Part shown: one piece after another, positions 1 through 64,000 of the stretch
Numbering within the stretch: position 1 is the stretch's first letter
Layout: each line of letters starts with the position of its first letter
Source: Lacimicrobium alkaliphilum
Lineage (GTDB): Bacteria > Pseudomonadota > Gammaproteobacteria > Enterobacterales > Alteromonadaceae
Direction: 5' to 3'
DNA length: 64,000 bases
NCBI RefSeq assembly: GCF_002591895.1
Contig: NZ_NISX01000008.1
Coordinates: 1-64,000, forward strand
Made by a program: the position numbers and the translations under genes
Notes under the pieces: model-generated
Seen by the model: only the letters and a program-made list of their open reading frames with translations
Told to the model about the DNA's origin: nothing
Database searches by the model: none

Positions 1-202
1 GTCGAAGTGGCGCGCATTTTAGAGATTTCTGCCTCGCCGTCAAGCTTAAATCATGGATTTGGTAATTTTCTTTGATTTTATGATTACTTTATAACCAACC
101 GATTGTTTTCTGTGCCATTTTGTTTATTTTTTGTTAAGTTGAACTCTGTCACCAGATTTTAGTCCTATTAACCCTGATGTACCTTTTTGTTGGAATCCGC
201 AA

Positions 203-973
203 ATGAAGAAGATGCTCTGCTCAACGATAGTCCTTTCCATGTGCGCGATATGTCCGGTTCTGGCAGAAGAGTCAGTTTCATCCCCGATCAATGACAAAAC
301 CATCGACTTTATAGAAAAACAAGTTGAGCAGAATATGTCCGTGGGGCGTGCCGTAAAAAGTGTCGTCAGCCATTATCCTCAGGATGTTGAAATTGTTGTA
401 AGAACGGCCCTTGATTTATATCCAGACCAATACAGGGAAATCGTCCATGCTGCAATATCCGCACAGCCGGCACTAACAGAGGATGTTGTTAGTATTGCTA
501 TCGAGAAGCACCCAGAGCATTGCGCCAGTATTGTCCAGACAGCCATTAATGCAGAACCCAGCTATATAGACTTCGTAGTTAATGCAGCCACTCATGCCAC
601 CCCCGGAGAGCTGGAGGAAATCGTCAGAGTTGCGGTAATCACTGAGCCAAACTCAGCGGACACTATTGTACGCTCTGTAGCACAAGCTCAACCTAACCGA
701 CTCGCTGAAATTGTTACGACGGCTATTGGCGCTGTGCCACTCGTGGGCGAATATATTGTTGAAGCCCTGCTGGTATCTTATCCTGACAGCACAGAAACCG
801 TGATTACTAGTGCCTTCAGACAATCCAGCCTCAGTGATAATGGTCTTCTGAGGATCCTTGCAGCTGCCAGAGGAGCTGGCCTGAGTGATGATAAGCTCAG
901 GGTTTATGCCCTGAATGGGGGGATTGAGGAAGAGGATTTTACCTCATTGATACAACAGCTTGATAAAGAGTAA
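203..973 (+). CDS. Exported protein of tandem 15-residue repeats, function unknown
   Basis: 256 residues. The N-terminus (MKKMLCSTIVLSMCAICPVLA) is a signal peptide, so the product is probably periplasmic or secreted. From about residue 50 to 205 the chain is an uninterrupted series of about ten 15-residue units with the pattern [IV]VxxA[IV]xxxPxxxxx, for example IVHAAISAQPALTED, then VVSIAIEKHPEHCAS, then IVQTAINAEPSYIDF. The spacing is exact while the residues diverge, which points to a helical solenoid. A non-repetitive C-terminal part follows, ending in an acidic stretch. I do not recognise the family. It converges on rplQ and shares its terminator. No enzyme motif is visible. Confidence 0.8.
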   Translation: MKKMLCSTIVLSMCAICPVLAEESVSSPINDKTIDFIEKQVEQNMSVGRAVKSVVSHYPQDVEIVVRTALDLYPDQYREIVHAAISAQPALTEDVVSIAIEKHPEHCASIVQTAINAEPSYIDFVVNAATHATPGELEEIVRVAVITEPNSADTIVRSVAQAQPNRLAEIVTTAIGAVPLVGEYIVEALLVSYPDSTETVITSAFRQSSLSDNGLLRILAAARGAGLSDDKLRVYALNGGIEEEDFTSLIQQLDKE

Positions 974-995
974 CGCTATAAACCATTAAAAGACA

Positions 996-1034
996 GACAA
1001 TAAAAAACCGGGCATAGCCCGGTTTTTTATTGTC
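996..1034. terminator. Bidirectional rho-independent terminator
   Basis: A perfect 18-bp inverted repeat with the 3-nt loop ATA. Its core is ACCGGGC/GCCCGGT, flanked by A6 and T6 runs. It lies between two convergent genes, the repeat protein and rplQ, and the T-run is correctly placed on both strands. It ends the alpha operon. Confidence 0.93.
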
Positions 1035-1042
1035 TCGGTAGC

Positions 1043-1447
1043 TTATTCAGCAACCACTTCCTCTGCAACGTCTTCTTCAACGTCAACAACAGGGCGATCA
1101 ACCAATTCAACGTATGCCATAGGCGCGTTATCACCGGTACGGAAGCCACATTTCAAAATACGAATGTAACCACCCGGACGCTCGGTATAACGTGGACCCA
1201 GGTCATTAAACAGTTTACCTACCACCTCTTTATCACCTGTACGGGCAAAAGCCAGGCGGCGATTAGCCACGCTGTCTTGCTTTGCAAGTGTAATCAGAGG
1301 CTCAATTACGCGACGCAGTTCTTTCGCTTTGGGCAGAGTCGTTTTGATGATTTCATGTTTCACCAAAGAACCTGCCATATTGCGAAACATCGCTTGACGA
1401 TGGCTGCTGTTGCGATTTAACTGACGACCACTCTTACGATGGCGCAT
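1043..1447 (-). CDS. rplQ: 50S ribosomal protein L17
   Basis: 134 residues. The start [18 protein letters not shown] and the motif PLITLAKQD identify L17 of the large subunit. The C-terminus carries an acidic Val/Glu tail (about 13 residues after DRPVVD). It is the last gene of the alpha operon (rpsM-rpsK-rpsD-rpoA-rplQ), 42 bp after rpoA, and is followed by the strong bidirectional terminator. Confidence 0.98.
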
Positions 1448-1489
1448 GGTTCTTTCCTTCTTAACAAATCAGTTTAACTTGCGACCTGA

Positions 1490-2479
1490 TTAGTCTTTCT
1501 CAGCGATGCTCTCTGGGGGCCAATTTTCCAGGCGCATACCCAATGAGAGACCGCGAGACGCGAGCACATCTTTAATTTCCGTCAGAGACTTTTTACCCAG
1601 ATTAGGGGTTTTAAGTAACTCAACTTCTGTGCGCTGCACCAGATCACCGATGTACTGGATAGCTTCTGCTTTTAAACAGTTAGCTGAACGTACAGTTAGC
1701 TCCAGATCATCAACCGGACGAAGAAGAATCGGATCAAATTCCGGCTTCTCTTCTTTTGCAACAGGCTCTTTGATATCCCTGAGTTCAACGAAGGCATCCA
1801 GTTGCTCAGCTAAAATTGTAGCCGAACGACGAATAGCTTCCTCGGGATCAATAGTGCCGTTGGTTTCCATATCGATAATCAATTTATCCAAGTCAGTACG
1901 CTGTTCTACACGCGCAGACTCAACTGCATAAGCAATGCGTTCAACCGGACTGAAAGAGGCATCAACTAACAAACGACCAATGGGCCTCTCGTCTTCTTCA
2001 GAGGTGCGACGGGCAGCGGCAGGAACATATCCACGCCCCTTTTCGACTTTGATACGCATATTGATTGACGCATCACCCGTTAACGTACAGATAAGATGAT
2101 CAGGATTAACAATTTCCACATCACCATCATGCTGTATGTCACCCGCTACAACCGGGCCTGAACCAGATTTAACCAGAGTCAGATTGGCTTCATCTTTTCC
2201 TTCGAGACGCACTGCCAACCCTTTAAGGTTCAACAGTATTTCGATAACGTCTTCCTGGACACCTTCCTTGGTACTGTACTCGTGCAGTACGCCATCAATT
2301 TCCACTTCTGTTACCGCGCATCCGGGCATGGATGACAACAGAATGCGACGCAACGCGTTACCCAGCGTATGACCAAAGCCACGCTCCAGCGGCTCAAGGG
2401 TCACCTTAGCGCGAGTTTGGGATACGTTATCTATCTCGACTAACCTTGGTTTAAGGAATTCAGTTACAGAACCCGACAT
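1490..2479 (-). CDS. rpoA: DNA-directed RNA polymerase subunit alpha
   Basis: 329 residues, the usual length. The N-terminal domain (about 1-230) dimerises and assembles beta and beta'. It contains [19 protein letters not shown] linker leads to the C-terminal domain (about 250-320) with [10 protein letters not shown], which includes the Arg-Asn-Cys surface that contacts UP elements and activators. It sits between rpsD and rplQ in the alpha operon with a 22-bp gap from rpsD. Confidence 0.99.
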
Positions 2480-2501
2480 TGTTTCCTCTCTTTGACCTTC
2501 T

Positions 2502-3122
2502 TTACTTACTGTAAAGTTCGACGATCAGCTGTTCGTTAATTTCGGCAGACAAGTCTCCGCGCTCAGGAATGCGCTTGAAAGTGCCTTCCATCTTCTTGCT
2601 GTCCACTTCTATCCAGGTAGGCTTTTCACGCTGGTCGGCGAGCTCCAGAGCCGCCACAATACGGGCTTGCTTTTTGGCCTTCTCACGAACAGACACAACG
2701 TCTTCAGCAGAAACGTTAAAAGAAGGAACGTTAACAACCTGACCATTTACCAGAATGGCTTTATGGCTAACCAACTGACGCGCTTCAGAGCGAGTGCTGG
2801 CATACCCCATGCGGTAAACAACATTGTCAAGGCGTTGCTCCAAAAGCTGAAGCAGGTTTTCACCTGTGTTGCCTTTCAGACGTGCCGCTTCTTTATAGTA
2901 ATTACGGAATTGCTTTTCCAACACGCCGAACATCCGACGTACTTTTTGCTTTTCACGTAACTGCACGCCGTAATCAGACAGACGGCCACGACGGGCGCCA
3001 TGCTGACCAGGTGCAGTATCTATCTTACATTTCGAGTCAATTGCCCGAACGCCGCTTTTGAGGAATAAATCTGTTCCTTCGCGGCGGCTAAGTTTGAGTT
3101 TTGGACCCAAATATCTTGCCAT
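2502..3122 (-). CDS. rpsD: 30S ribosomal protein S4
   Basis: 206 residues. [19 protein letters not shown] and the S4 RNA-binding domain ([21 protein letters not shown]) identify S4, a primary 16S rRNA binder. In enteric bacteria S4 is also the translational repressor of the alpha operon, so feedback on this operon is likely but was not shown here. Third gene of the alpha operon. Confidence 0.99.
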
Positions 3123-3152
3123 GATCTTTCTCCAACTGTCCTGAAAGCGCGC

Positions 3153-3542
3153 TTAAACGCGACGTTTCTTAGGTGGACGACAACCGTTGTGAGGAATAGG
3201 CGTCACATCGGTAATGTTAGTGATACGGTAACCCGTCGCGTTCAGGGCACGGATCGCAGACTCTCGGCCTGGACCTGGACCTTTGACAAACACTTCAAGG
3301 TTTTTAAGACCGTATTCCTGGGCCGCAATACCAGCGCGCTCGGCTGCAACCTGCGCAGCGAAAGGCGTGGACTTGCGAGAGCCACGGAAGCCAGAACCAC
3401 CAGAGGTAGCCCATGATAAGGCATTACCCTGACGATCCGTGATAGTCACTATCGTGTTGTTAAAAGAGGCATGGATATGAGCCATACCATCTGCTACCTG
3501 GTGTTTTACGCGTTTACGTGTACGTACTGGTGCTTTTGCCAT
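3153..3542 (-). CDS. rpsK: 30S ribosomal protein S11
   Basis: 129 residues. [19 protein letters not shown], the motif [21 protein letters not shown] and the C-terminal [15 protein letters not shown] are diagnostic for S11 of the small-subunit platform. It follows rpsM by 11 bp in the alpha operon. Confidence 0.99.
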
Positions 3543-3553
3543 AAATCCCCCGC

Positions 3554-3910
3554 TTACTTCTTAATCGGCTTACGAGGACCTTTACGGGTACGCGCATTAG
3601 TTTTAGTGCGCTGACCACGTATAGGCAAGCTGCGACGATGGCGTATGCCACGAAAACAACCTAGGTCCATCAGACGTTTAATGCTCATCGATACTTCACG
3701 ACGAAGGTCACCTTCTACGGTAAACCTGGCGACTTCTTCACGAAGTTTATCAACTTGCGTTTCATCAAGATCTTTAATCTTAGTACTCTCTGCAACACCA
3801 GCGGCTGCACAGATGCTTTTCGCACGTGTGGCGCCAACACCGAAAATAGCTGTCAAAGCGATTACGGTGTGTTTGTGTTCAGGGATGTTAATGCCAGCGA
3901 TACGGGCCAC
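3554..3910 (-). CDS. rpsM: 30S ribosomal protein S13 (GTG start)
   Basis: 118 residues from a GTG codon, giving the family N-terminus (V/M)[19 protein letters not shown] lies 8 nt upstream of this GTG and decides the start over more distal codons. C-terminal [15 protein letters not shown] is the basic tail reaching the tRNA sites. First gene of the alpha operon. The leader may be the S4 feedback target, as in enterics (inference). Confidence 0.98.
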
Positions 3911-3958
3911 TAACAGCACTCCTCTATGTTAATATGTCATCAGCCTAAAAAGCCCGCT

Positions 3959-3987
3959 AGGATACTTACCCGACGACAAAATTGCAA
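3959..3987 (-). promoter_or_regulatory. Candidate alpha-operon promoter
   Basis: Read on the minus strand: TTGCAA, a 17-bp spacer, then TATCCT, followed by the GC-rich discriminator AGCGGGC. Transcription would start about 40-45 nt before the rpsM GTG. Each hexamer matches its consensus at 4 of 6 positions. The GC-rich discriminator suits growth-rate and ppGpp/DksA control (inference). Confidence 0.45.
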
Positions 3988-3991
3988 ATTT

Positions 3992-4005
3992 AGCTCAATT
4001 GAGCT
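3992..4005. other. Perfect palindrome AGCTCAATTGAGCT between rpmJ and rpsM
   Basis: A 14-bp perfect palindrome 10 bp after the rpmJ stop and just upstream of the candidate alpha promoter. In RNA it could form a weak hairpin at the end of the spc transcript. There is no clear U-tract, so it is a poor intrinsic terminator. It could equally be a protein-binding site. Confidence 0.4.
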
Positions 4006-4015
4006 TGTTTATGGA

Positions 4016-4129
4016 TTAACCTTGCCTTTGCTTATGCTTGGGCTCTGTGCAAATCACTCTCACAACACCGTTGCGCTTTACGATTTTGCAGTTACGGCAA
4101 ATCTTTTTAACAGATGCACGAACTTTCAT
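4016..4129 (-). CDS. rpmJ: 50S ribosomal protein L36
   Basis: 37 residues, too short for usual ORF length cut-offs. The translation begins [19 protein letters not shown] and ends [10 protein letters not shown]. It is the zinc-type L36, with Cys-x2-Cys followed by Cys and His ([12 protein letters not shown]). GGAG lies just upstream of the ATG. It sits 25 bp after secY, its standard place as the last gene of the spc operon. Confidence 0.97.
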
Positions 4130-4154
4130 TTCGTTACTCCGTGATTGACCAATC

Positions 4155-5474
4155 TTAGCGGCCGAAGCCTTTCAGATTAGCTTTTTTCAGAACAGACTCG
4201 TATTGATTAGACATCAAATGGGTCTGCACCTGTGCCATAAAGTCCATGATTACCACCACGATAATCAATAATGATGTACCGCCAAAGTAGAACTGTACGT
4301 TCCAGGCAATCATCATAAACTCGGGCACTAAACATACAAAGGTAATGTACAAGGCACCTGCCAGCGTCAGTCGGGTCATCACTTTATCGATGTATCTGGA
4401 CGTCTGCTCACCGGGTCGAATACCGGGCACAAAAGCACCGGACTTCTTCAGATTATCTGCCGTCTCGCGCGGATTGAATACCAGCGCAGTATAGAAGAAA
4501 CAGAAGAAAATAATCGCCGCGGCATAAAGCAACACATACAACGGTTGTCCCGGAGACAGCATCAGTGAAACGTCCTGCAACCAGGACATGCTCTCGTTGG
4601 AACCAAACCAACTGGCAATGGTACCCGGGAACAGAATGATACTGGATGCAAAAATCGGCGGAATTACCCCGGCCATATTCACTTTAAGTGGTAAATGTGT
4701 GCTTTGCGCAGCAAACACCTTACGGCCCTGCTGGCGCTTGGCATAGTTAACAACGATACGACGCTGTCCACGCTCTACAAACACCACGAAATAAGTAACG
4801 GCAACGATAATTACACCAATCAGCAGGAGGAACAGCATATTCAGGTCGCCCTGTCTGGCTTGTTCCACTGTCTGACCGATAGCGGTCGGCAAACCTGCCA
4901 CGATGCCGGCAAAGATAATGATAGAAATACCATTACCTATCCCTCTTTCAGTGACCTGCTCACCCAGCCACATCAGGAACATGGTTCCTGTGACCAGACT
5001 GACTACAGCGGTAAAGTAAAATCCGAGGCCGGGATTGAGTACCAATCCCTGCATCAGATTCGGCAAACCAGTTGCGATGGCTATGGCCTGGAAAATCGAC
5101 AGTATCAGGGTCAAATACCTGGTGTACTGGCTGATTTTCTTACGCCCTGTCTCGCCTTCTTTTTTCAGTTCAGCCATTTGCGGATGAACCACTGTCATCA
5201 ACTGCATAATAATGGATGCCGAAATATAAGGCATGATGCCAAGCGCCAATATTGATGCCCGCTCCAGAGCACCACCGGAGAACATGTTAAACATTTCTAC
5301 GATAGTACCTTTTTGCTGATCAAATAACTGAGCCAGCACAGCTGCATCAATACCAGGAATAGGCACAAATGAGCCGAGCCTGAATACGATAATCGCCCCA
5401 AGGACAAACAACAGCCTTGATTTCAGTTCACTCAGCCCGCCTTTGGCACCTGAATCCAGTCCTGGTTTAGCCAT
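4155..5474 (-). CDS. secY: Preprotein translocase subunit SecY
   Basis: 439 residues, ten membrane segments. SecY forms the SecYEG channel for protein export and membrane insertion. Recognisable parts are [20 protein letters not shown] at the start, [12 protein letters not shown] in the plug region, and [18 protein letters not shown] in the large C-terminal cytoplasmic loop. It lies in the spc operon after rplO with a 5-bp gap. Confidence 0.99.
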
Positions 5475-5479
5475 TTAGC

Positions 5480-5914
5480 TTATTCCTCTACTTTACCGCC
5501 GGCAGCTTCAATAGCTTCACGAGCGCCTTTAGTTACCTTCAAGCCATTTACAGTCACCGCACGAGAGAGGTCACCACTTTTCATTACTTTAACAAACAGC
5601 ACTTCTTTTTTGATCAGATTCGCTGCTTTCAAAGTTTCCAGTGATACCACCTCGCCTTCAACCTTAGCGATTTCTGTCAACGTTACCTGGTCACTGACCA
5701 TGGATTTACGAGACGTGAAACCAAACTTTGGTAAGCGACGCTGGATGGGCATCTGACCACCTTCGAAGCCCGCACGGATTTTACCGCCGGAACGAGAAGT
5801 TTGTCCTTTGTGACCACGGCCACCAGTCTTACCCAGACCGGAACCAATACCACGGCCTACCCGCTTGGAAGATTTTTTCGCTCCTGGTGCAGGAGCAAGT
5901 GTATTCAAATGCAT
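5480..5914 (-). CDS. rplO: 50S ribosomal protein L15
   Basis: 144 residues. The start [20 protein letters not shown] and the Gly-rich segment [18 protein letters not shown] are diagnostic. L15 is a late large-subunit assembly protein. Three base pairs separate it from rpmD, so translation is probably coupled. Confidence 0.98.
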
Positions 5915-5917
5915 GGA

Positions 5918-6100
5918 TTACTCCTCCACTATTTCAACCATATAGTTGACTTTATTGATCATACCGCGAACAGCAGGAGTGTCTTCCAACTCACGGACAC
6001 GACCAATGCGACCTAATCCCAAACCAGTCAATGTTGCTCTGTGCTTTGGCAAACGGCCAATCGCACTCTTGGTTTGTCTAACTTTGATAGTCTTAGCCAT
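5918..6100 (-). CDS. rpmD: 50S ribosomal protein L30
   Basis: 60 residues, the full length for bacterial L30. [20 protein letters not shown] and [20 protein letters not shown] match the family. It lies between rpsE and rplO in the usual order, 6 bp after rpsE. Confidence 0.98.
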
Positions 6101-6106
6101 TGTCCA

Positions 6107-6607
6107 TTACCCCAAAATCTGTTCTACGGCCAATCCACGTTTAGCAGCAACCTGCTCTGGAGACTTCATCTCAACCAGGGCATTAATCGTTGCGCGCACG
6201 ACGTTAATAGGATTGGTAGATCCGTAGCATTTTGAAAGTACGTCTTGTACACCAGCTACTTCAAGGACCGCACGCATTGCACCACCGGCAATAATACCAG
6301 TACCTTCTGATGCAGGTTGCATGTATACCTTGGAGCCGGAATGACGCCCTTTTATCGGATGCTGAAGGGTAGTCCCGTTCAGATCCACTGTTACCAGGTT
6401 ACGACGCGCTTTTTCCATTGCTTTTTGAATAGCAGCGGGAACTTCACGCGCTTTACCATAACCAAAACCGACACGACCGTTACCGTCACCCACTACAGTC
6501 AATGCAGTGAAGCTAAAGATACGACCACCTTTAACCACTTTGGAAACACGGTTTACGGCAATCAGCTTTTCTAACAGTTCACCGTTTTGAACTTCTACTT
6601 TAGCCAT
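6107..6607 (-). CDS. rpsE: 30S ribosomal protein S5
   Basis: 166 residues. The double-stranded-RNA-binding N-terminal domain ([20 protein letters not shown]) and the C-terminal segment [20 protein letters not shown] identify S5, which acts in decoding accuracy and small-subunit assembly. spc operon, between rplR and rpmD. Confidence 0.98.
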
Positions 6608-6616
6608 AATAAACTC

Positions 6617-6970
6617 CTAGAACTGAAGACCTGCTTCGCGAGCAGCATCAGCCAATGCCTTCACTCGACCGTGATACTTGAATCCGCTGCGATCAAAAGC
6701 CACTTCTTTAATGCCTTTTTCAATCGCTCGCTCTGCAATCACTTTGCCTACTGTGGTTGCCGCATCTGCGTTACCTGTGGATTTCAGGTCTTTACGCAGA
6801 TCCGCTTCAACAGTAGATGCCGTCGCCAGCACTTCTGCGCCATTAGGGGCGATCAGTTGTGCATAGATATGACGGGGAGTGCGGTGAATCACCAGGCGAT
6901 GCGCTGCCAGTTCACTAATCTTTTTACGTGCGCGGGTAGCGCGACGCAAACGAGATGTTTTCTTATCCAT
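6617..6970 (-). CDS. rplR: 50S ribosomal protein L18
   Basis: 117 residues from the ATG giving [18 protein letters not shown], the family length. AGGTGG lies about 9 nt upstream. An in-frame GTG four codons earlier overlaps this Shine-Dalgarno sequence and is rejected. L18 binds 5S rRNA with L5. spc operon, 12 bp after rplF. Confidence 0.97.
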
Positions 6971-6982
6971 CGTATCACCCAC

Positions 6983-7516
6983 CTACTTTTTCTTAGCTTC
7001 TTTACGACGTACAACTTCATCGGCATAACGAACACCTTTACCTTTATAAGGTTCTGGTGGACGATATCCACGAATGTTAGCTGCGACCTGACCCACCAGC
7101 TGCTTGTCGGCGCCTTTGACGACAACTTCAGTCTGACTAGGGGTTTCTACGCTGATACCCTGAGGCATCTCGTAGGAAACGGGATGAGAGAAACCCAGTG
7201 TTAAATTGAGTTTGTTACCCTGTGCCTGAGCACGGTAACCAACACCATTGAGTTCCAGTTTCTTCTCGAAACCCGAGGTAACGCCAATCATCATGCTGTT
7301 CAATACAGAGCGAGCAGTACCAGCCTGAGCCCAGCCATCGGCTGCGCCGTCGCGGGGAAGAGTTTTCAGTTGATTCTCTTCTTTTACAACTTCTACGCCC
7401 TTATTGAACACAAAATTCAACGTTCCGTTTTTACCTTTAAGGCTGACTTCCTGACCTGCGATGTTTACTTCAACACCAGACAGTATATCAACCGGGGCTT
7501 TTGCTACACGTGACAT
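6983..7516 (-). CDS. rplF: 50S ribosomal protein L6
   Basis: 177 residues. [19 protein letters not shown] and the C-terminal signature region [20 protein letters not shown] are those of L6, located near the GTPase-associated centre. It lies between rpsH and rplR in the spc operon. Confidence 0.98.
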
Positions 7517-7530
7517 CGATTAATCCTCCG

Positions 7531-7923
7531 TTACGCTACATAGCCGATGACTTCACCACCCATGCCGGCTTTACGCGCCGCACGGTCGGTCATCACGCCC
7601 TTGGATGTGGAAACGATTGCGACACCCAGACCACCCATAACTTTTGGCAGCTCATCTTTTTTCTTATAGATGCGCAAACCAGGGCGACTGACTCGCTCGA
7701 TAGTTTCGATTACCTTTTTGCCTTCGAAGTACTTAAGCGTCACTTCCAAGACAGGCTTAACATCGCCAGAGGCCTGGTAGTCAGTGATATAACCTTCTTC
7801 TTTCAGTACGTTTGCAATGGCAACGCGCACCTTCGAAGAGGGCATAGCAACGGAAACTTTATTAGCCAGTTGACCGTTACGAATGCGGGTAAACATATCC
7901 GCGATAGGATCTTGCATACTCAT
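7531..7923 (-). CDS. rpsH: 30S ribosomal protein S8
   Basis: 130 residues, ending with the S8 signature [21 protein letters not shown]8 binds helix 21 of 16S rRNA. In E. coli it also represses spc translation by binding near the rplE start, so the same feedback is expected here by homology. Confidence 0.98.
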
Positions 7924-7936
7924 CTTAAGCTACTCC

Positions 7937-8242
7937 TTACCAACTGGCTTTTTTCAGGCCAGGGACTTCACCACGCATGGCCGCTTCACGTAACTTAATC
8001 CGGCTGAGGCCGAACTTACGCAGGAAACCATGTGGACGACCAGTGATGCGACAGCGGTTATGCTGACGAGCACGGGAAGAGTCACGAGGCAGTTGTTGCA
8101 GCTTGAGAACCGCGTCCCAACGTTCTTCATCAGAAGAATTTACACTGCTGATAATGGCTTTAAGCTCAGCACGCTTCTCGGCGTACTTGGCTACCAGCTT
8201 GGCACGCTTTACTTCACGTGCTTTCATTGATTGTTTTGCCAT
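7937..8242 (-). CDS. rpsN: 30S ribosomal protein S14 (long, non-zinc form)
   Basis: 101 residues, the long form without the four-cysteine zinc site. Only one Cys is present, in [20 protein letters not shown]. The C-terminus [11 protein letters not shown] is typical. It lies between rplE and rpsH. Confidence 0.98.
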
Positions 8243-8253
8243 AACCCTACACC

Positions 8254-8793
8254 TTATTTCTTGAATGGGAAGTTGAAAGCAGCCAGCAGAGCGCGACCTT
8301 CTTCATCTGTCCCGGCAGTCGTAGTGATAGTAATATCCATACCACGAACCTTATCGACTTTATCAAAGTCAACTTCAGGGAAGATGATTTGTTCGCGAAC
8401 ACCCATGCTATAGTTACCATGACCGTCGAATGACTTAGCATTCAGGCCACGGAAGTCACGGATACGCGGGATAGCGATTGAAATCAAACGCTCAAGAAAT
8501 TCCCACATACGCTCGCCACGTAGGGTTACTTTACAGCCAATCGGATAACCTTCACGGATTTTAAAACCCGCGACAGATTTGCGTGCAACAGTGACAACAG
8601 GCTTCTGACCAGCAATTGCCTGCATATCAGAAGTGGCATTTTCCAATACCTTTTTGTCTGCTACCGCTTCACCCAGACCCATGTTCAGGGTGATTTTCTC
8701 AATCCGAGGGACTTGCATGACGCTTTTGTAGCCGAACTGCTTTGCAAGTTCCGCCACTACTGTTTCTCTATAGAAATCATGCAGTTTCGCCAT
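8254..8793 (-). CDS. rplE: 50S ribosomal protein L5
   Basis: 179 residues from the ATG giving [13 protein letters not shown], equal to the E. coli length. GGAG lies 7 nt upstream. An in-frame TTG four codons earlier would overlap that Shine-Dalgarno and is rejected. The segment [20 protein letters not shown] is the L5 signature. L5 binds 5S rRNA with L18. Confidence 0.97.
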
Positions 8794-8808
8794 CGTAATC
8801 TCCAATAA

Positions 8809-9123
8809 TTAAACCAGTTCGCCGTTTGACTTGAAGAAACGTACTTTCTTCTCGTCTTCAAAACGGAAACCGACGCGATCTGCTTTACCCGTCTGCGGGT
8901 TAACAATCGCGACATTAGATACATGAATTGATGCTTCTTTCTCTACGATACCACCAGTAACACCTAACTGTGGGTTAGGTTTCTGGTGTTTCTTCATCAA
9001 ATTCACACCTTCTACGATCAGTCGGTCAGACTCAGTCAGTACTTTCAGGACTTTACCTGTTTTGCCTTTGTCTTTACCGGCTAATACGACAACTTCATCA
9101 TCACGACGAATTTTTCTTGCCAT
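8809..9123 (-). CDS. rplX: 50S ribosomal protein L24
   Basis: 104 residues with an N-terminal KOW motif ([19 protein letters not shown]). L24 initiates large-subunit assembly. It lies between rplN and rplE in the spc operon. Confidence 0.98.
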
Positions 9124-9135
9124 TATCGTGACTCC

Positions 9136-9504
9136 TTATAATACCTCTGGGGCCAGTGAGATGATTTTCATGAATTGATCTCCACGAAGCTCACGGGTTA
9201 CCGGGCCAAAGATACGCGTACCAATTGGTTGCTTATTGGTGTTAAGCAACACGGCTGCGTTGTTATCAAAACGGATCAGAGAACCGTCAGGACGACGAAC
9301 GCCTTTTCTAGTACGCACCACCACTGCATTCAGTACGTCACCTTTTTTAACTTTACCGCGAGGAATTGCTTCCTTGACGGTAACTTTGATGATGTCACCG
9401 ATATGTGCATAACGGCGATGCGAGCCACCAAGAACCTTAATACACTGAACCCTGCGAGCGCCGGAATTATCGGCCACATCCAGGTTAGTTTGCATTTGGA
9501 TCAT
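9136..9504 (-). CDS. rplN: 50S ribosomal protein L14
   Basis: 122 residues. [20 protein letters not shown] and [20 protein letters not shown] match L14 at the subunit interface. GGAG lies upstream of the ATG. It is the first gene of the spc operon. Unusually, rpsQ and the S10 operon are not upstream: the next gene in that direction is rlmB. Confidence 0.98.
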
Positions 9505-9505
9505 G

Positions 9506-9562
9506 CTAGTGCTCCGCTGTTGTTACGGCCATTTTCAGGCCATTAGCTGCTTTAATAGTCAT
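9506..9562 (-). CDS. Possible 18-codon leader peptide before rplN
   Basis: A short open frame, [18 protein letters not shown], ends with TAG one nucleotide before the rplN ATG, so its translation could be coupled to rplN. It starts just behind a G5 run that is too close for a good ribosome site. It contains the hairpin GGCC-TGAAAAT-GGCC. This may be chance. Confidence 0.2.
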
Positions 9563-9584
9563 ACCCCCATAAAAAGGGCGCGAA

Positions 9585-9590
9585 ACTATA
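9585..9590 (-). promoter_or_regulatory. Candidate spc promoter (-10 TATAGT, GC-rich discriminator)
   Basis: On the minus strand GTTATAGTTT is followed by CGCGCCC, a discriminator typical of stringently controlled ribosomal promoters. No good -35 box lies at 16-18 bp. It falls between the rlmB terminator and rplN, where a promoter is needed because the operon is not fused to S10. Confidence 0.4.
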
Positions 9591-9624
9591 ACAGAAAACA
9601 ACGGGATGTGATACCCGAATGTGT

Positions 9625-9648
9625 AAAAAAACGCCGGGAGGCATTTTT
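9625..9648 (-). terminator. Rho-independent terminator after rlmB
   Basis: On the minus strand AAAAATGCC, loop TCCC, then GGCGTTTTTTT. The stem is GCC/GGC extended by A-U pairs and one G-U pair, with a seven-T tract. It separates the rnr-rlmB transcript from the spc operon. Confidence 0.7.
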
Positions 9649-9727
9649 GAGTGAGGGGAGAGGGGTGAAGAGTGAAGAGCGGGGCTACTGTCAGGTTCCC
9701 GTACCTGAAATTCACTCCCCAGATTAG

Positions 9728-10471
9728 TTAACCGATTTGGCGCTGGCGAACGATTTCGTACAGACAGATACCTGTTGCCACAGAGACGTTCAGGCTGGAA
9801 ACAGAACCGGCCATGGGCAATTTGATCAGCTCATCACAATGCTCGCGAGTGAGGCGGCGCATGCCTTTGTCTTCGGCTCCCATCACCAGCGCCATGGGAC
9901 CTTGCAAACTCGCTTGATAGAGGGTTTGTTCGGCTTCGCCTGCTGTGCCCACTACCCAGACTCCGGCCTGTTGTAACTCCTTGAGCGTCCGGGCCAGGTT
10001 AGTGACCTGGATAAAAGGCACCACTTCTGCAGCGCCACAAGCCACCTTGCTAACGGTGGGTGTTAACCCTGCAGATTTATCTTTCGGTACCACCACCGCA
10101 TCCACACCAGCAGCATCGGCACTGCGAATACAGGCCCCCAGATTATGAGGATCAGTTACACCATCAAGGATCAGCAAAAATGGCGCATCACTGCCGGCTA
10201 TAATAGCGTCAAGATCCGCTTCATCCAGCACTTTGGCCGGTTTGGCTCTGGCCACGACGCCCTGATGCTGGGCCCCTTCGACCTTGTCATCCAGTGTGCG
10301 GCGCTGACAAAACTGTACCGAAACGCCAAAGCGCCGCGCCTGATTAACGATGTCGATCAGGCGCTGGTCGTCACGCCCTTTTAGTACAAACAACTCGATC
10401 AGCCGTTCCGGCTCCCTGTCAAGCAGCGCTTCTAACGCATGTATACCGTAAAGCCATTGGGTTTGTGCCAT
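9728..10471 (-). CDS. rlmB: 23S rRNA (guanosine-2'-O-)-methyltransferase RlmB
   Basis: 247 residues, SPOUT/TrmH family, predicted to methylate Gm2251 in the peptidyl-transferase centre. An N-terminal substrate-binding domain ([20 protein letters not shown]) precedes the knotted catalytic domain with [30 protein letters not shown] and the cofactor-loop segment [15 protein letters not shown]. It starts 3 bp after the rnr stop, so the two form one operon as in many gammaproteobacteria. In relatives rpsF commonly follows; here rplN does. Confidence 0.97.
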
Positions 10472-10474
10472 AAC

Positions 10475-12805
10475 TTACTTCTTCGCTTTTGCCGGTTTGC
10501 GCTTCGGTCCACGGCTTTTGGTTTTGGCGTCCCTTGCAGGCGCTTTCTTTTTCGCTGCCCCACCCTTACCTTTCGCTGAAGCTTTTTTGACTGCCACCCT
10601 GCGGCCGCCTTTACCCTTTCCCTGTGGCTCATCCATCACAAAATCGATTTTACGATCATCCAGATTCACACCGGCCACCTTGACCCGCACCTGATCACCA
10701 AGACGGTATACCGTGCCAAAATTCTCGCCTATCAAATGTTGTTTAACCGCATCAAAATGATAGTAATCATTCTCCAGTGCAGTAATATGCACCAGCCCAT
10801 CAATATGAAATTCACTCAGGCGCACAAAGAATCCGAAGCTGGTCACAGAGGCAATCACGCCATCAAAGCTGGCCCCAACATGGTCCTGCATAAACTCGCA
10901 TTTCAGCCAATCGGCCACATCACGGGTAGCGTCATCGGCACGGCGCTCAGTCATTGAGCATTGCTCACCCAGTTGTTGTACTTCTTCACTGGAGTAGGCT
11001 TTTCCGCCACTGATGCTCTTTCGCTTACTCTGCTTGTCCAGTACCCCTTTTATTGCCCTGTGCACCACAAGATCAGGATAACGCCGTATCGGGGACGTAA
11101 AGTGTGCGTATGCTTCCAGAGCCAGACCAAAGTGACCGATGTTTTCACGATCATAGATAGCCTGCTTCATTGAGCGTAATAACATGGTCTGAATCAGTTC
11201 CTGATCCGGTCTGTTAGCAACCTTGTTGACCACATTTGAAAAATCCGCGGGCACCGGATCATTACCAATACCATGGGGCACACCCACTTCGGCCAGATAA
11301 CCCAGGAACGTCATCAGACGATCGGCATCGGGCTTGTCGTGTACACGGTATAAGGCTTCGGCTTCATATTTTTGCAGAATCATTGCGGCACTGACATTGG
11401 TCAGAATCATGCATTCTTCGATCATCTTGTGGGCATCATTGCGTTCAACTGCCACCACATGATCGATTTTACGCTGTGCATTGAAGATAAATTTGTTTTC
11501 CTGAGTCTCAAACTCAATGGCACCACGTTTGGCGCGGGCTTTCTTGAGCACCCGAAACAAATCATGCAGACTACGTAAATGAGGCACCAGCGGCTCATAG
11601 CGCTGATACAGCTCCTTATCGCCCTGCAAAATGTCCCACACTTTGTTGTAGGTCAGCCGGGCATGAGAATTCATTACTGCTTCATAAAACTGATAGCTTT
11701 TAAGATGCCCGGTTTTATCGATACGCATCTCGCATACCATACAAAGCCGATCCACTTCAGGGTTGAGTGAACAAAGCCCGTTAGAGAGCACTTCAGGCAG
11801 CATTGGCACAACCTGTTCAGGGAAATAGACCGAGTTACCCCGTTCAATGGCTTCTTTGTCCAGCGCAGTACCTGGACGCACATAATAACTGACATCAGCA
11901 ATCGCGACCCAAAGTGTCCAGCCCCCTTCATCCAGAGGTTCACAGTACACTGCATCGTCAAAGTCACGTGCATCTTCACCATCTATGGTCACCAACGGCA
12001 GCTGGCGCAGATCCACACGGCCCTGCTTGGCTTGTTCCGGCACCTCTTCGGTTAAACCCTTAATTTGCTGGGTTACCGCTTTAGGCCAGTCATGAGGAAT
12101 ATCATAGGTGCGCATGGCCATTTCGATTTCCATGCCCGGGGCCATATGCTCGCCCAGTACTTCAACGATTTTGCCGGTAGCATTAACTCTCTTATTGGGA
12201 CGTTGCACGATTTCAACCACAACAACATGCCCCTGACGCGCACCTTCGGTTTGTTCCGGAGGAATCACAATATCCTGGCAGATACGACTGTCATCCGGCA
12301 CAACAACGCCGAAGCCATGCTCAACAAAATAGCGCCCCACTACTGGTTCGGTGCGGGGTTCAACGACCCTGACAATACGGGCTTCAGTTTTACCTTTATA
12401 GTTCTGATTGCTTTCCCGTACCAGCACAATATCGCCATGCAATAAGGTACGCATCTGAGCATTGTGAATAAATAAATCTGACTTCCCGTCTTCCCGTTTA
12501 AGAAAACCAAAACCGTCACGGTGACCAATGACCCGGCCACGAATCAGATCCATCTTGTCTGCCAGGCCATACTTCTTGTTGCGATTAAACAGAATTTGCC
12601 CTTCTCGCTCCATGGCCCTTAAGCGGCGCTGAATGCCAATACGGCTGTCTTCATCTTCGGCACCCACCAGCTCGCAAATTTCCAGCATGGAAAGAGGCTT
12701 GTTTTCATCGGTCAGGAGCTGAAGGAGATATTCCCGGCTGGCAACCGGGTTGTCGTATTTTTCTTTTTCGCGCTGGTAGTAAGGGTCATCTTGTTGCGTT
12801 GGCAA
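10475..12805 (-). CDS. rnr: Ribonuclease R
   Basis: 776 residues, a 3'-to-5' exoribonuclease for structured RNA (mRNA decay, rRNA quality control, cold response). Order: N-terminal winged helix (about 20-80), cold-shock domains (about 80-230), RNB catalytic domain with the metal-binding cluster DGEDARDFDDAVYCE (about 275), S1 domain (about 640-725), and a Lys-rich tail (GKGKGGRRVAVKKASAKGKG) that helps unwind duplex RNA in this family. First gene of the rnr-rlmB pair. Confidence 0.98.
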   Translation of the reverse strand: MPTQQDDPYYQREKEKYDNPVASREYLLQLLTDENKPLSMLEICELVGAEDEDSRIGIQRRLRAMEREGQILFNRNKKYGLADKMDLIRGRVIGHRDGFGFLKREDGKSDLFIHNAQMRTLLHGDIVLVRESNQNYKGKTEARIVRVVEPRTEPVVGRYFVEHGFGVVVPDDSRICQDIVIPPEQTEGARQGHVVVVEIVQRPNKRVNATGKIVEVLGEHMAPGMEIEMAMRTYDIPHDWPKAVTQQIKGLTEEVPEQAKQGRVDLRQLPLVTIDGEDARDFDDAVYCEPLDEGGWTLWVAIADVSYYVRPGTALDKEAIERGNSVYFPEQVVPMLPEVLSNGLCSLNPEVDRLCMVCEMRIDKTGHLKSYQFYEAVMNSHARLTYNKVWDILQGDKELYQRYEPLVPHLRSLHDLFRVLKKARAKRGAIEFETQENKFIFNAQRKIDHVVAVERNDAHKMIEECMILTNVSAAMILQKYEAEALYRVHDKPDADRLMTFLGYLAEVGVPHGIGNDPVPADFSNVVNKVANRPDQELIQTMLLRSMKQAIYDRENIGHFGLALEAYAHFTSPIRRYPDLVVHRAIKGVLDKQSKRKSISGGKAYSSEEVQQLGEQCSMTERRADDATRDVADWLKCEFMQDHVGASFDGVIASVTSFGFFVRLSEFHIDGLVHITALENDYYHFDAVKQHLIGENFGTVYRLGDQVRVKVAGVNLDDRKIDFVMDEPQGKGKGGRRVAVKKASAKGKGGAAKKKAPARDAKTKSRGPKRKPAKAKK

Positions 12806-12897
12806 TGCTAGTTTCCGTTATTTCTGAATATTTAACGCACAGTATAACGAATTCACAGCCTGAAAGATTGCACAATTTTGAAACCCTGAACGCCAGC

Positions 12898-13524
12898 TCA
12901 GGAGTTAAGCGGGCGACGAGCCTTACGCACGGCCTTTGGATGCATTAATTTTTCAAGGCCTTGCAGACAACGTGCAATCTGTTGATGCGTCTCGTTATCG
13001 GCAGTAATAGCATTATATAACCAGTGGTAGGCATCCTCATAATCGTAGGGGCTACCGTGGCCTTTGATAAACAACTCTGCCAGACGAATTTGTGCTTTGA
13101 GGTTGCCCATGCCTGCAGCTTCGCGCAAAAAGACAATGGCACGTTTGATGTCCTTTTGAACCAGCCTGCCGATGGCATAGTAACGGCCCAGTTGCTCCAT
13201 GGCAGCCGGTAACCCCTGCTGTGCAGCCAGGTTCATGTAGTGAACGCCATGCTCAGGCTCAGCATCGACACACACACCCCAGGCCAGCATATCCCCCCAT
13301 AAAAACTGATAGGCTGGAAGTTTCAGGGTCACCGCCCGGGCTTCGATATCCTGAACGAGTTGGCAGTCATCCATTACCACCCGATCTAAATGAGTGTTCT
13401 CATTGATCATATTGATCAACTCATCCTGAGGATAGATCTGTACGGCCTTGAGCTCGGCTTGCTGTGCCAGCACCGATGCCGTCATTGTCAGCAGGAAACA
13501 ACTGCCAAACAGCTTCTTCAACAT
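12898..13524 (-). CDS. motX: Sodium-driven polar flagellar motor protein MotX
   Basis: 208 residues with signal peptide MLKKLFGSCFLLTMTASVLA. The mature part has the MotX core INENTHLDRVVMDDCQLVQD and AYQFLWGDMLAWGVC, then Sel1-type repeats (GLPAAMEQLGRYYAIGRLVQ, MGNLKAQIRLAELFIKGHG). MotX forms the periplasmic T-ring with MotY around a sodium-driven polar flagellar motor. In Vibrio it also lies beside rnr, which supports the call. The two Cys (CQL and WGVC) are a likely disulfide. It implies a PomAB-type stator elsewhere in the genome. Confidence 0.93.
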   Translation of the reverse strand: MLKKLFGSCFLLTMTASVLAQQAELKAVQIYPQDELINMINENTHLDRVVMDDCQLVQDIEARAVTLKLPAYQFLWGDMLAWGVCVDAEPEHGVHYMNLAAQQGLPAAMEQLGRYYAIGRLVQKDIKRAIVFLREAAGMGNLKAQIRLAELFIKGHGSPYDYEDAYHWLYNAITADNETHQQIARCLQGLEKLMHPKAVRKARRPLNS

Positions 13525-13623
13525 ACTCTCGCTCCTCCGACAGCTGTTAGTTATAGATCAACGCCAGCCTATGTATCGGCAAAACAGACAATTCTTAAAG
13601 CCGCCCGCCTTATATAATTCTAC

Positions 13624-14757
13624 TCAGTCTGACTTGTTTAATCTCTCGATAGCCTGGCGCAGGTAGTCGAGCGAACTGCCAAAGTTAATTCTCACAAACT
13701 GCTTTTCCCCAAAGTCAGCGCCAGGAGAGGGTCCGAGTCCCTTTTCTTCAAACCAACGCTGAGGATTGTCTACACCTAAGCCACTGGCATCAACCCAGGC
13801 CAGAAAGGTCGCCTGCGGAGAAATGAGTTCTAATCCGTCAATCTGATTGATTTGTTTAACCAGATAATCTCTGTTACTACGCAGATAATCGAGCTGTGCG
13901 TTATACCAATCATCGCACTGCGTAAAAGCCGCTTCAGTAGCGTATAGGCCAAGCACATTAACCCAGGGTACGATCCCCATTGCCGCCTGATTAAACTGAC
14001 GACGCAGTCTTGCATCGGGGATTATAGCAAACGCCGCTCCGAGGCCCGCGATATTAAACGTTTTACTGGCAGCCATAAGAGTAATACTGTTGCACTTGAG
14101 CGAGTCCAGTTTGCCTGCGGGAATGTGATGGGCCTGTTCATCGAGGATAAGGTCACAGTGAATTTCATCACTGCATAACTTCACTCCATTGCGCTGACAA
14201 ATATCTGCAATTCGCTCCAGTTCTTTTTCGGTTAATACCGTACCCACAGGATTCATCGGATTACACAATACAAACAGCTTAGTTGCCGGATCGGCTGCCT
14301 GCTTTTCCAGCTCGTCAAAGTCCAGCATCCAGCGACCATTTTGGTTCACAGTGGGAATATCAACCCGCTGCAATTGATTCAGCTGAGGTGCCGCCAGCAG
14401 AGGTGGATAGTTGGGCACCTGAATCATCACTTTGTCACCGGGTTCGCAACAAGCCTTGCAGGCCACATTGAATCCCGGCACCACACCAGGCATCCATACA
14501 ATCCAATCCAGCTCAATTTGCCAGTTATAGCGCCGGTCAAGCCAATCTGCCACGGCTTGCTTGGCTGGTTCATACTGACCCGGTAATGTATATCCCAGCA
14601 CCCCATGTTCGACTCTGCTGGTCAGAGCGTCGAGAATAGGTTGAGCGCATCTGAACTCCGTATCCGCCACCCACATAGGCAATATATCCTGGCCTTTATA
14701 CTTCTGCCATTTGAAAGAGAAAGTGGGTTTGCGATCGATGATCTGGTCAAAATTCAT
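13624..14757 (-). CDS. PatB/MalY-type PLP-dependent C-S lyase (aminotransferase class I/II fold)
   Basis: 377 residues. The start MNFDQIIDRKPTFSFKWQKY followed by DILPMWVADTEFRCAQPILD is characteristic of the MalY/PatB group, usually cystathionine beta-lyase or cysteine-S-conjugate lyase. Other motifs: VLCNPMNPVGTVLTEKEL, the pyridoxal-phosphate Asp region CSDEIHCDLIL, and the Schiff-base Lys in AASKTFNIAGLGAAFA. Likely substrates are cystathionine or other S-conjugated cysteines, releasing pyruvate, ammonia and a thiol; the sequence does not decide. Probably a single-gene transcript. Confidence 0.88.
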   Translation of the reverse strand: MNFDQIIDRKPTFSFKWQKYKGQDILPMWVADTEFRCAQPILDALTSRVEHGVLGYTLPGQYEPAKQAVADWLDRRYNWQIELDWIVWMPGVVPGFNVACKACCEPGDKVMIQVPNYPPLLAAPQLNQLQRVDIPTVNQNGRWMLDFDELEKQAADPATKLFVLCNPMNPVGTVLTEKELERIADICQRNGVKLCSDEIHCDLILDEQAHHIPAGKLDSLKCNSITLMAASKTFNIAGLGAAFAIIPDARLRRQFNQAAMGIVPWVNVLGLYATEAAFTQCDDWYNAQLDYLRSNRDYLVKQINQIDGLELISPQATFLAWVDASGLGVDNPQRWFEEKGLGPSPGADFGEKQFVRINFGSSLDYLRQAIERLNKSD

Positions 14758-14961
14758 AAATATCCCATGAAATTATTAGCGCTATTGGCAAGTACCGAAA
14801 AACTGACTACTACTTTATAAAGAGTGGCATACAAGACGCAACTTTGATCTGGAACAACATATACCAATCCAATTGACTATCCGTCCGGCAAGTTGATCCT
14901 AATCAAAGCATTGTGCCATGTGTCAGGTGATACTCAGTCTAAACGTAAAGGAGATAAGACG

Positions 14962-15174
14962 ATGCAAGATAAAGACAATGTTGGTGTCTGGGATACGGCT
15001 ATTCGCTCAGTGCTCTCATGCATTTTACTGGCCCTGGCGGTAGAAGGCATCCTTCCCCCGGTAGTGAGTGTGGTACTGGTTGTCGCTGGTATTATGCTCT
15101 GGACCACGGTATCAACCGGGGTTTGCTGGATATACAAGCTATTTGGTATCGATACTTACCATCATGCCAGGTAG
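14962..15174 (+). CDS. DUF2892-type small membrane protein
   Basis: 70 residues from the ATG preceded by AAAGGAG at good spacing. Two adjacent membrane helices, SVLSCILLALAVEGILPPVV and SVVLVVAGIMLWTTVSTGVC, are followed by WIYKLFGIDTYH. This is the YgaP-like C-terminal membrane domain (DUF2892) found alone or fused to rhodanese. Function unknown. A hairpin terminator follows directly. Confidence 0.75.
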   Translation: MQDKDNVGVWDTAIRSVLSCILLALAVEGILPPVVSVVLVVAGIMLWTTVSTGVCWIYKLFGIDTYHHAR

Positions 15175-15196
15175 TGGTGGCCAGATTGAACATTTG

Positions 15197-15222
15197 AAAA
15201 AGGCGCCTTATGGCGCCTTTTT
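15197..15222. terminator. Bidirectional rho-independent terminator
   Basis: AAAAAGGCGCC, loop TTAT, then GGCGCCTTTTT: a perfect 11-bp stem with A and T tracts usable on both strands. It lies between two convergent small membrane-protein genes. Confidence 0.92.
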
Positions 15223-15237
15223 GATTACCGGATGAGT

Positions 15238-15429
15238 TTACAGCGCGTAAACAAATAACAAGCCCAGAACCAGGCCGGTAATGCCGAAAAAAATGTATTC
15301 AACCTTAGACTTCATCTCGGCACCGGCTGCGACGGGTTTATACGCCATAGCCATGATAATACTGCTGACACCCAGCACCAAAGCCAGCAATGCCAGACCA
15401 AATAATACCGCTTCAACCCAATTTCCCAT
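15238..15429 (-). CDS. Small two-helix membrane protein, function unknown
   Basis: 63 residues. Two hydrophobic helices, VLFGLALLALVLGVSSIIMA and YIFFGITGLVLGLLFVYAL, flank a polar loop KPVAAGAEMKSKVE. The start MGNWVEAVLF is the only ATG in frame at the N-terminus. The family is not recognised by name. It converges on the DUF2892 gene. Confidence 0.65.
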   Translation of the reverse strand: MGNWVEAVLFGLALLALVLGVSSIIMAMAYKPVAAGAEMKSKVEYIFFGITGLVLGLLFVYAL

Positions 15430-15694
15430 GATAATGCCCCTGAATAATAACGATGAGCGTATTATGCCGTAAAACGAACCACTGATCAGTGCACCAGATC
15501 AAATTTTTACCAGGCTATCTGCATAGAGGCCTGATTGGTAGAAATACACATTAAGTTGCGAAACTGACCACTGCTTTTGCACTTTCCTGATCGGGATCTG
15601 ACTAATATACCCTATTAAACAACAAGTTAGTGTTGTGGCGCGAGACTTGCAGAGTCTATGGCAACGAATAATGTCAATTTCTTGAGGAAATCTA

Positions 15695-16468
15695 ATGAAA
15701 ACACTAGCCACTTCACTTTTGTTGCTGAGCTCATCTGTTTTAGCCGCTGACTGTAACGTCAACCTCAAAGGGGAGCTTAGTCTTGAAAAGGGCGTTGTGA
15801 CCCTCTTTACGCAGGATAAGCATCCACTGGTCCTGAATGGAACCAATGCCACCTACAGGGGCAACACCTTGTCTCTGAACGACGAGCAACAGTTGCTACT
15901 GAATCAGTATCACCAACAGGTGACTGACTTAGCGCCTCAGGTAGCCGATATTGCTATGGATGCTGTCGCGCTTGCCAGTAAAGGAATTAACACTGCTTTT
16001 GGCGAGTTATTGGGTGAAGATGACCCCTTAGTGCTGGAATTCAGTGAGGAGATGGATATGCTCAGAGACAAAGTCTCACAGCAACTCTATGCTGAGGATG
16101 GCACTATCCGCTTTAACTCTGTGCAGCTAAAAAATGACCAATTTCTTGGGCCTCAGTTTGAATCTGAAATCGAACAGAAAGTAAAGCAAATGGTTGCACG
16201 TTCCATGGGTAGTCTGATGATGGCAATGGGCAAACAAATGCTGGCCAGCGGCGGTGATATGAAATCCTTTGAACAACGCATGGAAAATTTCGGTGAACGC
16301 ATCGAACAGCAAATGACAACAAAAGCCGATGGCATTGAAAAAAGAGCTGATGAGCTCTGCTATGATCTGGCCAAACTCGATGGTCTGGAAAAGCAAATCG
16401 GTCAACAGATTCCTGCCCTGGCGGGTCTGGATATTGTCAGGGTTGATGGCCATAAAAACCTGATGTAA
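15695..16468 (+). CDS. DUF2884 (YggN-like) exported protein
   Basis: 257 residues with signal peptide MKTLATSLLLLSSSVLA. The mature protein starts with ADCNVNLKGELSLEKG and has long helical stretches rich in Gln, Glu and Met (MARSMGSLMMAMGKQMLASG). This matches the YggN/DUF2884 family of periplasmic proteins of unknown function. ATG preceded by TTGAGGAAATCT. It is followed closely by the SDR gene on the same strand. Confidence 0.8.
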   Translation: MKTLATSLLLLSSSVLAADCNVNLKGELSLEKGVVTLFTQDKHPLVLNGTNATYRGNTLSLNDEQQLLLNQYHQQVTDLAPQVADIAMDAVALASKGINTAFGELLGEDDPLVLEFSEEMDMLRDKVSQQLYAEDGTIRFNSVQLKNDQFLGPQFESEIEQKVKQMVARSMGSLMMAMGKQMLASGGDMKSFEQRMENFGERIEQQMTTKADGIEKRADELCYDLAKLDGLEKQIGQQIPALAGLDIVRVDGHKNLM

Positions 16469-16534
16469 TGATCTGTACGGTCCTGTCTCTGGTATATTGC
16501 TGATGATTATCAGGCGACAGGAACCGGCCACACT

Positions 16535-17332
16535 ATGACTAATATTAGTATTTGCGGTTGCGGGTGGCTCGGCGAGCCGCTGGCGTATATGTTTCTGCAA
16601 CAGGGATTCCGGGTAATGGGAACCTGCCGCAGTCAGCAGAAACGTGATCAACTGCAACAAAAGGGTATAAATGCCCGCCAGTTTGAGCTTGGCCATCCGA
16701 TGCCGACAGATATATTCCATCAATCAACACTGATTCTGAATCTGCCGCCAGGACAATATCGTCAACAGCCTGAATTTTTCGTCAACAAAATACTTTACCT
16801 GATCGAAACGGCGAAACTACATGGCTGTCAAAACATACTGTTCATCAGCACCACTTCTGTTTATGGCGACAGCCGTGGTCGGGTGACAGAGCACAGCCAG
16901 CTAAAACCGGTGACGTCCTCAGCAAAGGCCCATGTACAAATTGAACAGGCGATACTTGCAGCAAACGGTACCGTACTGCGCCTGGCCGGCCTTATTGGCC
17001 CGGGACGTCATCCAGCCAGGAACCTTGCCGGCAGGAAGCAAATCAGCGGAGGGGCTAATCCGGTCAACCTTGTCCATCAGGAAGATGTGATCAACGCCGT
17101 GATCACGATTATCAAACAACAAGTATGGGGCAAGGTGCTGCATCTGGCTGCCACAGAGCATCCATCCAGAGCAGATTACTATCGGTGGGCTGCAGGCGAG
17201 GCCGGATTAGCCCCTCCTGAATTTAAGCCTGACAATGGTGGTGATAGCAAAGTAATTGATGCCACCGCCACTCTCAGTATGCTGAATCTGGAACTGGCCT
17301 ATCCCAGTCCGTTTCAGATGCCGGTCAGTTAA
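16535..17332 (+). CDS. NAD(P)-binding epimerase/SDR-like protein (YeeZ type)
   Basis: 265 residues, Rossmann fold. The N-terminal ISICGCGWLGEPLAYMF is a GxGxxG dinucleotide site of the GxGWLG type. FISTTSVYGDSRG marks the extended-SDR core; the YxxxK tyrosine is not evident there, as KAHVQIEQAIL follows. Later LVHQEDVINAVITII resembles nucleoside-sugar epimerases. Substrate unknown; membership in the YeeZ-like group is inferred. The 3' end overlaps the convergent transporter gene by 8 bp. Confidence 0.75.
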   Translation: MTNISICGCGWLGEPLAYMFLQQGFRVMGTCRSQQKRDQLQQKGINARQFELGHPMPTDIFHQSTLILNLPPGQYRQQPEFFVNKILYLIETAKLHGCQNILFISTTSVYGDSRGRVTEHSQLKPVTSSAKAHVQIEQAILAANGTVLRLAGLIGPGRHPARNLAGRKQISGGANPVNLVHQEDVINAVITIIKQQVWGKVLHLAATEHPSRADYYRWAAGEAGLAPPEFKPDNGGDSKVIDATATLSMLNLELAYPSPFQMPVS

Positions 17333-18749
17333 ACATCCCGGCATCGAAAAACTTGATTGCTACAGTGTTAATAAATATCACCAACAGAATGATGGGAATA
17401 AAGGTTCCGAGAGAAAAATCTACGTACTTCTCATAGAAACTACTTTTGTATCCGTCATCACCTTCACGCAGGGCATTATTAAAGTTCGCTTTTTTCCAGC
17501 GGTAGATCACAAACAGGCAGACCAGAAGCCCATTCAGGGGAAGAATGGTGTCATAGAAAACATCCACCAGCACATCGAAGAATGACTTATTCATACCGGC
17601 ATAATGCGTCATTTCAGTAAAAAAGCTGAACATACCGAAAGAGGTAGTAGCAGCCAGCGTCAGGGCACCTATCCCTAAACCCAACACCAACAAAGCTTTA
17701 CGGCGACTTAAGCCTTTTTCATCCATCAACGCCGCGGTAGGCACTTCAATAATGGATACCAGAGATGTTATAGCCGCAAAAAACACTAACAGGAAAAAGA
17801 CGGCGGCGACAAAACTGGCGGCGCCATATCCAATACTGGTTTGCAGTGCCAGGAATATTTTCGGCAGAAAGGTAAAAATCATACCCACAGACGAATCACT
17901 TAGATCCGCCATATTGGTATCGGGGTTAAACGAGAATACAGCCGGCAACAACAACAGCCCCGCTACAAACGCAACCAGCGTGTCAGTCAATGCCACCAAT
18001 CTGGCCGAGCCGGGTACCGAATTCTTGCGAGACAAATAAGAGCCATAGGTAATCAATATGCCCATACCCAGTGATAGTGAGAAAAATGCCTGTGACAGAG
18101 CCGCACTGACAACCGAGGCATTAATCTTGCTGAAGTCCGGGATCAGATAGTACTTTACCCCCTCCATCGCATTATCCAGTGTCAGCACAAAGATGACTAA
18201 GGCCACTAACATGAAAAACAGCGCTGGCATCAGGAATTTCGCCGCCTTTTCAATTCCTTGCCTGACCCCGCCTTGCAGAATCAGAAACACGATCGCGGCA
18301 ACCACCAGCATATAGGCAAAAATGTCCCCGCTATTTATAAACACACCAAAGGTGGCCGGGTCCGCGAGGACATCAAGATTACCGATAGCGACCTGAATCA
18401 AATAGCCAATCAACCATACCGTGATGACCGTATAGAAAACGGCAATCATAAAAGGGGTCAGTATGGCTAACCAGCCTGCAAGCTTCCATTTAGACTCGCC
18501 ACCGGATATATCCCGATACGCTCCCAGAGGATCTTTTTTAGCATGGCGGCCTATAGACATCTCTGCCAACATTACCGGCAGACAAATGAAGAACACAAAC
18601 AAGGTATAAATTAACAAAAAGGCTCCGCCACCATTCTTTGCGGCAGCGACAGGAAATCCGACCATATTACCGATACCAACGGCTGAGCCAGCCGCAGCAA
18701 GAATAAAACCTAACCTTGAACCAAACTCTTCGCGAGGAGCTGAACTCAT
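17325..18749 (-). CDS. Sodium-dependent transporter, NSS (neurotransmitter:sodium symporter) family
   Basis: 474 residues, about 11-12 membrane helices. The N-terminal FILAAAGSAVGIGNMVGFPV holds the unwound TM1 substrate and sodium site of NSS proteins, followed by NGGGAFLLIYTLFVFFICLP. Bacterial NSS members import amino acids with sodium; the substrate cannot be read here. The divergent upstream region has no clear operator. No partner gene is adjacent. Confidence 0.9.
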   Translation of the reverse strand: MSSAPREEFGSRLGFILAAAGSAVGIGNMVGFPVAAAKNGGGAFLLIYTLFVFFICLPVMLAEMSIGRHAKKDPLGAYRDISGGESKWKLAGWLAILTPFMIAVFYTVITVWLIGYLIQVAIGNLDVLADPATFGVFINSGDIFAYMLVVAAIVFLILQGGVRQGIEKAAKFLMPALFFMLVALVIFVLTLDNAMEGVKYYLIPDFSKINASVVSAALSQAFFSLSLGMGILITYGSYLSRKNSVPGSARLVALTDTLVAFVAGLLLLPAVFSFNPDTNMADLSDSSVGMIFTFLPKIFLALQTSIGYGAASFVAAVFFLLVFFAAITSLVSIIEVPTAALMDEKGLSRRKALLVLGLGIGALTLAATTSFGMFSFFTEMTHYAGMNKSFFDVLVDVFYDTILPLNGLLVCLFVIYRWKKANFNNALREGDDGYKSSFYEKYVDFSLGTFIPIILLVIFINTVAIKFFDAGMFN

Positions 18750-18879
18750 TAGTGATCCTTATTGTTATTATTGACCGTCAGGGATAGTTTTTTTATCCGT
18801 TTATAGTAATTTCGGATATTAACAGCAGGGTAACAAAATGTCTTTGTACCTCAGCGAATAATTCTACCCCTTATATCGA

Positions 18880-19599
18880 CTACCAGGGAATGGGTTTGCC
18901 CTGCCAATCCAGATAGTAAGGAGCCTGGTCAGAGGTGAGTCCTTCGAGTTGACTCAGCAGATATCCGGCAGCCTCTTCTTTTTTGAATAATTTGTGCGCA
19001 GGCACCCTGTCCTGGAATGGCGCAGATAAAGGCGTATCGACGGTGCCGGGATGGTAGCTCACCAATGCAACACCAGGGCAACGGCGTCGATATTCTACCT
19101 GTGCAGTTTTAATCAACATATTCAGCGCCGCTTTGGAAGACCTGTAACCGTACCAGCCACCGAGCCTATTGTCGGTGATACTGCCGACCCTGGCGCTGAG
19201 AAACGCGATAACAGCAGATCGTTTAGCATCGACAAGTGCAGGGAGATGTTTTAGCCAGAGTGCCGGTATAATGCTGTTAACCGCAAAGTACCGATGCAAA
19301 TGCTCAGCGTTGAGGTGTTCTAGTTTTTTCTCGGGTTGCAATTCCCCCTCATGCAACAAACCGACACAGCAGATAAACTGGTCGATATGCGATACGGTTT
19401 CCACCAGTTGCCGGCAGATACCCCCGATACTGCTGTCATCCTGTTCAGGTATCTGAAACTGTTCAACAGACGCAGGCAGATCAGGCTGTGGCTGTCGGCT
19501 TATGGCCAGAACCCGGTTATTTTTATTGTCCTTGCCGAGCCGGGTTGCCAAAGCTTTGCCAAGACCGCCGCCCGCTCCTACTATCATGGTCGTTTTCAT
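18880..19599 (-). CDS. Short-chain dehydrogenase/reductase (CsgA/C-factor-like)
   Basis: 239 residues. NAD(P)-binding motif TMIVGAGGGLGKALATRLG at the N-terminus. The catalytic Tyr and Lys are visible in GYRSSKAALNMLIKTAQVEY (YxxxK), with the upstream Ser in AVIAFLSARVGS. SYHPGTVDTPLSAPF is the usual C-terminal PG motif. Similar proteins are annotated as C-factor-like cell-cell signalling SDRs; the substrate is unknown. Confidence 0.85.
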   Translation of the reverse strand: MKTTMIVGAGGGLGKALATRLGKDNKNNRVLAISRQPQPDLPASVEQFQIPEQDDSSIGGICRQLVETVSHIDQFICCVGLLHEGELQPEKKLEHLNAEHLHRYFAVNSIIPALWLKHLPALVDAKRSAVIAFLSARVGSITDNRLGGWYGYRSSKAALNMLIKTAQVEYRRRCPGVALVSYHPGTVDTPLSAPFQDRVPAHKLFKKEEAAGYLLSQLEGLTSDQAPYYLDWQGKPIPW

Positions 19600-19747
19600 T
19601 ATCGCTGGCCTGTCTCAATACATTCAAAGATCTGCATACGCATAAAAGTTCGCTTTGGATGACTTGAATAACTGTCGCGCCAGTCCCAGATCGGAACGAT
19701 AGTTGTGTATAAATCCATTATAATTTAACCACTTTCACGGAGGCCTT

Positions 19748-20293
19748 ATGGCACAGAATTTACAGCAGGCAACATTGGCAGGCGGGTGCTTCTGGTGCCT
19801 TGAATCCGCGTTCAACGGCCTCAAAGGCATAGAATCGGCCTATTCTGGCTATGCAGGGGGTGAGGTAAAAAATCCGTCCTACGAGCAGGTCTGTCAGGGA
19901 AATACGGGACACGCCGAAGTGGTCCGCGTGACGTTCGATGCTGATGAGATAAGCTACAAAGAGTTGCTGGAAATATTTTTTGCACTACATGATCCGACTC
20001 AGTTAAATCGTCAGGGAAATGATGTTGGTACCCAATACCGAAGTGGGATTTTTTACCACAACCGTGAGCAAAAGGAGCAGGCGCAAGCCCTGATTCATGA
20101 ACTGGAAGAGCAGCAACTATGGCCGGGAGACATCGTTACAGAACTGGTTGAAGTGAACAATTACTATCAGGCGGAGGATTATCATCAGGATTACTTCAGT
20201 AACAATCCTCAAAACACCTATTGCAATATGGTGGTGGCTCCGAAGCTGGCTAAATTTCGCCAGAAATTCGCCAACCGTCTGAAACAGGACTGA
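19748..20293 (+). CDS. msrA: Peptide-methionine (S)-S-oxide reductase MsrA
   Basis: 181 residues. The catalytic motif GCFWC lies at residues 13-17, with Cys14 as nucleophile; the Gly usual after FW is Cys here. VYSGYAGG-type (AYSGYAGGEVKNPSYEQVCQ), GHAEVV and TQYRSGIFYH are all present. Repairs Met-S-sulfoxide in proteins, probably recycled by thioredoxin. ACGGAGG precedes the ATG. Stands alone between divergent and convergent neighbours. Confidence 0.97.
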   Translation: MAQNLQQATLAGGCFWCLESAFNGLKGIESAYSGYAGGEVKNPSYEQVCQGNTGHAEVVRVTFDADEISYKELLEIFFALHDPTQLNRQGNDVGTQYRSGIFYHNREQKEQAQALIHELEEQQLWPGDIVTELVEVNNYYQAEDYHQDYFSNNPQNTYCNMVVAPKLAKFRQKFANRLKQD

Positions 20294-20309
20294 TTCCCGA
20301 CAGAGTCTG

Positions 20310-23294
20310 TCAGCGATTATCGGTGGTGGCCACGCAGACCCTGTTGCGGCCTTCCTCTTTGGCCCGATAAAGGGCATTATCGGCTCGATGCAATAACGCC
20401 TCTGCGTTTTCACCTTCTTTGGCTTCCGCCAGCCCAAGGCTGCCTGTCAGGCTAAAATCCCCGAGTAACAGCCGGCAATCCAGTTGACTGATTGACTGGC
20501 GCAGGCGCTCTGCGAGTGCCAGTGCATCCTCCAGGCAGGTATTGGGTAGTAACAAAGCAAACTCTTCACCGCCCCAACGGGCCAGTGTGTCGATTTCCCG
20601 GCTATTTTCACGAATACTCTGCGCGACCAACGTCAGAACCTTATCACCGATAGCATGTGAAAACTGATCGTTCACTCTCTTGAAAAAATCCAGATCCAAC
20701 AGAATCAGGCATAGAGGGCTCTCGTGACGCCGCGCACGGGACAATTCACGGGTTATGGCTTCATCAAAAGCGCGCCTGTTGCCCAATCCGGTCAGCGCAT
20801 CCTGGCGGGCCTGCAGTTCAAAGGCTTCAGATTGCTGGCGAATTTTCTCGACCAACGCTGATTTTTCGATATCGGCCCGCTGCAACGACTCGGCCTTTTC
20901 CCTCAATTCTGCTGTTTGTTCATCTACCTTGAGTTTAAGGGTATTGGCGGCACGCTGAAGGCTGACCAGTCGCCACTTTATCAACCCTGACACCAGTAAA
21001 AGAACCAATGCTATGACCAATACCCAGAAGCTGGTTCTTTGCCAGAAAAAAGGCTGGATAGAGAAGCGTACAGATTCCTGCTGACTCCATTCTCCATCAG
21101 GATAAGATGCCATAACTTTAAACTCATACTCACCAGGCGGCAGATTGGTAAACTCACTGCTGGTCTGTGTGTTGCGCGACACCCAGTCGTTGTCAAAACC
21201 TTCCAACAACGTGCGATACTGGATCTTCGAGGGCATCACAAACCCCAGTCCGGCATAACGGATTTCAATACGGTTGGTGCCTGCCGGAAGCAGTGGAAGA
21301 TTTGCCGGTTGGTAAGGCTTGCCATCGGCCACCAGACTCTCAATCACAGCCGGGGGAACAATGGCGGAAAATTCAGATAACCGTTCAGGCTGTACGCGGG
21401 CTACGCCTTTGGCTGTAGCAATCCAGATGTCTCCATCATGCGTTTTAATTGCCGCCGGATTTGAGCCACCATTAGCCTGAGAACTGACCATACCATCAGA
21501 TTCACCAAATAATTCATAATCCAGACTGGTGCGCTCCCCCAGTGCTACTTGTGTGGCATGCTCACTATTTATCCTGATGATGCCACGGTTACTGCTAACC
21601 CAGAAAAACCCCTGCTCATCGGCAACAATCTGAAAGTACTTGTCGAATGGCATTCCAGCACTAACCCCCACCAGGCCCAGTGATTCAGAGGCATAATCAT
21701 AACGCAATAAACCACGGTCACTGGCGGCCCACAAGGCTTGATTATCGGGCTGCTGATAGAAGCCAAATATAAATTCAGCCTGCTCATGAGGCCCGAGATC
21801 CAGAACCTCTAGCTGGTTATCTTTCCAATACGCCAGGCCCTTTGCTGTTCCGATCCAGATGCGGCCATCGGGTGCACTTAATAGTGAGGAAATAAACGGG
21901 CTGGGCAACTCATTCTGCTGTGGTAAGGCGGTCACAAGCCGATTCTGAATTATATTCAGCCCATTGACTGTACCCACCCATAGCCGGGTGTCGTCAACAG
22001 GAAGAATTGCGCGTACCTCATTTGAAAAAAGCCCGCTATCCCTTGTAAAGGCTTGCTGCACCTTCCCTTCGTGCCATCGGGCCAGCCCCTGTGTATAGCT
22101 ACCTACCCAAATCGCGTTATCCGGCGCCTGAGCCAGGCTAAGTACGCTACTGCTGACGACTTTCCCGTTAAGCGCCTTCAGTTGGTCGCCCTGTATGACA
22201 TCTAAGCCCCGGCTGGTACCTATATAAATACTGCCATCTCTGGCCTGTAACAAAGCGCGCACAAAATTGTCAGTCAGTCCCTTTTCATCGGTCAGCGTTG
22301 AAAAAGGTGCATCTCTGAGCCTGAAAAGCCCTCCATTGGTACCCAACCAAAGACTGCCCTCGCGATCGATAAATAAAGAGGTGATACGGTTATTAGGCAA
22401 TCCCTCCTGCGCCGACAAGTGCTCCAGCTCACCATTGTGTATTCTGAACAAGCCATTTTCTACTGTTCCGATCCACAATGCACCATTTTGCCCAACCAGC
22501 AATTCCAGTGCAGCGACATCATCAAGGCGAGAGTCAAGTCGAGTAAAACGTTGATTTTCAAGGCGATATACACCATTTTCCGTGCCAATCAGCAAGCGAT
22601 CCTTAAGATCCACTTTAACAGAAAATACCGGGCCGTCAGGCAAACCGCTAAAACGCTTATCATTGTCGACAGCCTGCGCCTGTTCACTGACAATACGGAA
22701 CAAGCCACCAGCAGTACCCACCCAAATAGCGCCGTCTTTATCACTGACCAGATCATAGACCCTTTCGTCTGTCAGCCCCTGTGCCGCTGAAAACCGGGTG
22801 CGTGTGCCATCAGGTTGCTGACGGATAACACCCGCATTGTCGGTGCCCAGCCATAAATCACCAGCGGCATCACAATGCAATGCTCTGACCATAGAGCTAA
22901 AAGCAGGTTCGGCAACCCATCTCTCTGGACGCACTTTACTCAGCCCACCTCTGGCACTGGTGACCAATAGATTGCCCTGACAATCTTTACCCAGATTATA
23001 GGTGCCGGTGTCGGGCAAACCGGTTTTCTCACCGCGCCCAAACACCTCCATACTGCGGCCATTGAAACGAGCAACCCCCTCCCAGGTAGCAAACCACAAA
23101 TAGCCATCTTCTGTTTGCTGGATACTGTTGATGGTGTTGTGGGGTAATCCGTCCCGTGTAGTCCAACTCTCCTGGAAAAAATCGGTCAGCTTTCCCTGTG
23201 CATAGGTCATCTGAGGTATCAGTAACAAAACAGCGAATAGGAAAAATACCCCACACGCTATCCTGGAATATTCAACCTCAGCTTTCACTCTCAT
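20310..23294 (-). CDS. Membrane sensor diguanylate cyclase with two-component-regulator propeller and GGDEF domain
   Basis: 994 residues. A signal/anchor (GVFFLFAVLLLIPQMTYA) precedes a long periplasmic beta-propeller region (about 35-680) of repeated units such as GxIWVGTxxGLFR. A Y_Y_Y domain follows (YAGLGFVMPSKIQYRTLLEG, FTNLPPGEYEFKVMASYPDG), then one membrane helix (FWVLVIALVLLLVSGLIKW, about 765), a coiled coil, and GGDEF (about 840-990). The active site reads GGEEF and the RxxD inhibitory site (REID) is present 5 residues upstream, so synthesis of c-di-GMP with feedback inhibition is predicted. The ligand is unknown. Confidence 0.93.
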   Translation of the reverse strand: MRVKAEVEYSRIACGVFFLFAVLLLIPQMTYAQGKLTDFFQESWTTRDGLPHNTINSIQQTEDGYLWFATWEGVARFNGRSMEVFGRGEKTGLPDTGTYNLGKDCQGNLLVTSARGGLSKVRPERWVAEPAFSSMVRALHCDAAGDLWLGTDNAGVIRQQPDGTRTRFSAAQGLTDERVYDLVSDKDGAIWVGTAGGLFRIVSEQAQAVDNDKRFSGLPDGPVFSVKVDLKDRLLIGTENGVYRLENQRFTRLDSRLDDVAALELLVGQNGALWIGTVENGLFRIHNGELEHLSAQEGLPNNRITSLFIDREGSLWLGTNGGLFRLRDAPFSTLTDEKGLTDNFVRALLQARDGSIYIGTSRGLDVIQGDQLKALNGKVVSSSVLSLAQAPDNAIWVGSYTQGLARWHEGKVQQAFTRDSGLFSNEVRAILPVDDTRLWVGTVNGLNIIQNRLVTALPQQNELPSPFISSLLSAPDGRIWIGTAKGLAYWKDNQLEVLDLGPHEQAEFIFGFYQQPDNQALWAASDRGLLRYDYASESLGLVGVSAGMPFDKYFQIVADEQGFFWVSSNRGIIRINSEHATQVALGERTSLDYELFGESDGMVSSQANGGSNPAAIKTHDGDIWIATAKGVARVQPERLSEFSAIVPPAVIESLVADGKPYQPANLPLLPAGTNRIEIRYAGLGFVMPSKIQYRTLLEGFDNDWVSRNTQTSSEFTNLPPGEYEFKVMASYPDGEWSQQESVRFSIQPFFWQRTSFWVLVIALVLLLVSGLIKWRLVSLQRAANTLKLKVDEQTAELREKAESLQRADIEKSALVEKIRQQSEAFELQARQDALTGLGNRRAFDEAITRELSRARRHESPLCLILLDLDFFKRVNDQFSHAIGDKVLTLVAQSIRENSREIDTLARWGGEEFALLLPNTCLEDALALAERLRQSISQLDCRLLLGDFSLTGSLGLAEAKEGENAEALLHRADNALYRAKEEGRNRVCVATTDNR

Positions 23295-23353
23295 TCAATC
23301 TGTCCTTGCAATTTCATGACCCATTGCCAGTATCAATATTCAGCTACATATTA

Positions 23354-24211
23354 TCAGTACAATAAACTATAAAACTTACGCCGGTACTGGCTGGCCAGCG
23401 CATCGCCTTCGGGCAGAGCGTTAAGGCTGTCAAGCATAATCCTGCGGGCTTCGCCAAAATTCAAATCTTTGCGTAACACCTCCAGAAGTAACGAAAGTGC
23501 TTCTTCTGCCCGTCCATTTTGTTGTAATTGCACCGCGAGTTTGACTTTTACGTCCATATCATCAGGATTCTGTGCCAATGTTTGCTGCAGGGCTTTGATT
23601 TCAGGCGACTCAGCCGCTTCCTCAGCCAACTCTATACGCCCTTTAAGACTCTGATAAGTAGCATCCTGGTCCACCAGTCCAATGGTCTCCAGCAACTCTC
23701 TCGCTTCACTGATACGTTTCAGTTCAATAAAACACTCGATCAGTACAAACTTAATATCACTGCGCTCAGATTCCAGTTCCAGTGCTTGCTTTGCCAGGCT
23801 AAAAGCTTGCTGAACATCGGATTGTGCCAACGCCGCCCGGGCCTGCTCGAGTAATCCATCCGCCGGACTGGGTAAATGCTTATCCAGCAACGTCCGAATT
23901 TCTGTTTCCGACTGCACTCCGGCAAAGCCATCCACAGGCTGGCCATCTTTGACAAGAATCACAGTAGGCAGACTGCGCACGCCGAATTGCATAGCAATCT
24001 GCTGTTGCTCGTCGCAGTTGACTTTGGCCAACACCAGATCGTCGGGCCGCTCCGCTGCCAGCTTTTCCAGCACCGGCATAAGATTCTTGCAGGGCTCACA
24101 CCAATCTGCCCAGAAATCCACCAACACAAGCTTGTGTTGTGACGTTTCGAGAATGACTTGCTGAAAGTTGTCTAGATCTACATGGATAATGTTATTTGAT
24201 TGTTGTTCCAT
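23354..24211 (-). CDS. YbbN/CnoX-type thioredoxin with TPR-like C-terminal domain
   Basis: 285 residues. Thioredoxin domain (about 10-110) with WADWCEPCKN, so both Cys (38 and 41) are present. The rest is helical with TPR-like repeats (QAFSLAKQALELESERSDIK, ALSLLLEVLRKDLNFGEARR), the layout of E. coli YbbN (CnoX), a chaperedoxin that passes substrates to GroEL and DnaK. The CxxC suggests redox activity as well. Located 43 bp downstream of purK on the same strand. Confidence 0.88.
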   Translation of the reverse strand: MEQQSNNIIHVDLDNFQQVILETSQHKLVLVDFWADWCEPCKNLMPVLEKLAAERPDDLVLAKVNCDEQQQIAMQFGVRSLPTVILVKDGQPVDGFAGVQSETEIRTLLDKHLPSPADGLLEQARAALAQSDVQQAFSLAKQALELESERSDIKFVLIECFIELKRISEARELLETIGLVDQDATYQSLKGRIELAEEAAESPEIKALQQTLAQNPDDMDVKVKLAVQLQQNGRAEEALSLLLEVLRKDLNFGEARRIMLDSLNALPEGDALASQYRRKFYSLLY

Positions 24212-24254
24212 CTGTTTTACTACCTGTTCTGATTCTATCTGGATTTATTGTCCT

Positions 24255-25388
24255 TCAGGACAGCGTTCTGGCCTTATTCGCCAGATGCGGGAAATGACTT
24301 TCAGGAACATAATCTGCCAGTGCCAGCATAGAAGTTGCCAGTTCCGGGTAGGTTTGCCCGACAAGATTAAAATGGCCCATTTTGCGCTTGTCTCTGACGG
24401 TCTTACCATACCAATGCAGATGGCATCCGCGGATCGTCAACATATCCCGTGCAAAAGAGGCATAACCGATAATATTCACCATGGCACAAACCGTTTTTAT
24501 ACTGGTATCCCCTAAGGGCAGATCACATATAGCACGTAAGTGGTTCTCAAACTGACAGGTATCGGCGCTTTGCATCGTCCAGTGACCCGAATTATGTACA
24601 CGGGGGGCAATCTCATTGACAAGCAAACGATCTCCCAGCTGAAAAAACTCTACCGCCAGTACACCAGTGTAATTCAGTTCATCAGCCAGAGTCTTGAAGA
24701 TTTCTCTGGCCTGTTGTGTCAGCGCTTCGGTTACCCCGGGTGCTGGCGCCAACGACACATGTAACTGTCCCTGATGGTGTAAATTTTCTGCCAGATCATA
24801 AAAACGAAAATGCCCTTTGCTATTGCGCACGCCAACCAGGGAAACCTCTCTGTCAAAGTGGAGCATTTTCTCCACCACCAGTGGCACTTTTCGCAAGTCC
24901 AATGCCAAGAGCTGTTGTTTCAAATCAGGCAGATCGTCCGATTTGTGTAACCGCCACTGACCATAACCGTCATAACCGTCCCGACTGGCTTTAACAATTA
25001 ACTGGTCACCCAACTCGTCCACAGCACCGTCCAGCTGTTCGACGTTATCAATAACCCGATGAGGGCAATTGGCAATATCCAGTCTCTGAAGCAGGTGTTT
25101 TTCTCTGACCCGATCGGCCCCGGTCAGGATCGCACCAATCCCTGGCATTAATTTACCGCTGAGTTCGGCCTTTTCCAGCAGCGCCTCCGGTACATGCTCA
25201 AATTCTACCGATATGGCATCCGCCTGTTCTATCGCCTCTTCCAGACCGATATTGTAAGGCTCTTTGTTCACCGGGTTAACTACCTTGTGAGTATTAACAT
25301 CTACCGCAGACACCTCAATACCGAGCGGACATCCCGCCAGATACATCATTCTGGCTAATTGACCGGAGCCAAAAATCAGCACGTTCAT
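24255..25388 (-). CDS. purK: 5-(carboxyamino)imidazole ribonucleotide synthase
   Basis: 377 residues, ATP-grasp fold. [19 protein letters not shown] is the family start; [27 protein letters not shown] and [20 protein letters not shown] form the ATP and substrate sites. It converts AIR with ATP and bicarbonate to N5-CAIR in purine synthesis. Its start overlaps the purE stop by 4 bp, so translation is coupled. Confidence 0.98.
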
Positions 25389-25876
25389 TCAGGCAACTCC
25401 AGATTCTGACTGGAAAGTACCTTATCAGTTTGAGTGCGTCTGAATTCCTGCACAGCAGTTCTGACAGTTTCATCATTAAGCGCGATGATCTGAGCCGCCA
25501 TCAAGCCCGCATTGGCCGCACCGGCATCGCCGATTGCCAGCGTGCCCACGGCTACGCCCTTGGGCATCTGCACAATAGACAGCAAGGAATCCAGCCCGTT
25601 CAGAGTACGGGACTTCACCGGCACGCCAAACACCGGCAAATGGGTATGCGCAGCAATCATGCCCGGTAAGTGGGCGGCACCGCCAGCACCGGCAATGATC
25701 ACGTCAAACCCATTGTCCGCGGCAGTGGCTGCAAACTCAGTCAGCAGCTCCGGGGTACGATGAGCAGATACGACCTGGGCGTGGTACTCAACCCCCAGCT
25801 CCTTAAGCATCTGCGCAGCATGCTGCATTGTCGGCCAGTCAGATTGAGACCCCATTACAATTGCCACTTTCGACAT
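25385..25876 (-). CDS. purE: 5-(carboxyamino)imidazole ribonucleotide mutase
   Basis: 163 residues. Motifs [46 protein letters not shown] and GVPVKS identify class I PurE, which rearranges N5-CAIR to CAIR. First gene of purE-purK. GAGGAG precedes the ATG. I found no clear PurR box upstream. A TACAAT sequence that could be its -10 lies inside the 37-bp repeat copy at 25940-25976. Confidence 0.98.
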
Positions 25877-26337
25877 TTTTGCTCCTCAGGTATGAAGGAC
25901 TCTGGTCCGCCCCTCTTAGTGAAAAAATAAAAGCGGGATTGTACCTCAAAAGATTGCCCCATCCTAATCCCGCCAGATATCTAAAACGTAACCGTTAAGC
26001 ATAAAAACTTCCCCGTGGCCATCGTGCTCTGGCTTCTATCAGGCCTAATTTGCTTTACGCCAATATCTTTGTTCTACCGCTGACATTATAAGCAAGTCTG
26101 CTTGCATCGTATTAGCCATTACTACTCTCAGCACCAATTTTAAGGATAGCAGGCCCGTCTATGATAGCGCCATCAAGTCGCGCCCACTACGGCATCAAAC
26201 GCACTGTCTGAATAGTCTGTGCCGTGCTATGCCACTGGGACAGAAACGGTGTTGACCATCTGTGAGATCACAGGAACCGATGACATTTGGTGAGATAAAA
26301 AGGACAAAATGGCTTGCCACTTGGACAGCAAGCGAAG
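25877..26337. other. 461-bp intergenic region upstream of purE
   Basis: No gene seen. It carries the first copy of the 37-bp repeat and the short inverted repeat GCGGGATT/AATCCCGC (25933-25940 and 25966-25973). A 14-bp sequence TGCCACTKGGACAG also occurs twice, near 26228 and 26314, with one mismatch. The purE promoter must lie here. Base composition is unlike the coding neighbours, and the part between the repeat and the TetR gene could be decayed DNA. Confidence 0.5.
25940..25976. repeat. 37-bp direct repeat, left copy
   Basis: 35 of 37 positions match 31718-31754 in the same orientation; mismatches are at repeat positions 8 and 18. In the right copy this sequence is the last codons, the stop codon and 3' flank of a binding-protein gene (minus strand, Trp-Arg-Asp-stop). 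The left copy therefore looks like a detached end of that gene, or one boundary of an inserted segment. Confidence 0.8.
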
Positions 26338-26928
26338 TTACAAGCTGTGTTGCTCCAGCAATTGTTGAATAAAGGATTTGCAATGGCGACTTGCTTCTTC
26401 AAAATCCAGTTTCTTATGAGCGTCCAGAGTGCACCGTAACCAAAATCCATCGATCATCGCAGCGGTCATCGCCGCGGCAGTTCTGACCTGCTCCTGGCGA
26501 ATCAAAGTCCGGAAAGAATAACGTAAGTTAGCCTCCAGCCGTGCAGCATTAACCCGCTGTAAACGCATCAACGCGGGGCTGTGCATCGATTGCGCCCAGA
26601 ATGCCAGCCAGGTTCGCCCTGCGCGGTCAGAGCGCTGCAGATTAGTGAAATTGGCATCGACAATTCTCATCAGCCGCCGCTCTGCTGATTCATCGGTCCC
26701 CATTTGCTCCAGTAAATCTGTCTTCAGCTTTTCCAACAGGTACCTGACGGTGGCCTCCAACAACGCCTGCTTACCACCGAAATAGTGACTAATGATCCCC
26801 GAGGAAAGCCCCGCAATACCGCTGATGGTATTAATGGTCGTATTATGCAGGCCATAACGGGAGACTGACTCCAGTGTTGCGTTGATCAGTTGTTGACGTC
26901 TGATCTCTTCCATTCCTAGTTTTGGCAT
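26338..26928 (-). CDS. TetR-family repressor, BetI-like
   Basis: 196 residues. The N-terminal MPKLGMEEIRRQQLINATLE and the helix-turn-helix segment ISGIAGLSSGIISHYFGGKQ closely follow BetI, the choline-responsive repressor. The ligand domain contains WLAFWAQSMHSPALMRLQ, also BetI-like. It is divergent from a TonB receptor, and a 20-bp palindrome lies between them. There are no betA/betB genes nearby, so the target is more likely the adjacent receptor and phosphoesterase genes. The ligand could be choline or a related quaternary amine (inference). Confidence 0.85.
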   Translation of the reverse strand: MPKLGMEEIRRQQLINATLESVSRYGLHNTTINTISGIAGLSSGIISHYFGGKQALLEATVRYLLEKLKTDLLEQMGTDESAERRLMRIVDANFTNLQRSDRAGRTWLAFWAQSMHSPALMRLQRVNAARLEANLRYSFRTLIRQEQVRTAAAMTAAMIDGFWLRCTLDAHKKLDFEEASRHCKSFIQQLLEQHSL

Positions 26929-27032
26929 ATCATTTTACTCATTCTGATTTGCCTTAGCATAGTCTTACAAGTTATTGCTTTTCAAGAGAATTTTCATTAG
27001 AAACTCAAATGTCATCTGACTGCCACCCTTTA

Positions 27033-27052
27033 TTAATTAAACGTTCAATTAA
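27033..27052. promoter_or_regulatory. Near-perfect 20-bp palindrome, likely operator of the BetI-like repressor
   Basis: TTAATTAAAC|GTTCAATTAA: 9 of 10 positions are symmetric. The centre AACGTTCAAT resembles the inverted repeat reported for BetI operators. It sits between the TetR gene and the TonB receptor gene, about 100 bp from each start, and so could control both. Confidence 0.65.
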
Positions 27053-27149
27053 GTTTAAATAAACCGTCATACACCCTGTTCACAATGATGTTTTAGTTAT
27101 CCATTTGCACACGAAAATCAGACACAGACTAATCAGGAACAATAAAGAA

Positions 27150-29489
27150 ATGAAACTCAAAAGCTCATACAGTTTAACCGCGCTGGCAGTAATCAGCGTA
27201 TTATCCCATCAGGCCCACGCCAACGAAGAAAGCATGATGGAAGAGGTCTCGGTTGTTGGTAAGAAAATCTCCTATGCCAACAATCAGGTCGATGTGTCAA
27301 TGCTACAACAGCAAGCTCCGGTGACCAGTGTTCTGGCGGTAATCGACAACCTTCCCGGAATCAGTATTAACGAAGGGGATGCGTTTGGCGGAGATGACTG
27401 GTCAACATCTATCACCATGCGCGGTTTCAGTATCGACGGTTCTCAGCAACAGTTAGGTATGACCATCGATGGTTTGCCAAATGGCGGCTCTAACTATGGT
27501 GGTGGTTCCAAAGCCAATCGCTATTTGGATGCCGAAAACATGAGTACGGTAGAAGTGGCCCAGGGTACATCTGATGTCTCATCTGCGTCGCTGGACGCCT
27601 TAGGCGGCACATTCAACTTTGTCAGCCGCGATCCTGGTATGCAAAAACAGACGACCTTCGCCTACAGTCAGGGCGATCATGATGCCAGCCGTTATTTTGT
27701 TCGTCATGAAACCGGTCAGATTTTCGATAACACCTACGCTTATGTGAGCTATTCACAAACCAGCAATAAGCGCTGGATTGGCAGCGGCGACAATGGTGGC
27801 GCCGACCGTCAGCACTTTGAAGCCAAGTTTGTATCCGAGTTCGGCAAGCTGTCCCTGACCGGGCGGTTTTCCTATGACGACGTGGAAGAAGACAATTACA
27901 ATAGCGTCAGCAAGGAACAATTTGCACAAACCCCTGACTGGGATCAATTGACATGGGACTGGACCGGTATTCCGCATTTTGACCAAATGTATGCAGAGGG
28001 CTGGTCAACCCTGCGTGAGAACAGTCTCGCCTATCTGAAATTTGACTATCAAATCTCTGCAACCTCGTCGTTAACACTGACCCCCTACTTCCATAAAATG
28101 AAAGGCCGTGGTGATTGGATTCCGCCTTATCTGAATACTGTGGTTGACGAAGATGGCAACCCCACAAACAAGGGAGGCAGCAATACCCGATACGGGTTTA
28201 CCGACCAGCAGGGTAATCCGCTTACTCCAGCCGCTGACTGCGACGCTAATTACAGCTGGCCCTGGACGTCCGGCCCTGGCTTGCATCCAGCTTGCTATCC
28301 CGATGACGCCGTTCCGGTGATGTCGTATCGCCACACCCATTACGGCAAAGATCGTTTTGGTTTTACCGGTAACTATCAGTTAACACTGGGAGACCACGAT
28401 GTGCTGGCGGGTGTATGGTACGAAGATATTGATCGCGATGAGTCCAGAGACTGGCATAAAGTGATCGATGCGCGGATATTACATCATTTTGATAGTACCC
28501 CTTATTGGGTGCAGTACGAAAATAATTTCCAGACCGATGTTCTGAAACTGTATCTGCAGGATAACATCAGCTTTGGCGACCTGACCGTTAATCTGGGGGC
28601 CCAGAAGTATCTGGTTGATATTCAGAAAACCGACAATTTCAGTGGTAGTGTCGTTAAGGAAATTAATAGCGATTCCGAGCTGTTATATAACGCCGGGGCT
28701 GTGTACCAGTTGAGCCAGGAACTTGAAATCTTCACCGGTTACAGTGAAAACTTTTCGGCCATCAAAGATTTAGTGCTGGAGCGCAATGAAGCAAACGTCG
28801 ATGACCTGGAACCTGAAACCGCAGAGAACATCGATATCGGTATCAGATACAGCAACGACGATTTGCAGTTCAGCGCTACCCTGTATGATATTCAGTTTGA
28901 CAACAGAATCTCTCTGATTGCCCCCGGGGCCGAGGTAGAAGGGATTGTATATGATCAGGGTGATGGCACTTACCGAAACGACGGCGGTATAAAATCCCGT
29001 GGTATAGAGCTTGCCGCTAACTATCGGGTAAATGACAAGTGGAGTCTGTACGCGGCCTATACCAAGAACAATTCAGAGTACACACAGACCATTGAGAATA
29101 CCGTGGATGGCGTGCGCACTGTAGAGGTGGTCGGCGACACCGATGTCATCGACGCTGTAGAAGACATGGTAACACTGTCGCTGGACTACTACAGCGGCAA
29201 TTTACGCGGGGGGCTTTCGGCAAAATACACCGGCAAGCGCCAGGGCGGCTATTTAGATATTCTCAGTGACCCGTCACAGCGCAACCAGGTAGATGGCTAT
29301 ACCCTGCTCGATCTGAATATCGGCTATCATCTGCCTGTTGCCAACACGTTAGTCGATTCGATCGATCTGGCTTTTGTTGTCAATAACATCACCGATAAAC
29401 GTTATCTGTCATCAGGCACGGGTAACGGCTTCAGTTACTACATTGGCGGACCACGCACCGCCGCATTAACGTTAACAGCTAACTTCTGA
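27150..29489 (+). CDS. TonB-dependent outer-membrane receptor
   Basis: 779 residues. The start is placed at the ATG giving MKLKSSYSLTALAVISVLS, because this yields a proper signal peptide ending HQAHA; AGGA lies upstream. The plug domain (about 25-170) has PVTSVLAVIDNLPGISINEG and SITMRGFSIDGSQQQLGMTI; a 22-strand barrel follows and ends in an aromatic residue (LTLTANF). The substrate is not given by the sequence. Its place before two secreted phosphoesterases and beside a BetI-like repressor suggests uptake of an organophosphate or amine product (inference). Confidence 0.92.
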   Translation: MKLKSSYSLTALAVISVLSHQAHANEESMMEEVSVVGKKISYANNQVDVSMLQQQAPVTSVLAVIDNLPGISINEGDAFGGDDWSTSITMRGFSIDGSQQQLGMTIDGLPNGGSNYGGGSKANRYLDAENMSTVEVAQGTSDVSSASLDALGGTFNFVSRDPGMQKQTTFAYSQGDHDASRYFVRHETGQIFDNTYAYVSYSQTSNKRWIGSGDNGGADRQHFEAKFVSEFGKLSLTGRFSYDDVEEDNYNSVSKEQFAQTPDWDQLTWDWTGIPHFDQMYAEGWSTLRENSLAYLKFDYQISATSSLTLTPYFHKMKGRGDWIPPYLNTVVDEDGNPTNKGGSNTRYGFTDQQGNPLTPAADCDANYSWPWTSGPGLHPACYPDDAVPVMSYRHTHYGKDRFGFTGNYQLTLGDHDVLAGVWYEDIDRDESRDWHKVIDARILHHFDSTPYWVQYENNFQTDVLKLYLQDNISFGDLTVNLGAQKYLVDIQKTDNFSGSVVKEINSDSELLYNAGAVYQLSQELEIFTGYSENFSAIKDLVLERNEANVDDLEPETAENIDIGIRYSNDDLQFSATLYDIQFDNRISLIAPGAEVEGIVYDQGDGTYRNDGGIKSRGIELAANYRVNDKWSLYAAYTKNNSEYTQTIENTVDGVRTVEVVGDTDVIDAVEDMVTLSLDYYSGNLRGGLSAKYTGKRQGGYLDILSDPSQRNQVDGYTLLDLNIGYHLPVANTLVDSIDLAFVVNNITDKRYLSSGTGNGFSYYIGGPRTAALTLTANF

Positions 29490-29497
29490 AACTGATT

Positions 29498-29523
29498 AAC
29501 TGAGGCGGGTCACCGCCTCAGTT
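29498..29523 (+). other. Strong intercistronic hairpin
   Basis: AACTGAGGCGG, loop GTCA, CCGCCTCAGTT: a perfect 11-bp stem between the receptor stop and the phosphoesterase start. Only a short T run follows. It may partly terminate transcription or protect the receptor mRNA, giving more receptor than enzyme (inference). Confidence 0.6.
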
Positions 29524-29537
29524 TGCAAGGATAAAAT

Positions 29538-30659
29538 ATGTTCAGGATTCTCTTTCTCAGCGTGTTGCTGTTTTGCTGTGGTATAGCCAGGGGAGCTCAT
29601 AACGTGCTTCTGGTAACTATTGATGGGGTGCGCTGGCAAGAGGTATTTCGCGGTGCCGATCCGGACCTGATCAGTCACAATAAGTTTGTCCGTGACCCTG
29701 ATACTCTAAAAGCAGCGTTCTGGGACGATAACAGCCACCGTCGTCGCCAGTTATTGATGCCATTTCTCTGGAACTCTCTCGCGAAACAGGGCGTTTTGGC
29801 AGGCAACAGAGATATTAATTCCGACATGCGGGTGGCAAACCGGTACTATTTCTCCTATCCGGGATACAGCGAACTGCTTACTGGCATAGTAGACAAGGCC
29901 GTCAACAGCAATGACCCTGTTCCCAATCCCCATGTTTCTTTTCTGGAATGGCTGCAACATCGACCCGGGTTTGAGGCAAGACCCGCGTTGTTCGGCAGTT
30001 GGGACATATTTCCCTATATTGTGAATCAACAACGTAGTCAGCTGCATGTAAATGCAGGGTTTCAGCCTGCTCATGGCTACCCCCTATCGGCGAGCATGCT
30101 GATGCTTAACGAGTTACAAAAACAAATCCCCAGTCCCTGGCATAACGTCAGACTGGATGCATTTACTTACCGCTTTAGTAAAGACTATTTACTGCACGTA
30201 AAACCCAGAGTCATGATGATTGCGTTGGGAGAGCCAGATGACTTTGCTCACAACGGAAAATATGACAAATACCTCCATGGGATCCGGCGTGCTGATGCCT
30301 ATATTGCCGATCTATGGCAGACCATTCAGTCTACTGCTGGCTACAAAAACAATACCGTATTACTGATTACCACCGATCATGGGCGCGGCGATACTGCCGC
30401 TGACTGGCAGCACCATTCCTCCGCACTCGCTCTGAAGGGTAATAAAGAAGCCATGCAAAGCTTTCCCAATGGTATTGTCGGTTCTGAGTATGTATGGCTT
30501 GCAGCAATGGGGCCTGGCATCGCCAATAGAGGAGAAATCGAGCATCAAACGCCACTTTACCTGGCACAGCTAAGCTCAACTGTTGTTACTTTGTTAGGCG
30601 AGGATCCCAAACACTTCAACCCTGATTCCGCCCCCGCGATAAAAGAGATTCTCAAATGA
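29538..30659 (+). CDS. Secreted alkaline-phosphatase-superfamily phosphoesterase
   Basis: 373 residues. Signal peptide MFRILFLSVLLFCCGIARGA, then NVLLVTIDGVRWQEVFRGAD, typical of the nucleotide pyrophosphatase/phosphodiesterase branch of the alkaline phosphatase superfamily. SYPGYSELLTG may hold the nucleophile Ser. Metal ligands are visible in EPDDFAHNGKYDKYL and ITTDHGRGD. Predicted periplasmic or surface metal-dependent phosphodiesterase or phosphatase; substrate unknown. GCAAGGATAAAAT precedes the ATG. Its stop overlaps the next start by 4 bp. Confidence 0.85.
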   Translation: MFRILFLSVLLFCCGIARGAHNVLLVTIDGVRWQEVFRGADPDLISHNKFVRDPDTLKAAFWDDNSHRRRQLLMPFLWNSLAKQGVLAGNRDINSDMRVANRYYFSYPGYSELLTGIVDKAVNSNDPVPNPHVSFLEWLQHRPGFEARPALFGSWDIFPYIVNQQRSQLHVNAGFQPAHGYPLSASMLMLNELQKQIPSPWHNVRLDAFTYRFSKDYLLHVKPRVMMIALGEPDDFAHNGKYDKYLHGIRRADAYIADLWQTIQSTAGYKNNTVLLITTDHGRGDTAADWQHHSSALALKGNKEAMQSFPNGIVGSEYVWLAAMGPGIANRGEIEHQTPLYLAQLSSTVVTLLGEDPKHFNPDSAPAIKEILK

Positions 30660-31708
30660 TACGACTGACATTATTGTTTCTGATTTTAGTGTTTTCCTCG
30701 CCTCCCCTTCAAGCAGCCCCAACCAAAATTCTGTTTGGTTCGTGTAGCAAGGAAGATCAAAACATGCCGATTTTTGAAGCCATAAATGCCGAACAACCAG
30801 ACCTTTTCATGTTCCTTGGCGACAATATATACGCAGATACAACAGATATGCAGGAACTGGCCGCAAAGTATCAACAGCTGGGCAACAATCCGGGAATCAA
30901 AATGTTACGCCGTCAGACTCCCGTTATTGCCATCTGGGATGATCATGATTACGGCGAAAATGACGCCGGCCGGGAATACACAAAAAAGCAGGAATCCAGA
31001 AAGATCATGCTGGATTTCTGGAACGAACCTGCTGATTCAGTTCGTCGTAACCGGGAAGATGGCATATATACGTCTTACACATACACACACGGAAACAACA
31101 TTGTCAGAGTCATCATGCCCGACCTGCGCTGGAATCGACCGCCGCTGAACAGTGTCAGCAAAGAAGAGTTCTATCAAAAACGAAATATCCGCAATATGGG
31201 ACCTTATTCTCCGCACACAGATCCGCAGTTAAGTATGTTAGGGGAAAGTCAATGGAAATGGCTTGAAGAAGAGCTTAAAAAGCCCGCTACCGTTCGTATC
31301 ATCGCCTCCAGTTTACAATTGTTAGCTGAATTCACGGGCTGGGAATCGTGGGCGAATTTCCCAGCCGACAGGCAACGACTCATCAGCTTTATTCAAAAAC
31401 AACAAATTGGCGGTGTGCTGATCGTCAGTGGTGATACACATTGGGGTGAAGTTTCCAAATTGGATGCTGAGCTAAGTTATCCGCTGTGGGAGGTGACCAG
31501 TTCGGGTCTTACCGAAGAATGGAAACAAATCAGTCCTAATCGGCATCGTATTGGTGAGCCCACGCACAACATTAATTACGGTTATATTGAAATAGACTGG
31601 CAGCAAACGGACCCATTGATCCAAATTGGGCTACGTAATGTTGAAGGAGAACAGGTTACCGGTCAACGCTTTCACCTTTCTACGTTGTCTCCCCGGCAAT
31701 CCAGATAA
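30656..31708 (+). CDS. Secreted PhoD-like phosphodiesterase/phosphatase
   Basis: 350 residues with signal peptide MIRLTLLFLILVFSSPPLQA. The calcineurin-like metal centre of the PhoD family is complete: FGSCSKED, FLGDNIYAD, WDDHDYGENDAG and VSGDTHWGE. PhoD-like enzymes hydrolyse phosphodiesters such as phospholipids or teichoic acids, and monoesters. ATGA overlap with the previous gene implies coupled translation. Third gene of the receptor operon. Confidence 0.88.
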   Translation: MIRLTLLFLILVFSSPPLQAAPTKILFGSCSKEDQNMPIFEAINAEQPDLFMFLGDNIYADTTDMQELAAKYQQLGNNPGIKMLRRQTPVIAIWDDHDYGENDAGREYTKKQESRKIMLDFWNEPADSVRRNREDGIYTSYTYTHGNNIVRVIMPDLRWNRPPLNSVSKEEFYQKRNIRNMGPYSPHTDPQLSMLGESQWKWLEEELKKPATVRIIASSLQLLAEFTGWESWANFPADRQRLISFIQKQQIGGVLIVSGDTHWGEVSKLDAELSYPLWEVTSSGLTEEWKQISPNRHRIGEPTHNINYGYIEIDWQQTDPLIQIGLRNVEGEQVTGQRFHLSTLSPRQSR

Positions 31709-31717
31709 CACTCAGAA

Positions 31718-31754
31718 TGTACCTTAAAAGATTGTCCCATCCTAATCCCGCCAG
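31718..31754. repeat. 37-bp direct repeat, right copy (overlaps 3' end of a binding-protein gene)
   Basis: 35/37 identical to 25940-25976 in direct orientation. It covers the last codons and stop of the minus-strand gene ending at 31742 plus 24 bp beyond. Together the two copies bracket the 5.7-kb repressor-receptor-phosphoesterase module. Confidence 0.8.
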
Positions 31755-32518
31755 TCCCGCAAGCCGTATCGTTGAAGAATGCGTAGCAGGTCACCAGAGG
31801 CTCTCATGTCGGCGATTCCCTTGCTGAGCATTTCAGCCCATTGTGCTGAGTCAGGTTTTGCTGGTGAAAAGGCAACATAGACCTTTGTATCCGCCGTCGG
31901 ATTATCAACAGTACCGGCGTTTACATAGGGTATGCCATCAGGAAACTGATCAACGTGGTAACGAAAAACTGACTCATCTTCCACCATCACATCGATACGA
32001 CCCGCTTTGAGCATTTTCAGCCCCTGGGCCAGCGGCTTGGTGCCAAACAGCACGTGAATATAATTCTGGTTCCTGGGATCAGCAACATAGCCGTCGATAT
32101 CAGCGCCATAGCTGTACCCCGCGCTAACACCCAGAATGACATCAGACAGTGATGCGATCCTCTGGTAACGCCACTTGAACTCGGGTAAGACCCACAGACT
32201 GGTAAGCATTTGTCCTTGTTCAACAGCAGGAAAAACAAACCCAGGGGCATCATTAAGGGTGGCACCGATAACGGCATCAAAATCCCCTTCCCTGGTACTC
32301 TGCACCGCACGACTCCATGGCATCAGTCTGTACTCAACATCTATACCCTTTTGAGCGAACACGGCGCGAGCGATTTCCACCATAAAACCCGGCTTGTCAC
32401 TGTCTGGTTCACAATTATAAGGGCACCATAAATCAGCAGCCAACACCAGGGTTTCGGCCTTAACTGTACTGGCAAACAGCACCAGCCAGAACAACAGGAC
32501 ATTAAATAAATTGCGCAT
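31742..32518 (-). CDS. Periplasmic family-3 substrate-binding protein
   Basis: 258 residues. Signal peptide MRNLFNVLLFWLVLFASTVKA, then ETLVLAADLWCPYNC at the start of the SBP_bac_3 fold and PGFMVEIARAVFAQKGIDVE; DFDAVIGATLNDAPGF and VMVEDESVFRYHVD fit the two-lobed fold. Cys in WCPYNCEP may pair. No ABC permease or ATPase is adjacent, so it may work in trans or as a sensor input. Tandem with another binding protein. Confidence 0.82.
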   Translation of the reverse strand: MRNLFNVLLFWLVLFASTVKAETLVLAADLWCPYNCEPDSDKPGFMVEIARAVFAQKGIDVEYRLMPWSRAVQSTREGDFDAVIGATLNDAPGFVFPAVEQGQMLTSLWVLPEFKWRYQRIASLSDVILGVSAGYSYGADIDGYVADPRNQNYIHVLFGTKPLAQGLKMLKAGRIDVMVEDESVFRYHVDQFPDGIPYVNAGTVDNPTADTKVYVAFSPAKPDSAQWAEMLSKGIADMRASGDLLRILQRYGLRDWRD

Positions 32519-32582
32519 CAGATACTCTGCTTGGTTTCAGGTTGAGCTTAATAAAATAATTGCCCCAATCAAATCAGACGTT

Positions 32583-33374
32583 TCAGTTTTCATCCGGTAT
32601 ATGCAGTACAGCAGGAGCCTCCACTTGCTCACGAGCCGTTTGCAGATTTCCCCAGAACTGTTTCACCTGTTGCTGATTATGCCGATAATAGGTCTTATTA
32701 AACGGAATATGCCAATGAGCAGCCATCAGAATATCTGAGGTAACCTGTATTTTTTCACTCAGTTTCAACTTTTTCACCGCACTAAGACCGATCTGAGTTT
32801 CTACCACGTAACCGTCTATTTTCCCCGCCGCTACCATTTGCAGCCCCTGTTCCAGTGATAAATCGAATGGTGCCAGCAGACCCTGTTCTTTTAATTTTTT
32901 ATAAGGTACGTAACCAAACGGAGCACCTATTCCCGCTTTGGGTTTTTGACGATAGTTCTGGAACGAAAAATTGCTGCCTCTGGCAACAAAAAAAGGGTAT
33001 CGGGCCTTCCACAAAAAATGTTCGGGCTGTTCCTTATCTGCACCTTTGGGGTAACGCATAGACTTAGCCCTTTGTGGTGTATAAATAACACTAAAAGCCG
33101 CATTGGCTGTGCCCATTTTCACCATATTCAGACAACGAGACCAGGGGCGACGAATATACTCAGCCGAGAATCCGGATTTTTTTGCAGCCCAGCGAGAGAG
33201 CTGTATCAGGTATCCTTCAGTCGAATCATTTTCCCCCTTTCCCAACACATCAAGGAATGGCTCGTACCGGTCAGACTCATAGCATATAAGCATTGGTATC
33301 GGGCTAGCTGCATTCGCCGGCAAAGGGAGAATTGTCAACCAGCATATCGCTGCAAAAGTGTTTACTCGCTTCAA
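32583..33374 (-). CDS. Periplasmic family-3-like substrate-binding protein
   Basis: 263 residues from a TTG preceded by GGAG at 6 nt; this start gives MKRVNTFAAICWLTILPLPA, a good signal peptide. An in-frame ATG six codons earlier lacks a ribosome site and would add acidic residues before the signal. The mature part has MLICYESDRYEPFLDVLGKG and AAKKSGFSAEYIRRPWSRCL, like polar-amino-acid or quinoprotein-type binding proteins. It lies 64 bp upstream of the previous binding protein on the same strand; the pair is divergent from the ABC exporter. Confidence 0.75.
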   Translation of the reverse strand: MKRVNTFAAICWLTILPLPANAASPIPMLICYESDRYEPFLDVLGKGENDSTEGYLIQLSRWAAKKSGFSAEYIRRPWSRCLNMVKMGTANAAFSVIYTPQRAKSMRYPKGADKEQPEHFLWKARYPFFVARGSNFSFQNYRQKPKAGIGAPFGYVPYKKLKEQGLLAPFDLSLEQGLQMVAAGKIDGYVVETQIGLSAVKKLKLSEKIQVTSDILMAAHWHIPFNKTYYRHNQQQVKQFWGNLQTAREQVEAPAVLHIPDEN

Positions 33375-33602
33375 GTCGGGCTCCAGGTCCATTTTACTGG
33401 TTCAGTTTAGTCGCTCTGTTGATCTTTGCCCCGCTGCTGAGACCCATCAGAACTCTTTCCTACCTTATGGGGGGAGACAAATGACTCATGGTGCTTTCTC
33501 TATTAAGATGATGAGGTTAGCCTAAACGCTCACTGCGATAATCTCCAACGGCAGCTTGAATTTGATCGTCACTGACCCAATTAAGGCTGACATTGTTTGT
33601 TA

Positions 33603-33654
33603 AACCGGTGTTCAGCAGAGGTACACGGGGCAATCCCCTTGTTGCCCTCCGGTT
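33603..33654 (+). promoter_or_regulatory. Nested hairpin in the leader of the ABC exporter operon
   Basis: Outer stem AACCGG/CCGGTT (33603-33608 with 33649-33654) encloses inner stem GGGCAA/TTGCCC (33628-33633 with 33642-33647). It ends just before the AGAGG ribosome site of the ATPase gene. The rest of 33375-33667 shows no gene. A translational control element is possible but unproven. Confidence 0.35.
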
Positions 33655-33667
33655 CAGAGGTGTCTTT

Positions 33668-34618
33668 ATGCTTGCTTTGCAAATCAATGACTTACGAAAG
33701 GTATATCGCGGCGGAACCGAAGCGCTAAAAGGCGTTGATTTACATGTACAAGCAGGGGATTTTTTTGCCCTGTTGGGCCCTAATGGTGCAGGCAAGTCCA
33801 CCACCATAGGCATTATCAGTAGCCTAATCAATAAAACTTCCGGTTCAGTTAAGGTGTTCGGAGATGATCTTGATAAGGACCTGGTCAGAGCCAAATCACA
33901 TATCGGTCTGGTTCCGCAGGAATTCAATTTCAACCAGTTTGAGACCCTGATGCAAATCGTGGTAAATCAGGCAGGTTACTATGGCGTTCCCAGAACACTC
34001 GCTAAACAACGTGCAGAAAAATACCTTAAACAGTTAGATCTGTGGGATAAGCGCAACGCGCCCGCGCGCGAGCTGTCAGGCGGCATGAAACGCCGGCTGA
34101 TGATTGCCCGGGCTCTGATGCACGAGCCGAAAATGCTGATACTGGATGAGCCCACTGCCGGTGTGGATATCGAAATTCGTCGCTCCATGTGGGTGTTTCT
34201 GAAAAAAATCAATCAGCAGGGCATTACCATTATTCTCACAACCCATTACCTTGAAGAAGCGGAAATGCTGTGTCGCAATATCGCCATTATCGACAAAGGG
34301 CAGATCATTGAGAATACCAGTATGAAAGGCCTGTTATCCAAACTGAATGTGGAGACCTTTGTGCTGGATTTGCCCCCCAACAGCATCCAACCCACCCTGC
34401 AAGATTTTGACTTCAGACAAATTGACGATCATAGCCTGGAAGTGGATGTGCCCAAGAGCAGCGGTTTGAATGCGGTGTTCAGCCAGTTATCAGATCAGGG
34501 AGTACAGGTGTTAAGTATGCGCAACAAGTCAAACCGGCTTGAAGAGCTCTTTGTCAGACTGGTAGAAAACGGACGTACCGATAACGCTTCAGCGGAGCAG
34601 GAGAATAACCTTGAATAG
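33668..34618 (+). CDS. ABC exporter ATPase (YadG-like)
   Basis: 316 residues, ATG with AGAGG upstream. Walker A GPNGAGKST, signature LSGGMKRR, Walker B MLILDEPTAGVD and the switch His in LTTHYLEEAEM are all present. It pairs with the permease that follows (8-bp overlap). The pair matches E. coli YadG-YadH, which also sit near the pan locus. Transported substrate unknown. Confidence 0.93.
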   Translation: MLALQINDLRKVYRGGTEALKGVDLHVQAGDFFALLGPNGAGKSTTIGIISSLINKTSGSVKVFGDDLDKDLVRAKSHIGLVPQEFNFNQFETLMQIVVNQAGYYGVPRTLAKQRAEKYLKQLDLWDKRNAPARELSGGMKRRLMIARALMHEPKMLILDEPTAGVDIEIRRSMWVFLKKINQQGITIILTTHYLEEAEMLCRNIAIIDKGQIIENTSMKGLLSKLNVETFVLDLPPNSIQPTLQDFDFRQIDDHSLEVDVPKSSGLNAVFSQLSDQGVQVLSMRNKSNRLEELFVRLVENGRTDNASAEQENNLE

Positions 34619-35381
34619 TTTACAACTTACCGCCCTGCGCACTATCTGGATTAAAGAGTGCACCCGTTTCTTACGCATCTGGATCCAGACACTGGTACCT
34701 CCTGCGATCACCATGAGTTTGTATTTTGTCATTTTTGGCAACTTAATTGGTAGCCGTATCGGCCAGATGGGCGGCTTCAGCTATATGGAGTTTATTGTGC
34801 CAGGCCTGATTATGATGGCAGTGATTACCAGTGCCTATGCCAATGTGTCTTCATCTTTTTTTAGTGCAAAGTTCCAGCGCAACGTGGAAGAGCTGCTGGT
34901 CGCACCGGTATCAAACTGGATAATTATTCTTGGCTATGTCGGTGGCGGTGTAACCCGTGGCTTGCTGGTCGGTGCGCTGGTAACCATGGTGTCTCTGTTT
35001 TTCGTTGATCTGCAGATTCATAATCCACTGATGTTGCTGTTAACCCTGGTACTCACTGCAACCCTGTTTGCCGCTGCCGGGCTTGTCAATGCGGTGTTCG
35101 CCAAGACCTTTGACGATATCAGCATGATCCCAACCTTTGTGCTCACTCCTCTCACTTATCTGGGCGGCGTATTTTATTCACTGGCTCTGCTGCCCGAATT
35201 CTGGCAATGGGTCAGCAAAGCGAATCCTATTGTGTATATGGTCAATGGTTTTCGCTATGGCTTTCTGGGCGTATCCGATGTGGGTATTGGTACTTCTGTA
35301 GCAGTGTTAATAGGGTTTAATGTATTGCTTTTCGGATTGGCCTGGAACCTGATTAACCGGGGTGTGGGAATTCGTAGCTGA
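34611..35381 (+). CDS. ABC-2 type exporter permease (YadH-like)
   Basis: 256 residues from a TTG start inside the end of the ATPase gene, with GGAG upstream. Six membrane helices of the ABC-2 fold; VEELLVAPVSNWIIILGYVG and TFDDISMIPTFVLTPLTYLG are typical of the YadH group. The stop TGA overlaps the next ATG (TGATG), so the following methyltransferase gene is coupled. Confidence 0.93.
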   Translation: MNSLQLTALRTIWIKECTRFLRIWIQTLVPPAITMSLYFVIFGNLIGSRIGQMGGFSYMEFIVPGLIMMAVITSAYANVSSSFFSAKFQRNVEELLVAPVSNWIIILGYVGGGVTRGLLVGALVTMVSLFFVDLQIHNPLMLLLTLVLTATLFAAAGLVNAVFAKTFDDISMIPTFVLTPLTYLGGVFYSLALLPEFWQWVSKANPIVYMVNGFRYGFLGVSDVGIGTSVAVLIGFNVLLFGLAWNLINRGVGIRS

Positions 35382-36058
35382 TGGCAGCTGGCAATTCCAG
35401 GGCCGTCACTTCAAACCAGAGCGGCCCCCATGAAAAAATACCGGAGTTGGTTAAACGGCACCTGGCCTCGCCGTCCCAAAAGCCCTTCAGTGAACATACT
35501 CTGGCGGCATTTGCGCAGGCCAGTGAATGGCTCGATGGCTGGAAGGGGCCGCTGGTGATGGACTCCTGCTGCGGAGTGGGCGAGAGCACGGCTGAGATCG
35601 CCCGACTAAATCCCGATGCTAAAATACTGGGAGTAGACAAGTCAGCCCTGCGTACTGAAAAACATCAGCGTGGTTATGCCGCCGATAAACAAAACTATCT
35701 GGTGCTACGCGCCGACCTCAATGATTTCTGGCGGCTTGCCCATCAGGCAGGCTGGCGTCTGTACAAACATTATCTGCTCTACCCTAACCCCTGGCCCAAG
35801 TCTGCACATATCAAAAGACGCTGGCACGGCAGTGCTGCCTTTGCCGATATTCTCATGCTCGGTGGCGAACTTATTCTGCGCAGCAACTGGCCACTGTATG
35901 TCGAGGAATTTTCTCTGGCGCTGAAAATCGCTGGAATAGAAGCCCCTGCGCATCTTTATCATGCGGAGTCTGCCATCACACCTTTTGAGCGAAAATACTG
36001 GGCCAGCGGTCAACAAAGCTGGCAACTGATAGCGAATTTAAAACAAAGCCCTGTCTGA
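35381..36058 (+). CDS. TrmB-like tRNA (m7G46) methyltransferase paralogue
   Basis: 225 residues. SAM site VMDSCCGVGESTAEIARLNP, then YLLYPNPWPKSAHIKRRWHG, the diagnostic TrmB motif, with ELILRSNWPLYVEEF afterwards. The usual acidic SAM motif (G-x-G) reads CCGVGES. It may be a second TrmB-like enzyme rather than the housekeeping TrmB; the unusual N-terminus and co-transcription with an ABC exporter support that (inference). Its real substrate is unproven. Confidence 0.75.
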   Translation: MAAGNSRAVTSNQSGPHEKIPELVKRHLASPSQKPFSEHTLAAFAQASEWLDGWKGPLVMDSCCGVGESTAEIARLNPDAKILGVDKSALRTEKHQRGYAADKQNYLVLRADLNDFWRLAHQAGWRLYKHYLLYPNPWPKSAHIKRRWHGSAAFADILMLGGELILRSNWPLYVEEFSLALKIAGIEAPAHLYHAESAITPFERKYWASGQQSWQLIANLKQSPV

Positions 36059-36077
36059 ATTCATTCTGGCAGGCAGA

Positions 36078-36755
36078 CTATAGAAAAGTCGCTATTTCAT
36101 GCAGATCTTTTTTCACCAGAGCATGCTCCGGTATTGTTGCATCTTCAGCAGGGTATCCTGCAACTAACAACATATAAGGCCGCTCGTTATCCGCATCACG
36201 CTGGCAGATTTCGGTGAGAAAGCTCATCGGTTTAGGTGTATGGGTCAACGTGACTAATCCAGCCTGATGCAGGGCCTGAATCAGAAATCCGGTGGCCAGA
36301 CCCACTGATTCATGAACATAATAATTCTGCTGCTTGTCCTGCATATGGATCCCGCCGCGTTTTTGACTAAACACTGCGATCAGCCAGGGTGCCTGTTCCA
36401 AGTAAGGTTTGTGAGAGTCAGTGCCCAGGGGTTTGAGCGCCCCAAGCCATTCTTCACCGGCGCGCCCTTCATAGAAAGAACGTTCCAGGGCTTCTGCCTG
36501 CTCACGAATTTTACGCTTCACCTGCGGATCTCCCACTGCAACAAAATGCCATGGCTGATGATTGGCCCCGCTGGGTGCGGTGCCGGCGGCCCGTATACAG
36601 GTTTCGATCACATCCCGGCTAACCGGCCGCTCGGAAAAAGAGCGTATAGTATGTCGGCGCTGACATTGGGCGTAAAACTCACGGGCTCTGGCGAGCATTT
36701 GTTCGGGAGGAAATTCCTGATAGTCACTCAGGGGGACAGAAGCATGGTCTTGCAT
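36078..36755 (-). CDS. Nitroreductase-family flavoprotein
   Basis: 225 residues from the ATG giving MQDHASVPLSDYQEF, with AAGGAAC upstream. CQRRHTIRSFSERPVSRDVI is the FMN-binding N-terminus, TAPSGANHQPWHFVAVGDPQ the second flavin motif. Members reduce nitro compounds, quinones or flavins with NAD(P)H; some act as dehalogenases. Substrate not defined. Converges on the TrmB-like gene. Confidence 0.88.
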   Translation of the reverse strand: MQDHASVPLSDYQEFPPEQMLARAREFYAQCQRRHTIRSFSERPVSRDVIETCIRAAGTAPSGANHQPWHFVAVGDPQVKRKIREQAEALERSFYEGRAGEEWLGALKPLGTDSHKPYLEQAPWLIAVFSQKRGGIHMQDKQQNYYVHESVGLATGFLIQALHQAGLVTLTHTPKPMSFLTEICQRDADNERPYMLLVAGYPAEDATIPEHALVKKDLHEIATFL

Positions 36756-36896
36756 AGAGCAGTTCCTTTTGGCTGAAAGCCAGAACAAGTACCCTATTCG
36801 AACTGATCAGGTCAAGTTATCGGTACAATGGCGCTGCTACATTTCGTTTACAACCTGTCAAGTTTCCGGTACTCAGCTCCAAAACCGAGATTCAGT

Positions 36897-37610
36897 TCAG
36901 TTTAAAAAAGCCTGAGGCTTACTGAAGTAAAACCCCTGTCCGTAGCGTATCCCCAGACTTTGCACGGCGTCCAGACAATCTTTATCTTCTACATGTTCAG
37001 CAATAACAATAATATTGCGCTGCTGCGATAACTGATTTACATGGCCGACAAAATCCAGTGCTTCCTGGCTTCTTGTCATTTGTTTGATCAGATGTCCATC
37101 GACTTTAATACCGTCAACAGGTAAATCCAGCAAACTCAGGATATTACTGTTAATGGCACCGAAATGATCTACAAACAACTTAATCCCCAGCGCCTTACAG
37201 ATATCCAGAAAAGATTTGAATTCATCCCGATACTGAAAGGCCGTTGCAGCCATCAATTCCAGTGTCACACGGCGCGGGCTGGGGTAGTCCTGTACAAATT
37301 CAGACAGAAACTTACTTAAACGCGGCTCCACAATATCCTGCTGGCTGATATTAATACTCCACCCTATATTATTATTGCGAAAGTATTCAGCACTGGCATG
37401 AAACACCCGCTGTGTCAGTTCCCCGAAACAGTGTTCACGCTCAACCAGACACAAAAATTCACTGGGCAGGAAAGTCTGTTCGTCCTCCGTCACCAGACGC
37501 GCCAGACATTCGTAACTGTTCACGGCATGGTGCTGTAAATCCATTATCGGCTGGAAGTAAGGCACAATCCGTTCAATGTCAAAAGAGCCCATTATCTGTT
37601 TGATATGCAT
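36897..37610 (-). CDS. Stand-alone EAL-domain protein with altered active-site loop
   Basis: 237 residues from the ATG giving MHIKQIMGSFDIERIV. EAL fold: ECLARL (for EALxR), NISQQD, LELMA, IKVDGHLI, AEHVED and GQGFYFSKP keep the catalytic Glu, Asn, Glu, Lys, Glu and Gln. The metal-loop motif DDFGTG reads DHFGAI: the second Asp is His and the Gly pair is lost. It may be a c-di-GMP phosphodiesterase with changed activity or a binding-only regulator. No sensory or membrane domain is present. Confidence 0.82.
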   Translation of the reverse strand: MHIKQIMGSFDIERIVPYFQPIMDLQHHAVNSYECLARLVTEDEQTFLPSEFLCLVEREHCFGELTQRVFHASAEYFRNNNIGWSINISQQDIVEPRLSKFLSEFVQDYPSPRRVTLELMAATAFQYRDEFKSFLDICKALGIKLFVDHFGAINSNILSLLDLPVDGIKVDGHLIKQMTRSQEALDFVGHVNQLSQQRNIIVIAEHVEDKDCLDAVQSLGIRYGQGFYFSKPQAFLN

Positions 37611-37875
37611 GATAGCGTTTTCTCTGAAGGTGGCTCTGTAACTATACCCAACTGACCTCAAAATGCGAGCTTAGGCGGGGTATGAGGCGATTCTGGCCCC
37701 TTTGCGTCGCGAATATCCTCTTTTCAGGTTGATAAAGCTGTTTGCTATAGCCCCGCAAATCAAAGAGGTCCATTGCCCACCCTGCTTTAATTCGTTACCC
37801 GGGAATAATCTGGCGGGGTGACGAAAGACGGCAAGTGAGCTAAAGTCCTGCCAATTTGATCTTTCAGGAAATCAT

Positions 37876-39459
37876 GTGAGCCAAGCGAAAGCCAGTCTCG
37901 AACACCTTTATAAGGTGTTTACCAAACCAGAGGGAGAGGACTCCCGACTGGCACAAATTGAAACCCAGTTATCTGCAAATCTGGCTGACTTTTTATCAGG
38001 CCATATTGTTTCCGAAGAGATACCGCTGGAGAAGATTGAACAGGACTTCAGCCGGGCACAAGTGCCCGAACAACCTCAGTTTGTTTCCGATCATGCCCAG
38101 CATTTACTCGACAAACTGGTATCTAAGTCAGTAAACACTTACTCTCCCCGATTTATTGGTCATATGACATCAGCACTGCCTTACTTTCACCTTTCTCTGG
38201 CAAAGTTACTGGTAGGTCTGAACCAGAATCTGGTCAAAATCGAAACGTCAAAAGCCTTTACGCCACTGGAACGACAGGTGTTGGGGATGATGCATCGCCA
38301 GGTATTTGCCAATGACGAAGCCTTCTACCAACAGCATTTGCACAGTGCAACCAGCAGCCTGGGCACATTCTGCAGCGGTGGCACACTGGCAAATCTCAAT
38401 GCGCTGTGGGTAGCAAGAAATCGAGCGTTGCCGCCTCTTTCCGGGTTCAGGGGGATCAGCGAAGATGGCCTGTTTTCGGCCATGCGGTACCATGACATCA
38501 ATCAACTTGCCGTAATCAGTTCAGCAAGAGGGCATTATTCGCTGGCCAAGGCGATGGATCTGCTGGGTCTGGGTAAATCGCAGCTACACAAACTGGATTG
38601 TCCGAAGCAGACCCTGGATCCACAGGAGGTGTTGCACCGAGGCCAGAAAATACTGGAAGAGGGTGGCCGGGTCATGGCGATAGTGGGCATTGCCGGTACC
38701 ACTGAAACCGGCCACATCGACCCTCTTGACGAACTGGCAGACGTCGCATCTCAACTGAATTGTCATTTCCATGTCGACGCTGCCTGGGGCGGAGCAACCT
38801 TGTTTTCAACACGCCATGGGTCACTGCTGTCTGGAATTGAAAAAGCAGACTCGGTCACTCTGGATGCACATAAGCAAATGTATGTTCCCATGGGAGCCGG
38901 TATGGTGCTGTTTAAAGATCCGCTGGCCGGCAATGCTGTCCGGCATCATGCTCAGTATATCCTGCGTCAGGGCTCTAAAGATCTCGGCTCCACCAGCGTT
39001 GAAGGCTCGCGAAATGGCATGGCCATGATGCTCTATGCATCTTTGCATATACTCGGCCGCCAGGGATATGAGTTACTGATCGATCAGAGTCTGGCCAAAG
39101 CCCACAAATTTGCGCAGTTGATCAATGAGCACGAGGATTTTGAATTGGTAACCGAACCGGTACTGTGCTTGTTAACGTACAGGCTGTGCCCGGGACACCT
39201 GAGGGAAAAAAGCAAGAAAATTTCTGATACGCACAACCAACATCTGGATGAGCTAAACCGAATGGTGCAAAAACAGCAGCGCGAAGCGGGGCACTCTTTT
39301 GTGTCGCGTACCCGGCTGAGTAATGAGACGTATCAGCAACCTATCACTGTTTTTCGTGTCGTTCTGGCAAACCCACTTACTACCGAACAGGACCTTCAGG
39401 CTATCCTGAAAGAGCAGGCCGAGCTGGCCGCCCGGCAACCCTTATGGACACAATTGTAA
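37876..39459 (+). CDS. panP: PLP-dependent aspartate 1-decarboxylase PanP
   Basis: 527 residues, GTG start with AGGAA upstream. Group II pyridoxal-phosphate decarboxylase: CSGGTLANLNALWVARN, HVDAAWGGA (PLP Asp) and DAHKQMYVP with the Schiff-base Lys at about residue 333. This family (PanP of Vibrio and Alteromonadales) makes beta-alanine from aspartate, replacing the pyruvoyl enzyme PanD. It lies next to panC and panB, with no panD in the window, which strongly supports pantothenate supply rather than glutamate or tyrosine decarboxylation. Confidence 0.85.
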   Translation: MSQAKASLEHLYKVFTKPEGEDSRLAQIETQLSANLADFLSGHIVSEEIPLEKIEQDFSRAQVPEQPQFVSDHAQHLLDKLVSKSVNTYSPRFIGHMTSALPYFHLSLAKLLVGLNQNLVKIETSKAFTPLERQVLGMMHRQVFANDEAFYQQHLHSATSSLGTFCSGGTLANLNALWVARNRALPPLSGFRGISEDGLFSAMRYHDINQLAVISSARGHYSLAKAMDLLGLGKSQLHKLDCPKQTLDPQEVLHRGQKILEEGGRVMAIVGIAGTTETGHIDPLDELADVASQLNCHFHVDAAWGGATLFSTRHGSLLSGIEKADSVTLDAHKQMYVPMGAGMVLFKDPLAGNAVRHHAQYILRQGSKDLGSTSVEGSRNGMAMMLYASLHILGRQGYELLIDQSLAKAHKFAQLINEHEDFELVTEPVLCLLTYRLCPGHLREKSKKISDTHNQHLDELNRMVQKQQREAGHSFVSRTRLSNETYQQPITVFRVVLANPLTTEQDLQAILKEQAELAARQPLWTQL

Positions 39460-39569
39460 AGACTTAATACCACTGCCCACACTAAACAACTGGTTAATTA
39501 ATAAGCTGCATTTATTCCGGGAATACATGTGGTAGGCTAATATCTGTCTGCAAGTCGGAGCTTGTTACG

Positions 39570-40343
39570 GTGCGTCTTTCATTAACACTGATATTGACCC
39601 TTATTGCCTTTGCCAGTTACGGCCAGGATACACTGGTTGCCTGCCTGGACGAATTTCCTCCTTATCAGATGCTGGAGACCCCACCCAGGGGAGAACATGT
39701 TGCGGCGCTCGACCAACTTGCCGATGAGCTTGAGATGGAGTTGCAGTTTGTCACTGAGCCTGGCTTTTCACACTGTATAAAACGTATCGAAAACGGCACG
39801 GCGGATGTGATTGCAGGGATTCTGGATCGTGCGGAGCGCAGCCATTTTCTGCACCATTTACCCATGCGGGAAGACACCGCTTACATCTTTGCTACCCGCA
39901 CAGATGCTCCGTCGATTAACAGCTATGCTGATCTCAGTAACCGGCTAATTGCCGTCAGTGAAGGCGTTTACTACTTTGACAAGTTTGATAACGATGACAG
40001 CCTTCAGAAAATTCCTCTGAACGATGTACACCATGCTTACAAACTCTTGCTCGCGGGTAGGGTGGATACCGTGATCAGCAGTATGGAAAACCTCAGCGCG
40101 ATCTATGCCGGTGACCCGCAATTAAAGACAAAAATTAAAGTGCAACCTTATAGCTACCAACTGAATCGCATTGTCTATTTCGGCCTTTCAAAAAAATCCA
40201 GCCATGCCAGGAACATCAAAGAGTTTCGAGCCATAGCAGAAAAGGCCTTTAACGAAGGCAAGTTCAGCACCGCTATACACCAGTTTGCCGCCGACAATCC
40301 GCAGTATTACCAGGTTAAACCGCGCCCTGTCGGTGCCCAGTAA
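39570..40343 (+). CDS. Periplasmic family-3-like substrate-binding protein
   Basis: 257 residues, GTG start. Signal peptide MRLSLTLILTLIAFASYGQ, then DTLVACLDEFPPYQMLETPP and GTADVIAGILDRAERSHFL, typical of SBP_bac_3 proteins. No transporter genes are adjacent. It is inserted between panP and panC, on the panP strand and convergent with panC. Ligand unknown. Confidence 0.82.
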   Translation: MRLSLTLILTLIAFASYGQDTLVACLDEFPPYQMLETPPRGEHVAALDQLADELEMELQFVTEPGFSHCIKRIENGTADVIAGILDRAERSHFLHHLPMREDTAYIFATRTDAPSINSYADLSNRLIAVSEGVYYFDKFDNDDSLQKIPLNDVHHAYKLLLAGRVDTVISSMENLSAIYAGDPQLKTKIKVQPYSYQLNRIVYFGLSKKSSHARNIKEFRAIAEKAFNEGKFSTAIHQFAADNPQYYQVKPRPVGAQ

Positions 40344-40374
40344 TACCAGCTATCTGGCACTGCACCCGACAGGA

Positions 40375-41229
40375 TTATTCTTCTAACTGAATCTGAATAT
40401 TGTCGATTAGCCGGGCTTTGCCCAGAAACGCCGCCACCAGAACCACTAATCTCAGATCTTCATGCCCCGGATGTAACAAGCTGTCGGCAGCACGCACTTC
40501 CAGATAATCAATCTTGAAACCGGCATCCACCAGGCGCTGTCTGTTCTCCTGGATCAGCCGGGAATAGTCCCGCCGCCCAAGATTAATGGCATCAGCCATA
40601 TCACTCAATACCCGGTACAACGTTGGTGCCGTTTCCCGTTCCGGCGTCGTCAGATAGTTATTTCTGGAGCTCATGGCCAGACCATCGCCTTCCCGTACCG
40701 TGGGCACACCATGAACATGCAGGTTCATTGACAGATCAGTGACCATGGCGCGAATCACCTGTAATTGCTGATAGTCCTTGTCACCAAAATAGGCATGATT
40801 AGGCTGTACCATGTTAAACAGTTTGCAGACAATCGTGGCCACGCCACGAAAGTGTCCGGGTCGGCTGGCACCACAAATCATGTACGAAATACCCGGTACC
40901 TCCACAAACGTCTGCTGCTCCAGTCCACGGGGGTAGATATCCTCAACACTGGGAGTAAAGACAATATCCACACCCATCGCTTCCAGGGCCGCCAAATCGT
41001 GCTCCATGGTACGGGGATAGGCAGCCAGGTCTTCATCCGGGCCAAATTGTAACGGATTGACAAAAATCGACACCACCACAATATCAGATTGTTCTCTGGC
41101 TTCTCTGACCAGTCTTAAATGGCCATGATGAAGGTTACCCATGGTTGGCACAAAACCTATACTCTTGGCTTCTATCTGCCAACGCCGCCGGGCCTGACGC
41201 AGTGAAATAATATCGCTGATGATTTCCAT
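40375..41229 (-). CDS. panC: Pantothenate synthetase
   Basis: 284 residues. [20 protein letters not shown] has the HxGH nucleotidyl-transferase motif; [19 protein letters not shown] and [11 protein letters not shown] complete the site. It joins pantoate and beta-alanine with ATP. Downstream of panB on the same strand, 27 bp apart. Confidence 0.98.
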
Positions 41230-41256
41230 GCTGTAGCTCCTGGTACTCTGTCCGAA

Positions 41257-42051
41257 CTAACTGAAACTGTGTTCTTCGGTGGGAAATTTTCCCTGCTTAA
41301 CCTCTTCAATGTAGAGGCTGACCGCCTTACGGATATCGCCACATTCATTGAGATAGTTCTTGGAAAATTTAGGCATATAATTAGCGCTGATGCCCAACAT
41401 GTCGTGCATCACCAGAACCTGACCATCAGTGCCGGGGCCGGCACCTATGCCGATAACCGGAATGTTCAGGGATTGAGTTATACGATTAGCCAGTACCGAG
41501 GGAACACATTCGAGCACCAGCATCAGCGCACCGGCATTTTCCAGCGCCACCGCCTGATTAACCAGTTCCTCCGCCTGCTGTTGCTCCCGCCCCTGCACTC
41601 TGAAGCCGCCAAGCTTGTGCACTGACTGCGGGGTCAGCCCCAAGTGGCCACAGACCGGGATACCGCGATCGGTCAGACCGCGCACACTATCCAGTAACCA
41701 GTCACCTCCTTCCATTTTAACCATACTGGCACCTGCCGCCATCAACTGAGTGGCATTGGCATAGCTTTGCTCTACTGTGGCGTAGGACATAAAGGGCATA
41801 TCAGCAATCACAAAAGCACGCTGCGTACCCTTTCTGACAGAACGGGTATGGTAAGCCATCTGCGCGGTGGTCACCGGCAAAGTATCATCCTCTCCCATCA
41901 GCACCATGCCTAACGAGTCGCCAATCAGTATGGCGTCCATTCCCTGCTCATCAAAGAGTTTGGCAAAACTGGCATCATAGGCGGTGATCACACTAATTCG
42001 CTCACCCTGTTGCTTCATCTTAATCAAGGTAGAGATCGTGACTTTTTTCAT
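41257..42051 (-). CDS. panB: 3-methyl-2-oxobutanoate hydroxymethyltransferase
   Basis: 264 residues from the second of two adjacent ATGs ([13 protein letters not shown]), which has better spacing from GGGG. Motifs: [27 protein letters not shown]-like region with [12 protein letters not shown], and VKMEGGDW. It makes ketopantoate from 2-oxoisovalerate and methylene-THF. It precedes panC in the panB-panC operon. Confidence 0.97.
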
Positions 42052-42132
42052 CATATACCCCAAGGTTGAGCGTTAACTCTCAGTAGTCAGACCGGTCATC
42101 ACTCTGCTGCGCGGCCCACTGAAAACGGCCTA

Positions 42133-42654
42133 CTATACGGATCCTGTTACGGATTTCCATATATCCGCCCTATTGAATACTACTGTGAGTCCTTTGGCGT
42201 CACATTGACGGAGCAAGGCATTGAGTGTTGTACCATCCGGCAGAACCAGATCCGGGCTCAGTTCAGATAAGGGGTATAGCACAAATTCACGCTCAGCCAG
42301 ACCATAATGAGGCACCCTGAGACGCGTGGTATCAATTTGCTGAGAACCAAACAGCAACAAATCCAGATCCAGAGTGCGTGCACCCCAACGCTCGGCTTTT
42401 CTCTGACGGCCTTGCTGCTGTTCTATAGATTGCATCAGATCGAGTAAATCATGGGCGGGTAACACTGTATCCAACTGTGCCACGGCATTGATAAAATCAG
42501 GCTGGTCCTGAGGGCCCATAGGCACACTCTGATAAAATGAAGAACAGCCCAACAACCTGATTTCCTCAGACTGATGCAGTGCCCTGAGCGCGGCAAGAAG
42601 CTGCTGCCGGGGGTCGGCAAGATTACTGCCAAGCCCCACATAAGCTACCGTCAC
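42133..42654 (-). CDS. folK: 2-amino-4-hydroxy-6-hydroxymethyldihydropteridine pyrophosphokinase
   Basis: 173 residues. VAYVGLGSNLADPRQQLLAA, GPQDQPDFINAVAQLDT and RWGARTLDLDLLLFG are the HPPK motifs. It pyrophosphorylates the pterin in folate synthesis. Its start overlaps the pcnB stop by 4 bp (translational coupling), as in E. coli. Confidence 0.97.
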   Translation of the reverse strand: MTVAYVGLGSNLADPRQQLLAALRALHQSEEIRLLGCSSFYQSVPMGPQDQPDFINAVAQLDTVLPAHDLLDLMQSIEQQQGRQRKAERWGARTLDLDLLLFGSQQIDTTRLRVPHYGLAEREFVLYPLSELSPDLVLPDGTTLNALLRQCDAKGLTVVFNRADIWKSVTGSV

Positions 42655-44021
42655 TGCTGAGGCTTCCGTTTCCGCGGGCGGCGGCGACCTTTGCCTTTGG
42701 CGGAACCTTTAATCTGCGCCAGCATAGTACTGCGCTCATCGCCACCAGCATCCTGAAAGTCTGTCCACCACTTGCCCAGCTCTTCAAGCTCTCCCCCTTC
42801 AACGCTGGCCCGTAGCAACAGGAAATCGTAACCGGCGCGGAACTTCGGGTGCTCCAGAAGCTGGAATGCCCGCCGACCAAAGCGTTTGGGCAGGCGCTGC
42901 TGCAATACCCAGATATCGCGAATTGGCATACTGAAACGCTTAGGGATCATAATGCGCTTTTGCTGCGCCTGTAATACATCGTTGATAGCCAGATTGAAGG
43001 CATCGTGAGGACTCAGACCACTTTCCGCCGTCAGTTCATTAAAACGCTGTTCCAGTGGATACCAGAGCATGGCCGCATAGATGAAAGCCGGCGTAACCCG
43101 CTGGTCATTATTAATACGGTGATCGGTATTGATCAGCACCTGACGTACAAACAACTGTTCTTTGCTGTCAGCCACTTTGAGCATCGGTTCAACCAACGGA
43201 AACAGTTGTCCGAACAGCGCATACTCGCGGAGCAGATCAAAGGTCTGCTCGGCACGCCCCGCAAGAAATAGCTTCAGCACTTCTTCGAACAGTCTGGCAG
43301 GAGGGATATTTGCTAACAACGGCGCCAGGCTGGGTATAATATCTCCGGCTTCAGCAGAGATTTGCATGTCCAGTTTGGCGGCAAAACGCACTGCCCGTAA
43401 CATCCTTACCGGATCTTCACGATAACGGGTTTCCGGATCCCCAATCAGGTGCAGTTTACGTTCTTTAAGTGACTGCATCCCGTTGGCAAAATCGGTAATA
43501 CTGAAATCAGCGATATTGTAATACATCGCATTAGCGGTGAAATCCCGTCGTTCAGCATCTTCTTCTATACTGCCAAATACATTGTCACGCAATAACAATC
43601 CTTCATCTGACCGACGACTCAGTTTGTCGCTGGAGCCAGGCTCTTCGCTGTCGTGATGCCCGCGAAATGTTGCCACCTCGATAACATCGCGACCAAACAC
43701 AATATGCGCTAACCGGAACCGGCGACCGATCAGGCGGCAATTCCGAAACAATGCCTTGATTTGCTCAGGTTCGGCGTCAGTAGCCACATCAAAATCTTTG
43801 GGATGCAAACCAAGCAGCAGATCCCGTACACAGCCTCCCACCAGATACGCCTGATAGCCCGCATTGTGCAAGCGATAAAGCACCTTTAGGGCATTGTCAC
43901 TGATATCCTTACGGGAAACACCGTGATCAGAGCGCGGAATGATCCTGGGCTCAAGTTTGCTCTGTTTATCCTGTGTGTCGCCGGCAAAAGCCTGTTTTAC
44001 CCTGTTGATTACCCGGGAAAT
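42651..44021 (-). CDS. pcnB: Poly(A) polymerase I, predicted non-canonical ATT (or ATC) start
   Basis: 456 residues from ATT at 44021 (457 from ATC at 44024). Nucleotidyltransferase motif LVGGCVRDLLLGLHPKDFDV, RRFRLAHIVFGRDVIEVATF and the RNA-binding region follow, with a basic tail (KGKGRRRPRKRKPQQ). The frame upstream of the first GTG (43883) is conserved: RIIPRSDHGVSRKDISDNAL matches the PcnB N-terminus. It is closed by an in-frame TGA at 44037-44039. No ATG, GTG or TTG lies between. GAGGAG stands 8 nt before ATC and 11 nt before ATT. E. coli pcnB is known to start at AUU. Adds 3' tails that speed RNA decay. Confidence 0.9.
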   Translation of the reverse strand: MSRVINRVKQAFAGDTQDKQSKLEPRIIPRSDHGVSRKDISDNALKVLYRLHNAGYQAYLVGGCVRDLLLGLHPKDFDVATDAEPEQIKALFRNCRLIGRRFRLAHIVFGRDVIEVATFRGHHDSEEPGSSDKLSRRSDEGLLLRDNVFGSIEEDAERRDFTANAMYYNIADFSITDFANGMQSLKERKLHLIGDPETRYREDPVRMLRAVRFAAKLDMQISAEAGDIIPSLAPLLANIPPARLFEEVLKLFLAGRAEQTFDLLREYALFGQLFPLVEPMLKVADSKEQLFVRQVLINTDHRINNDQRVTPAFIYAAMLWYPLEQRFNELTAESGLSPHDAFNLAINDVLQAQQKRIMIPKRFSMPIRDIWVLQQRLPKRFGRRAFQLLEHPKFRAGYDFLLLRASVEGGELEELGKWWTDFQDAGGDERSTMLAQIKGSAKGKGRRRPRKRKPQQ

Positions 44022-44142
44022 GATAACCTTGTCTCCTCAACTGATACCAATCTGGTATTACACCAAGACCAAAAAATGGCCGCTATGATATACCGAATAA
44101 CCGCTTATCGGCCAGCGATATAGGCTTTTTGACTGCAGCACA

Positions 44143-45021
44143 TTAATCTGACGGCAGCCAGAGTACTTCTCTTGCCGAAGGCAGTTGCGCCACAGACCAT
44201 TGACCAGCAGCCCACTGCAACAATGGATCAACGCGATCAAAACCGCCCACTTGTTGCCCAGGCAACCCCAGAAATACCAATGCCTGGCGCAAATTATCCA
44301 CTGCCAGGTTATTGTCAATGGCAGGCGCATGGTTCTGTTTACTCAGTTTAAACCCGGCCCGTGCTGCCGCCACCGGAAGGTGCAACCAGCGAGGTGGCAC
44401 TGCCCCCAGCGCACGATAAAGCGCTATCTGGCTGGTCGTTGTATCAAGTAAATCCGCTCCACGTACCACTTCTGTAATCCCCTGGCGAATGTCATCGGCT
44501 ACCACGGCCAGTTGATACGCATAAAGCCGGTCTTTACGCCGCACAATAAAATCCTCCTCAGCCGTCGCTCTGTCCACCTCAATCAGACCCAGATGCTGGT
44601 CCTGAAACTGGTAAACAGGGTGACAATTACGAAAGCGCAATGCGCAGCCAGCCGGATGATGTTGTCTGTCACGGCAATGCCCCTGATAACGCCCACCGAT
44701 AGCTTTAATCTGTGCCCGGGTACAATTACAGTTATAACTGAGGCTGTGCTCGCTCAGATACTGCAGTATTTCATCATAGTAATGACTAAAGTGGCTTTGA
44801 TAACTGACATCCGCGTCCCATTCCAGACCGTGAGCCTGCAATGTTGAAAGGATTTCGCGTGTCGCACCGGGTTGTTCGCGGGGAGGATCAATATCTTCAA
44901 TACGCACCAGCCACTTGCCATGCTGGCTTTTTGCCTGCAAATAACTGCCCAGGGCAGCCACCAGTGAGCCAAAGTGCAATGGGCCTGAAGGGGAAGGAGC
45001 AAAACGGCCGGTATATGTCAT
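44143..45021 (-). CDS. gluQRS: Glutamyl-Q tRNA(Asp) synthetase
   Basis: 292 residues, a truncated class I GluRS lacking the anticodon-binding half. FAPSPSGPLHFGSLVAAL holds the HIGH-like motif and KLSKQNHAP the KMSKS-like one. Zinc ligands are in CNCTRAQ followed by YQGHC. It charges queuosine of tRNA-Asp with glutamate. Between dksA and pcnB, as in E. coli. Confidence 0.96.
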   Translation of the reverse strand: MTYTGRFAPSPSGPLHFGSLVAALGSYLQAKSQHGKWLVRIEDIDPPREQPGATREILSTLQAHGLEWDADVSYQSHFSHYYDEILQYLSEHSLSYNCNCTRAQIKAIGGRYQGHCRDRQHHPAGCALRFRNCHPVYQFQDQHLGLIEVDRATAEEDFIVRRKDRLYAYQLAVVADDIRQGITEVVRGADLLDTTTSQIALYRALGAVPPRWLHLPVAAARAGFKLSKQNHAPAIDNNLAVDNLRQALVFLGLPGQQVGGFDRVDPLLQWAAGQWSVAQLPSAREVLWLPSD

Positions 45022-45120
45022 GGTGTGAGGGTGGTGCTTGTATCAGCTGCAACACCATACTGAACGAAAAACGTCAGTTTTATCGTTCAGCATGTTCAGC
45101 CGGGCAAAGATGCCGGGGCA

Positions 45121-45570
45121 TCAGCCCTGCATTTGCTTTTCTTTAATTTCAGCCATGGTTTTGCAGTCGATACACATGTCCGCTGTTGGCCTGGCTTCAA
45201 GACGACGTACACCAATTTCTATACCGCAGGAATCGCAAAAACCGAAATCATCTTCATCAATCCGTTTGAGAGTTTTCTCAATTTTCTTGATCAGTTTACG
45301 TTCACGATCCCGGGTGCGCAGTTCCAGGCTGAACTCTTCTTCCTGCGCTGCACGGTCAACAGGATCGGGAAAGTTGGCCGCTTCGTCCTGCATATGATGC
45401 ACCGTTCGGTCCACCTCAGCGCGTAACTGATCACGCCAGGCCTTAAGCAGCTTACGAAAATGCTCAAGCTGCGCATCGTTCATGTATTCTTCGCCGTCTT
45501 TCTCCTGATAGGGAGACAAGCCGGCAAGGGCCAGTAAACCTAGTGACTTTTGTGAAATTTCTGTTGGCAT
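45121..45570 (-). CDS. dksA: RNA polymerase-binding transcription factor DksA
   Basis: 149 residues from the ATG giving [21 protein letters not shown] lies 9 nt upstream, while an earlier in-frame ATG touches it. Coiled-coil domain with the tip [12 protein letters not shown], which keeps both functional Asp residues, then the C4 zinc finger [18 protein letters not shown] and MCIDCK. Works with ppGpp at ribosomal and biosynthetic promoters. Confidence 0.97.
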
Positions 45571-45865
45571 CAGCCACATCTCCTAAACAGCATTACAGGC
45601 TCGTCTGCACAAGCGGCTATCTATAACAGAAAGCGACCTGCCAGGCAATTCGATTCCGGCTTCCCGGAACGCTACTCGTTTCCATTTTACAGGTGCCCGC
45701 ATTGGAAACCTGGATTTTGGCCCATGATCAAGGTGGAAGAGCGCCGTGTATGGGCTATACATGAGCACTTCCAACACAGAGCATGGGCCAAAAGACCGTT
45801 TCTGGTCGGGCACTAACTAAAGACTGCCAAATATGGCTACTACCAGTGAAAAATCAAGCTCTATC
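45571..45865. other. Hairpin-rich region between dksA and sfsA
   Basis: No convincing gene. A perfect 12-bp inverted repeat TTTTGGCCCATG / CATGGGCCAAAA (45715-45726 and 45782-45793) encloses a second stem TGGAAG/CTTCCA. Upstream lies TTCCGG-CTTC-CCGGAA (45654-45669), downstream GACC-GTTTCT-GGTC (45794-45807). The region could carry the dksA leader, a small RNA, or a small palindromic mobile element. Confidence 0.45.
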
Positions 45866-46570
45866 TTAACACTTAAATTCGAGTACTTGATTTAACTCAA
45901 CTTTTTCAGCGCTGAACTGGCAACCATAACAAATCACCTCAACGCCACACGCAATCGCCTCGTCCAGCAAACGGGCATATTCTTTGTCTATATGCCCGGC
46001 TGCTTTTACCTGAGTGATACCGCTATGTTGCACACAGAACAACAACACCGCACGATGGCCCAGTTCCGGCAACTTCATCAATTCACGCAAATGTTTGCGG
46101 CCGCGCTCCGTCACTGTATCCGGGAAGTAGCCCATTCCTTTGTCCAACAGCGTGACAGATTTTACTTCCACATAACAATCCGGCTTCTGGTCATCTGATA
46201 ACAACAAGTCTATACGGCTTTTCTCTTTACCGTAGCGTACTTCCTGTCGGATCTTATGGTACCCGGCTAACTCGGGGATCCGTCCTGACTGCCAGGCCTC
46301 TGCCACCAATCTGTTGGCATTATGGGTATTGATTCCAATCCAGTTCCCATACGGGTCCTCGGCCAGTTGCCAGCTGTAGGCCAACTTGCGTTTTGGGTCT
46401 TCATGGTATGACAGCCAAACCCGACACCCCGGTTGTGCACAGCCGGTCATCGCTCCGGTGTTGGCGCAGTGAGCCGTAACCACTTCACCATCATCAAGTT
46501 GTACATCGGCGAGGAAACGTTTGTAACGCTTGATCAGTGTGCCGCTTGTCAATGGTGGATTAAACGTCAT
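45866..46570 (-). CDS. sfsA: SfsA family protein (sugar fermentation stimulation / DNA-binding)
   Basis: 234 residues. TLIKRYKRFLADVQLDDGEV forms the N-terminal OB-like domain; GAMTGCAQPGCRVWLSYHED and VEVKSVTLL with PDTVTERGRKHLREL match the SfsA nuclease-like core. E. coli SfsA binds DNA and affects maltose metabolism; the true role is unclear. Placed beside dksA, as in enterics. Confidence 0.95.
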   Translation of the reverse strand: MTFNPPLTSGTLIKRYKRFLADVQLDDGEVVTAHCANTGAMTGCAQPGCRVWLSYHEDPKRKLAYSWQLAEDPYGNWIGINTHNANRLVAEAWQSGRIPELAGYHKIRQEVRYGKEKSRIDLLLSDDQKPDCYVEVKSVTLLDKGMGYFPDTVTERGRKHLRELMKLPELGHRAVLLFCVQHSGITQVKAAGHIDKEYARLLDEAIACGVEVICYGCQFSAEKVELNQVLEFKC

Positions 46571-46726
46571 AACGCATCTTCACTAAACACAAATCCATTA
46601 TTCAGATATATTGGTACGTACAGTTAATTACCACTGTTGGTATTTACAAAACGGGGCGCATGATATAGCAAGAGTACAAAATGTACTAATTTGATTGTGC
46701 AAAATTTAAGATTTTCGGAGAAATAC

Positions 46727-48016
46727 ATGTCATTACTGCAGGTTAGCCTTAGCACCGAACAAGCAGAAAAGCACTGGGGCAACAATGCGCCGCTGAGTTT
46801 CGACGCGGGGCAGGCCAGGATCCACCTGCCCGATAACAGGGATTTGTACCTACGTAATATCAAGAAAGCCGCGCGTCTGCTTGAGTCTTTGTCTGTGGAC
46901 ACACTTCAGTTGCAGGGCCAATGGCACCCTGAGCAACAATGGGCCTTCGCTCAGGCTTTTACCACGGTAAAAAAGCAGCAGGCTATCCATTGGTGTGAAG
47001 ATAAACACAAGACCAGATTACAACAGCAATATCAGGCCATGTTATTTACCCGCAACCTGATTAACCGGACTCCGGAAGATATCTCGCCACAAAAGCTCGC
47101 CAGTGAAGTGACTGACTGGTTGCGCGAGTTAGCCGGCGATGCCATTACTGCCAGAACCATTACCGGTGAAGCGCTGATCGAAGCGGGCTGGGCCGGAATT
47201 TATCATGTGGGTCGTGGCAGCGAACGACCGCCGGTGCTGCTGGAACTGGATTATAACCCGGGCAAAAATTCGGATGCGCCAGTCGATGCCGCACTGGTAG
47301 GCAAAGGCATCACCTTTGATAGTGGTGGTTACAGCATTAAGAGCAGCGAAGGCATGCTCACCATGAAGTGTGATATGGGTGGTGCAGCCACCGTAACCGG
47401 TGGATTGGGGCTGGCCATAATGCAGGGCCTGAATAAGCGGGTCAGACTCTTCTTATGTTGTGCAGAAAACCTGATCAGCGGTCATGCCTACAAGCTCGGG
47501 GATATTATTACCTATAAAAACGGCGTTACTGTAGAAGTGGTTAACACTGACGCTGAAGGTCGCCTGGTACTGGCAGACGGCCTGATGGCTGCGACAGAAA
47601 CCGGGGCCCCGCTGATTATGGATGCCGCCACTCTGACCGGCGCCGCGGTAATGGCCCTGGGTAATGAATATAATGCCTTGTTCAGCATGGATAAAGGGTT
47701 GCAGGAGAAAGTATATGCTCATGCCACCAGCGAAAACGAACCGGCCTGGCCGTTACCCCTTGAACCATGGCATCAGGAAATGTGCCCATCCCCCTATGCT
47801 GATACAGCCAACAGCCGGCCAATGAAAGGGGGTGGCGCTGGCGGTGCATCTAATGCCGCAGGCTTTTTAGCCCGCTTTGCCCCACCAGAAGGAAAAGGCT
47901 GGCTGCATATGGATCTGGCCGCGGCCTTTAATGGTACCGCTACGTCCACCATGCCCGCAGGGGCTACCGCACAGGGTATTCGCACCATCGCCAAAACCTT
48001 GCTTGAGGAAAGCTGA
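46727..48016 (+). CDS. pepB: Leucyl aminopeptidase family M17, PepB type
   Basis: 429 residues from the ATG giving MSLLQVSLSTEQAEKHWG, with CGGAG upstream; the length matches PepB. Metal and catalytic residues are in GKGITFDSGGYSIKSSEGML, MKCDMGGAATV and NTDAEGRLVLADGL. Di-metal cytosolic aminopeptidase in peptide turnover. Followed by a strong terminator. Confidence 0.93.
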   Translation: MSLLQVSLSTEQAEKHWGNNAPLSFDAGQARIHLPDNRDLYLRNIKKAARLLESLSVDTLQLQGQWHPEQQWAFAQAFTTVKKQQAIHWCEDKHKTRLQQQYQAMLFTRNLINRTPEDISPQKLASEVTDWLRELAGDAITARTITGEALIEAGWAGIYHVGRGSERPPVLLELDYNPGKNSDAPVDAALVGKGITFDSGGYSIKSSEGMLTMKCDMGGAATVTGGLGLAIMQGLNKRVRLFLCCAENLISGHAYKLGDIITYKNGVTVEVVNTDAEGRLVLADGLMAATETGAPLIMDAATLTGAAVMALGNEYNALFSMDKGLQEKVYAHATSENEPAWPLPLEPWHQEMCPSPYADTANSRPMKGGGAGGASNAAGFLARFAPPEGKGWLHMDLAAAFNGTATSTMPAGATAQGIRTIAKTLLEES

Positions 48017-48017
48017 C

Positions 48018-48037
48018 AAGGGGCCCCGCCCCTTTTT
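48018..48037 (+). terminator. Rho-independent terminator after pepB
   Basis: AAGGGGC, loop CCC, GCCCCTT with a five-T tract, two bases after the pepB stop. Confidence 0.85.
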
Positions 48038-48087
48038 ATCTCAGGTTTGATTTGTTGGGCAGAGCAAGGTTGCCTGCCCATTATTAT

Positions 48088-48270
48088 TCAGATACCACCG
48101 AGACGCTCAGCAAACTCCTTATATTTTTCCACATCGGCTTTTTCAAACATTGGCTTGCCCTCTGCATCTTTATCTTTACTGATCAACAAGCTTTCTCGCT
48201 CCAGCCGTTCTACCCGGATTTCCTGTACACCAAGGTACTGCGCCACCTCGGCCACTGACATTAAACTCAT
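48088..48270 (-). CDS. Small helix-turn-helix (MerR/excisionase-like) protein
   Basis: 60 residues. MSLMSVAEVAQYLGVQEIRV is a predicted winged-helix recognition segment like those of MerR or excisionase-type domains; VERLERESLLISKDKDAEGK and FEKADVEKYKEFAERL complete it. AGGATATACAA precedes the ATG. Probably DNA-binding, target unknown. Convergent with pepB, divergent from the MarC-like gene. Confidence 0.65.
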   Translation of the reverse strand: MSLMSVAEVAQYLGVQEIRVERLERESLLISKDKDAEGKPMFEKADVEKYKEFAERLGGI

Positions 48271-48442
48271 TTGTATATCCTCATCGCACCGAAAGCACCT
48301 GTATTACGGATGCTGTTACTATCCCGACATGGCAGAGATGCTCCGTAGATCACTCTGCAATAATAATTAACTTACTGAAATTTAGCTTGTTTTGACAGAT
48401 AATATTAGTCTGGTCGAAGAATTTGTAAGATCCCGGGGGGAA

Positions 48443-48742
48443 ATGGATACCTGGTCTGCCGCCATCATGCTATTTTTTATTATGGATCCGCTGGGTAATC
48501 TCTCTATTTTCATGTCTGTACTCAAAGGTATTGACCCCAGGCGTCAGCGTATTATTTTAATCAGAGAACTGTTGTTCTCGCTCGGTATTATGTTGTTGTT
48601 CCTGTACAGCGGCCAGGCGGTACTGGATTTCCTGAATGTCCGTCAGGAGACAGTCAGTATCGCGGGCGGAATTATTTTATTTCTGATTGCCATTCAGATG
48701 TTGTTAGATGGAATTTCCAGTTATCTGGAGCATAGTTTATGA
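48443..48742 (+). pseudogene. MarC/YhgN-family membrane protein with large internal deletion
   Basis: 99 residues from the ATG behind a G6 run. IMDPLGNLSIFMSVLKGIDP, LIRELLFSLGIMLLFLYSGQ and RQETVSIAGGIILFLIAI follow the first half of YhgN-like proteins (about 197 residues, six helices). The sequence then runs straight into QMLLDGISSYLEHSL, the end of the family. About 85 residues, including three helices, are missing, yet the frame is open. There is no frameshift remnant, because the next gene starts 4 bp before this stop. Probably non-functional, or a half-size variant. A TTG 17 codons upstream could extend it. Confidence 0.6.
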
Positions 48743-49317
48743 AACTCAGTACATTTGCCAGAGTAAGACAACTTGATGGCTGGCAGGCGGTAGCCTTTGC
48801 TGCCACGTTAACAGAACGCAGCCTGCCCAATTACCAGTTATTCTGTGAACTCACCGGCTTTTCAGATCCGAGTCAATATCGCAATACCCTCGACGCCATC
48901 TGGGACTGGTTAGCCAACCCCAAAGCGCGCATCAACCTGGATGTGCAACTGGAGAAAACCGAGCTGGCCATACCCGATGCGGCTGACTTTGACAGCTATG
49001 GCGTTTACCCGGCTATCGATGTGGGCATTTCTCTGGCCTCTTTGTTATTACTGATGATGGATGAGGATCCCCAGGGTGCAGTGGTAGTCAGCAAGCTGTC
49101 CCAGGGTTCGGTCGAGGCCTATATTGATGCCACCAGCGAATCACAGCTGAGCTCTGAGGAGATTAAATCTCATCCGTTGATGCAATTGGAGATTGAATTC
49201 CAGCAGGATCTGCTGGACAGCATAGACAAGGCAAAAAGAAACAAGGAATGTATCAAAGCGCTGCGGCAAATGGCCATCGCCGAGGGCATTACCAATATTG
49301 GCCTGGAAATCTCCTGA
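48739..49317 (+). CDS. DUF416 (YjaG-like) protein
   Basis: 192 residues. LDGWQAVAFAATLTERSLPN, WDWLANPKARINLDVQLEKT and DFDSYGVYPAIDVGISLASL match the YjaG/DUF416 family, cytoplasmic helical proteins of unknown function. The ATGA overlap couples it to the truncated MarC-like gene. Confidence 0.88.
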   Translation: MKLSTFARVRQLDGWQAVAFAATLTERSLPNYQLFCELTGFSDPSQYRNTLDAIWDWLANPKARINLDVQLEKTELAIPDAADFDSYGVYPAIDVGISLASLLLLMMDEDPQGAVVVSKLSQGSVEAYIDATSESQLSSEEIKSHPLMQLEIEFQQDLLDSIDKAKRNKECIKALRQMAIAEGITNIGLEIS

Positions 49318-49341
49318 ACCGCTTTACTGCCCCCTGGGACA

Positions 49342-49713
49342 TCAGAGTATTTTCGGCAAGCCAATTACCAGCCAACTGAGCAGATTGATCAGCATACAGA
49401 AAAACACCGCAGCTGAGCCAAGGTCCTTGGCGTGGCCAGAGAGCGGGTGACGCTCTGTGCCGATACGATCCACCGCCGCTTCAATGGCGCTGTTAAGGCA
49501 CTCCACCACCAATAGCAGGATCAGCGGCAAAATCAGCATCAGCCGCTCTACCGGATTGGCGGTAAGCCAGAAAGCCAACGGCATCAGCACCAGGCATAAA
49601 ATCAGTTCCTGCCGGAACGCCGATTCGTGCAAAAAAGCAAAGCGAATGCCCTGCCAGGAGCATCTTGCCGCCCGTATAATCCGCATTGGTCCCGTGCCAT
49701 TGGGCTTATGCAT
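49342..49713 (-). CDS. dgkA: Diacylglycerol kinase
   Basis: 123 residues from the ATG giving MHKPNGTGPMRIIRAARC, 8 bp inside the end of rsmD; AAGGCGG precedes it. Three membrane helices and the catalytic motif VVECLNSAIEAAVDRIG, with HPLSGHAKDLGSAAV, are those of the small membrane DgkA, which recycles diacylglycerol to phosphatidic acid. Confidence 0.95.
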   Translation of the reverse strand: MHKPNGTGPMRIIRAARCSWQGIRFAFLHESAFRQELILCLVLMPLAFWLTANPVERLMLILPLILLLVVECLNSAIEAAVDRIGTERHPLSGHAKDLGSAAVFFCMLINLLSWLVIGLPKIL

Positions 49714-50311
49714 CCGCCTTACCCTGGACGCCTGACTGGTAAAGTCTGTAGTCCACCTGACCACTTTGTTTGTGTTTTAATAACTGCCATTGTGCGGGTA
49801 CAGCCAACTGCGTACCTTTCTCCATCTCCAGATAGATCAAGGCATCTTCAGTCAGCTTTTCAGATTGTTCCAGAGCGTTTACGGCTTGCTGCAACAGGCC
49901 TTTATTAAAAGGTGGGTCAAGAAACACCAGTGAAAATGGACCGCTTAGCCTGCTCAGGGTATTCAGCATTTCCCCCTGATGAACCTGCGCCTGCTCAGGC
50001 GTAAGCTCCAGTCTGCGGGTATTCTCACGCAACATTCTGACAGCACCCTTGTCCTGCTCAATAAAATCAACACGGGTGGCGTGGCGGGACAACGCCTCCA
50101 AACCCAGCCCTCCTGAGCCGGCAAATGCATCCAGACAGCATCGCTCAGCCACATAGGGGGCGAGCCAGTTAAACAAGGTTTCTTTGTTTCTGTCGGTAGT
50201 GGGACGCAACCCCTGTAGATCCAGCACGGGTAATTTCCGACCACGCCAACGACCGGCAATAATACGGATCTGTCCCTGCGCCTTAGTCCGGGTTTTTACA
50301 GCTCGCTTCAT
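49706..50311 (-). CDS. rsmD: 16S rRNA (guanine(966)-N(2))-methyltransferase
   Basis: 201 residues. GRWRGRKLPVLDLQGLRPTT, then SAM site CLDAFAGSGGLGLEALSRHA and the DPPF catalytic motif in FLDPPFNKGL. Divergent from ftsY, the common gene order. Confidence 0.96.
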   Translation of the reverse strand: MKRAVKTRTKAQGQIRIIAGRWRGRKLPVLDLQGLRPTTDRNKETLFNWLAPYVAERCCLDAFAGSGGLGLEALSRHATRVDFIEQDKGAVRMLRENTRRLELTPEQAQVHQGEMLNTLSRLSGPFSLVFLDPPFNKGLLQQAVNALEQSEKLTEDALIYLEMEKGTQLAVPAQWQLLKHKQSGQVDYRLYQSGVQGKADA

Positions 50312-50397
50312 TTGTCAATTCAAGAAATGCTATGATTGCCATAGTCTAATCGGCCCCTGCCGATAACCCAACGATTTTCAAAGGATTCTCACCGCCC

Positions 50398-51716
<1,319 letters not shown>

Positions 51717-51717
<1 letters not shown>

Positions 51718-52409
51718 TGATACGTTTTGAAGGGGTGAGTAAAACCTATCCCGGAGGACAACAAGCCCTCCGCCAGGTGAGTTTTCATATCGCACCGGGC
51801 GAAATGGCGTTTCTTACCGGTCATTCCGGGGCGGGGAAAAGTACTCTGCTCAAGCTCATCAGTATTATGGAGCGCCCGACTGTCGGAAAGGTACTGATCA
51901 ATGGCCATGATCTGAATCATATCCACAGCCGCCAGATACCCTATATTCGCCGCGATATCGGTATGATATTCCAGAGCCATCAACTGCTGATGGACAGAAG
52001 TGTATTTGATAATGTCTCACTGCCATTAATTATTGAAGGCTATTCGCACCGGGAAATCAGCAAACGGGTCGGCGCGGTGTTGGATCGTGTGGGATTAACT
52101 GACAAAAGCCGTAGCCTGCCTGTAACACTTTCCGGCGGAGAACAGCAACGGGTCGGCATCGCTCGTGCCGTCATCAACAAGCCTCCATTGCTGTTGGCTG
52201 ATGAGCCCACCGGGAACCTGGATCCCAAATTGTCGATGGAGATTATCCGTTTATTTGAGGACTTCAATCAGGCCGGCGTGGCGGTACTGATCGCCACCCA
52301 CGATCTGGGCCTGATCGCGAGAATGCGATACCGGACACTGACGCTGAAAAAAGGCCAGATGATCACCGATGGTTTAACCGAGGATTGGTACGATGAGCCT
52401 GCTGTTTAA
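51717..52409 (+). CDS. ftsE: Cell division ATP-binding protein FtsE
   Basis: 230 residues. Walker [15 protein letters not shown], signature [15 protein letters not shown], Walker [13 protein letters not shown], switch ATHD. With FtsX it forms an ABC-like complex that activates septal peptidoglycan amidases. Overlaps ftsX by 17 bp. Confidence 0.98.
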
Positions 52410-53373
52410 AGGTCGCGATCAGGGAGCCCAGCGTACCCGCATTTCATCTGTGCAGCGCCTGCTGATGTTTTTTATCAGCCATATTCGCCAGGCGCTGGCC
52501 AGTCTCGGTGAATTATGGAGAAGCCCCGGGGCTTCAATGATGACGATTGCGGTACTGGGGCTGAGCATCACCCTGCCCAGCACCCTGTATATTCTGCTGA
52601 AAAACACCGAGAAGGTCAGTGCAGGGTGGGAGCAGGCATCGGAAATTACCTTGTTTCTGCATCAGAATACCCAACCAGGGGATATCAGACAGTTAACCAC
52701 ACGGCTGAGTCTGTGGCCCGAAGTTGAGTCCCTGAAGCACATTGATAAAGCCGAAGCGCTGAATGAGTTTAAGCAGCTTTCAGGCTTTGGAGACGCGCTC
52801 AATTACCTTGAAGAAAATCCTCTTCCGGATGTGATCCTGGTTACGCCTGACAGTAAGAACACTTCGCCGACCGCCGCCGGAAAGTTACTGGAAAAACTAC
52901 AAAAAGAACGGGAAGTAGAGCTGGGTCAGCTAGACATTCAGTGGCTGGAACGACTGCATGGTCTGGTAGACATCGCCAAAGAACTGGTCAGTGTGGTAGC
53001 CATGTTGCTCTTTATCGCTGTCGCACTGATTATTGGCAACACCATAAGGCTGAACATTCTTAATAAGCGGGATGAAATACTGGTATTGAAACTGGTGGGT
53101 GCCACCGATGCCTTTATCCAGCGCCCCTTTATGTACACCGGGTTCTGGTACGGTCTGTTGGGTGGGTTATTGGCCTGGTTCACCACCTGGCTACTGTTAT
53201 GGTGGATGAGTGACAGCATTGGTCGGGTCACTCAGTTGTATCAGACCCAGTTTGAACTGACCGGGCTACAAGGAGAGTCATTACTCGGCATGCTCGGGTT
53301 GTCAGTGTTCCTCGGCCTGGCGGGTTCACTGCTTTCCGTGCATAAACATATTCGTGCCATAGAACCGAAGTAA
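52393..53373 (+). CDS. ftsX: Cell division protein FtsX
   Basis: 326 residues, four membrane helices with a large periplasmic loop between TM1 (MMTIAVLGLSITLPSTLYIL) and TM2. LNKRDEILVLKLVGATDAFI and the last helix GLSVFLGLAGSLLSVHKHIR are typical. Membrane partner of FtsE. Unlike most relatives, rpoH does not follow directly. Confidence 0.97.
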   Translation: MSLLFKGRDQGAQRTRISSVQRLLMFFISHIRQALASLGELWRSPGASMMTIAVLGLSITLPSTLYILLKNTEKVSAGWEQASEITLFLHQNTQPGDIRQLTTRLSLWPEVESLKHIDKAEALNEFKQLSGFGDALNYLEENPLPDVILVTPDSKNTSPTAAGKLLEKLQKEREVELGQLDIQWLERLHGLVDIAKELVSVVAMLLFIAVALIIGNTIRLNILNKRDEILVLKLVGATDAFIQRPFMYTGFWYGLLGGLLAWFTTWLLLWWMSDSIGRVTQLYQTQFELTGLQGESLLGMLGLSVFLGLAGSLLSVHKHIRAIEPK

Positions 53374-53852
53374 TTTCTGATTGCGCGATCAGATTCCGTA
53401 AAAGGAAATGTCACCACAGAGACACAGAGATCACAGAGGCTTGGGGGTAAGAGATCCTGACTTTCGTGAGGATGACGGTGCGACTGGCATTTATTCGTGT
53501 CTTTTCGTGCCTTTCGTGGTCAAGCACTTTTAGACCAGGCCAATAAATCGGCCCCTGCATGATATTGCTCTTCTCCGTGTTCTCCGTGCCTCTGTGGTTA
53601 GCTTTATCTTTCTCAAAGGACGCTGGGCCTGTCCAGCACCTTTGGTTACTCAATGCTGATGGGGACGCAGTTGCATATTCAAAGGCTGCTGGATGCCCGA
53701 CAACAACATTCGGGCATGACCAGAATCAGGCGAAGTTCTCCCGTATTCCGATGCGCTGCATACGGGTATATCGAGCACCTCGGGTTGCTCAGTTGTCGGG
53801 CTAAAGCCACGACCTACAACCCTCGATGGTGCCGGGCTACCAAACTGAAAAC
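53374..53852. repeat. Intergenic block of dispersed CACAGAG-type repeats
   Basis: No gene. CACCACAGAGACACAGAG (from 53412) has a related inverted copy reading TCTCCGTGCCTCTGTGGTTA on the plus strand (to 53600), with CGTGCCTTTCGTGGT between (to 53520). These belong to a degenerate family of intergenic repeats seen in many bacterial genomes. A 43-bp hairpin repeat follows at 53681. It fills the ftsX-glrR gap. Confidence 0.7.
53681..53723. repeat. 43-bp hairpin repeat, copy 1
   Basis: 38/43 identical to 59627-59669. Both contain an inverted CCCGA/TCGGG around CAACAACAT. They lie in two repeat-rich intergenic regions 5.9 kb apart, on either side of the glr block and rpoH. Confidence 0.75.
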
Positions 53853-55214
53853 TTACTCCCTGAACGCGTCCGGGGTCAGATGGTGCTTATCCAGCAACTT
53901 GTAGAATTCAGTGCGATTACGACCTGCGATCCGTGCAGCCTGAGTAACATTCCCCTCTGTGGCTTTCAGTAAATCAGCCAGATAACGGCGTTCAAATTCA
54001 TCTCTTGCACGGGCAAACGTCGGCAACGAGCTGGGCTTATCACGCAGCGCTTTTTGCACCAGTTCAACAGGAATAAGCGGGCCATTGCACAGGGCAATCG
54101 TTTGCTCCACCACATTCTGCAGTTGTCTGACATTCCCGGGCCAGGGGGCAGAAATCAGAATTTCCATTGCCTCATCGGAAAAACCGGTAACCTTTTTCTT
54201 GCTCCGGGCAAGTACCTGATTTAAAAAGTGGTTCACCAACAGCGGAATATCATCCCTTCTGTCGGCCAGAGGTGGTAACCGCAGCTCCACCACGTTAAGA
54301 CGGTAATACAAATCTTCCCGGAACTGTCCCTCGGTAATCGCCTGCTCCAGATCTCTGTGGGTAGCACTGATAATTCTTACATCGATGGGCACTGACTGGG
54401 TCGCTCCAACCGGGCGCACTTCACGCTCCTGCAAGGCACGTAACAACTTAACCTGAAAGTTAAGCGGCATATCTCCGATTTCATCCAGAAACAACGTACC
54501 GCCATTAGCTGACTGAAACAGCCCCACATGCTCCCGGTTGGCTCCGGTAAACGCGCCTTTAACATGACCAAATAGTTCTGATTCAAACAAAGTCTCAGGA
54601 ATCGCCGCGCAATTTACCGGCACAAATGGCGCATCACACCGCTCACTGACCTGATGAATCGCGTTCGCCAGCAGCTCCTTACCCGTGCCGCTCTGACTAT
54701 GAATCAGCAAACTGACGTCACTGTCAGCAACCTGTCGGGCCTGCTGAAGCAACTCTTCCATCTTGTTACTGCGACTGATAATGGCGCTGCGCCAGTTGCC
54801 AGCATCTTTGTGTTGCTGATCTTCCTCCACCACGGGGTGCAGGCGAATCGCATCAGTCACAGTGCTGAGTAATTGCTGACTGTCAAAAGGCTTGGTCAGA
54901 TAGGAAAACACCCCTTTTTTAGTGGCTTCGATGGCATCAGGAATGGTCCCATGGGCAGTCAGAATGATCACCGGTAAACCGGGGCTACGCTCACGGGTTG
55001 CAGCAAATAACGCCATCCCATCCATACCCTGCATACGCAGATCGCTGATTAACAAATGGGGTTTAAAACTTTCCAGAATCCCCAACGCCTGTTTACCATT
55101 GTCGGCGCTCTGAATTTCATATCCTGCGCCGGTCAATCGCATACCGATCAACTTCAGCAAACTGGGATCATCGTCAACCACCAAGACCCGCTTCTTCTCC
55201 TGTTCAGTTGCCAT
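53853..55214 (-). CDS. glrR: Sigma-54-dependent response regulator GlrR (QseF)
   Basis: 453 residues. Receiver domain with phospho-acceptor Asp58 in LLISDLRM; AAA+ domain with Walker A SQSGTGKELLANA and the sigma-54-contact motif GAFTGANREH; Fis-type helix-turn-helix NVTQAARIAGRNRTEF at the C-terminus. Third gene of glrK-qseG-glrR, whose order matches enterics. Two perfect GlrR-type sites and a sigma-54 promoter lie divergent from glrK. Confidence 0.95.
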   Translation of the reverse strand: MATEQEKKRVLVVDDDPSLLKLIGMRLTGAGYEIQSADNGKQALGILESFKPHLLISDLRMQGMDGMALFAATRERSPGLPVIILTAHGTIPDAIEATKKGVFSYLTKPFDSQQLLSTVTDAIRLHPVVEEDQQHKDAGNWRSAIISRSNKMEELLQQARQVADSDVSLLIHSQSGTGKELLANAIHQVSERCDAPFVPVNCAAIPETLFESELFGHVKGAFTGANREHVGLFQSANGGTLFLDEIGDMPLNFQVKLLRALQEREVRPVGATQSVPIDVRIISATHRDLEQAITEGQFREDLYYRLNVVELRLPPLADRRDDIPLLVNHFLNQVLARSKKKVTGFSDEAMEILISAPWPGNVRQLQNVVEQTIALCNGPLIPVELVQKALRDKPSSLPTFARARDEFERRYLADLLKATEGNVTQAARIAGRNRTEFYKLLDKHHLTPDAFRE

Positions 55215-55779
55215 TATTATTCACTTCTCGCTTAAGAATATTTTGCTCAATGAGCTTGAGCTGCTGCAATTGTTGTTCCAAAGATTGCTTCTCAAGCAAA
55301 ATCTGATCGAGACTCTCCGACGTGTCCACCAGTTGCCGTTGCCACCTGATATTTTCAGTCAACTGGTCAAATAAGGCGTAGAAGATACCGGGAATCGCCA
55401 CTTTTTGCTGATTAAATAAACGGCGTAGTTCAGTTCTCGCCTGATGGGGGTTCTTCACCGGTGAATTCGGCAAACTGTACAATAACACCAGCTTCAGCAT
55501 ATCAGTCACATCCCCATGCTGCTTACCCTGTCGTCGTTTCACCACTTCCTGTTCCAGAACCGGGATCGGCTGTTCTTTTAGCCAAAGATAATACTGACCA
55601 AAATCCTTCCTGATATCCCCACTGCGATGCTTATCAACTTTCAGTTCTGTTGACTTGCCAGACTCCGCACCTAAATCTTCAACTGGCGCATTGATTTGTG
55701 GCGACAGGGCCTGGCAACCGGAAAATAACGACGCCATCAGAAGCGCTGCCGCAATCCTGCAACTCCTTTTCTCAGACAT
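55204..55779 (-). CDS. qseG: QseG-like outer-membrane lipoprotein
   Basis: 191 residues from the ATG giving MSEKRSCRIAAALLMASLFS, with GGAGCAAAAAGAAT upstream. Lipobox LFSGC. The rest is helical, with C-terminal Leu/Gln-rich coiled coil. Its place between glrK and glrR and overlap with both identify QseG, which in enterics modulates GlrK activity from the outer membrane. Confidence 0.85.
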   Translation of the reverse strand: MSEKRSCRIAAALLMASLFSGCQALSPQINAPVEDLGAESGKSTELKVDKHRSGDIRKDFGQYYLWLKEQPIPVLEQEVVKRRQGKQHGDVTDMLKLVLLYSLPNSPVKNPHQARTELRRLFNQQKVAIPGIFYALFDQLTENIRWQRQLVDTSESLDQILLEKQSLEQQLQQLKLIEQNILKREVNNNGN

Positions 55780-57205
55780 ATTCTTTTTGCTCCACCAATA
55801 TCGCAGGGAATTGTATCTCAAAGCAGCATCCCTCTGACGCTTCCTTTAAACGGATACTTCCCTTGTATTTTTCAATCAGTTCCCGGGTAATTGTCAGCCC
55901 CAGACCGCTTCCTTTAACTTTAGCCTGAGGTTGCTGGCTGCTTTGGAAAAATGGTTCGAATACCTGTTCTCTGTCATCAATCGGAACACCGGGCCCCTGA
56001 TCGGCAACCCTTAACCACCAGGTATCGGTTTCAAAACCAGCGGTGATGCTTATCTCTCCTTCGGATGGCGAGAACTTCACGGCGTTGGAAACAAGATTAT
56101 CCAGGATCACCCTCAACTGCTCCGGATTAATCCGCAGCAGATAATCGTGCTCAGGCAGCCTGACCGTCAACGCTTTACTTTGTATCTGCAATTGACGATC
56201 CGCTATCACCTTTTGCAAAGCCAGTCCTAACAGACCACTCTGCTTCAGCGCTTTGGCATGATCTAAAACCATATTAAAGTTGAGCAGATCCTCAATCAAT
56301 TGCTGCAACCGCCCCACGCTGTTGCGGATAATAGCGCTCACTTCTTCCTGCTCCGGATTAAGCTTTCCGGTCGTGCCATCATACAGCAACTCAGCCCCCT
56401 CACGGATAGCCGCCAGCGGCGTTTTCAGCTCATGGGATATGTGCCTGATAAAACCGGTTTTCTGTTTTTCCAGTGTCAGTAGTTTCTCTCGCATCGCCTC
56501 GAGGATTTCGGCGACTTCGACAATATCCATCGCGCCTTTAACCGTCACCGGACGATCAAAATCGCCTCGTTCCAGGCGGCGGATCTGCGGTTTAAGCTGA
56601 TTAATCGGGCCGGTAATCAGCCGTACAAAGAGTATCGCAATCAGCATTGAAGCAGGGATCACCAGTGCAGACTGTAATAACGTCTCACGCAACTGATCGG
56701 CTTTTTGTTCAATAGCCTCAATTTCAGTATCAATAATACGCCGGTTAAGACGAAACAAATCATTGCTCTGACTGTTCAGTTGGCTATACCCCCGCTGCAG
56801 TCGAGCGATGGGGAACTCAGCGCCTGCCTGCGCTAATTCCTCATGCAGGCTCTCTTCCTGCCTGAGTAATTTGGCCACTGCAGGTTCAATAACGGGATTA
56901 TTATTGGCCACCATTTCAGTTGCCAGCTGCCGAAATTCTTCACGTAAATGCTGATAACTGTCCCAAAGAGCCTGGTCTTTGAGAACCAGGTACTGACTGG
57001 CGCCGCGCTCCATATTGTTCAGCAACTGGCTTACCTGACGACTCACGTAAACCAGCCTCGATACTTGCTGTATGGCACCCGTTCCCTGAACCGAAAGCTG
57101 TTCTATGCGCACCAGAGCCAGCCCTAACGCCACAACCAGAGGCAACCCCACCAAAGAGAAGCCGAGCAACGTGAGTCTTCTGATTGAAAAAGTTAACAAT
57201 TTCAC
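55772..57205 (-). CDS. glrK: Sensor histidine kinase GlrK (QseE)
   Basis: 477 residues. TM1 about 12-31, periplasmic helical domain, TM2 about 177-197, HAMP, then HisKA with phospho-acceptor His258 (RHISHELKTPLAAI) and ATPase motifs DNLVSNAVKFSP, DQGPGVPI and GSGLGL. First gene of the operon. In enterics GlrK responds to envelope conditions and phosphorylates GlrR. Confidence 0.93.
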   Translation of the reverse strand: MKLLTFSIRRLTLLGFSLVGLPLVVALGLALVRIEQLSVQGTGAIQQVSRLVYVSRQVSQLLNNMERGASQYLVLKDQALWDSYQHLREEFRQLATEMVANNNPVIEPAVAKLLRQEESLHEELAQAGAEFPIARLQRGYSQLNSQSNDLFRLNRRIIDTEIEAIEQKADQLRETLLQSALVIPASMLIAILFVRLITGPINQLKPQIRRLERGDFDRPVTVKGAMDIVEVAEILEAMREKLLTLEKQKTGFIRHISHELKTPLAAIREGAELLYDGTTGKLNPEQEEVSAIIRNSVGRLQQLIEDLLNFNMVLDHAKALKQSGLLGLALQKVIADRQLQIQSKALTVRLPEHDYLLRINPEQLRVILDNLVSNAVKFSPSEGEISITAGFETDTWWLRVADQGPGVPIDDREQVFEPFFQSSQQPQAKVKGSGLGLTITRELIEKYKGSIRLKEASEGCCFEIQFPAILVEQKEYV

Positions 57206-57293
57206 ATTCGCTCCTTACAAAACCCGCTGATCATGCCCTAAAACCCCTGCTCAGCTGAAGCAAATTGGCTCTTTTCTGGCATATTTCTTTTAC

Positions 57294-57311
57294 TGTCTGC
57301 TATTTGCGACA
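57294..57311. promoter_or_regulatory. GlrR binding site 1 (TGTC-N10-GACA)
   Basis: TGTC, ten bases, GACA: an exact match to the GlrR recognition pattern described in E. coli. Centre about 220 bp upstream of the predicted sigma-54 start, a normal enhancer position. Also about 90 bp from the glrK start, so autoregulation is possible. Confidence 0.75.
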
Positions 57312-57416
57312 TTCATTTAATCACCAGGGAATATAATCCAAAGCGTTGATATATATAACATTAAACAGATTCCTGAGGATGCCATGCCAATCCACAATTG
57401 AGACTGACTCAAACAT

Positions 57417-57434
57417 TGTCTCTTTTTTGCGACA
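57417..57434. promoter_or_regulatory. GlrR binding site 2 (TGTC-N10-GACA)
   Basis: A second exact TGTC-N10-GACA. Its spacer TCTTTTTTGC and that of site 1 (TGCTATTTGC) both end in TTTGC or TTTTGC. Centre about 100 bp upstream of the sigma-54 start. Confidence 0.78.
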
Positions 57435-57496
57435 GATTTCCTCCTCTCATTCGGCAAAAAACGTCATGATCCTACCCATTTCGGGCTCTTGCCAGT

Positions 57497-57513
57497 TTGG
57501 CACGTTATCCGCA
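57497..57513 (+). promoter_or_regulatory. Sigma-54 promoter
   Basis: TTGGCACG-TTAT-CCGCA: the -24 GG (57499-57500) and -12 GC (57511-57512) elements are exactly 10 bp apart. The -24 part is perfect to consensus; the -12 part is CCGC for TTGC. Predicted start near 57524, followed at once by the hairpin CCTGTT-TC-AACAGG (57527-57540). Confidence 0.75.
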
Positions 57514-57616
57514 TTGTCTCTTGCAACCTGTTTCAACAGGCTTGTGGAAAAGAGGCTGGCAAGGGACGTATTCACCTTTGGCCTCCTCTTAACAATCAGG
57601 AGTTAAGGAGAAAGTG

Positions 57617-57826
57617 ATGAAAAAATTTGCAATGTTAATCGCGGCGGTAATGAGCTTTGGTGTTCTGGCAACAGAAGCTGATACCACCGCAACGAAAGAA
57701 GAAGCCAAACAGGAAGCGCAGCAAAAAGCTGAAAAAATAGCGAAAGAGCTGCAAGCCAAAAAGGCGGAAATCGCTGCTGCGGCCAAAGAAGCTAAAAAAG
57801 AGCAAGCAGAAGAAGACAAAAAATAA
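57617..57826 (+). CDS. Small exported Lys/Glu/Ala-rich helical protein, predicted GlrR/sigma-54 target
   Basis: 69 residues. AAGGAG lies 6 nt before the ATG. Signal peptide MKKFAMLIAAVMSFGVLA, then TEADTTATKEEAKQEAQQKA and a continuous charged helix ending EQAEEDKK. No Cys or lipobox, so it is probably a soluble periplasmic coiled coil. It is divergent from glrK and has its own sigma-54 promoter with two GlrR sites upstream. No known family recognised. Confidence 0.82.
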   Translation: MKKFAMLIAAVMSFGVLATEADTTATKEEAKQEAQQKAEKIAKELQAKKAEIAAAAKEAKKEQAEEDKK

Positions 57827-58153
57827 GGTTGTTGCGGTGAAACCCCGCAGTCGTTGGTAGATGATCTCGTCACAAAACATTCATCCATGGGGCTTGCAGC
57901 ACAATGCCAGCCAGGTAGAATGACCAGCGAAGTAGCGTCGGAGCAGCAGGGTAAGGACATCCCCCTGCGCTCTGTTACTTCACTCAGGATAATCGACAGT
58001 TTTCCCCCGGCCGGAGGCCGATTTCCCAACAAGTAAGTGTATTCAGGTTTCAAAGAAGAAACCGGATCCTCAGCAGTTTACTTACGGCGAGTCGAAACGC
58101 CTGTTTTTTTCGTTTTACGGGCAGAGGCCCTATACCTACACCTTGGGGGAAAG
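57827..58153. other. Intergenic region between the small helical protein and a hypothetical gene
   Basis: About 330 bp without a gene. A short stem TGCGG/CCGCA follows the preceding stop, without a T-tract. The GC-rich part near 58008 (CCCCCGGCCGGAGG) may be structured. No promoter is convincing. Confidence 0.4.
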
Positions 58154-58495
58154 ATGAATAAAGACGCAAACCGCTACGTGAAAGTCGGTGACTGGATGTT
58201 TGAAGTGAAGATGGTTCGTGCCATACGGGTTGAAGAATACGGCAAGCCTTATGATGCCGTTGCACATATGACCTTCAATGGCGATGAAGTCTATGTGGAC
58301 AGCCAGCTTAACAGCGCCAATGAAAACCTGGGACGCAAGGATCTCGAAGCCTTTCTCGATTTTGCCCAGATGATGGAAGTACACAACTTCCGCTACGACA
58401 GATTCCAGAATGGTGAACGACGCAGTCGCAACATAAAATTGGTTGAAACGGTTGAAAATGCCGATCCTCAGCCCAATATAAGGTTAGTTAAGTAG
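58154..58495 (+). CDS. Conserved-looking hypothetical protein
   Basis: 113 residues from the ATG giving MNKDANRYVKVGDWMFEVKM, with GGGGGAAAG upstream. A single soluble domain: VDSQLNSANENLGRKDLEAF and FLDFAQMMEVHNFRYDRFQN. No signal or membrane segment. Family not recognised. Lies just upstream of rpoH on the same strand. Confidence 0.7.
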   Translation: MNKDANRYVKVGDWMFEVKMVRAIRVEEYGKPYDAVAHMTFNGDEVYVDSQLNSANENLGRKDLEAFLDFAQMMEVHNFRYDRFQNGERRSRNIKLVETVENADPQPNIRLVK

Positions 58496-58610
58496 AAACA
58501 GGAACTTCAGGCCGTTTTAGCGGTCAGAGCCGGCGAGCAGAAAACGGGATCTGGTGATCCACTCAGGCCAGTGATACACTGATTCGCAATAAATTTCCGA
58601 GAGGGTAAGT

Positions 58611-59462
58611 ATGAGCACAAAAATGCATTCAATGGCGTTGAGCGTTCCTCAGTCAGGCAGTCTGGATACCTATATGCAGGCCGTCACCAGCATCAATATG
58701 CTGAGCGCAGAGGAAGAGCAAAAATTAGCTGAACGACTGCATCATGAAGGAGACCTTGAAGCAGCCCGCAAGCTGATCATGTCTCATCTGCGTTTTGTGG
58801 TGCATATTGCCAAATCTTATTCCGGCTATGGTTTACCTCAGGCAGATCTGATCCAGGAAGGAAATATCGGTCTGATGAAAGCCGTGAAGCGTTTTGATCC
58901 TACAGTGGGTGTGCGCCTGGTTTCATTTGCCGTACACTGGATCAAAGCGGAAATTCATGAATTTGTTTTAAAGAACTGGCGTATCGTTAAAGTCGCGACC
59001 ACCAAAGCCCAGCGCAAATTGTTCTTTAACCTGCGTAAAGCTAAAAAGCGCCTTGGCTGGTTTACTCACGAAGAAGTGCAGAAAGTGGCCGAGGATCTCG
59101 GCGTCAGCACCAAAGAAGTGTTGCAAATGGAAGCGCGTATGAGCAGCCAGGATCAGACCTTTGATCTGTCTGCAGACGATGATGAAACCGGTAATTTCGC
59201 GCCGGTTCAGTATCTGGAAGATAAGAGTCCTGACGTAGAATCTGAAGTGATGAATGCCGACTGGGATGATTCTGCCAGCCAGCGTTTACATTCCGCCATC
59301 AAGACTCTGGACGACCGCAGCCAGCATATTATTCAGTGCCGCTGGTTGTCTGATGACAAAACCACCTTGCAGGATTTGGCAAACAAGTACGAAGTCTCTG
59401 CCGAGCGTGTCCGTCAGATTGAAAAGAACGCGATTAAAAAGCTCCAGTCCGCAATGGTCTGA
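58611..59462 (+). CDS. rpoH: RNA polymerase sigma-32 factor
   Basis: 283 residues. Region 2 with [20 protein letters not shown], the RpoH box [13 protein letters not shown], and region 4 helix-turn-helix [20 protein letters not shown]. Heat-shock sigma factor. GAGAGGG precedes the ATG. It is separated from ftsX by the glr block. Confidence 0.98.
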
Positions 59463-59478
59463 AGCGAATTAAAGATTC

Positions 59479-59506
59479 AAAAAAGGAGCCTCTGGCTCCT
59501 TTTTTT
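59479..59506 (+). terminator. Rho-independent terminator after rpoH
   Basis: AAAAAAGGAGCC, loop TCT, GGCTCCTTTTTT with a seven-T tract. Usable in both directions. Confidence 0.92.
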
Positions 59507-59923
59507 ATGGGATACCTGATAAGGCACAAAACAAAAACCTTCACCGCCGAGTCGCTCAGAGCACAGAGATTTAAAGAGAGCGCACCTAAACATCTCAGCG
59601 GCTCAGCAGTTAATTTCGCTCTTCTCAAAGGTTGCTGCATACCCGATAACAACATTCGGGCATGAACAGCGGCAAGGGAGCATTCCCCTGTAGGGCCCAA
59701 TTTATTGGGCTGCTAAGACTATGCTTTGGCTCATTCGTCGAATCAATTCGACCCTACAAGGGGTGACCTGCTTAATTCGTCAGGGAGCTCGCAAAGGCGC
59801 AAAGACGTGGAGGGAGAACGAAACCGGTTGTTGGTATCCCTGCGTCGCAGCGCCTCTGCGAGAGATAGTTGTTTGCTGTTAGTGGTTGAAGGCCTTTACC
59901 ACCAACCACTGAAAAATGAAGTA
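59507..59923. repeat. Repeat-rich intergenic region after rpoH
   Basis: No gene. Contains CACAGAG and GCAAAGGCGCAAAGACG type sequence related to the ftsX-glrR region, the second copy of the 43-bp hairpin repeat, and the hairpin GCCCAA-TTTA-TTGGGC (59695-59710). Confidence 0.6.
59627..59669. repeat. 43-bp hairpin repeat, copy 2
   Basis: 38/43 identical to 53681-53723, same orientation, containing CCCGA/TCGGG as an inverted pair. Confidence 0.75.
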
Positions 59924-60850
59924 TCACTGTGCAGCTTCATCTTCTTTTTGCTCTGGGGGCGGCAGAATCCAGTACACACCTTTAAATTCAGCTACCGGGT
60001 TCTGACCATCGTGAATATCCACCCTTAACGTAAAGGGCTTTTTGCGTTTTTTCTCTATTGACTCAAATTTACCACTGACACTTTCGACATTACATACTGC
60101 TCTCGGCTGACTGGTAATCGGCTTATGATAATGAATATCCGCATCCCCCAGCACAATCTCACCACTGAGTCCTTTCTCTTTAAGCATCAGGAACAACATG
60201 CCCCAACCCGTCAGCGTCGCCAGTGAAAAGATGCTGCCCGCAAACATCGTACCATGCAGATTAATGTTCTTATTCAGCGAGGCCCTGACTTCCAGAGTGC
60301 GGCCGGTAAAACGGTATATCTTTATTCCCATCTGTTCACTGATAGGAATCGTCTCGTACCAGGTACTCTGTAATTCCTTACACCAACGCGGATGCAGCAG
60401 CACCGTATTCAGTTCTGTAAGCTTCTTTACCATCTGTTCGCGCTTGAGTTGCCCCAGTTCCGTTGTCGCCTCGCCAACCACTTCAAAGCCGCAGCTTTTG
60501 AAAAAAGGCGTCGACAGCTCACGGCTGTTAGTCACAATTCTCTCTATTCCTTCAGTGCGGGCAACACTTTCCAGTGCAGCAACCACAAGCTTGCCCAGCC
60601 CCTTGCCATGATAATCAGGATGTACCGCAATATGCCGCAACTGCGCCTCTTCCGGCGTATTAAAGTGGAGTCGGCCAATGGCAATCACTTCACCATCGGC
60701 GTCGAGGATCATTCTGTGAATGCCCACCTGTTCATATTCATCTTTCTCTGAACCCAATGGGAAATTCCATGGTTTACGCAACATAAACCAGCGAAAAGCA
60801 AAGTACTTTTCAAATTCTTCGTCACTTTGTGGTGTATCGACTTTGTACAT
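59924..60850 (-). CDS. YiiD-like GNAT acetyltransferase / hotdog thioesterase fusion
   Basis: 308 residues from ATG (MYKVDTPQSDEEF) with AGGTGAG upstream. GNAT domain (about 1-150) with RHIAVHPDYHGKGLGKLVVA, the acetyl-CoA loop. C-terminal hotdog domain (about 160-300) with NLHGTMFAGSIFSLATLTGW, as in the YiiD C-terminal thioesterase family. Possibly acts on acyl-ACP or acyl-CoA; the combined function is unproven. Confidence 0.85.
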   Translation of the reverse strand: MYKVDTPQSDEEFEKYFAFRWFMLRKPWNFPLGSEKDEYEQVGIHRMILDADGEVIAIGRLHFNTPEEAQLRHIAVHPDYHGKGLGKLVVAALESVARTEGIERIVTNSRELSTPFFKSCGFEVVGEATTELGQLKREQMVKKLTELNTVLLHPRWCKELQSTWYETIPISEQMGIKIYRFTGRTLEVRASLNKNINLHGTMFAGSIFSLATLTGWGMLFLMLKEKGLSGEIVLGDADIHYHKPITSQPRAVCNVESVSGKFESIEKKRKKPFTLRVDIHDGQNPVAEFKGVYWILPPPEQKEDEAAQ

Positions 60851-60945
60851 GTAACTCACCTGTTTGGCGCCTGGCGCTTAACATTTGTCCCTGCTGGCTC
60901 TATATTGGAGCCGAATAATAACAATACGACTCAAAGGCACTGTCA

Positions 60946-61683
60946 GTGTTTCATCTCGCGCGCGAACTCAACAACGCTAAACTGCTTTACTGGCACCAGC
61001 AACAGCGCCTGCGAGTGCTGCAAAATCAACAGTATCGCTGGCTTTGCCTGGGCGATACTGTCCAATCTGTGATGGATCTCAACACACCTCAGCGCCTGGT
61101 ACTGCCCCACTTACATGGTCTGGCTCTGGCCCTTTATCTGCGCCCTCAGCCAGGGTGTATCACCGAGCTGGGTCTCGGAGGCGGCGCATTCCAGCGCTAT
61201 CTCCAGCAACATGCCCCAACTTCCCGAATCAACAGCATTGAATTCAGCCATCCCATCATTCACTGCTTTGAGGAATTTTTCAATCCATCGGCCCTGAACC
61301 TGAATATTCAACAGGCGGATGCCGGGCAAGCCATACACCATATCAGCAATCAGGATCTGCTGATACTGGATTTATTTGGCGAACAGGACCATCCCTCTTT
61401 TCTGCGTGACCCACCTTTCTATGAGGCGTGCCTGGCAGCTCTGGCTGCAAAAGGATTGTTGGTCATTAACCTTTTACCCGCACTCAGTATTCAGCTGGAC
61501 TCGGTTACCGACCTGCTCCGAAACCTGACCGGCCAGCCCTGCACAGTGGTTGGCATACCCGGTTATCAAAACAAAATTATTTTTGCGGCAAATTTGCCGC
61601 TACCAGACATGCATCAGTTCGATGCGCTGTCTGTGTTTGCCTCAACCCATCAGGTGGATCTCAATCAACTCATACTGTTGTGA
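60946..61683 (+). CDS. Spermidine-synthase-like methyltransferase-fold protein
   Basis: 245 residues, GTG start. GCITELGLGGGAFQRYLQQH is the SAM/dcSAM nucleotide site; DLLILDLFGEQDHPSFLRDP lies where polyamine synthases have the catalytic D-x-x-D loop, but that motif reads DLFGEQD. Lacks the N-terminal beta domain of true SpeE. Probably an orphan member of unknown substrate. Confidence 0.7.
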   Translation: MFHLARELNNAKLLYWHQQQRLRVLQNQQYRWLCLGDTVQSVMDLNTPQRLVLPHLHGLALALYLRPQPGCITELGLGGGAFQRYLQQHAPTSRINSIEFSHPIIHCFEEFFNPSALNLNIQQADAGQAIHHISNQDLLILDLFGEQDHPSFLRDPPFYEACLAALAAKGLLVINLLPALSIQLDSVTDLLRNLTGQPCTVVGIPGYQNKIIFAANLPLPDMHQFDALSVFASTHQVDLNQLILL

Positions 61684-61691
61684 CAAGTGGA

Positions 61692-62129
61692 CTAAACACT
61701 CAACTGAAACGTCACCGGTCCATCATTGGTCAGACTCACCCTCATATCAGCGCCAAAGCAGCCCGATTCACAATGAATACCCGCCGCGCCGGCCTTTTCA
61801 ATAAAATACTCATACAGCGCCCGGCTGGTATGCGGATCACCACCACGGGAGAAGCCCGGTCGATTGCCTTTTTGTGTGTCGGCTACCAGAGTAAACTGCG
61901 AGACGACCAGTAACTCACCGCCAGTCTGGCGCAGGCTGAGATTCATTTTACCCTGCTCATCATTGAACATGCGGTAGTTAAGCACCCGCTCACACAGGCG
62001 TTCCGCCTTTGCCTGATCATCCCCTTTCTCGACACCCAGCAGTAACATAATTCCAGGGCCGATTTTACCCACAACCTCGTCATCAACTCTGACATCCGCG
62101 TGCGTAACCCGCTGCAATAACCCAATCAT
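61692..62129 (-). CDS. dtd: D-aminoacyl-tRNA deacylase
   Basis: 145 residues from the ATG giving [20 protein letters not shown], the exact family length; AGGGAG lies upstream. [20 protein letters not shown] and [14 protein letters not shown] (cross-subunit GP motif) are both present. Removes D-amino acids and glycine mischarged on tRNA. Confidence 0.97.
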
Positions 62130-62243
62130 AAATTTACGACTCCCTGATAATCTTTGTAACACTGTCTGTGCAGGCATATGTTGTAACTGCCAAATAATTG
62201 CATTAACTTAACCGATGTCACTATCAAAAATGAAGGAAAAATC

Positions 62244-62480
62244 ATGGCAGGACAAGGCTCTGGCGGTAATGTAATCGCCGCTATCTGTAATATCTTCATC
62301 CCGGGTTTAGGACAACTGGTACAGGGTCGTATTCTGGCGGCATTGTTGTTCTTCGTGCTGGTCTCCGTATGTTACGGGATGGCAGCCACCGTAATCCTGA
62401 TTTTCATGTGGATCCCCGGTGCACTGCTGCATCTGTGGGCGATTATTGACGCCGCCAAGTTCAGGTCCCCGGGCATATGA
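62244..62480 (+). CDS. Small two-helix inner-membrane protein (TM2-like)
   Basis: 78 residues, AAGGA before ATG. GNVIAAICNIFIPGLGQLVQ, then LFFVLVSVCYGMAATVILIF and WAIIDAAKF. The PGLGQLVQGR turn resembles TM2-type proteins. Overlaps the DUF2959 gene by ATGA, so the two are coupled. Function unknown. Confidence 0.72.
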   Translation: MAGQGSGGNVIAAICNIFIPGLGQLVQGRILAALLFFVLVSVCYGMAATVILIFMWIPGALLHLWAIIDAAKFRSPGI

Positions 62481-63127
62481 AAAGCGCACTGCTGATCATG
62501 GGGCTGACCTGCGGTCTTCCCCTGCTATCCGGATGCCAGTCTGCCTATTATTCGGCGATGGAAAAAGTTGGCTTTGAGAAACGCGATATTCTGGTGGATC
62601 GGGTAGAAGATACCCGTGACGCTCAGGAAGACGCTCAGCAACAATTCAGCTCCGCCCTGGACCAGTTCAGCCAGTTAATTAATTTTGACGGCGGTGAGCT
62701 GCAGGAGGTTTACGACAACCTCAAGGATCAATACGAAGCCAGCAAAAGCTCGGCAGAGAGGGTCACCGAGAGAGTCGACAAAGTTGAGTCAGTGGCCGAA
62801 GCGCTGTTTGATGAATGGCAGGAAGAACTGGAACAATATTCCAATGAATCCCTGCGCCGCGACAGCAGCCGTAAACTTAAACAGACCCAGCGCCGTTATG
62901 ATGACCTGTTGCGCTCAATGCGCAGAGCAGAAAGCAAGATGGCACCGGTGTTAGCGGCACTGCAGGACAATGTGTTGTACCTGAAACATAACCTCAATGC
63001 CAATGCTATTGGTGCGTTGCAGGGAGAATACGGCAACATCAAACGGGACGTTGAGCAGTTGATTAAAGAAATGAACGGTGCTATTTCCCAGTCTAACGAC
63101 TTTATCGCCAGTATTAAGCAGGGTTAA
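62477..63127 (+). CDS. DUF2959 lipoprotein
   Basis: 216 residues. Lipobox LLSGC; then SAYYSAMEKVGFEKRDILVD, the start of DUF2959, and long coiled-coil helices (ESLRRDSSRKLKQTQRRYDD). Predicted membrane-anchored helical bundle, function unknown. Overlaps the convergent YihY gene by 4 bp. Confidence 0.86.
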   Translation: MKSALLIMGLTCGLPLLSGCQSAYYSAMEKVGFEKRDILVDRVEDTRDAQEDAQQQFSSALDQFSQLINFDGGELQEVYDNLKDQYEASKSSAERVTERVDKVESVAEALFDEWQEELEQYSNESLRRDSSRKLKQTQRRYDDLLRSMRRAESKMAPVLAALQDNVLYLKHNLNANAIGALQGEYGNIKRDVEQLIKEMNGAISQSNDFIASIKQG

Positions 63128-63975
63128 GAAGGGTCCCCCCCCTCATCCTGTTTTTCGGCAGCCGCAGTGTCGCTTTTTTTATGCGCTGCCGAATCTTCCA
63201 CCTGCACCGTAAACTCGGCCCCCAGTAGCACCACAATCCAGGACAAATACACCCATACAAACAGCAATGGAATCGTGGCCATAGCACCATAAATAATCTG
63301 ATAAGACGGAAAACTGCTCACATACAAGGCAAACCCCTTCTTCGACAACTCGAACAAACAGGTCGCCAGAAAAGCGCCAGCCAGAGCATGACGCGCCCGC
63401 ACAGCCTTGTTAGGCACCACCATATAGAGAATAAAAAAGGCGCCGATAGAGGTCACAAAAGGCAACAGCTTTAGCAAGGCCGTGGTGATCCCCGGGGTAT
63501 ACTCCTCGGCGAAGTTAGCCAGCCCGGTAAGGTACGAACTGACCGCCAGGCCAGAGCCAATCAGCAAAGGGCCCAATGTCAACACCATCCAGTAGATAGC
63601 AAATGTCACAATGGGCCGCCGCCCTCCGGGTGTACCGAAAATGGTATTCAGGGTTTTGTCCACATTGGAGATCAACAGCAGAGCCACCACCACCAGAAAC
63701 AAAATGCTGATCGCCCCCATCTGCGAGGCATTGCCAACAAACTCGGCTACATACTTCTGCACCACGCCGCCTGCGTGAGGCACAAAGTTACTGAAGATCA
63801 TCGACTCGAGGTCGCCACGGATCGAAGAGAAAGCAGGAAAAGCTGAAAGTATGGTGAAAAACACCATAATAAAGGGAACCAGCGACAACAGTGACACATA
63901 GGTCAGATGACCCGCAGTAACGGAAATACGATCGTCTCTGCAACGTCTGCTCATCGCCACGACAAAGTCTTTCAT
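63124..63975 (-). CDS. YihY/BrkB-family membrane protein, possibly cut at the window edge
   Basis: 283 residues from ATG at 63975. LTYVSLLSLVPFIMVFFTIL, FAIYWMVLTLGPLLIGSGLA and VWVYLSWIVVLLGAEFTVQV define the YihY/BrkB family (once called RNase BN), six membrane helices. The frame stays open to the end of the window and no good ribosome site precedes the ATG, so the true start may lie outside. Function unproven. Confidence 0.88.
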   Translation of the reverse strand: MKDFVVAMSRRCRDDRISVTAGHLTYVSLLSLVPFIMVFFTILSAFPAFSSIRGDLESMIFSNFVPHAGGVVQKYVAEFVGNASQMGAISILFLVVVALLLISNVDKTLNTIFGTPGGRRPIVTFAIYWMVLTLGPLLIGSGLAVSSYLTGLANFAEEYTPGITTALLKLLPFVTSIGAFFILYMVVPNKAVRARHALAGAFLATCLFELSKKGFALYVSSFPSYQIIYGAMATIPLLFVWVYLSWIVVLLGAEFTVQVEDSAAHKKSDTAAAEKQDEGGDPS

Positions 63976-64000
63976 TTCGATGGCAATACTGGCTGCCCTG

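Follow-up and report, generated by a model that had tools for sequence, protein, structure and literature searches.

The window (the whole stretch of 64,000 nucleotides that was analysed) opens with a gene whose product carries ten units of exactly 15 residues, a repeat that matched no described family in any library searched. Its fold, well supported as a prediction, is an alpha-solenoid with one helix of about 14 residues per unit; alpha-solenoids as such are already known. The N-terminus resembles a signal peptide by eye, as do those of most relatives, and the protein is predicted to be exported via Sec, in line with the earlier note, which had called it an exported solenoid (Table 1). If this reading is right, the known alpha-solenoids gain a natural type in which every unit of exactly 15 residues forms a single helix, and a widely conserved, unnamed envelope protein of marine gammaproteobacteria receives a first structural description together with its relatives.

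Table 1. Features of the window in and around the repeat gene.
Feature	Positions	Strand	Basis or remark
Upstream intergenic region	1..202	.	Reaches the contig start at base 1 of the window
Gene for exported 15-residue helical-repeat protein	203..973	+	Open reading frame with ATG start; 256 aa plus stop
Putative Sec-type signal peptide, residues 1-21, cleavage after VLA	203..265	+	By eye; low AlphaFold2 confidence at residues 1-27
Two N-terminal helices, residues 28-57, conserved S-[VI]-G-R-A-[IV]	284..373	+	Alignment, AlphaFold2, reading
Ten exact 15-residue units, residues 59-208, helix of ~14 residues each	377..826	+	Periodicity, alignment, AlphaFold2
Three C-terminal helices, ~residues 212-255, conserved AG...GG, without TAAG	836..967	+	Sequence, AlphaFold2, conservation
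Terminator-like hairpin between repeat gene and convergent rplQ	995..1035	.	Reported on - strand; consensus match only
rplQ (ribosomal protein L17), convergent neighbour	1043..1447	-	Named by its sequence; convergent copies in relatives

Every unit of the central region opens with a proline and carries the motif [IV]V..A[IV] or a close variant, and the ten prolines (residues 59, 74, 89, 104, 119, 134, 149, 164, 179 and 194) are spaced by exactly 15 residues. Over residues 23-256, BLOSUM62 self-similarity averaged 0.26, 0.51 and 0.38 at lags of 15, 30 and 45, respectively, and no other lag between 5 and 49 scored above -0.28. None of 5000 shuffled sequences reached the observed lag-15 value, and the top of the 45 lags across shuffles was -0.10. 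In an alignment of 25 sequences (A2, window protein counted), the segment from P59 to P194 is free of gaps in all 25 rows, and proline is found in at least 23 rows at nine of the ten proline columns; column 104 has it in only two. The earlier claim of about ten units of exact length is thus upheld by spacing, shuffles and alignment alike. By reading, N29 and N44 occupy the proline position of the same register upstream of P59, which brings the in-register units to about 12, followed by three helices outside the strict register. When units are compared throughout the family, those of equal parity are slightly more alike than those of different parity (0.86 against 0.69, label permutation p 0.015), and for this reason the true structural unit may be a two-helix hairpin of 30 residues; such a helix pair may be a better structural description than the single 15-residue unit proposed earlier.

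AlphaFold2 run with five sequences gave a mean pLDDT of 84.1 and a pTM of 0.71, and with the single sequence a pLDDT of 81.9 and a pTM of 0.68, with nearly identical helices. In the five-sequence model residues 1-27 are of low confidence; confident helices of about 14 residues, mostly separated by one residue, run from about residue 28-30 to 255, and disorder, which the earlier note had raised as grounds for rejection, was not predicted. A beta-solenoid was ruled out, the models being all-helical with and without an alignment. Foldseek searches against the PDB and against BFVD (viral structures) returned no match at E ≤ 1e-3. In the VIA comparison, the best row for the five-sequence model was 8cws_A (Z 13.8, rmsd 7.1, 237 residues aligned), which also matched the single-sequence model (Z 15.1, rmsd 3.3, 231 aligned). 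The top rows are designed repeat proteins, among them also DHR4 (5cwb; Z 11.0, rmsd 3.6, 129 aligned), and HEAT proteins come next with Z ≤ 9.3 and rmsd about 6 (SF3b: Z 9.3, rmsd 6.1, 225 aligned). The tool itself cautions that, for helical repeats, a Z below about 13 may reflect a mere common arrangement. No natural family stands out in this comparison, where absence proves nothing, and the structural comparison suggests a helical solenoid and no more.

The absence of a match to a known repeat, also claimed earlier, held across sequence libraries. The best matches of the window protein were at E 0.0076 in Pfam (below cut-off, to an unrelated family), 0.018 in NCBIfam, 0.028 in PHROGs and 0.0073 among PDB sequences, none of the last three convincing, and a Pfam scan of all 25 members of A2 gave only stray matches (best 0.00077, one or two members each). 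The alpha-solenoids of the HEAT, TPR, ARM and Sel1 types are likewise stacks of short helices that form a solenoid and a likely binding platform, but their units comprise two or three helices and about 31-47 residues, whereas the unit described here is shorter, a single helix in 15 residues (or a pair in 30) with a near-invariant proline. Membership in TPR, HEAT or Sel1 was accordingly rejected, since the period is wrong and neither the window protein nor the 25 members of A2 has a Pfam-A match to these families or to ARM; the earlier statement that the units are shorter than those of TPR, HEAT and Sel1 stands, with the weak pairing at 30 residues added. Designed helical repeats (8cws, 8cwy, 7mwr and DHR4 5cwb) and the designed alpha-toroids (dTor) are also stacks of short helices, but they are man-made and share no common descent with the window protein. 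The A2 profile matched dTor_12x31L (E 0.027) and dTor_9x31L (E 0.044) weakly, not significantly, and at the C-terminal end only. Among titles and abstract starts of open-licence papers, nothing describing this 15-residue repeat was found.

The repeat protein is widespread in its own family. A scan of genome contigs confirmed four relatives (in Lacimicrobium, Aliiglaciecola and two Bowmanella) among 76 pattern-matching stretches. At the level of the order, 25 of 295 genomes matched at E ≤ 0.001: 18 belong to the same family (own genome included), four to a second family (f15) and three lie elsewhere, these last comprising two proteins of the exopolysaccharide type discussed below and one low-complexity match that was rejected. 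Of the own family's 196 genomes, 124 matched at E ≤ 0.01, and these span 38 of 52 genera; by hand count the matches were strong (E ≤ 1e-39) in 118 and only weak in six. A sample of the class yielded six matches in 369 genomes (three family members, two of the exopolysaccharide type, one rejected), and no relative was found on plasmids or phages at E ≤ 0.01. The members of roughly 200 residues in a second family have no C-terminal helices. Three frames were set aside on inspection. One of 1808 residues (G292) is read through a run of N, the true match being the terminal part of a regular family member; another of 2668 residues (G262) consists of low-complexity repeats; and the match in G337 falls inside a frame that we take to encode a glutamyl-tRNA reductase.

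Weak profile matches led to a set of small exported proteins, called X here only, in exopolysaccharide clusters. Profile-profile comparison of A2 with an alignment of X proteins (A3) gave a probability of 97.1 and an E-value of 5.5e-11. The A2 HMM recognised 14 of 17 X proteins at E ≤ 0.003 (three missed, E 0.11-0.29), although most of the 17 had been found with A2 or A3 and are therefore not an independent sample; no match was obtained with 3400 shuffled sequences at E ≤ 0.01. Of the seven X proteins that had not been found through A2, four scored between 5.9e-5 and 2.8e-3 and three between 0.11 and 0.29. A search with A3 also returns the rRNA-linked family of the window protein, so that the relationship is seen both ways, with the shuffle control applying to the A2 direction. 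A2 has just one further match at E ≤ 10 in the own genome, an X protein (E 0.016; L045 9193-9657) encoded in an exopolysaccharide cluster, between LapD-like and Wzy-like genes. The window protein and the X proteins are thus related, and by sequence comparison would form one superfamily of distant members; part of the likeness could reflect convergence of simple helical repeats.

Like the window protein, X proteins have a signal peptide by eye and helical-looking repeats, often spaced by 14-15 residues. Unlike it, they mostly end in a segment with TAAG, often followed by a Gly-rich tail (S-x-N or S-x-S), and they are encoded in polysaccharide or lapG-lapD clusters, whereas rplQ adjoins the window gene, as does an rRNA operon in relatives. 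Among 23 X loci searched by tblastn, a LapG-like gene is present in 15, a LapD-like gene in 15 and a Wzy-like gene in 14; in all, 21 of the 23 carry one or more of these genes or another polysaccharide gene, the two exceptions being L128 and L130. X genes adjoin lapG- and/or lapD-like genes, often ahead of a Wzy-like gene, at L045 (6376-9657), L031, L032, L046-L049, L052, L122, L124, L125, L129 and L131-L134. TAAG is found in 19 of the 25 X frames at the 23 loci. According to an excerpt of PMC8295476, LapG cleaves CdrA at TAAG near the CdrA C-terminus. It is conceivable from these sequences that X proteins are a family of small LapG substrates; a search of titles and abstract starts of open-licence papers found no report of small LapG substrates beside lapG-lapD. 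The LapA-type retention module NF033682 is matched by two of 11 X proteins (best 2.9e-5), one of them scoring below the curated cut-off, and was not matched by the window protein in the NCBIfam scan. The X profile also touches frames of 5983 and 4483 residues in two genomes, at the same segment, which would fit LapA-type adhesins.

X proteins differ at their C-termini. The Gly-rich tail, with S-x-N or S-x-S at its end and no obvious membrane segment, was seen at L031, L032, L045-L050, L052, L122-L124, L126 and L127, and is possibly a sorting or tethering signal. The proteins of a second class, at L129-L132 and L134, have no such tail and stop almost exactly at the TAAG site, a few residues after TEATAAG or a similar sequence; this class gave strong matches in five of 290 genomes, some with more than one copy. 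The X protein of the own genome (contig C11) has no exact TAAG despite the LapG- and LapD-like genes that precede it. At the edge of the same exopolysaccharide cluster, L045 18583-19377 encodes a protein with a C-terminus that we take to be PEP-CTERM-like.

By direct reading, the 256 residues of the window protein contain neither TAAG nor a Gly-rich tail, and by eye its last helices resemble the TAAG-carrying ends of X proteins. It is tempting to speculate, although we consider it rather unlikely as a whole, that exported helical-repeat proteins with 15-residue units form a superfamily not yet described, in which the window protein would represent the rRNA-linked branch without TAAG; other branches would be small LapG substrates encoded beside lapG-lapD in exopolysaccharide clusters, compact helical rods held and released under c-di-GMP control instead of a giant adhesin. 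The relatives offer a testable idea, namely that the substrates of LapG proteases are not giant adhesins alone but include small helical-repeat proteins encoded in exopolysaccharide clusters.

Conservation was analysed in 65 members, of median mature pI 4.6, with 'exposed' positions assumed from the helical pattern. The conserved columns are the prolines, the A/I/V of the helix cores and a small number of Tyr, Ser, Glu and Gly residues (S46, Y58, Y73, Y77, E118, Y121, G226 and G240), and no catalytic-looking set was found among them, which favours a structural or binding role. The explanation that we favour, quite plausible if just short of probable, is a non-enzymatic scaffold of the envelope or matrix, a rod-like, Sec-exported alpha-solenoid that binds a polymer or a protein along its helical surface. 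Such an acidic protein, with about 12 in-register helices, mostly started by proline and capped by three more, would most likely act within the periplasm or immediately outside the cell, where a rigid curved scaffold could bind envelope or matrix polysaccharide, or protein, along the surface of successive helices. An envelope or matrix role is our best guess because the superfamily is shared with proteins of exopolysaccharide and lapG-lapD clusters; counting against a polysaccharide role, the neighbours of the window gene itself (rRNA genes, rplQ) are not polysaccharide-related. Scaffold function and ligand, like any benefit of the adjacency to an rRNA promoter, are our inference.

The same fold would serve a periplasmic adaptor between proteins, or a chaperone-like scaffold of the TPR or HEAT kind, with no link to exopolysaccharide and with the likeness to X proteins due to the shared repeat fold only. 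Alpha-solenoids typically bind proteins, the weak top matches in Foldseek include TPR and HEAT-like proteins, as does VIA with SF3b, and most relatives have no polysaccharide genes near the repeat gene. This is a serious possibility, though we regard it as somewhat doubtful: the profile matches to X proteins exceed those to shuffled sequences, and the sole second match in the own genome is an exopolysaccharide-cluster protein. A structural or matrix protein released into the medium, perhaps as a closed ring or fibre, would suit the signal peptide, the exact repeats, the acidic composition, the weak dTor matches and the 30-residue pairing. It is nevertheless improbable, as no secretion signal beyond Sec was recognised, the toroid matches fall short of significance and cover one end, and there is no evidence of assembly.

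The genomic setting of the gene is shared by many relatives, as a check of genomic partners suggested earlier brought out. Of 13 loci examined with Rfam, eight have rRNA upstream, and in the other five the available sequence ends within 0.5 kb upstream. In one of the eight (L013 1-546) the divergent upstream gene is not a 16S but a 23S rRNA, present with its 5' part. In 40 further loci, picked from own-family matches having upstream sequence (the genome of L054 being already among the 13), a divergent 16S starts 417-805 bp upstream in 26, and 10 reach the contig end at 285-670 bp; contig breaks are expected at rRNA, yet are no proof of rRNA at those loci. The remaining four have no 16S upstream and keep rplQ. 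Convergent rplQ lies within 600 bp in 16 of 26 loci, and it was found in 19 of the 40 further loci, in two of them at distances of 650 and 2044 bp. The second family shows the order rRNA - gene - rplQ too, at L023 and L025, so this arrangement is probably old. A divergent rRNA operon presumably precedes the window gene in this genome too, and would itself lie outside the window. A necessary link to rplQ was rejected, as some loci keep the rRNA neighbour without rplQ and others the reverse. The arrangement may be plain inherited gene order. That it is instead functional, divergent expression tying a protein that serves fast-growing cells to growth rate, would agree with the frequency of divergent 16S, the further loci ending at contig breaks and its recurrence in the second family. 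We find this very unlikely, since the four loci that lack 16S and keep rplQ show that inherited order suffices, and an exported protein cannot directly act on ribosomes.

Comparison of the window gene with the Lacimicrobium copy gave a pN of 0.13 against a pS of 0.76, synonymous sites being saturated, which indicates purifying selection on the protein. The chance that the frame is spurious or decaying is negligible, for relatives keep its length and register, nonsynonymous changes are far rarer than synonymous ones, and nothing was found in its support. Downstream, beyond the convergent gene that we take to be rplQ, lie more genes presumably for ribosomal proteins, also on the minus strand. 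The hairpin between the repeat gene and rplQ, from a search that found three terminators against 1.6 expected, possibly acts bidirectionally.

Follow-up and report, generated by a model that had tools for sequence, protein, structure and literature searches.

A predicted GlrR/sigma-54 target promoter beside the glrK operon of Lacimicrobium alkaliphilum, directed at a small exported protein

GlrR-controlled promoters in Escherichia coli and at the Lacimicrobium glrK locus

Most work on the GlrKR system (QseEF) concerns enterobacteria, and there it acts through GlmY and rpoE. At the E. coli glmY promoter, three GlrR sites are spaced 33 and 63 bp apart, and transcription reads towards glrK to yield a small RNA. 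QseF functions together with IHF to drive glmY and it also activates rpoE, both of these being envelope regulators, while QseG acts on QseE in the periplasm (PMC6075780). The QseF consensus has been given as TGTCN10GACA (PMC8745638), and sigma-54 has been linked to the cell exterior (PMC3162934).

A comparable arrangement occurs in Lacimicrobium alkaliphilum, within a 64-kb stretch of DNA analysed here as a whole (the window). Judged by sequence comparison, the locus is probably (at a probability of about 0.75) the GlrR/sigma-54 target promoter of a glrK-lipoprotein-glrR operon and faces outward, towards the gene of a small exported protein. The operon occupies the minus strand. The sensor histidine kinase gene glrK (55772..57205; GTG start) encodes HAMP, HisKA and HATPase domains (Pfam), and its product shares 32% identity with E. 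coli GlrK over residues 48-468 (E 3e-61). The NtrC-type response regulator encoded by glrR (53853..55214) has receiver, sigma-54 activation (GAFTGA) and Fis-type helix-turn-helix domains (Pfam); its best NCBIfam model is that of GlrR, at 634.7 bits under a cut-off of 763, and it shares 58% identity over 444 residues with E. coli GlrR, including an identical recognition helix (AGRNRTEFYKLL). Between them, in the position of qseG, lies a lipoprotein gene (55204..55779) with the lipobox LFSGC. Its product agrees with E. coli QseG in position and lipobox but has no detectable similarity to it (E 1.9 only), and it had no match in Pfam or NCBIfam. A dispersed intergenic repeat with a hairpin like TGCCCGATAACAGCACTCGGGCA was observed at about 53625-53720 and 59635-59670 of the window; it also occurs on contig C34 of the same genome (179837-181323), with copies 702 bp apart.

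The promoter diverges from glrK, as an initial annotation of this DNA had stated, and the principal signals named there were all recovered on the plus strand. Two exact TGTC-N10-GACA sites, TGTCTGCTATTTGCGACA (57294..57311) and TGTCTCTTTTTTGCGACA (57417..57434), lie 123 bp apart and adjoin a sigma-54 -24/-12 element, TGGCACGTTATCCGCA (57498..57513), which has the claimed GG-N10-GC spacing, agrees with the consensus at 10 of 12 positions and predicts a transcription start at about 57524; rpoN is encoded in the genome. Of the 18 bases of the second site, 17 agree with the glmY site at -134 of E. coli and one differs. The -12 half of the sigma-54 element reads CCGC versus the consensus TTGC, a form common to all three species of the genus compared. 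Two features absent from the initial description were also located: an exact IHF-type site, TATCAACGCTTTG (57339..57351, minus strand; consensus WATCAANNNNTTR), between the two GlrR-type sites, and a stem-loop, ACCTGTTTCAACAGGC (57523..57543, plus strand), that would form the 5' end of the predicted mRNA (about +1 to +21). With the E. coli glmY promoter, the locus shares an activator family with an identical recognition helix, TGTC-N10-GACA sites, a sigma-54 promoter, the involvement of IHF (here a predicted site) and a location beside glrK, but it has two sites in place of three, and it reads away from glrK into a gene for an exported protein.

Within the 64 kb, the only exact TGTC-N10-GACA matches are those at 57294 and 57417, a count near that of chance (0.88 expected; 27 of 100 shuffles reach two). 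The sigma-54 element as a bare motif is not rare in the window, and the exact IHF consensus occurs there seven times, including 57339-57351. The site pair is noteworthy because of its 123-bp spacing beside the sigma-54 element and the conservation of both features, not because of its count.

The genus comparison involved three species, that of the window (G000) and two congeners (G001 and G002). Both congeners have the GlrR-type sites at the same 123-bp spacing, the promoter 81 bp further on and the ORF, and neither is a case of the gene persisting after the sites have gone. Where the mRNA is predicted to begin, a short block is likewise kept in both while the surrounding DNA has diverged, and the stem-loop is conserved and folds in each of the three species. 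The IHF-type site is also exact in G002 and was not found in G001. Differences in the ORF between G000 and G002 are distributed 8/9/25 over the three codon positions (dN 0.14, dS 1.0); by this measure it evolves as a coding sequence under purifying selection. In G001 and G002, a separate lipoprotein-like gene was seen to have a GlrR-type pair of its own, 77-78 bp apart (L133:209-304; L190, about 253-348); the corresponding place in the window's genome lacks the gene but still has a pair, 76 bp apart.

The exported protein and the genes downstream

The ORF that this promoter is predicted to drive (57617..57826, plus strand) starts at ATG 57617, with AAGGAG ahead of it at 57605-57610. As had been claimed, it encodes a 69-residue protein rich in Lys, Glu and Ala, with a predicted Sec-type signal (about 57617-57670) and a mature remainder of 51 residues that contains 14 A, 12 K and 11 E and is nearly neutral. 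The term "coiled coil" in the initial annotation was not borne out, since the AlphaFold model is one long helix of moderate confidence (pLDDT 68). No EF-hand was matched by Pfam, whereas the products of relatives do match, and CpxP/Spy-type families were not among the Pfam matches up to E 1. Identity with the acid-shock protein Asr was considered and rejected, the match to NCBIfam NF033636 reaching 17.1 bits against a cut-off of 50. A search for homologues among 60 relatives, as had been suggested, gave protein matches within the genus only; locus L027 contains a related K/E/A protein that shares EEAKQEAQQKAE. Low-complexity sequence of this kind says little about function.

Downstream on the same strand lie a gene for a 113-residue protein (58154..58495), which is the usual downstream partner of the control module, and rpoH (58611..59462). 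The 113-residue protein belongs to no Pfam or NCBIfam family and is well conserved, being kept next to glrK in the order; a mixed alpha/beta fold is predicted, and a fold search gave no more than weak, partial resemblance to GNAT proteins (TM about 0.45, best E 0.008). No plus-strand terminator was found between 57826 and rpoH, and transcription may continue from the 69-residue ORF into the 113-residue gene.

Recurrence of the control module and exchange of its product

Upstream of the glrK homologues of the same order, the site pair and sigma-54 element were found in 38 of 43 loci, which are related and not independent, compared with 2 of 9,200 Markov shuffles. The distance between the sites is 119-123 bp in 31 of the 38, and that from the second site to the promoter is 68-71, 80-83, 102 or 112 bp, values that differ by roughly one turn of the helix, which would fit a need for the bound proteins to face each other. 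Both intervals are enriched in IHF-type matches (28 and 24 of the 38 loci versus 10 and 5.6 expected). This recurrence and the congeners lend strong support to the initial proposal that GlrR and sigma-54 control the small exported protein, and we regard such control of the 69-residue gene as very probable. By the same comparison, the module is not peculiar to this genome: it persists in relatives, although the gene that it is predicted to drive differs.

The predicted product follows lineage. That of the window's genus is the K/E/A protein, and in 25 loci, two of them in Colwellia, it is an exported EF-hand protein (Pfam having been run on five). In family f9, an unnamed protein of about 110 residues, the homologue of that encoded at 58154-58495, stands directly after the promoter. 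Genus g16 (L024 and L025) retains the sites and promoter with no exported ORF seen, which makes the product dispensable to the module. In three betaproteobacteria (L061, L112 and L124), a bactofilin gene follows GlrR-type sites and a sigma-54 element, and in enterobacteria the product is glmY, reading towards glrK. Each main product type corresponds to one clade of the GlrK tree, indicating that the product changed rarely and along lineages. No description of such lineage-wise exchange was found in the literature searched, which was mostly open-access and probably left much of the work on GlmY outside.

The EF-hand proteins encoded divergently from glrK in Alteromonadales (for example in Colwellia, L071 and L083) resemble the present case in module, position and orientation, and in being small, exported and charged; they differ in having calcium loops, with no detectable similarity to the K/E/A helix. 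In six loci from several genera (L036, L039, L042, L045, L050 and L140), the EF-hand gene that follows the module is tandemly duplicated. The bactofilin loci share with the present one GlrR-type sites and a sigma-54 element that diverge from glrK, but the sites are 67 bp apart in two of the three and the product is a bactofilin (PF04519).

The initial annotation had called for a genome scan for further site and promoter combinations, and this pattern-based scan returned two more intergenic candidates of good geometry, a count that sets aside the intergenic or partly intergenic matches L185, L186 and L188. Matches that fell within long ORFs or a tandem repeat on contig C34 were discarded as chance. 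TGTC-N10-GACA is not enriched genome-wide (63 occurrences versus 120 for the reversed control), and hence single sites mean little. The first candidate is the gene of an exported 181-residue, OsmY-like protein with two BON domains (L002; contig C1, 153423-153965, minus strand), where GlrR-type sites 131 bp apart are followed after 69 bp by a sigma-54 element. Nearly all of 30 relatives examined have kept this element, while the GlrR-type sites were confined to G000, G002 and genus g16; elsewhere the gene probably responds to other activators. The second is a conserved structured RNA with an intrinsic terminator (L019:4005-4160; contig C12, about 295004-295159, minus strand), found in each of the genus's three species (100, 92 and 89%) and without a confident Rfam family. 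It has a sigma-54-like promoter and, in G000, three TGTC-N10-GACA sites upstream, with a GlrR site lying 82 bp ahead of that promoter. TGGCACGGAGCTTGTA is present in G002, and the GlrR site is exact only in G000.

A protective role in the envelope and its alternatives

The following mechanism would account for the locus. Phosphorylated GlrR would bind the two palindromic sites, IHF would bend the DNA between them, and sigma-54 polymerase would start at about 57524. The resulting mRNA, which can begin with the stem-loop, would encode the precursor with its Sec signal, and the mature chain, charged and for the most part helical or disordered, would act in the periplasm to shield components of the envelope during stress sensed by GlrK, in the manner of Asr or OsmY. 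The conserved control module would then have several products, each specific to a lineage, and this gene would encode one of them. Asr and OsmY are likewise exported, charged, stress-type periplasmic proteins, and the BON gene of this genome bears the same GlrR/sigma-54 signals; the 69-residue protein differs in lacking a BON domain and in its match to the Asr model lying far under the cut-off. A protective role has close to an even chance.

It is also possible, though unlikely, that the true target is the downstream 113-residue protein, and perhaps rpoH, with the small exported ORF as an optional first cistron. In family f9 (L141-L147, L149 and L150) the site pair, with a sigma-54 element 68-70 bp further on, directly precedes that gene, and g16 has the promoter and a gene of this type without the small ORF; the absence of a detected terminator up to rpoH and the conservation of the protein point the same way. 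Against this, 327 bp separate the two genes here, the larger one did not turn up within 1.5 kb at several EF-hand loci or at L027-L029, and the small ORF is itself under purifying selection.

More doubtful is a CpxP-like feedback regulator that would be driven by GlrR, enter the periplasm and tune GlrK or the lipoprotein. The gene directly adjoins the kinase operon, its signal sequence points to export, and the action of QseG on QseE provides a periplasmic precedent (PMC6075780), but the protein matches no CpxP-type family and genus g16 does without it. That other lineages have an EF-hand protein, none, a bactofilin or an RNA in its place would be surprising if it were a specific partner of a conserved kinase, and such swapping speaks against that role. 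Protection of the envelope is preferred over feedback on GlrK because the other genes behind GlrR/sigma-54-type promoters encode exported (EF-hand, BON) or cytoskeletal (bactofilin) proteins and the published GlrR targets regulate the envelope.

A small RNA, either the leader (57524-57616) or the whole transcript, with the ORF incidental, is very improbable despite the precedent of E. coli glmY and the conserved 5' stem-loop. The GlmY model (Rfam RF00128) matched its E. coli control and nothing in the locus or genome, no GlmZ-type RNA was returned by Rfam at the locus, the leader folds no better than shuffles (z-score -0.29), no terminator was found, and codon-position pattern and dN/dS are those of coding sequence. 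As for the stem-loop, it was rejected as a general feature of the module, being seen in the genus and inconsistent across relatives. The initial annotation had the circuit aimed at a protein instead of a small RNA; GlmY was indeed not found, but the structured RNA described above has a GlrR site and sigma-54-like promoter, and the phrase should be dropped since this genome may use GlrR for an RNA as well. That the sites and promoter are chance matches, each motif alone being at chance frequency in the window, has a negligible probability in the face of congener conservation and order-wide recurrence with helical spacing.

It is a tentative proposal, held at somewhat less than even odds, that through a fixed control module whose product is exchanged among lineages one envelope-sensing circuit has repeatedly been re-aimed at different envelope effectors, the K/E/A helix being a new kind of small envelope-protective protein. 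Another order and betaproteobacteria have kept the GlrR regulator, its sites and its promoter type, which there would drive proteins. This suggests either that the older role of the circuit was the direct control of envelope proteins or that the circuit is readily re-aimed, and the protein-coding genes would provide concrete, testable targets for the GlrKR system.
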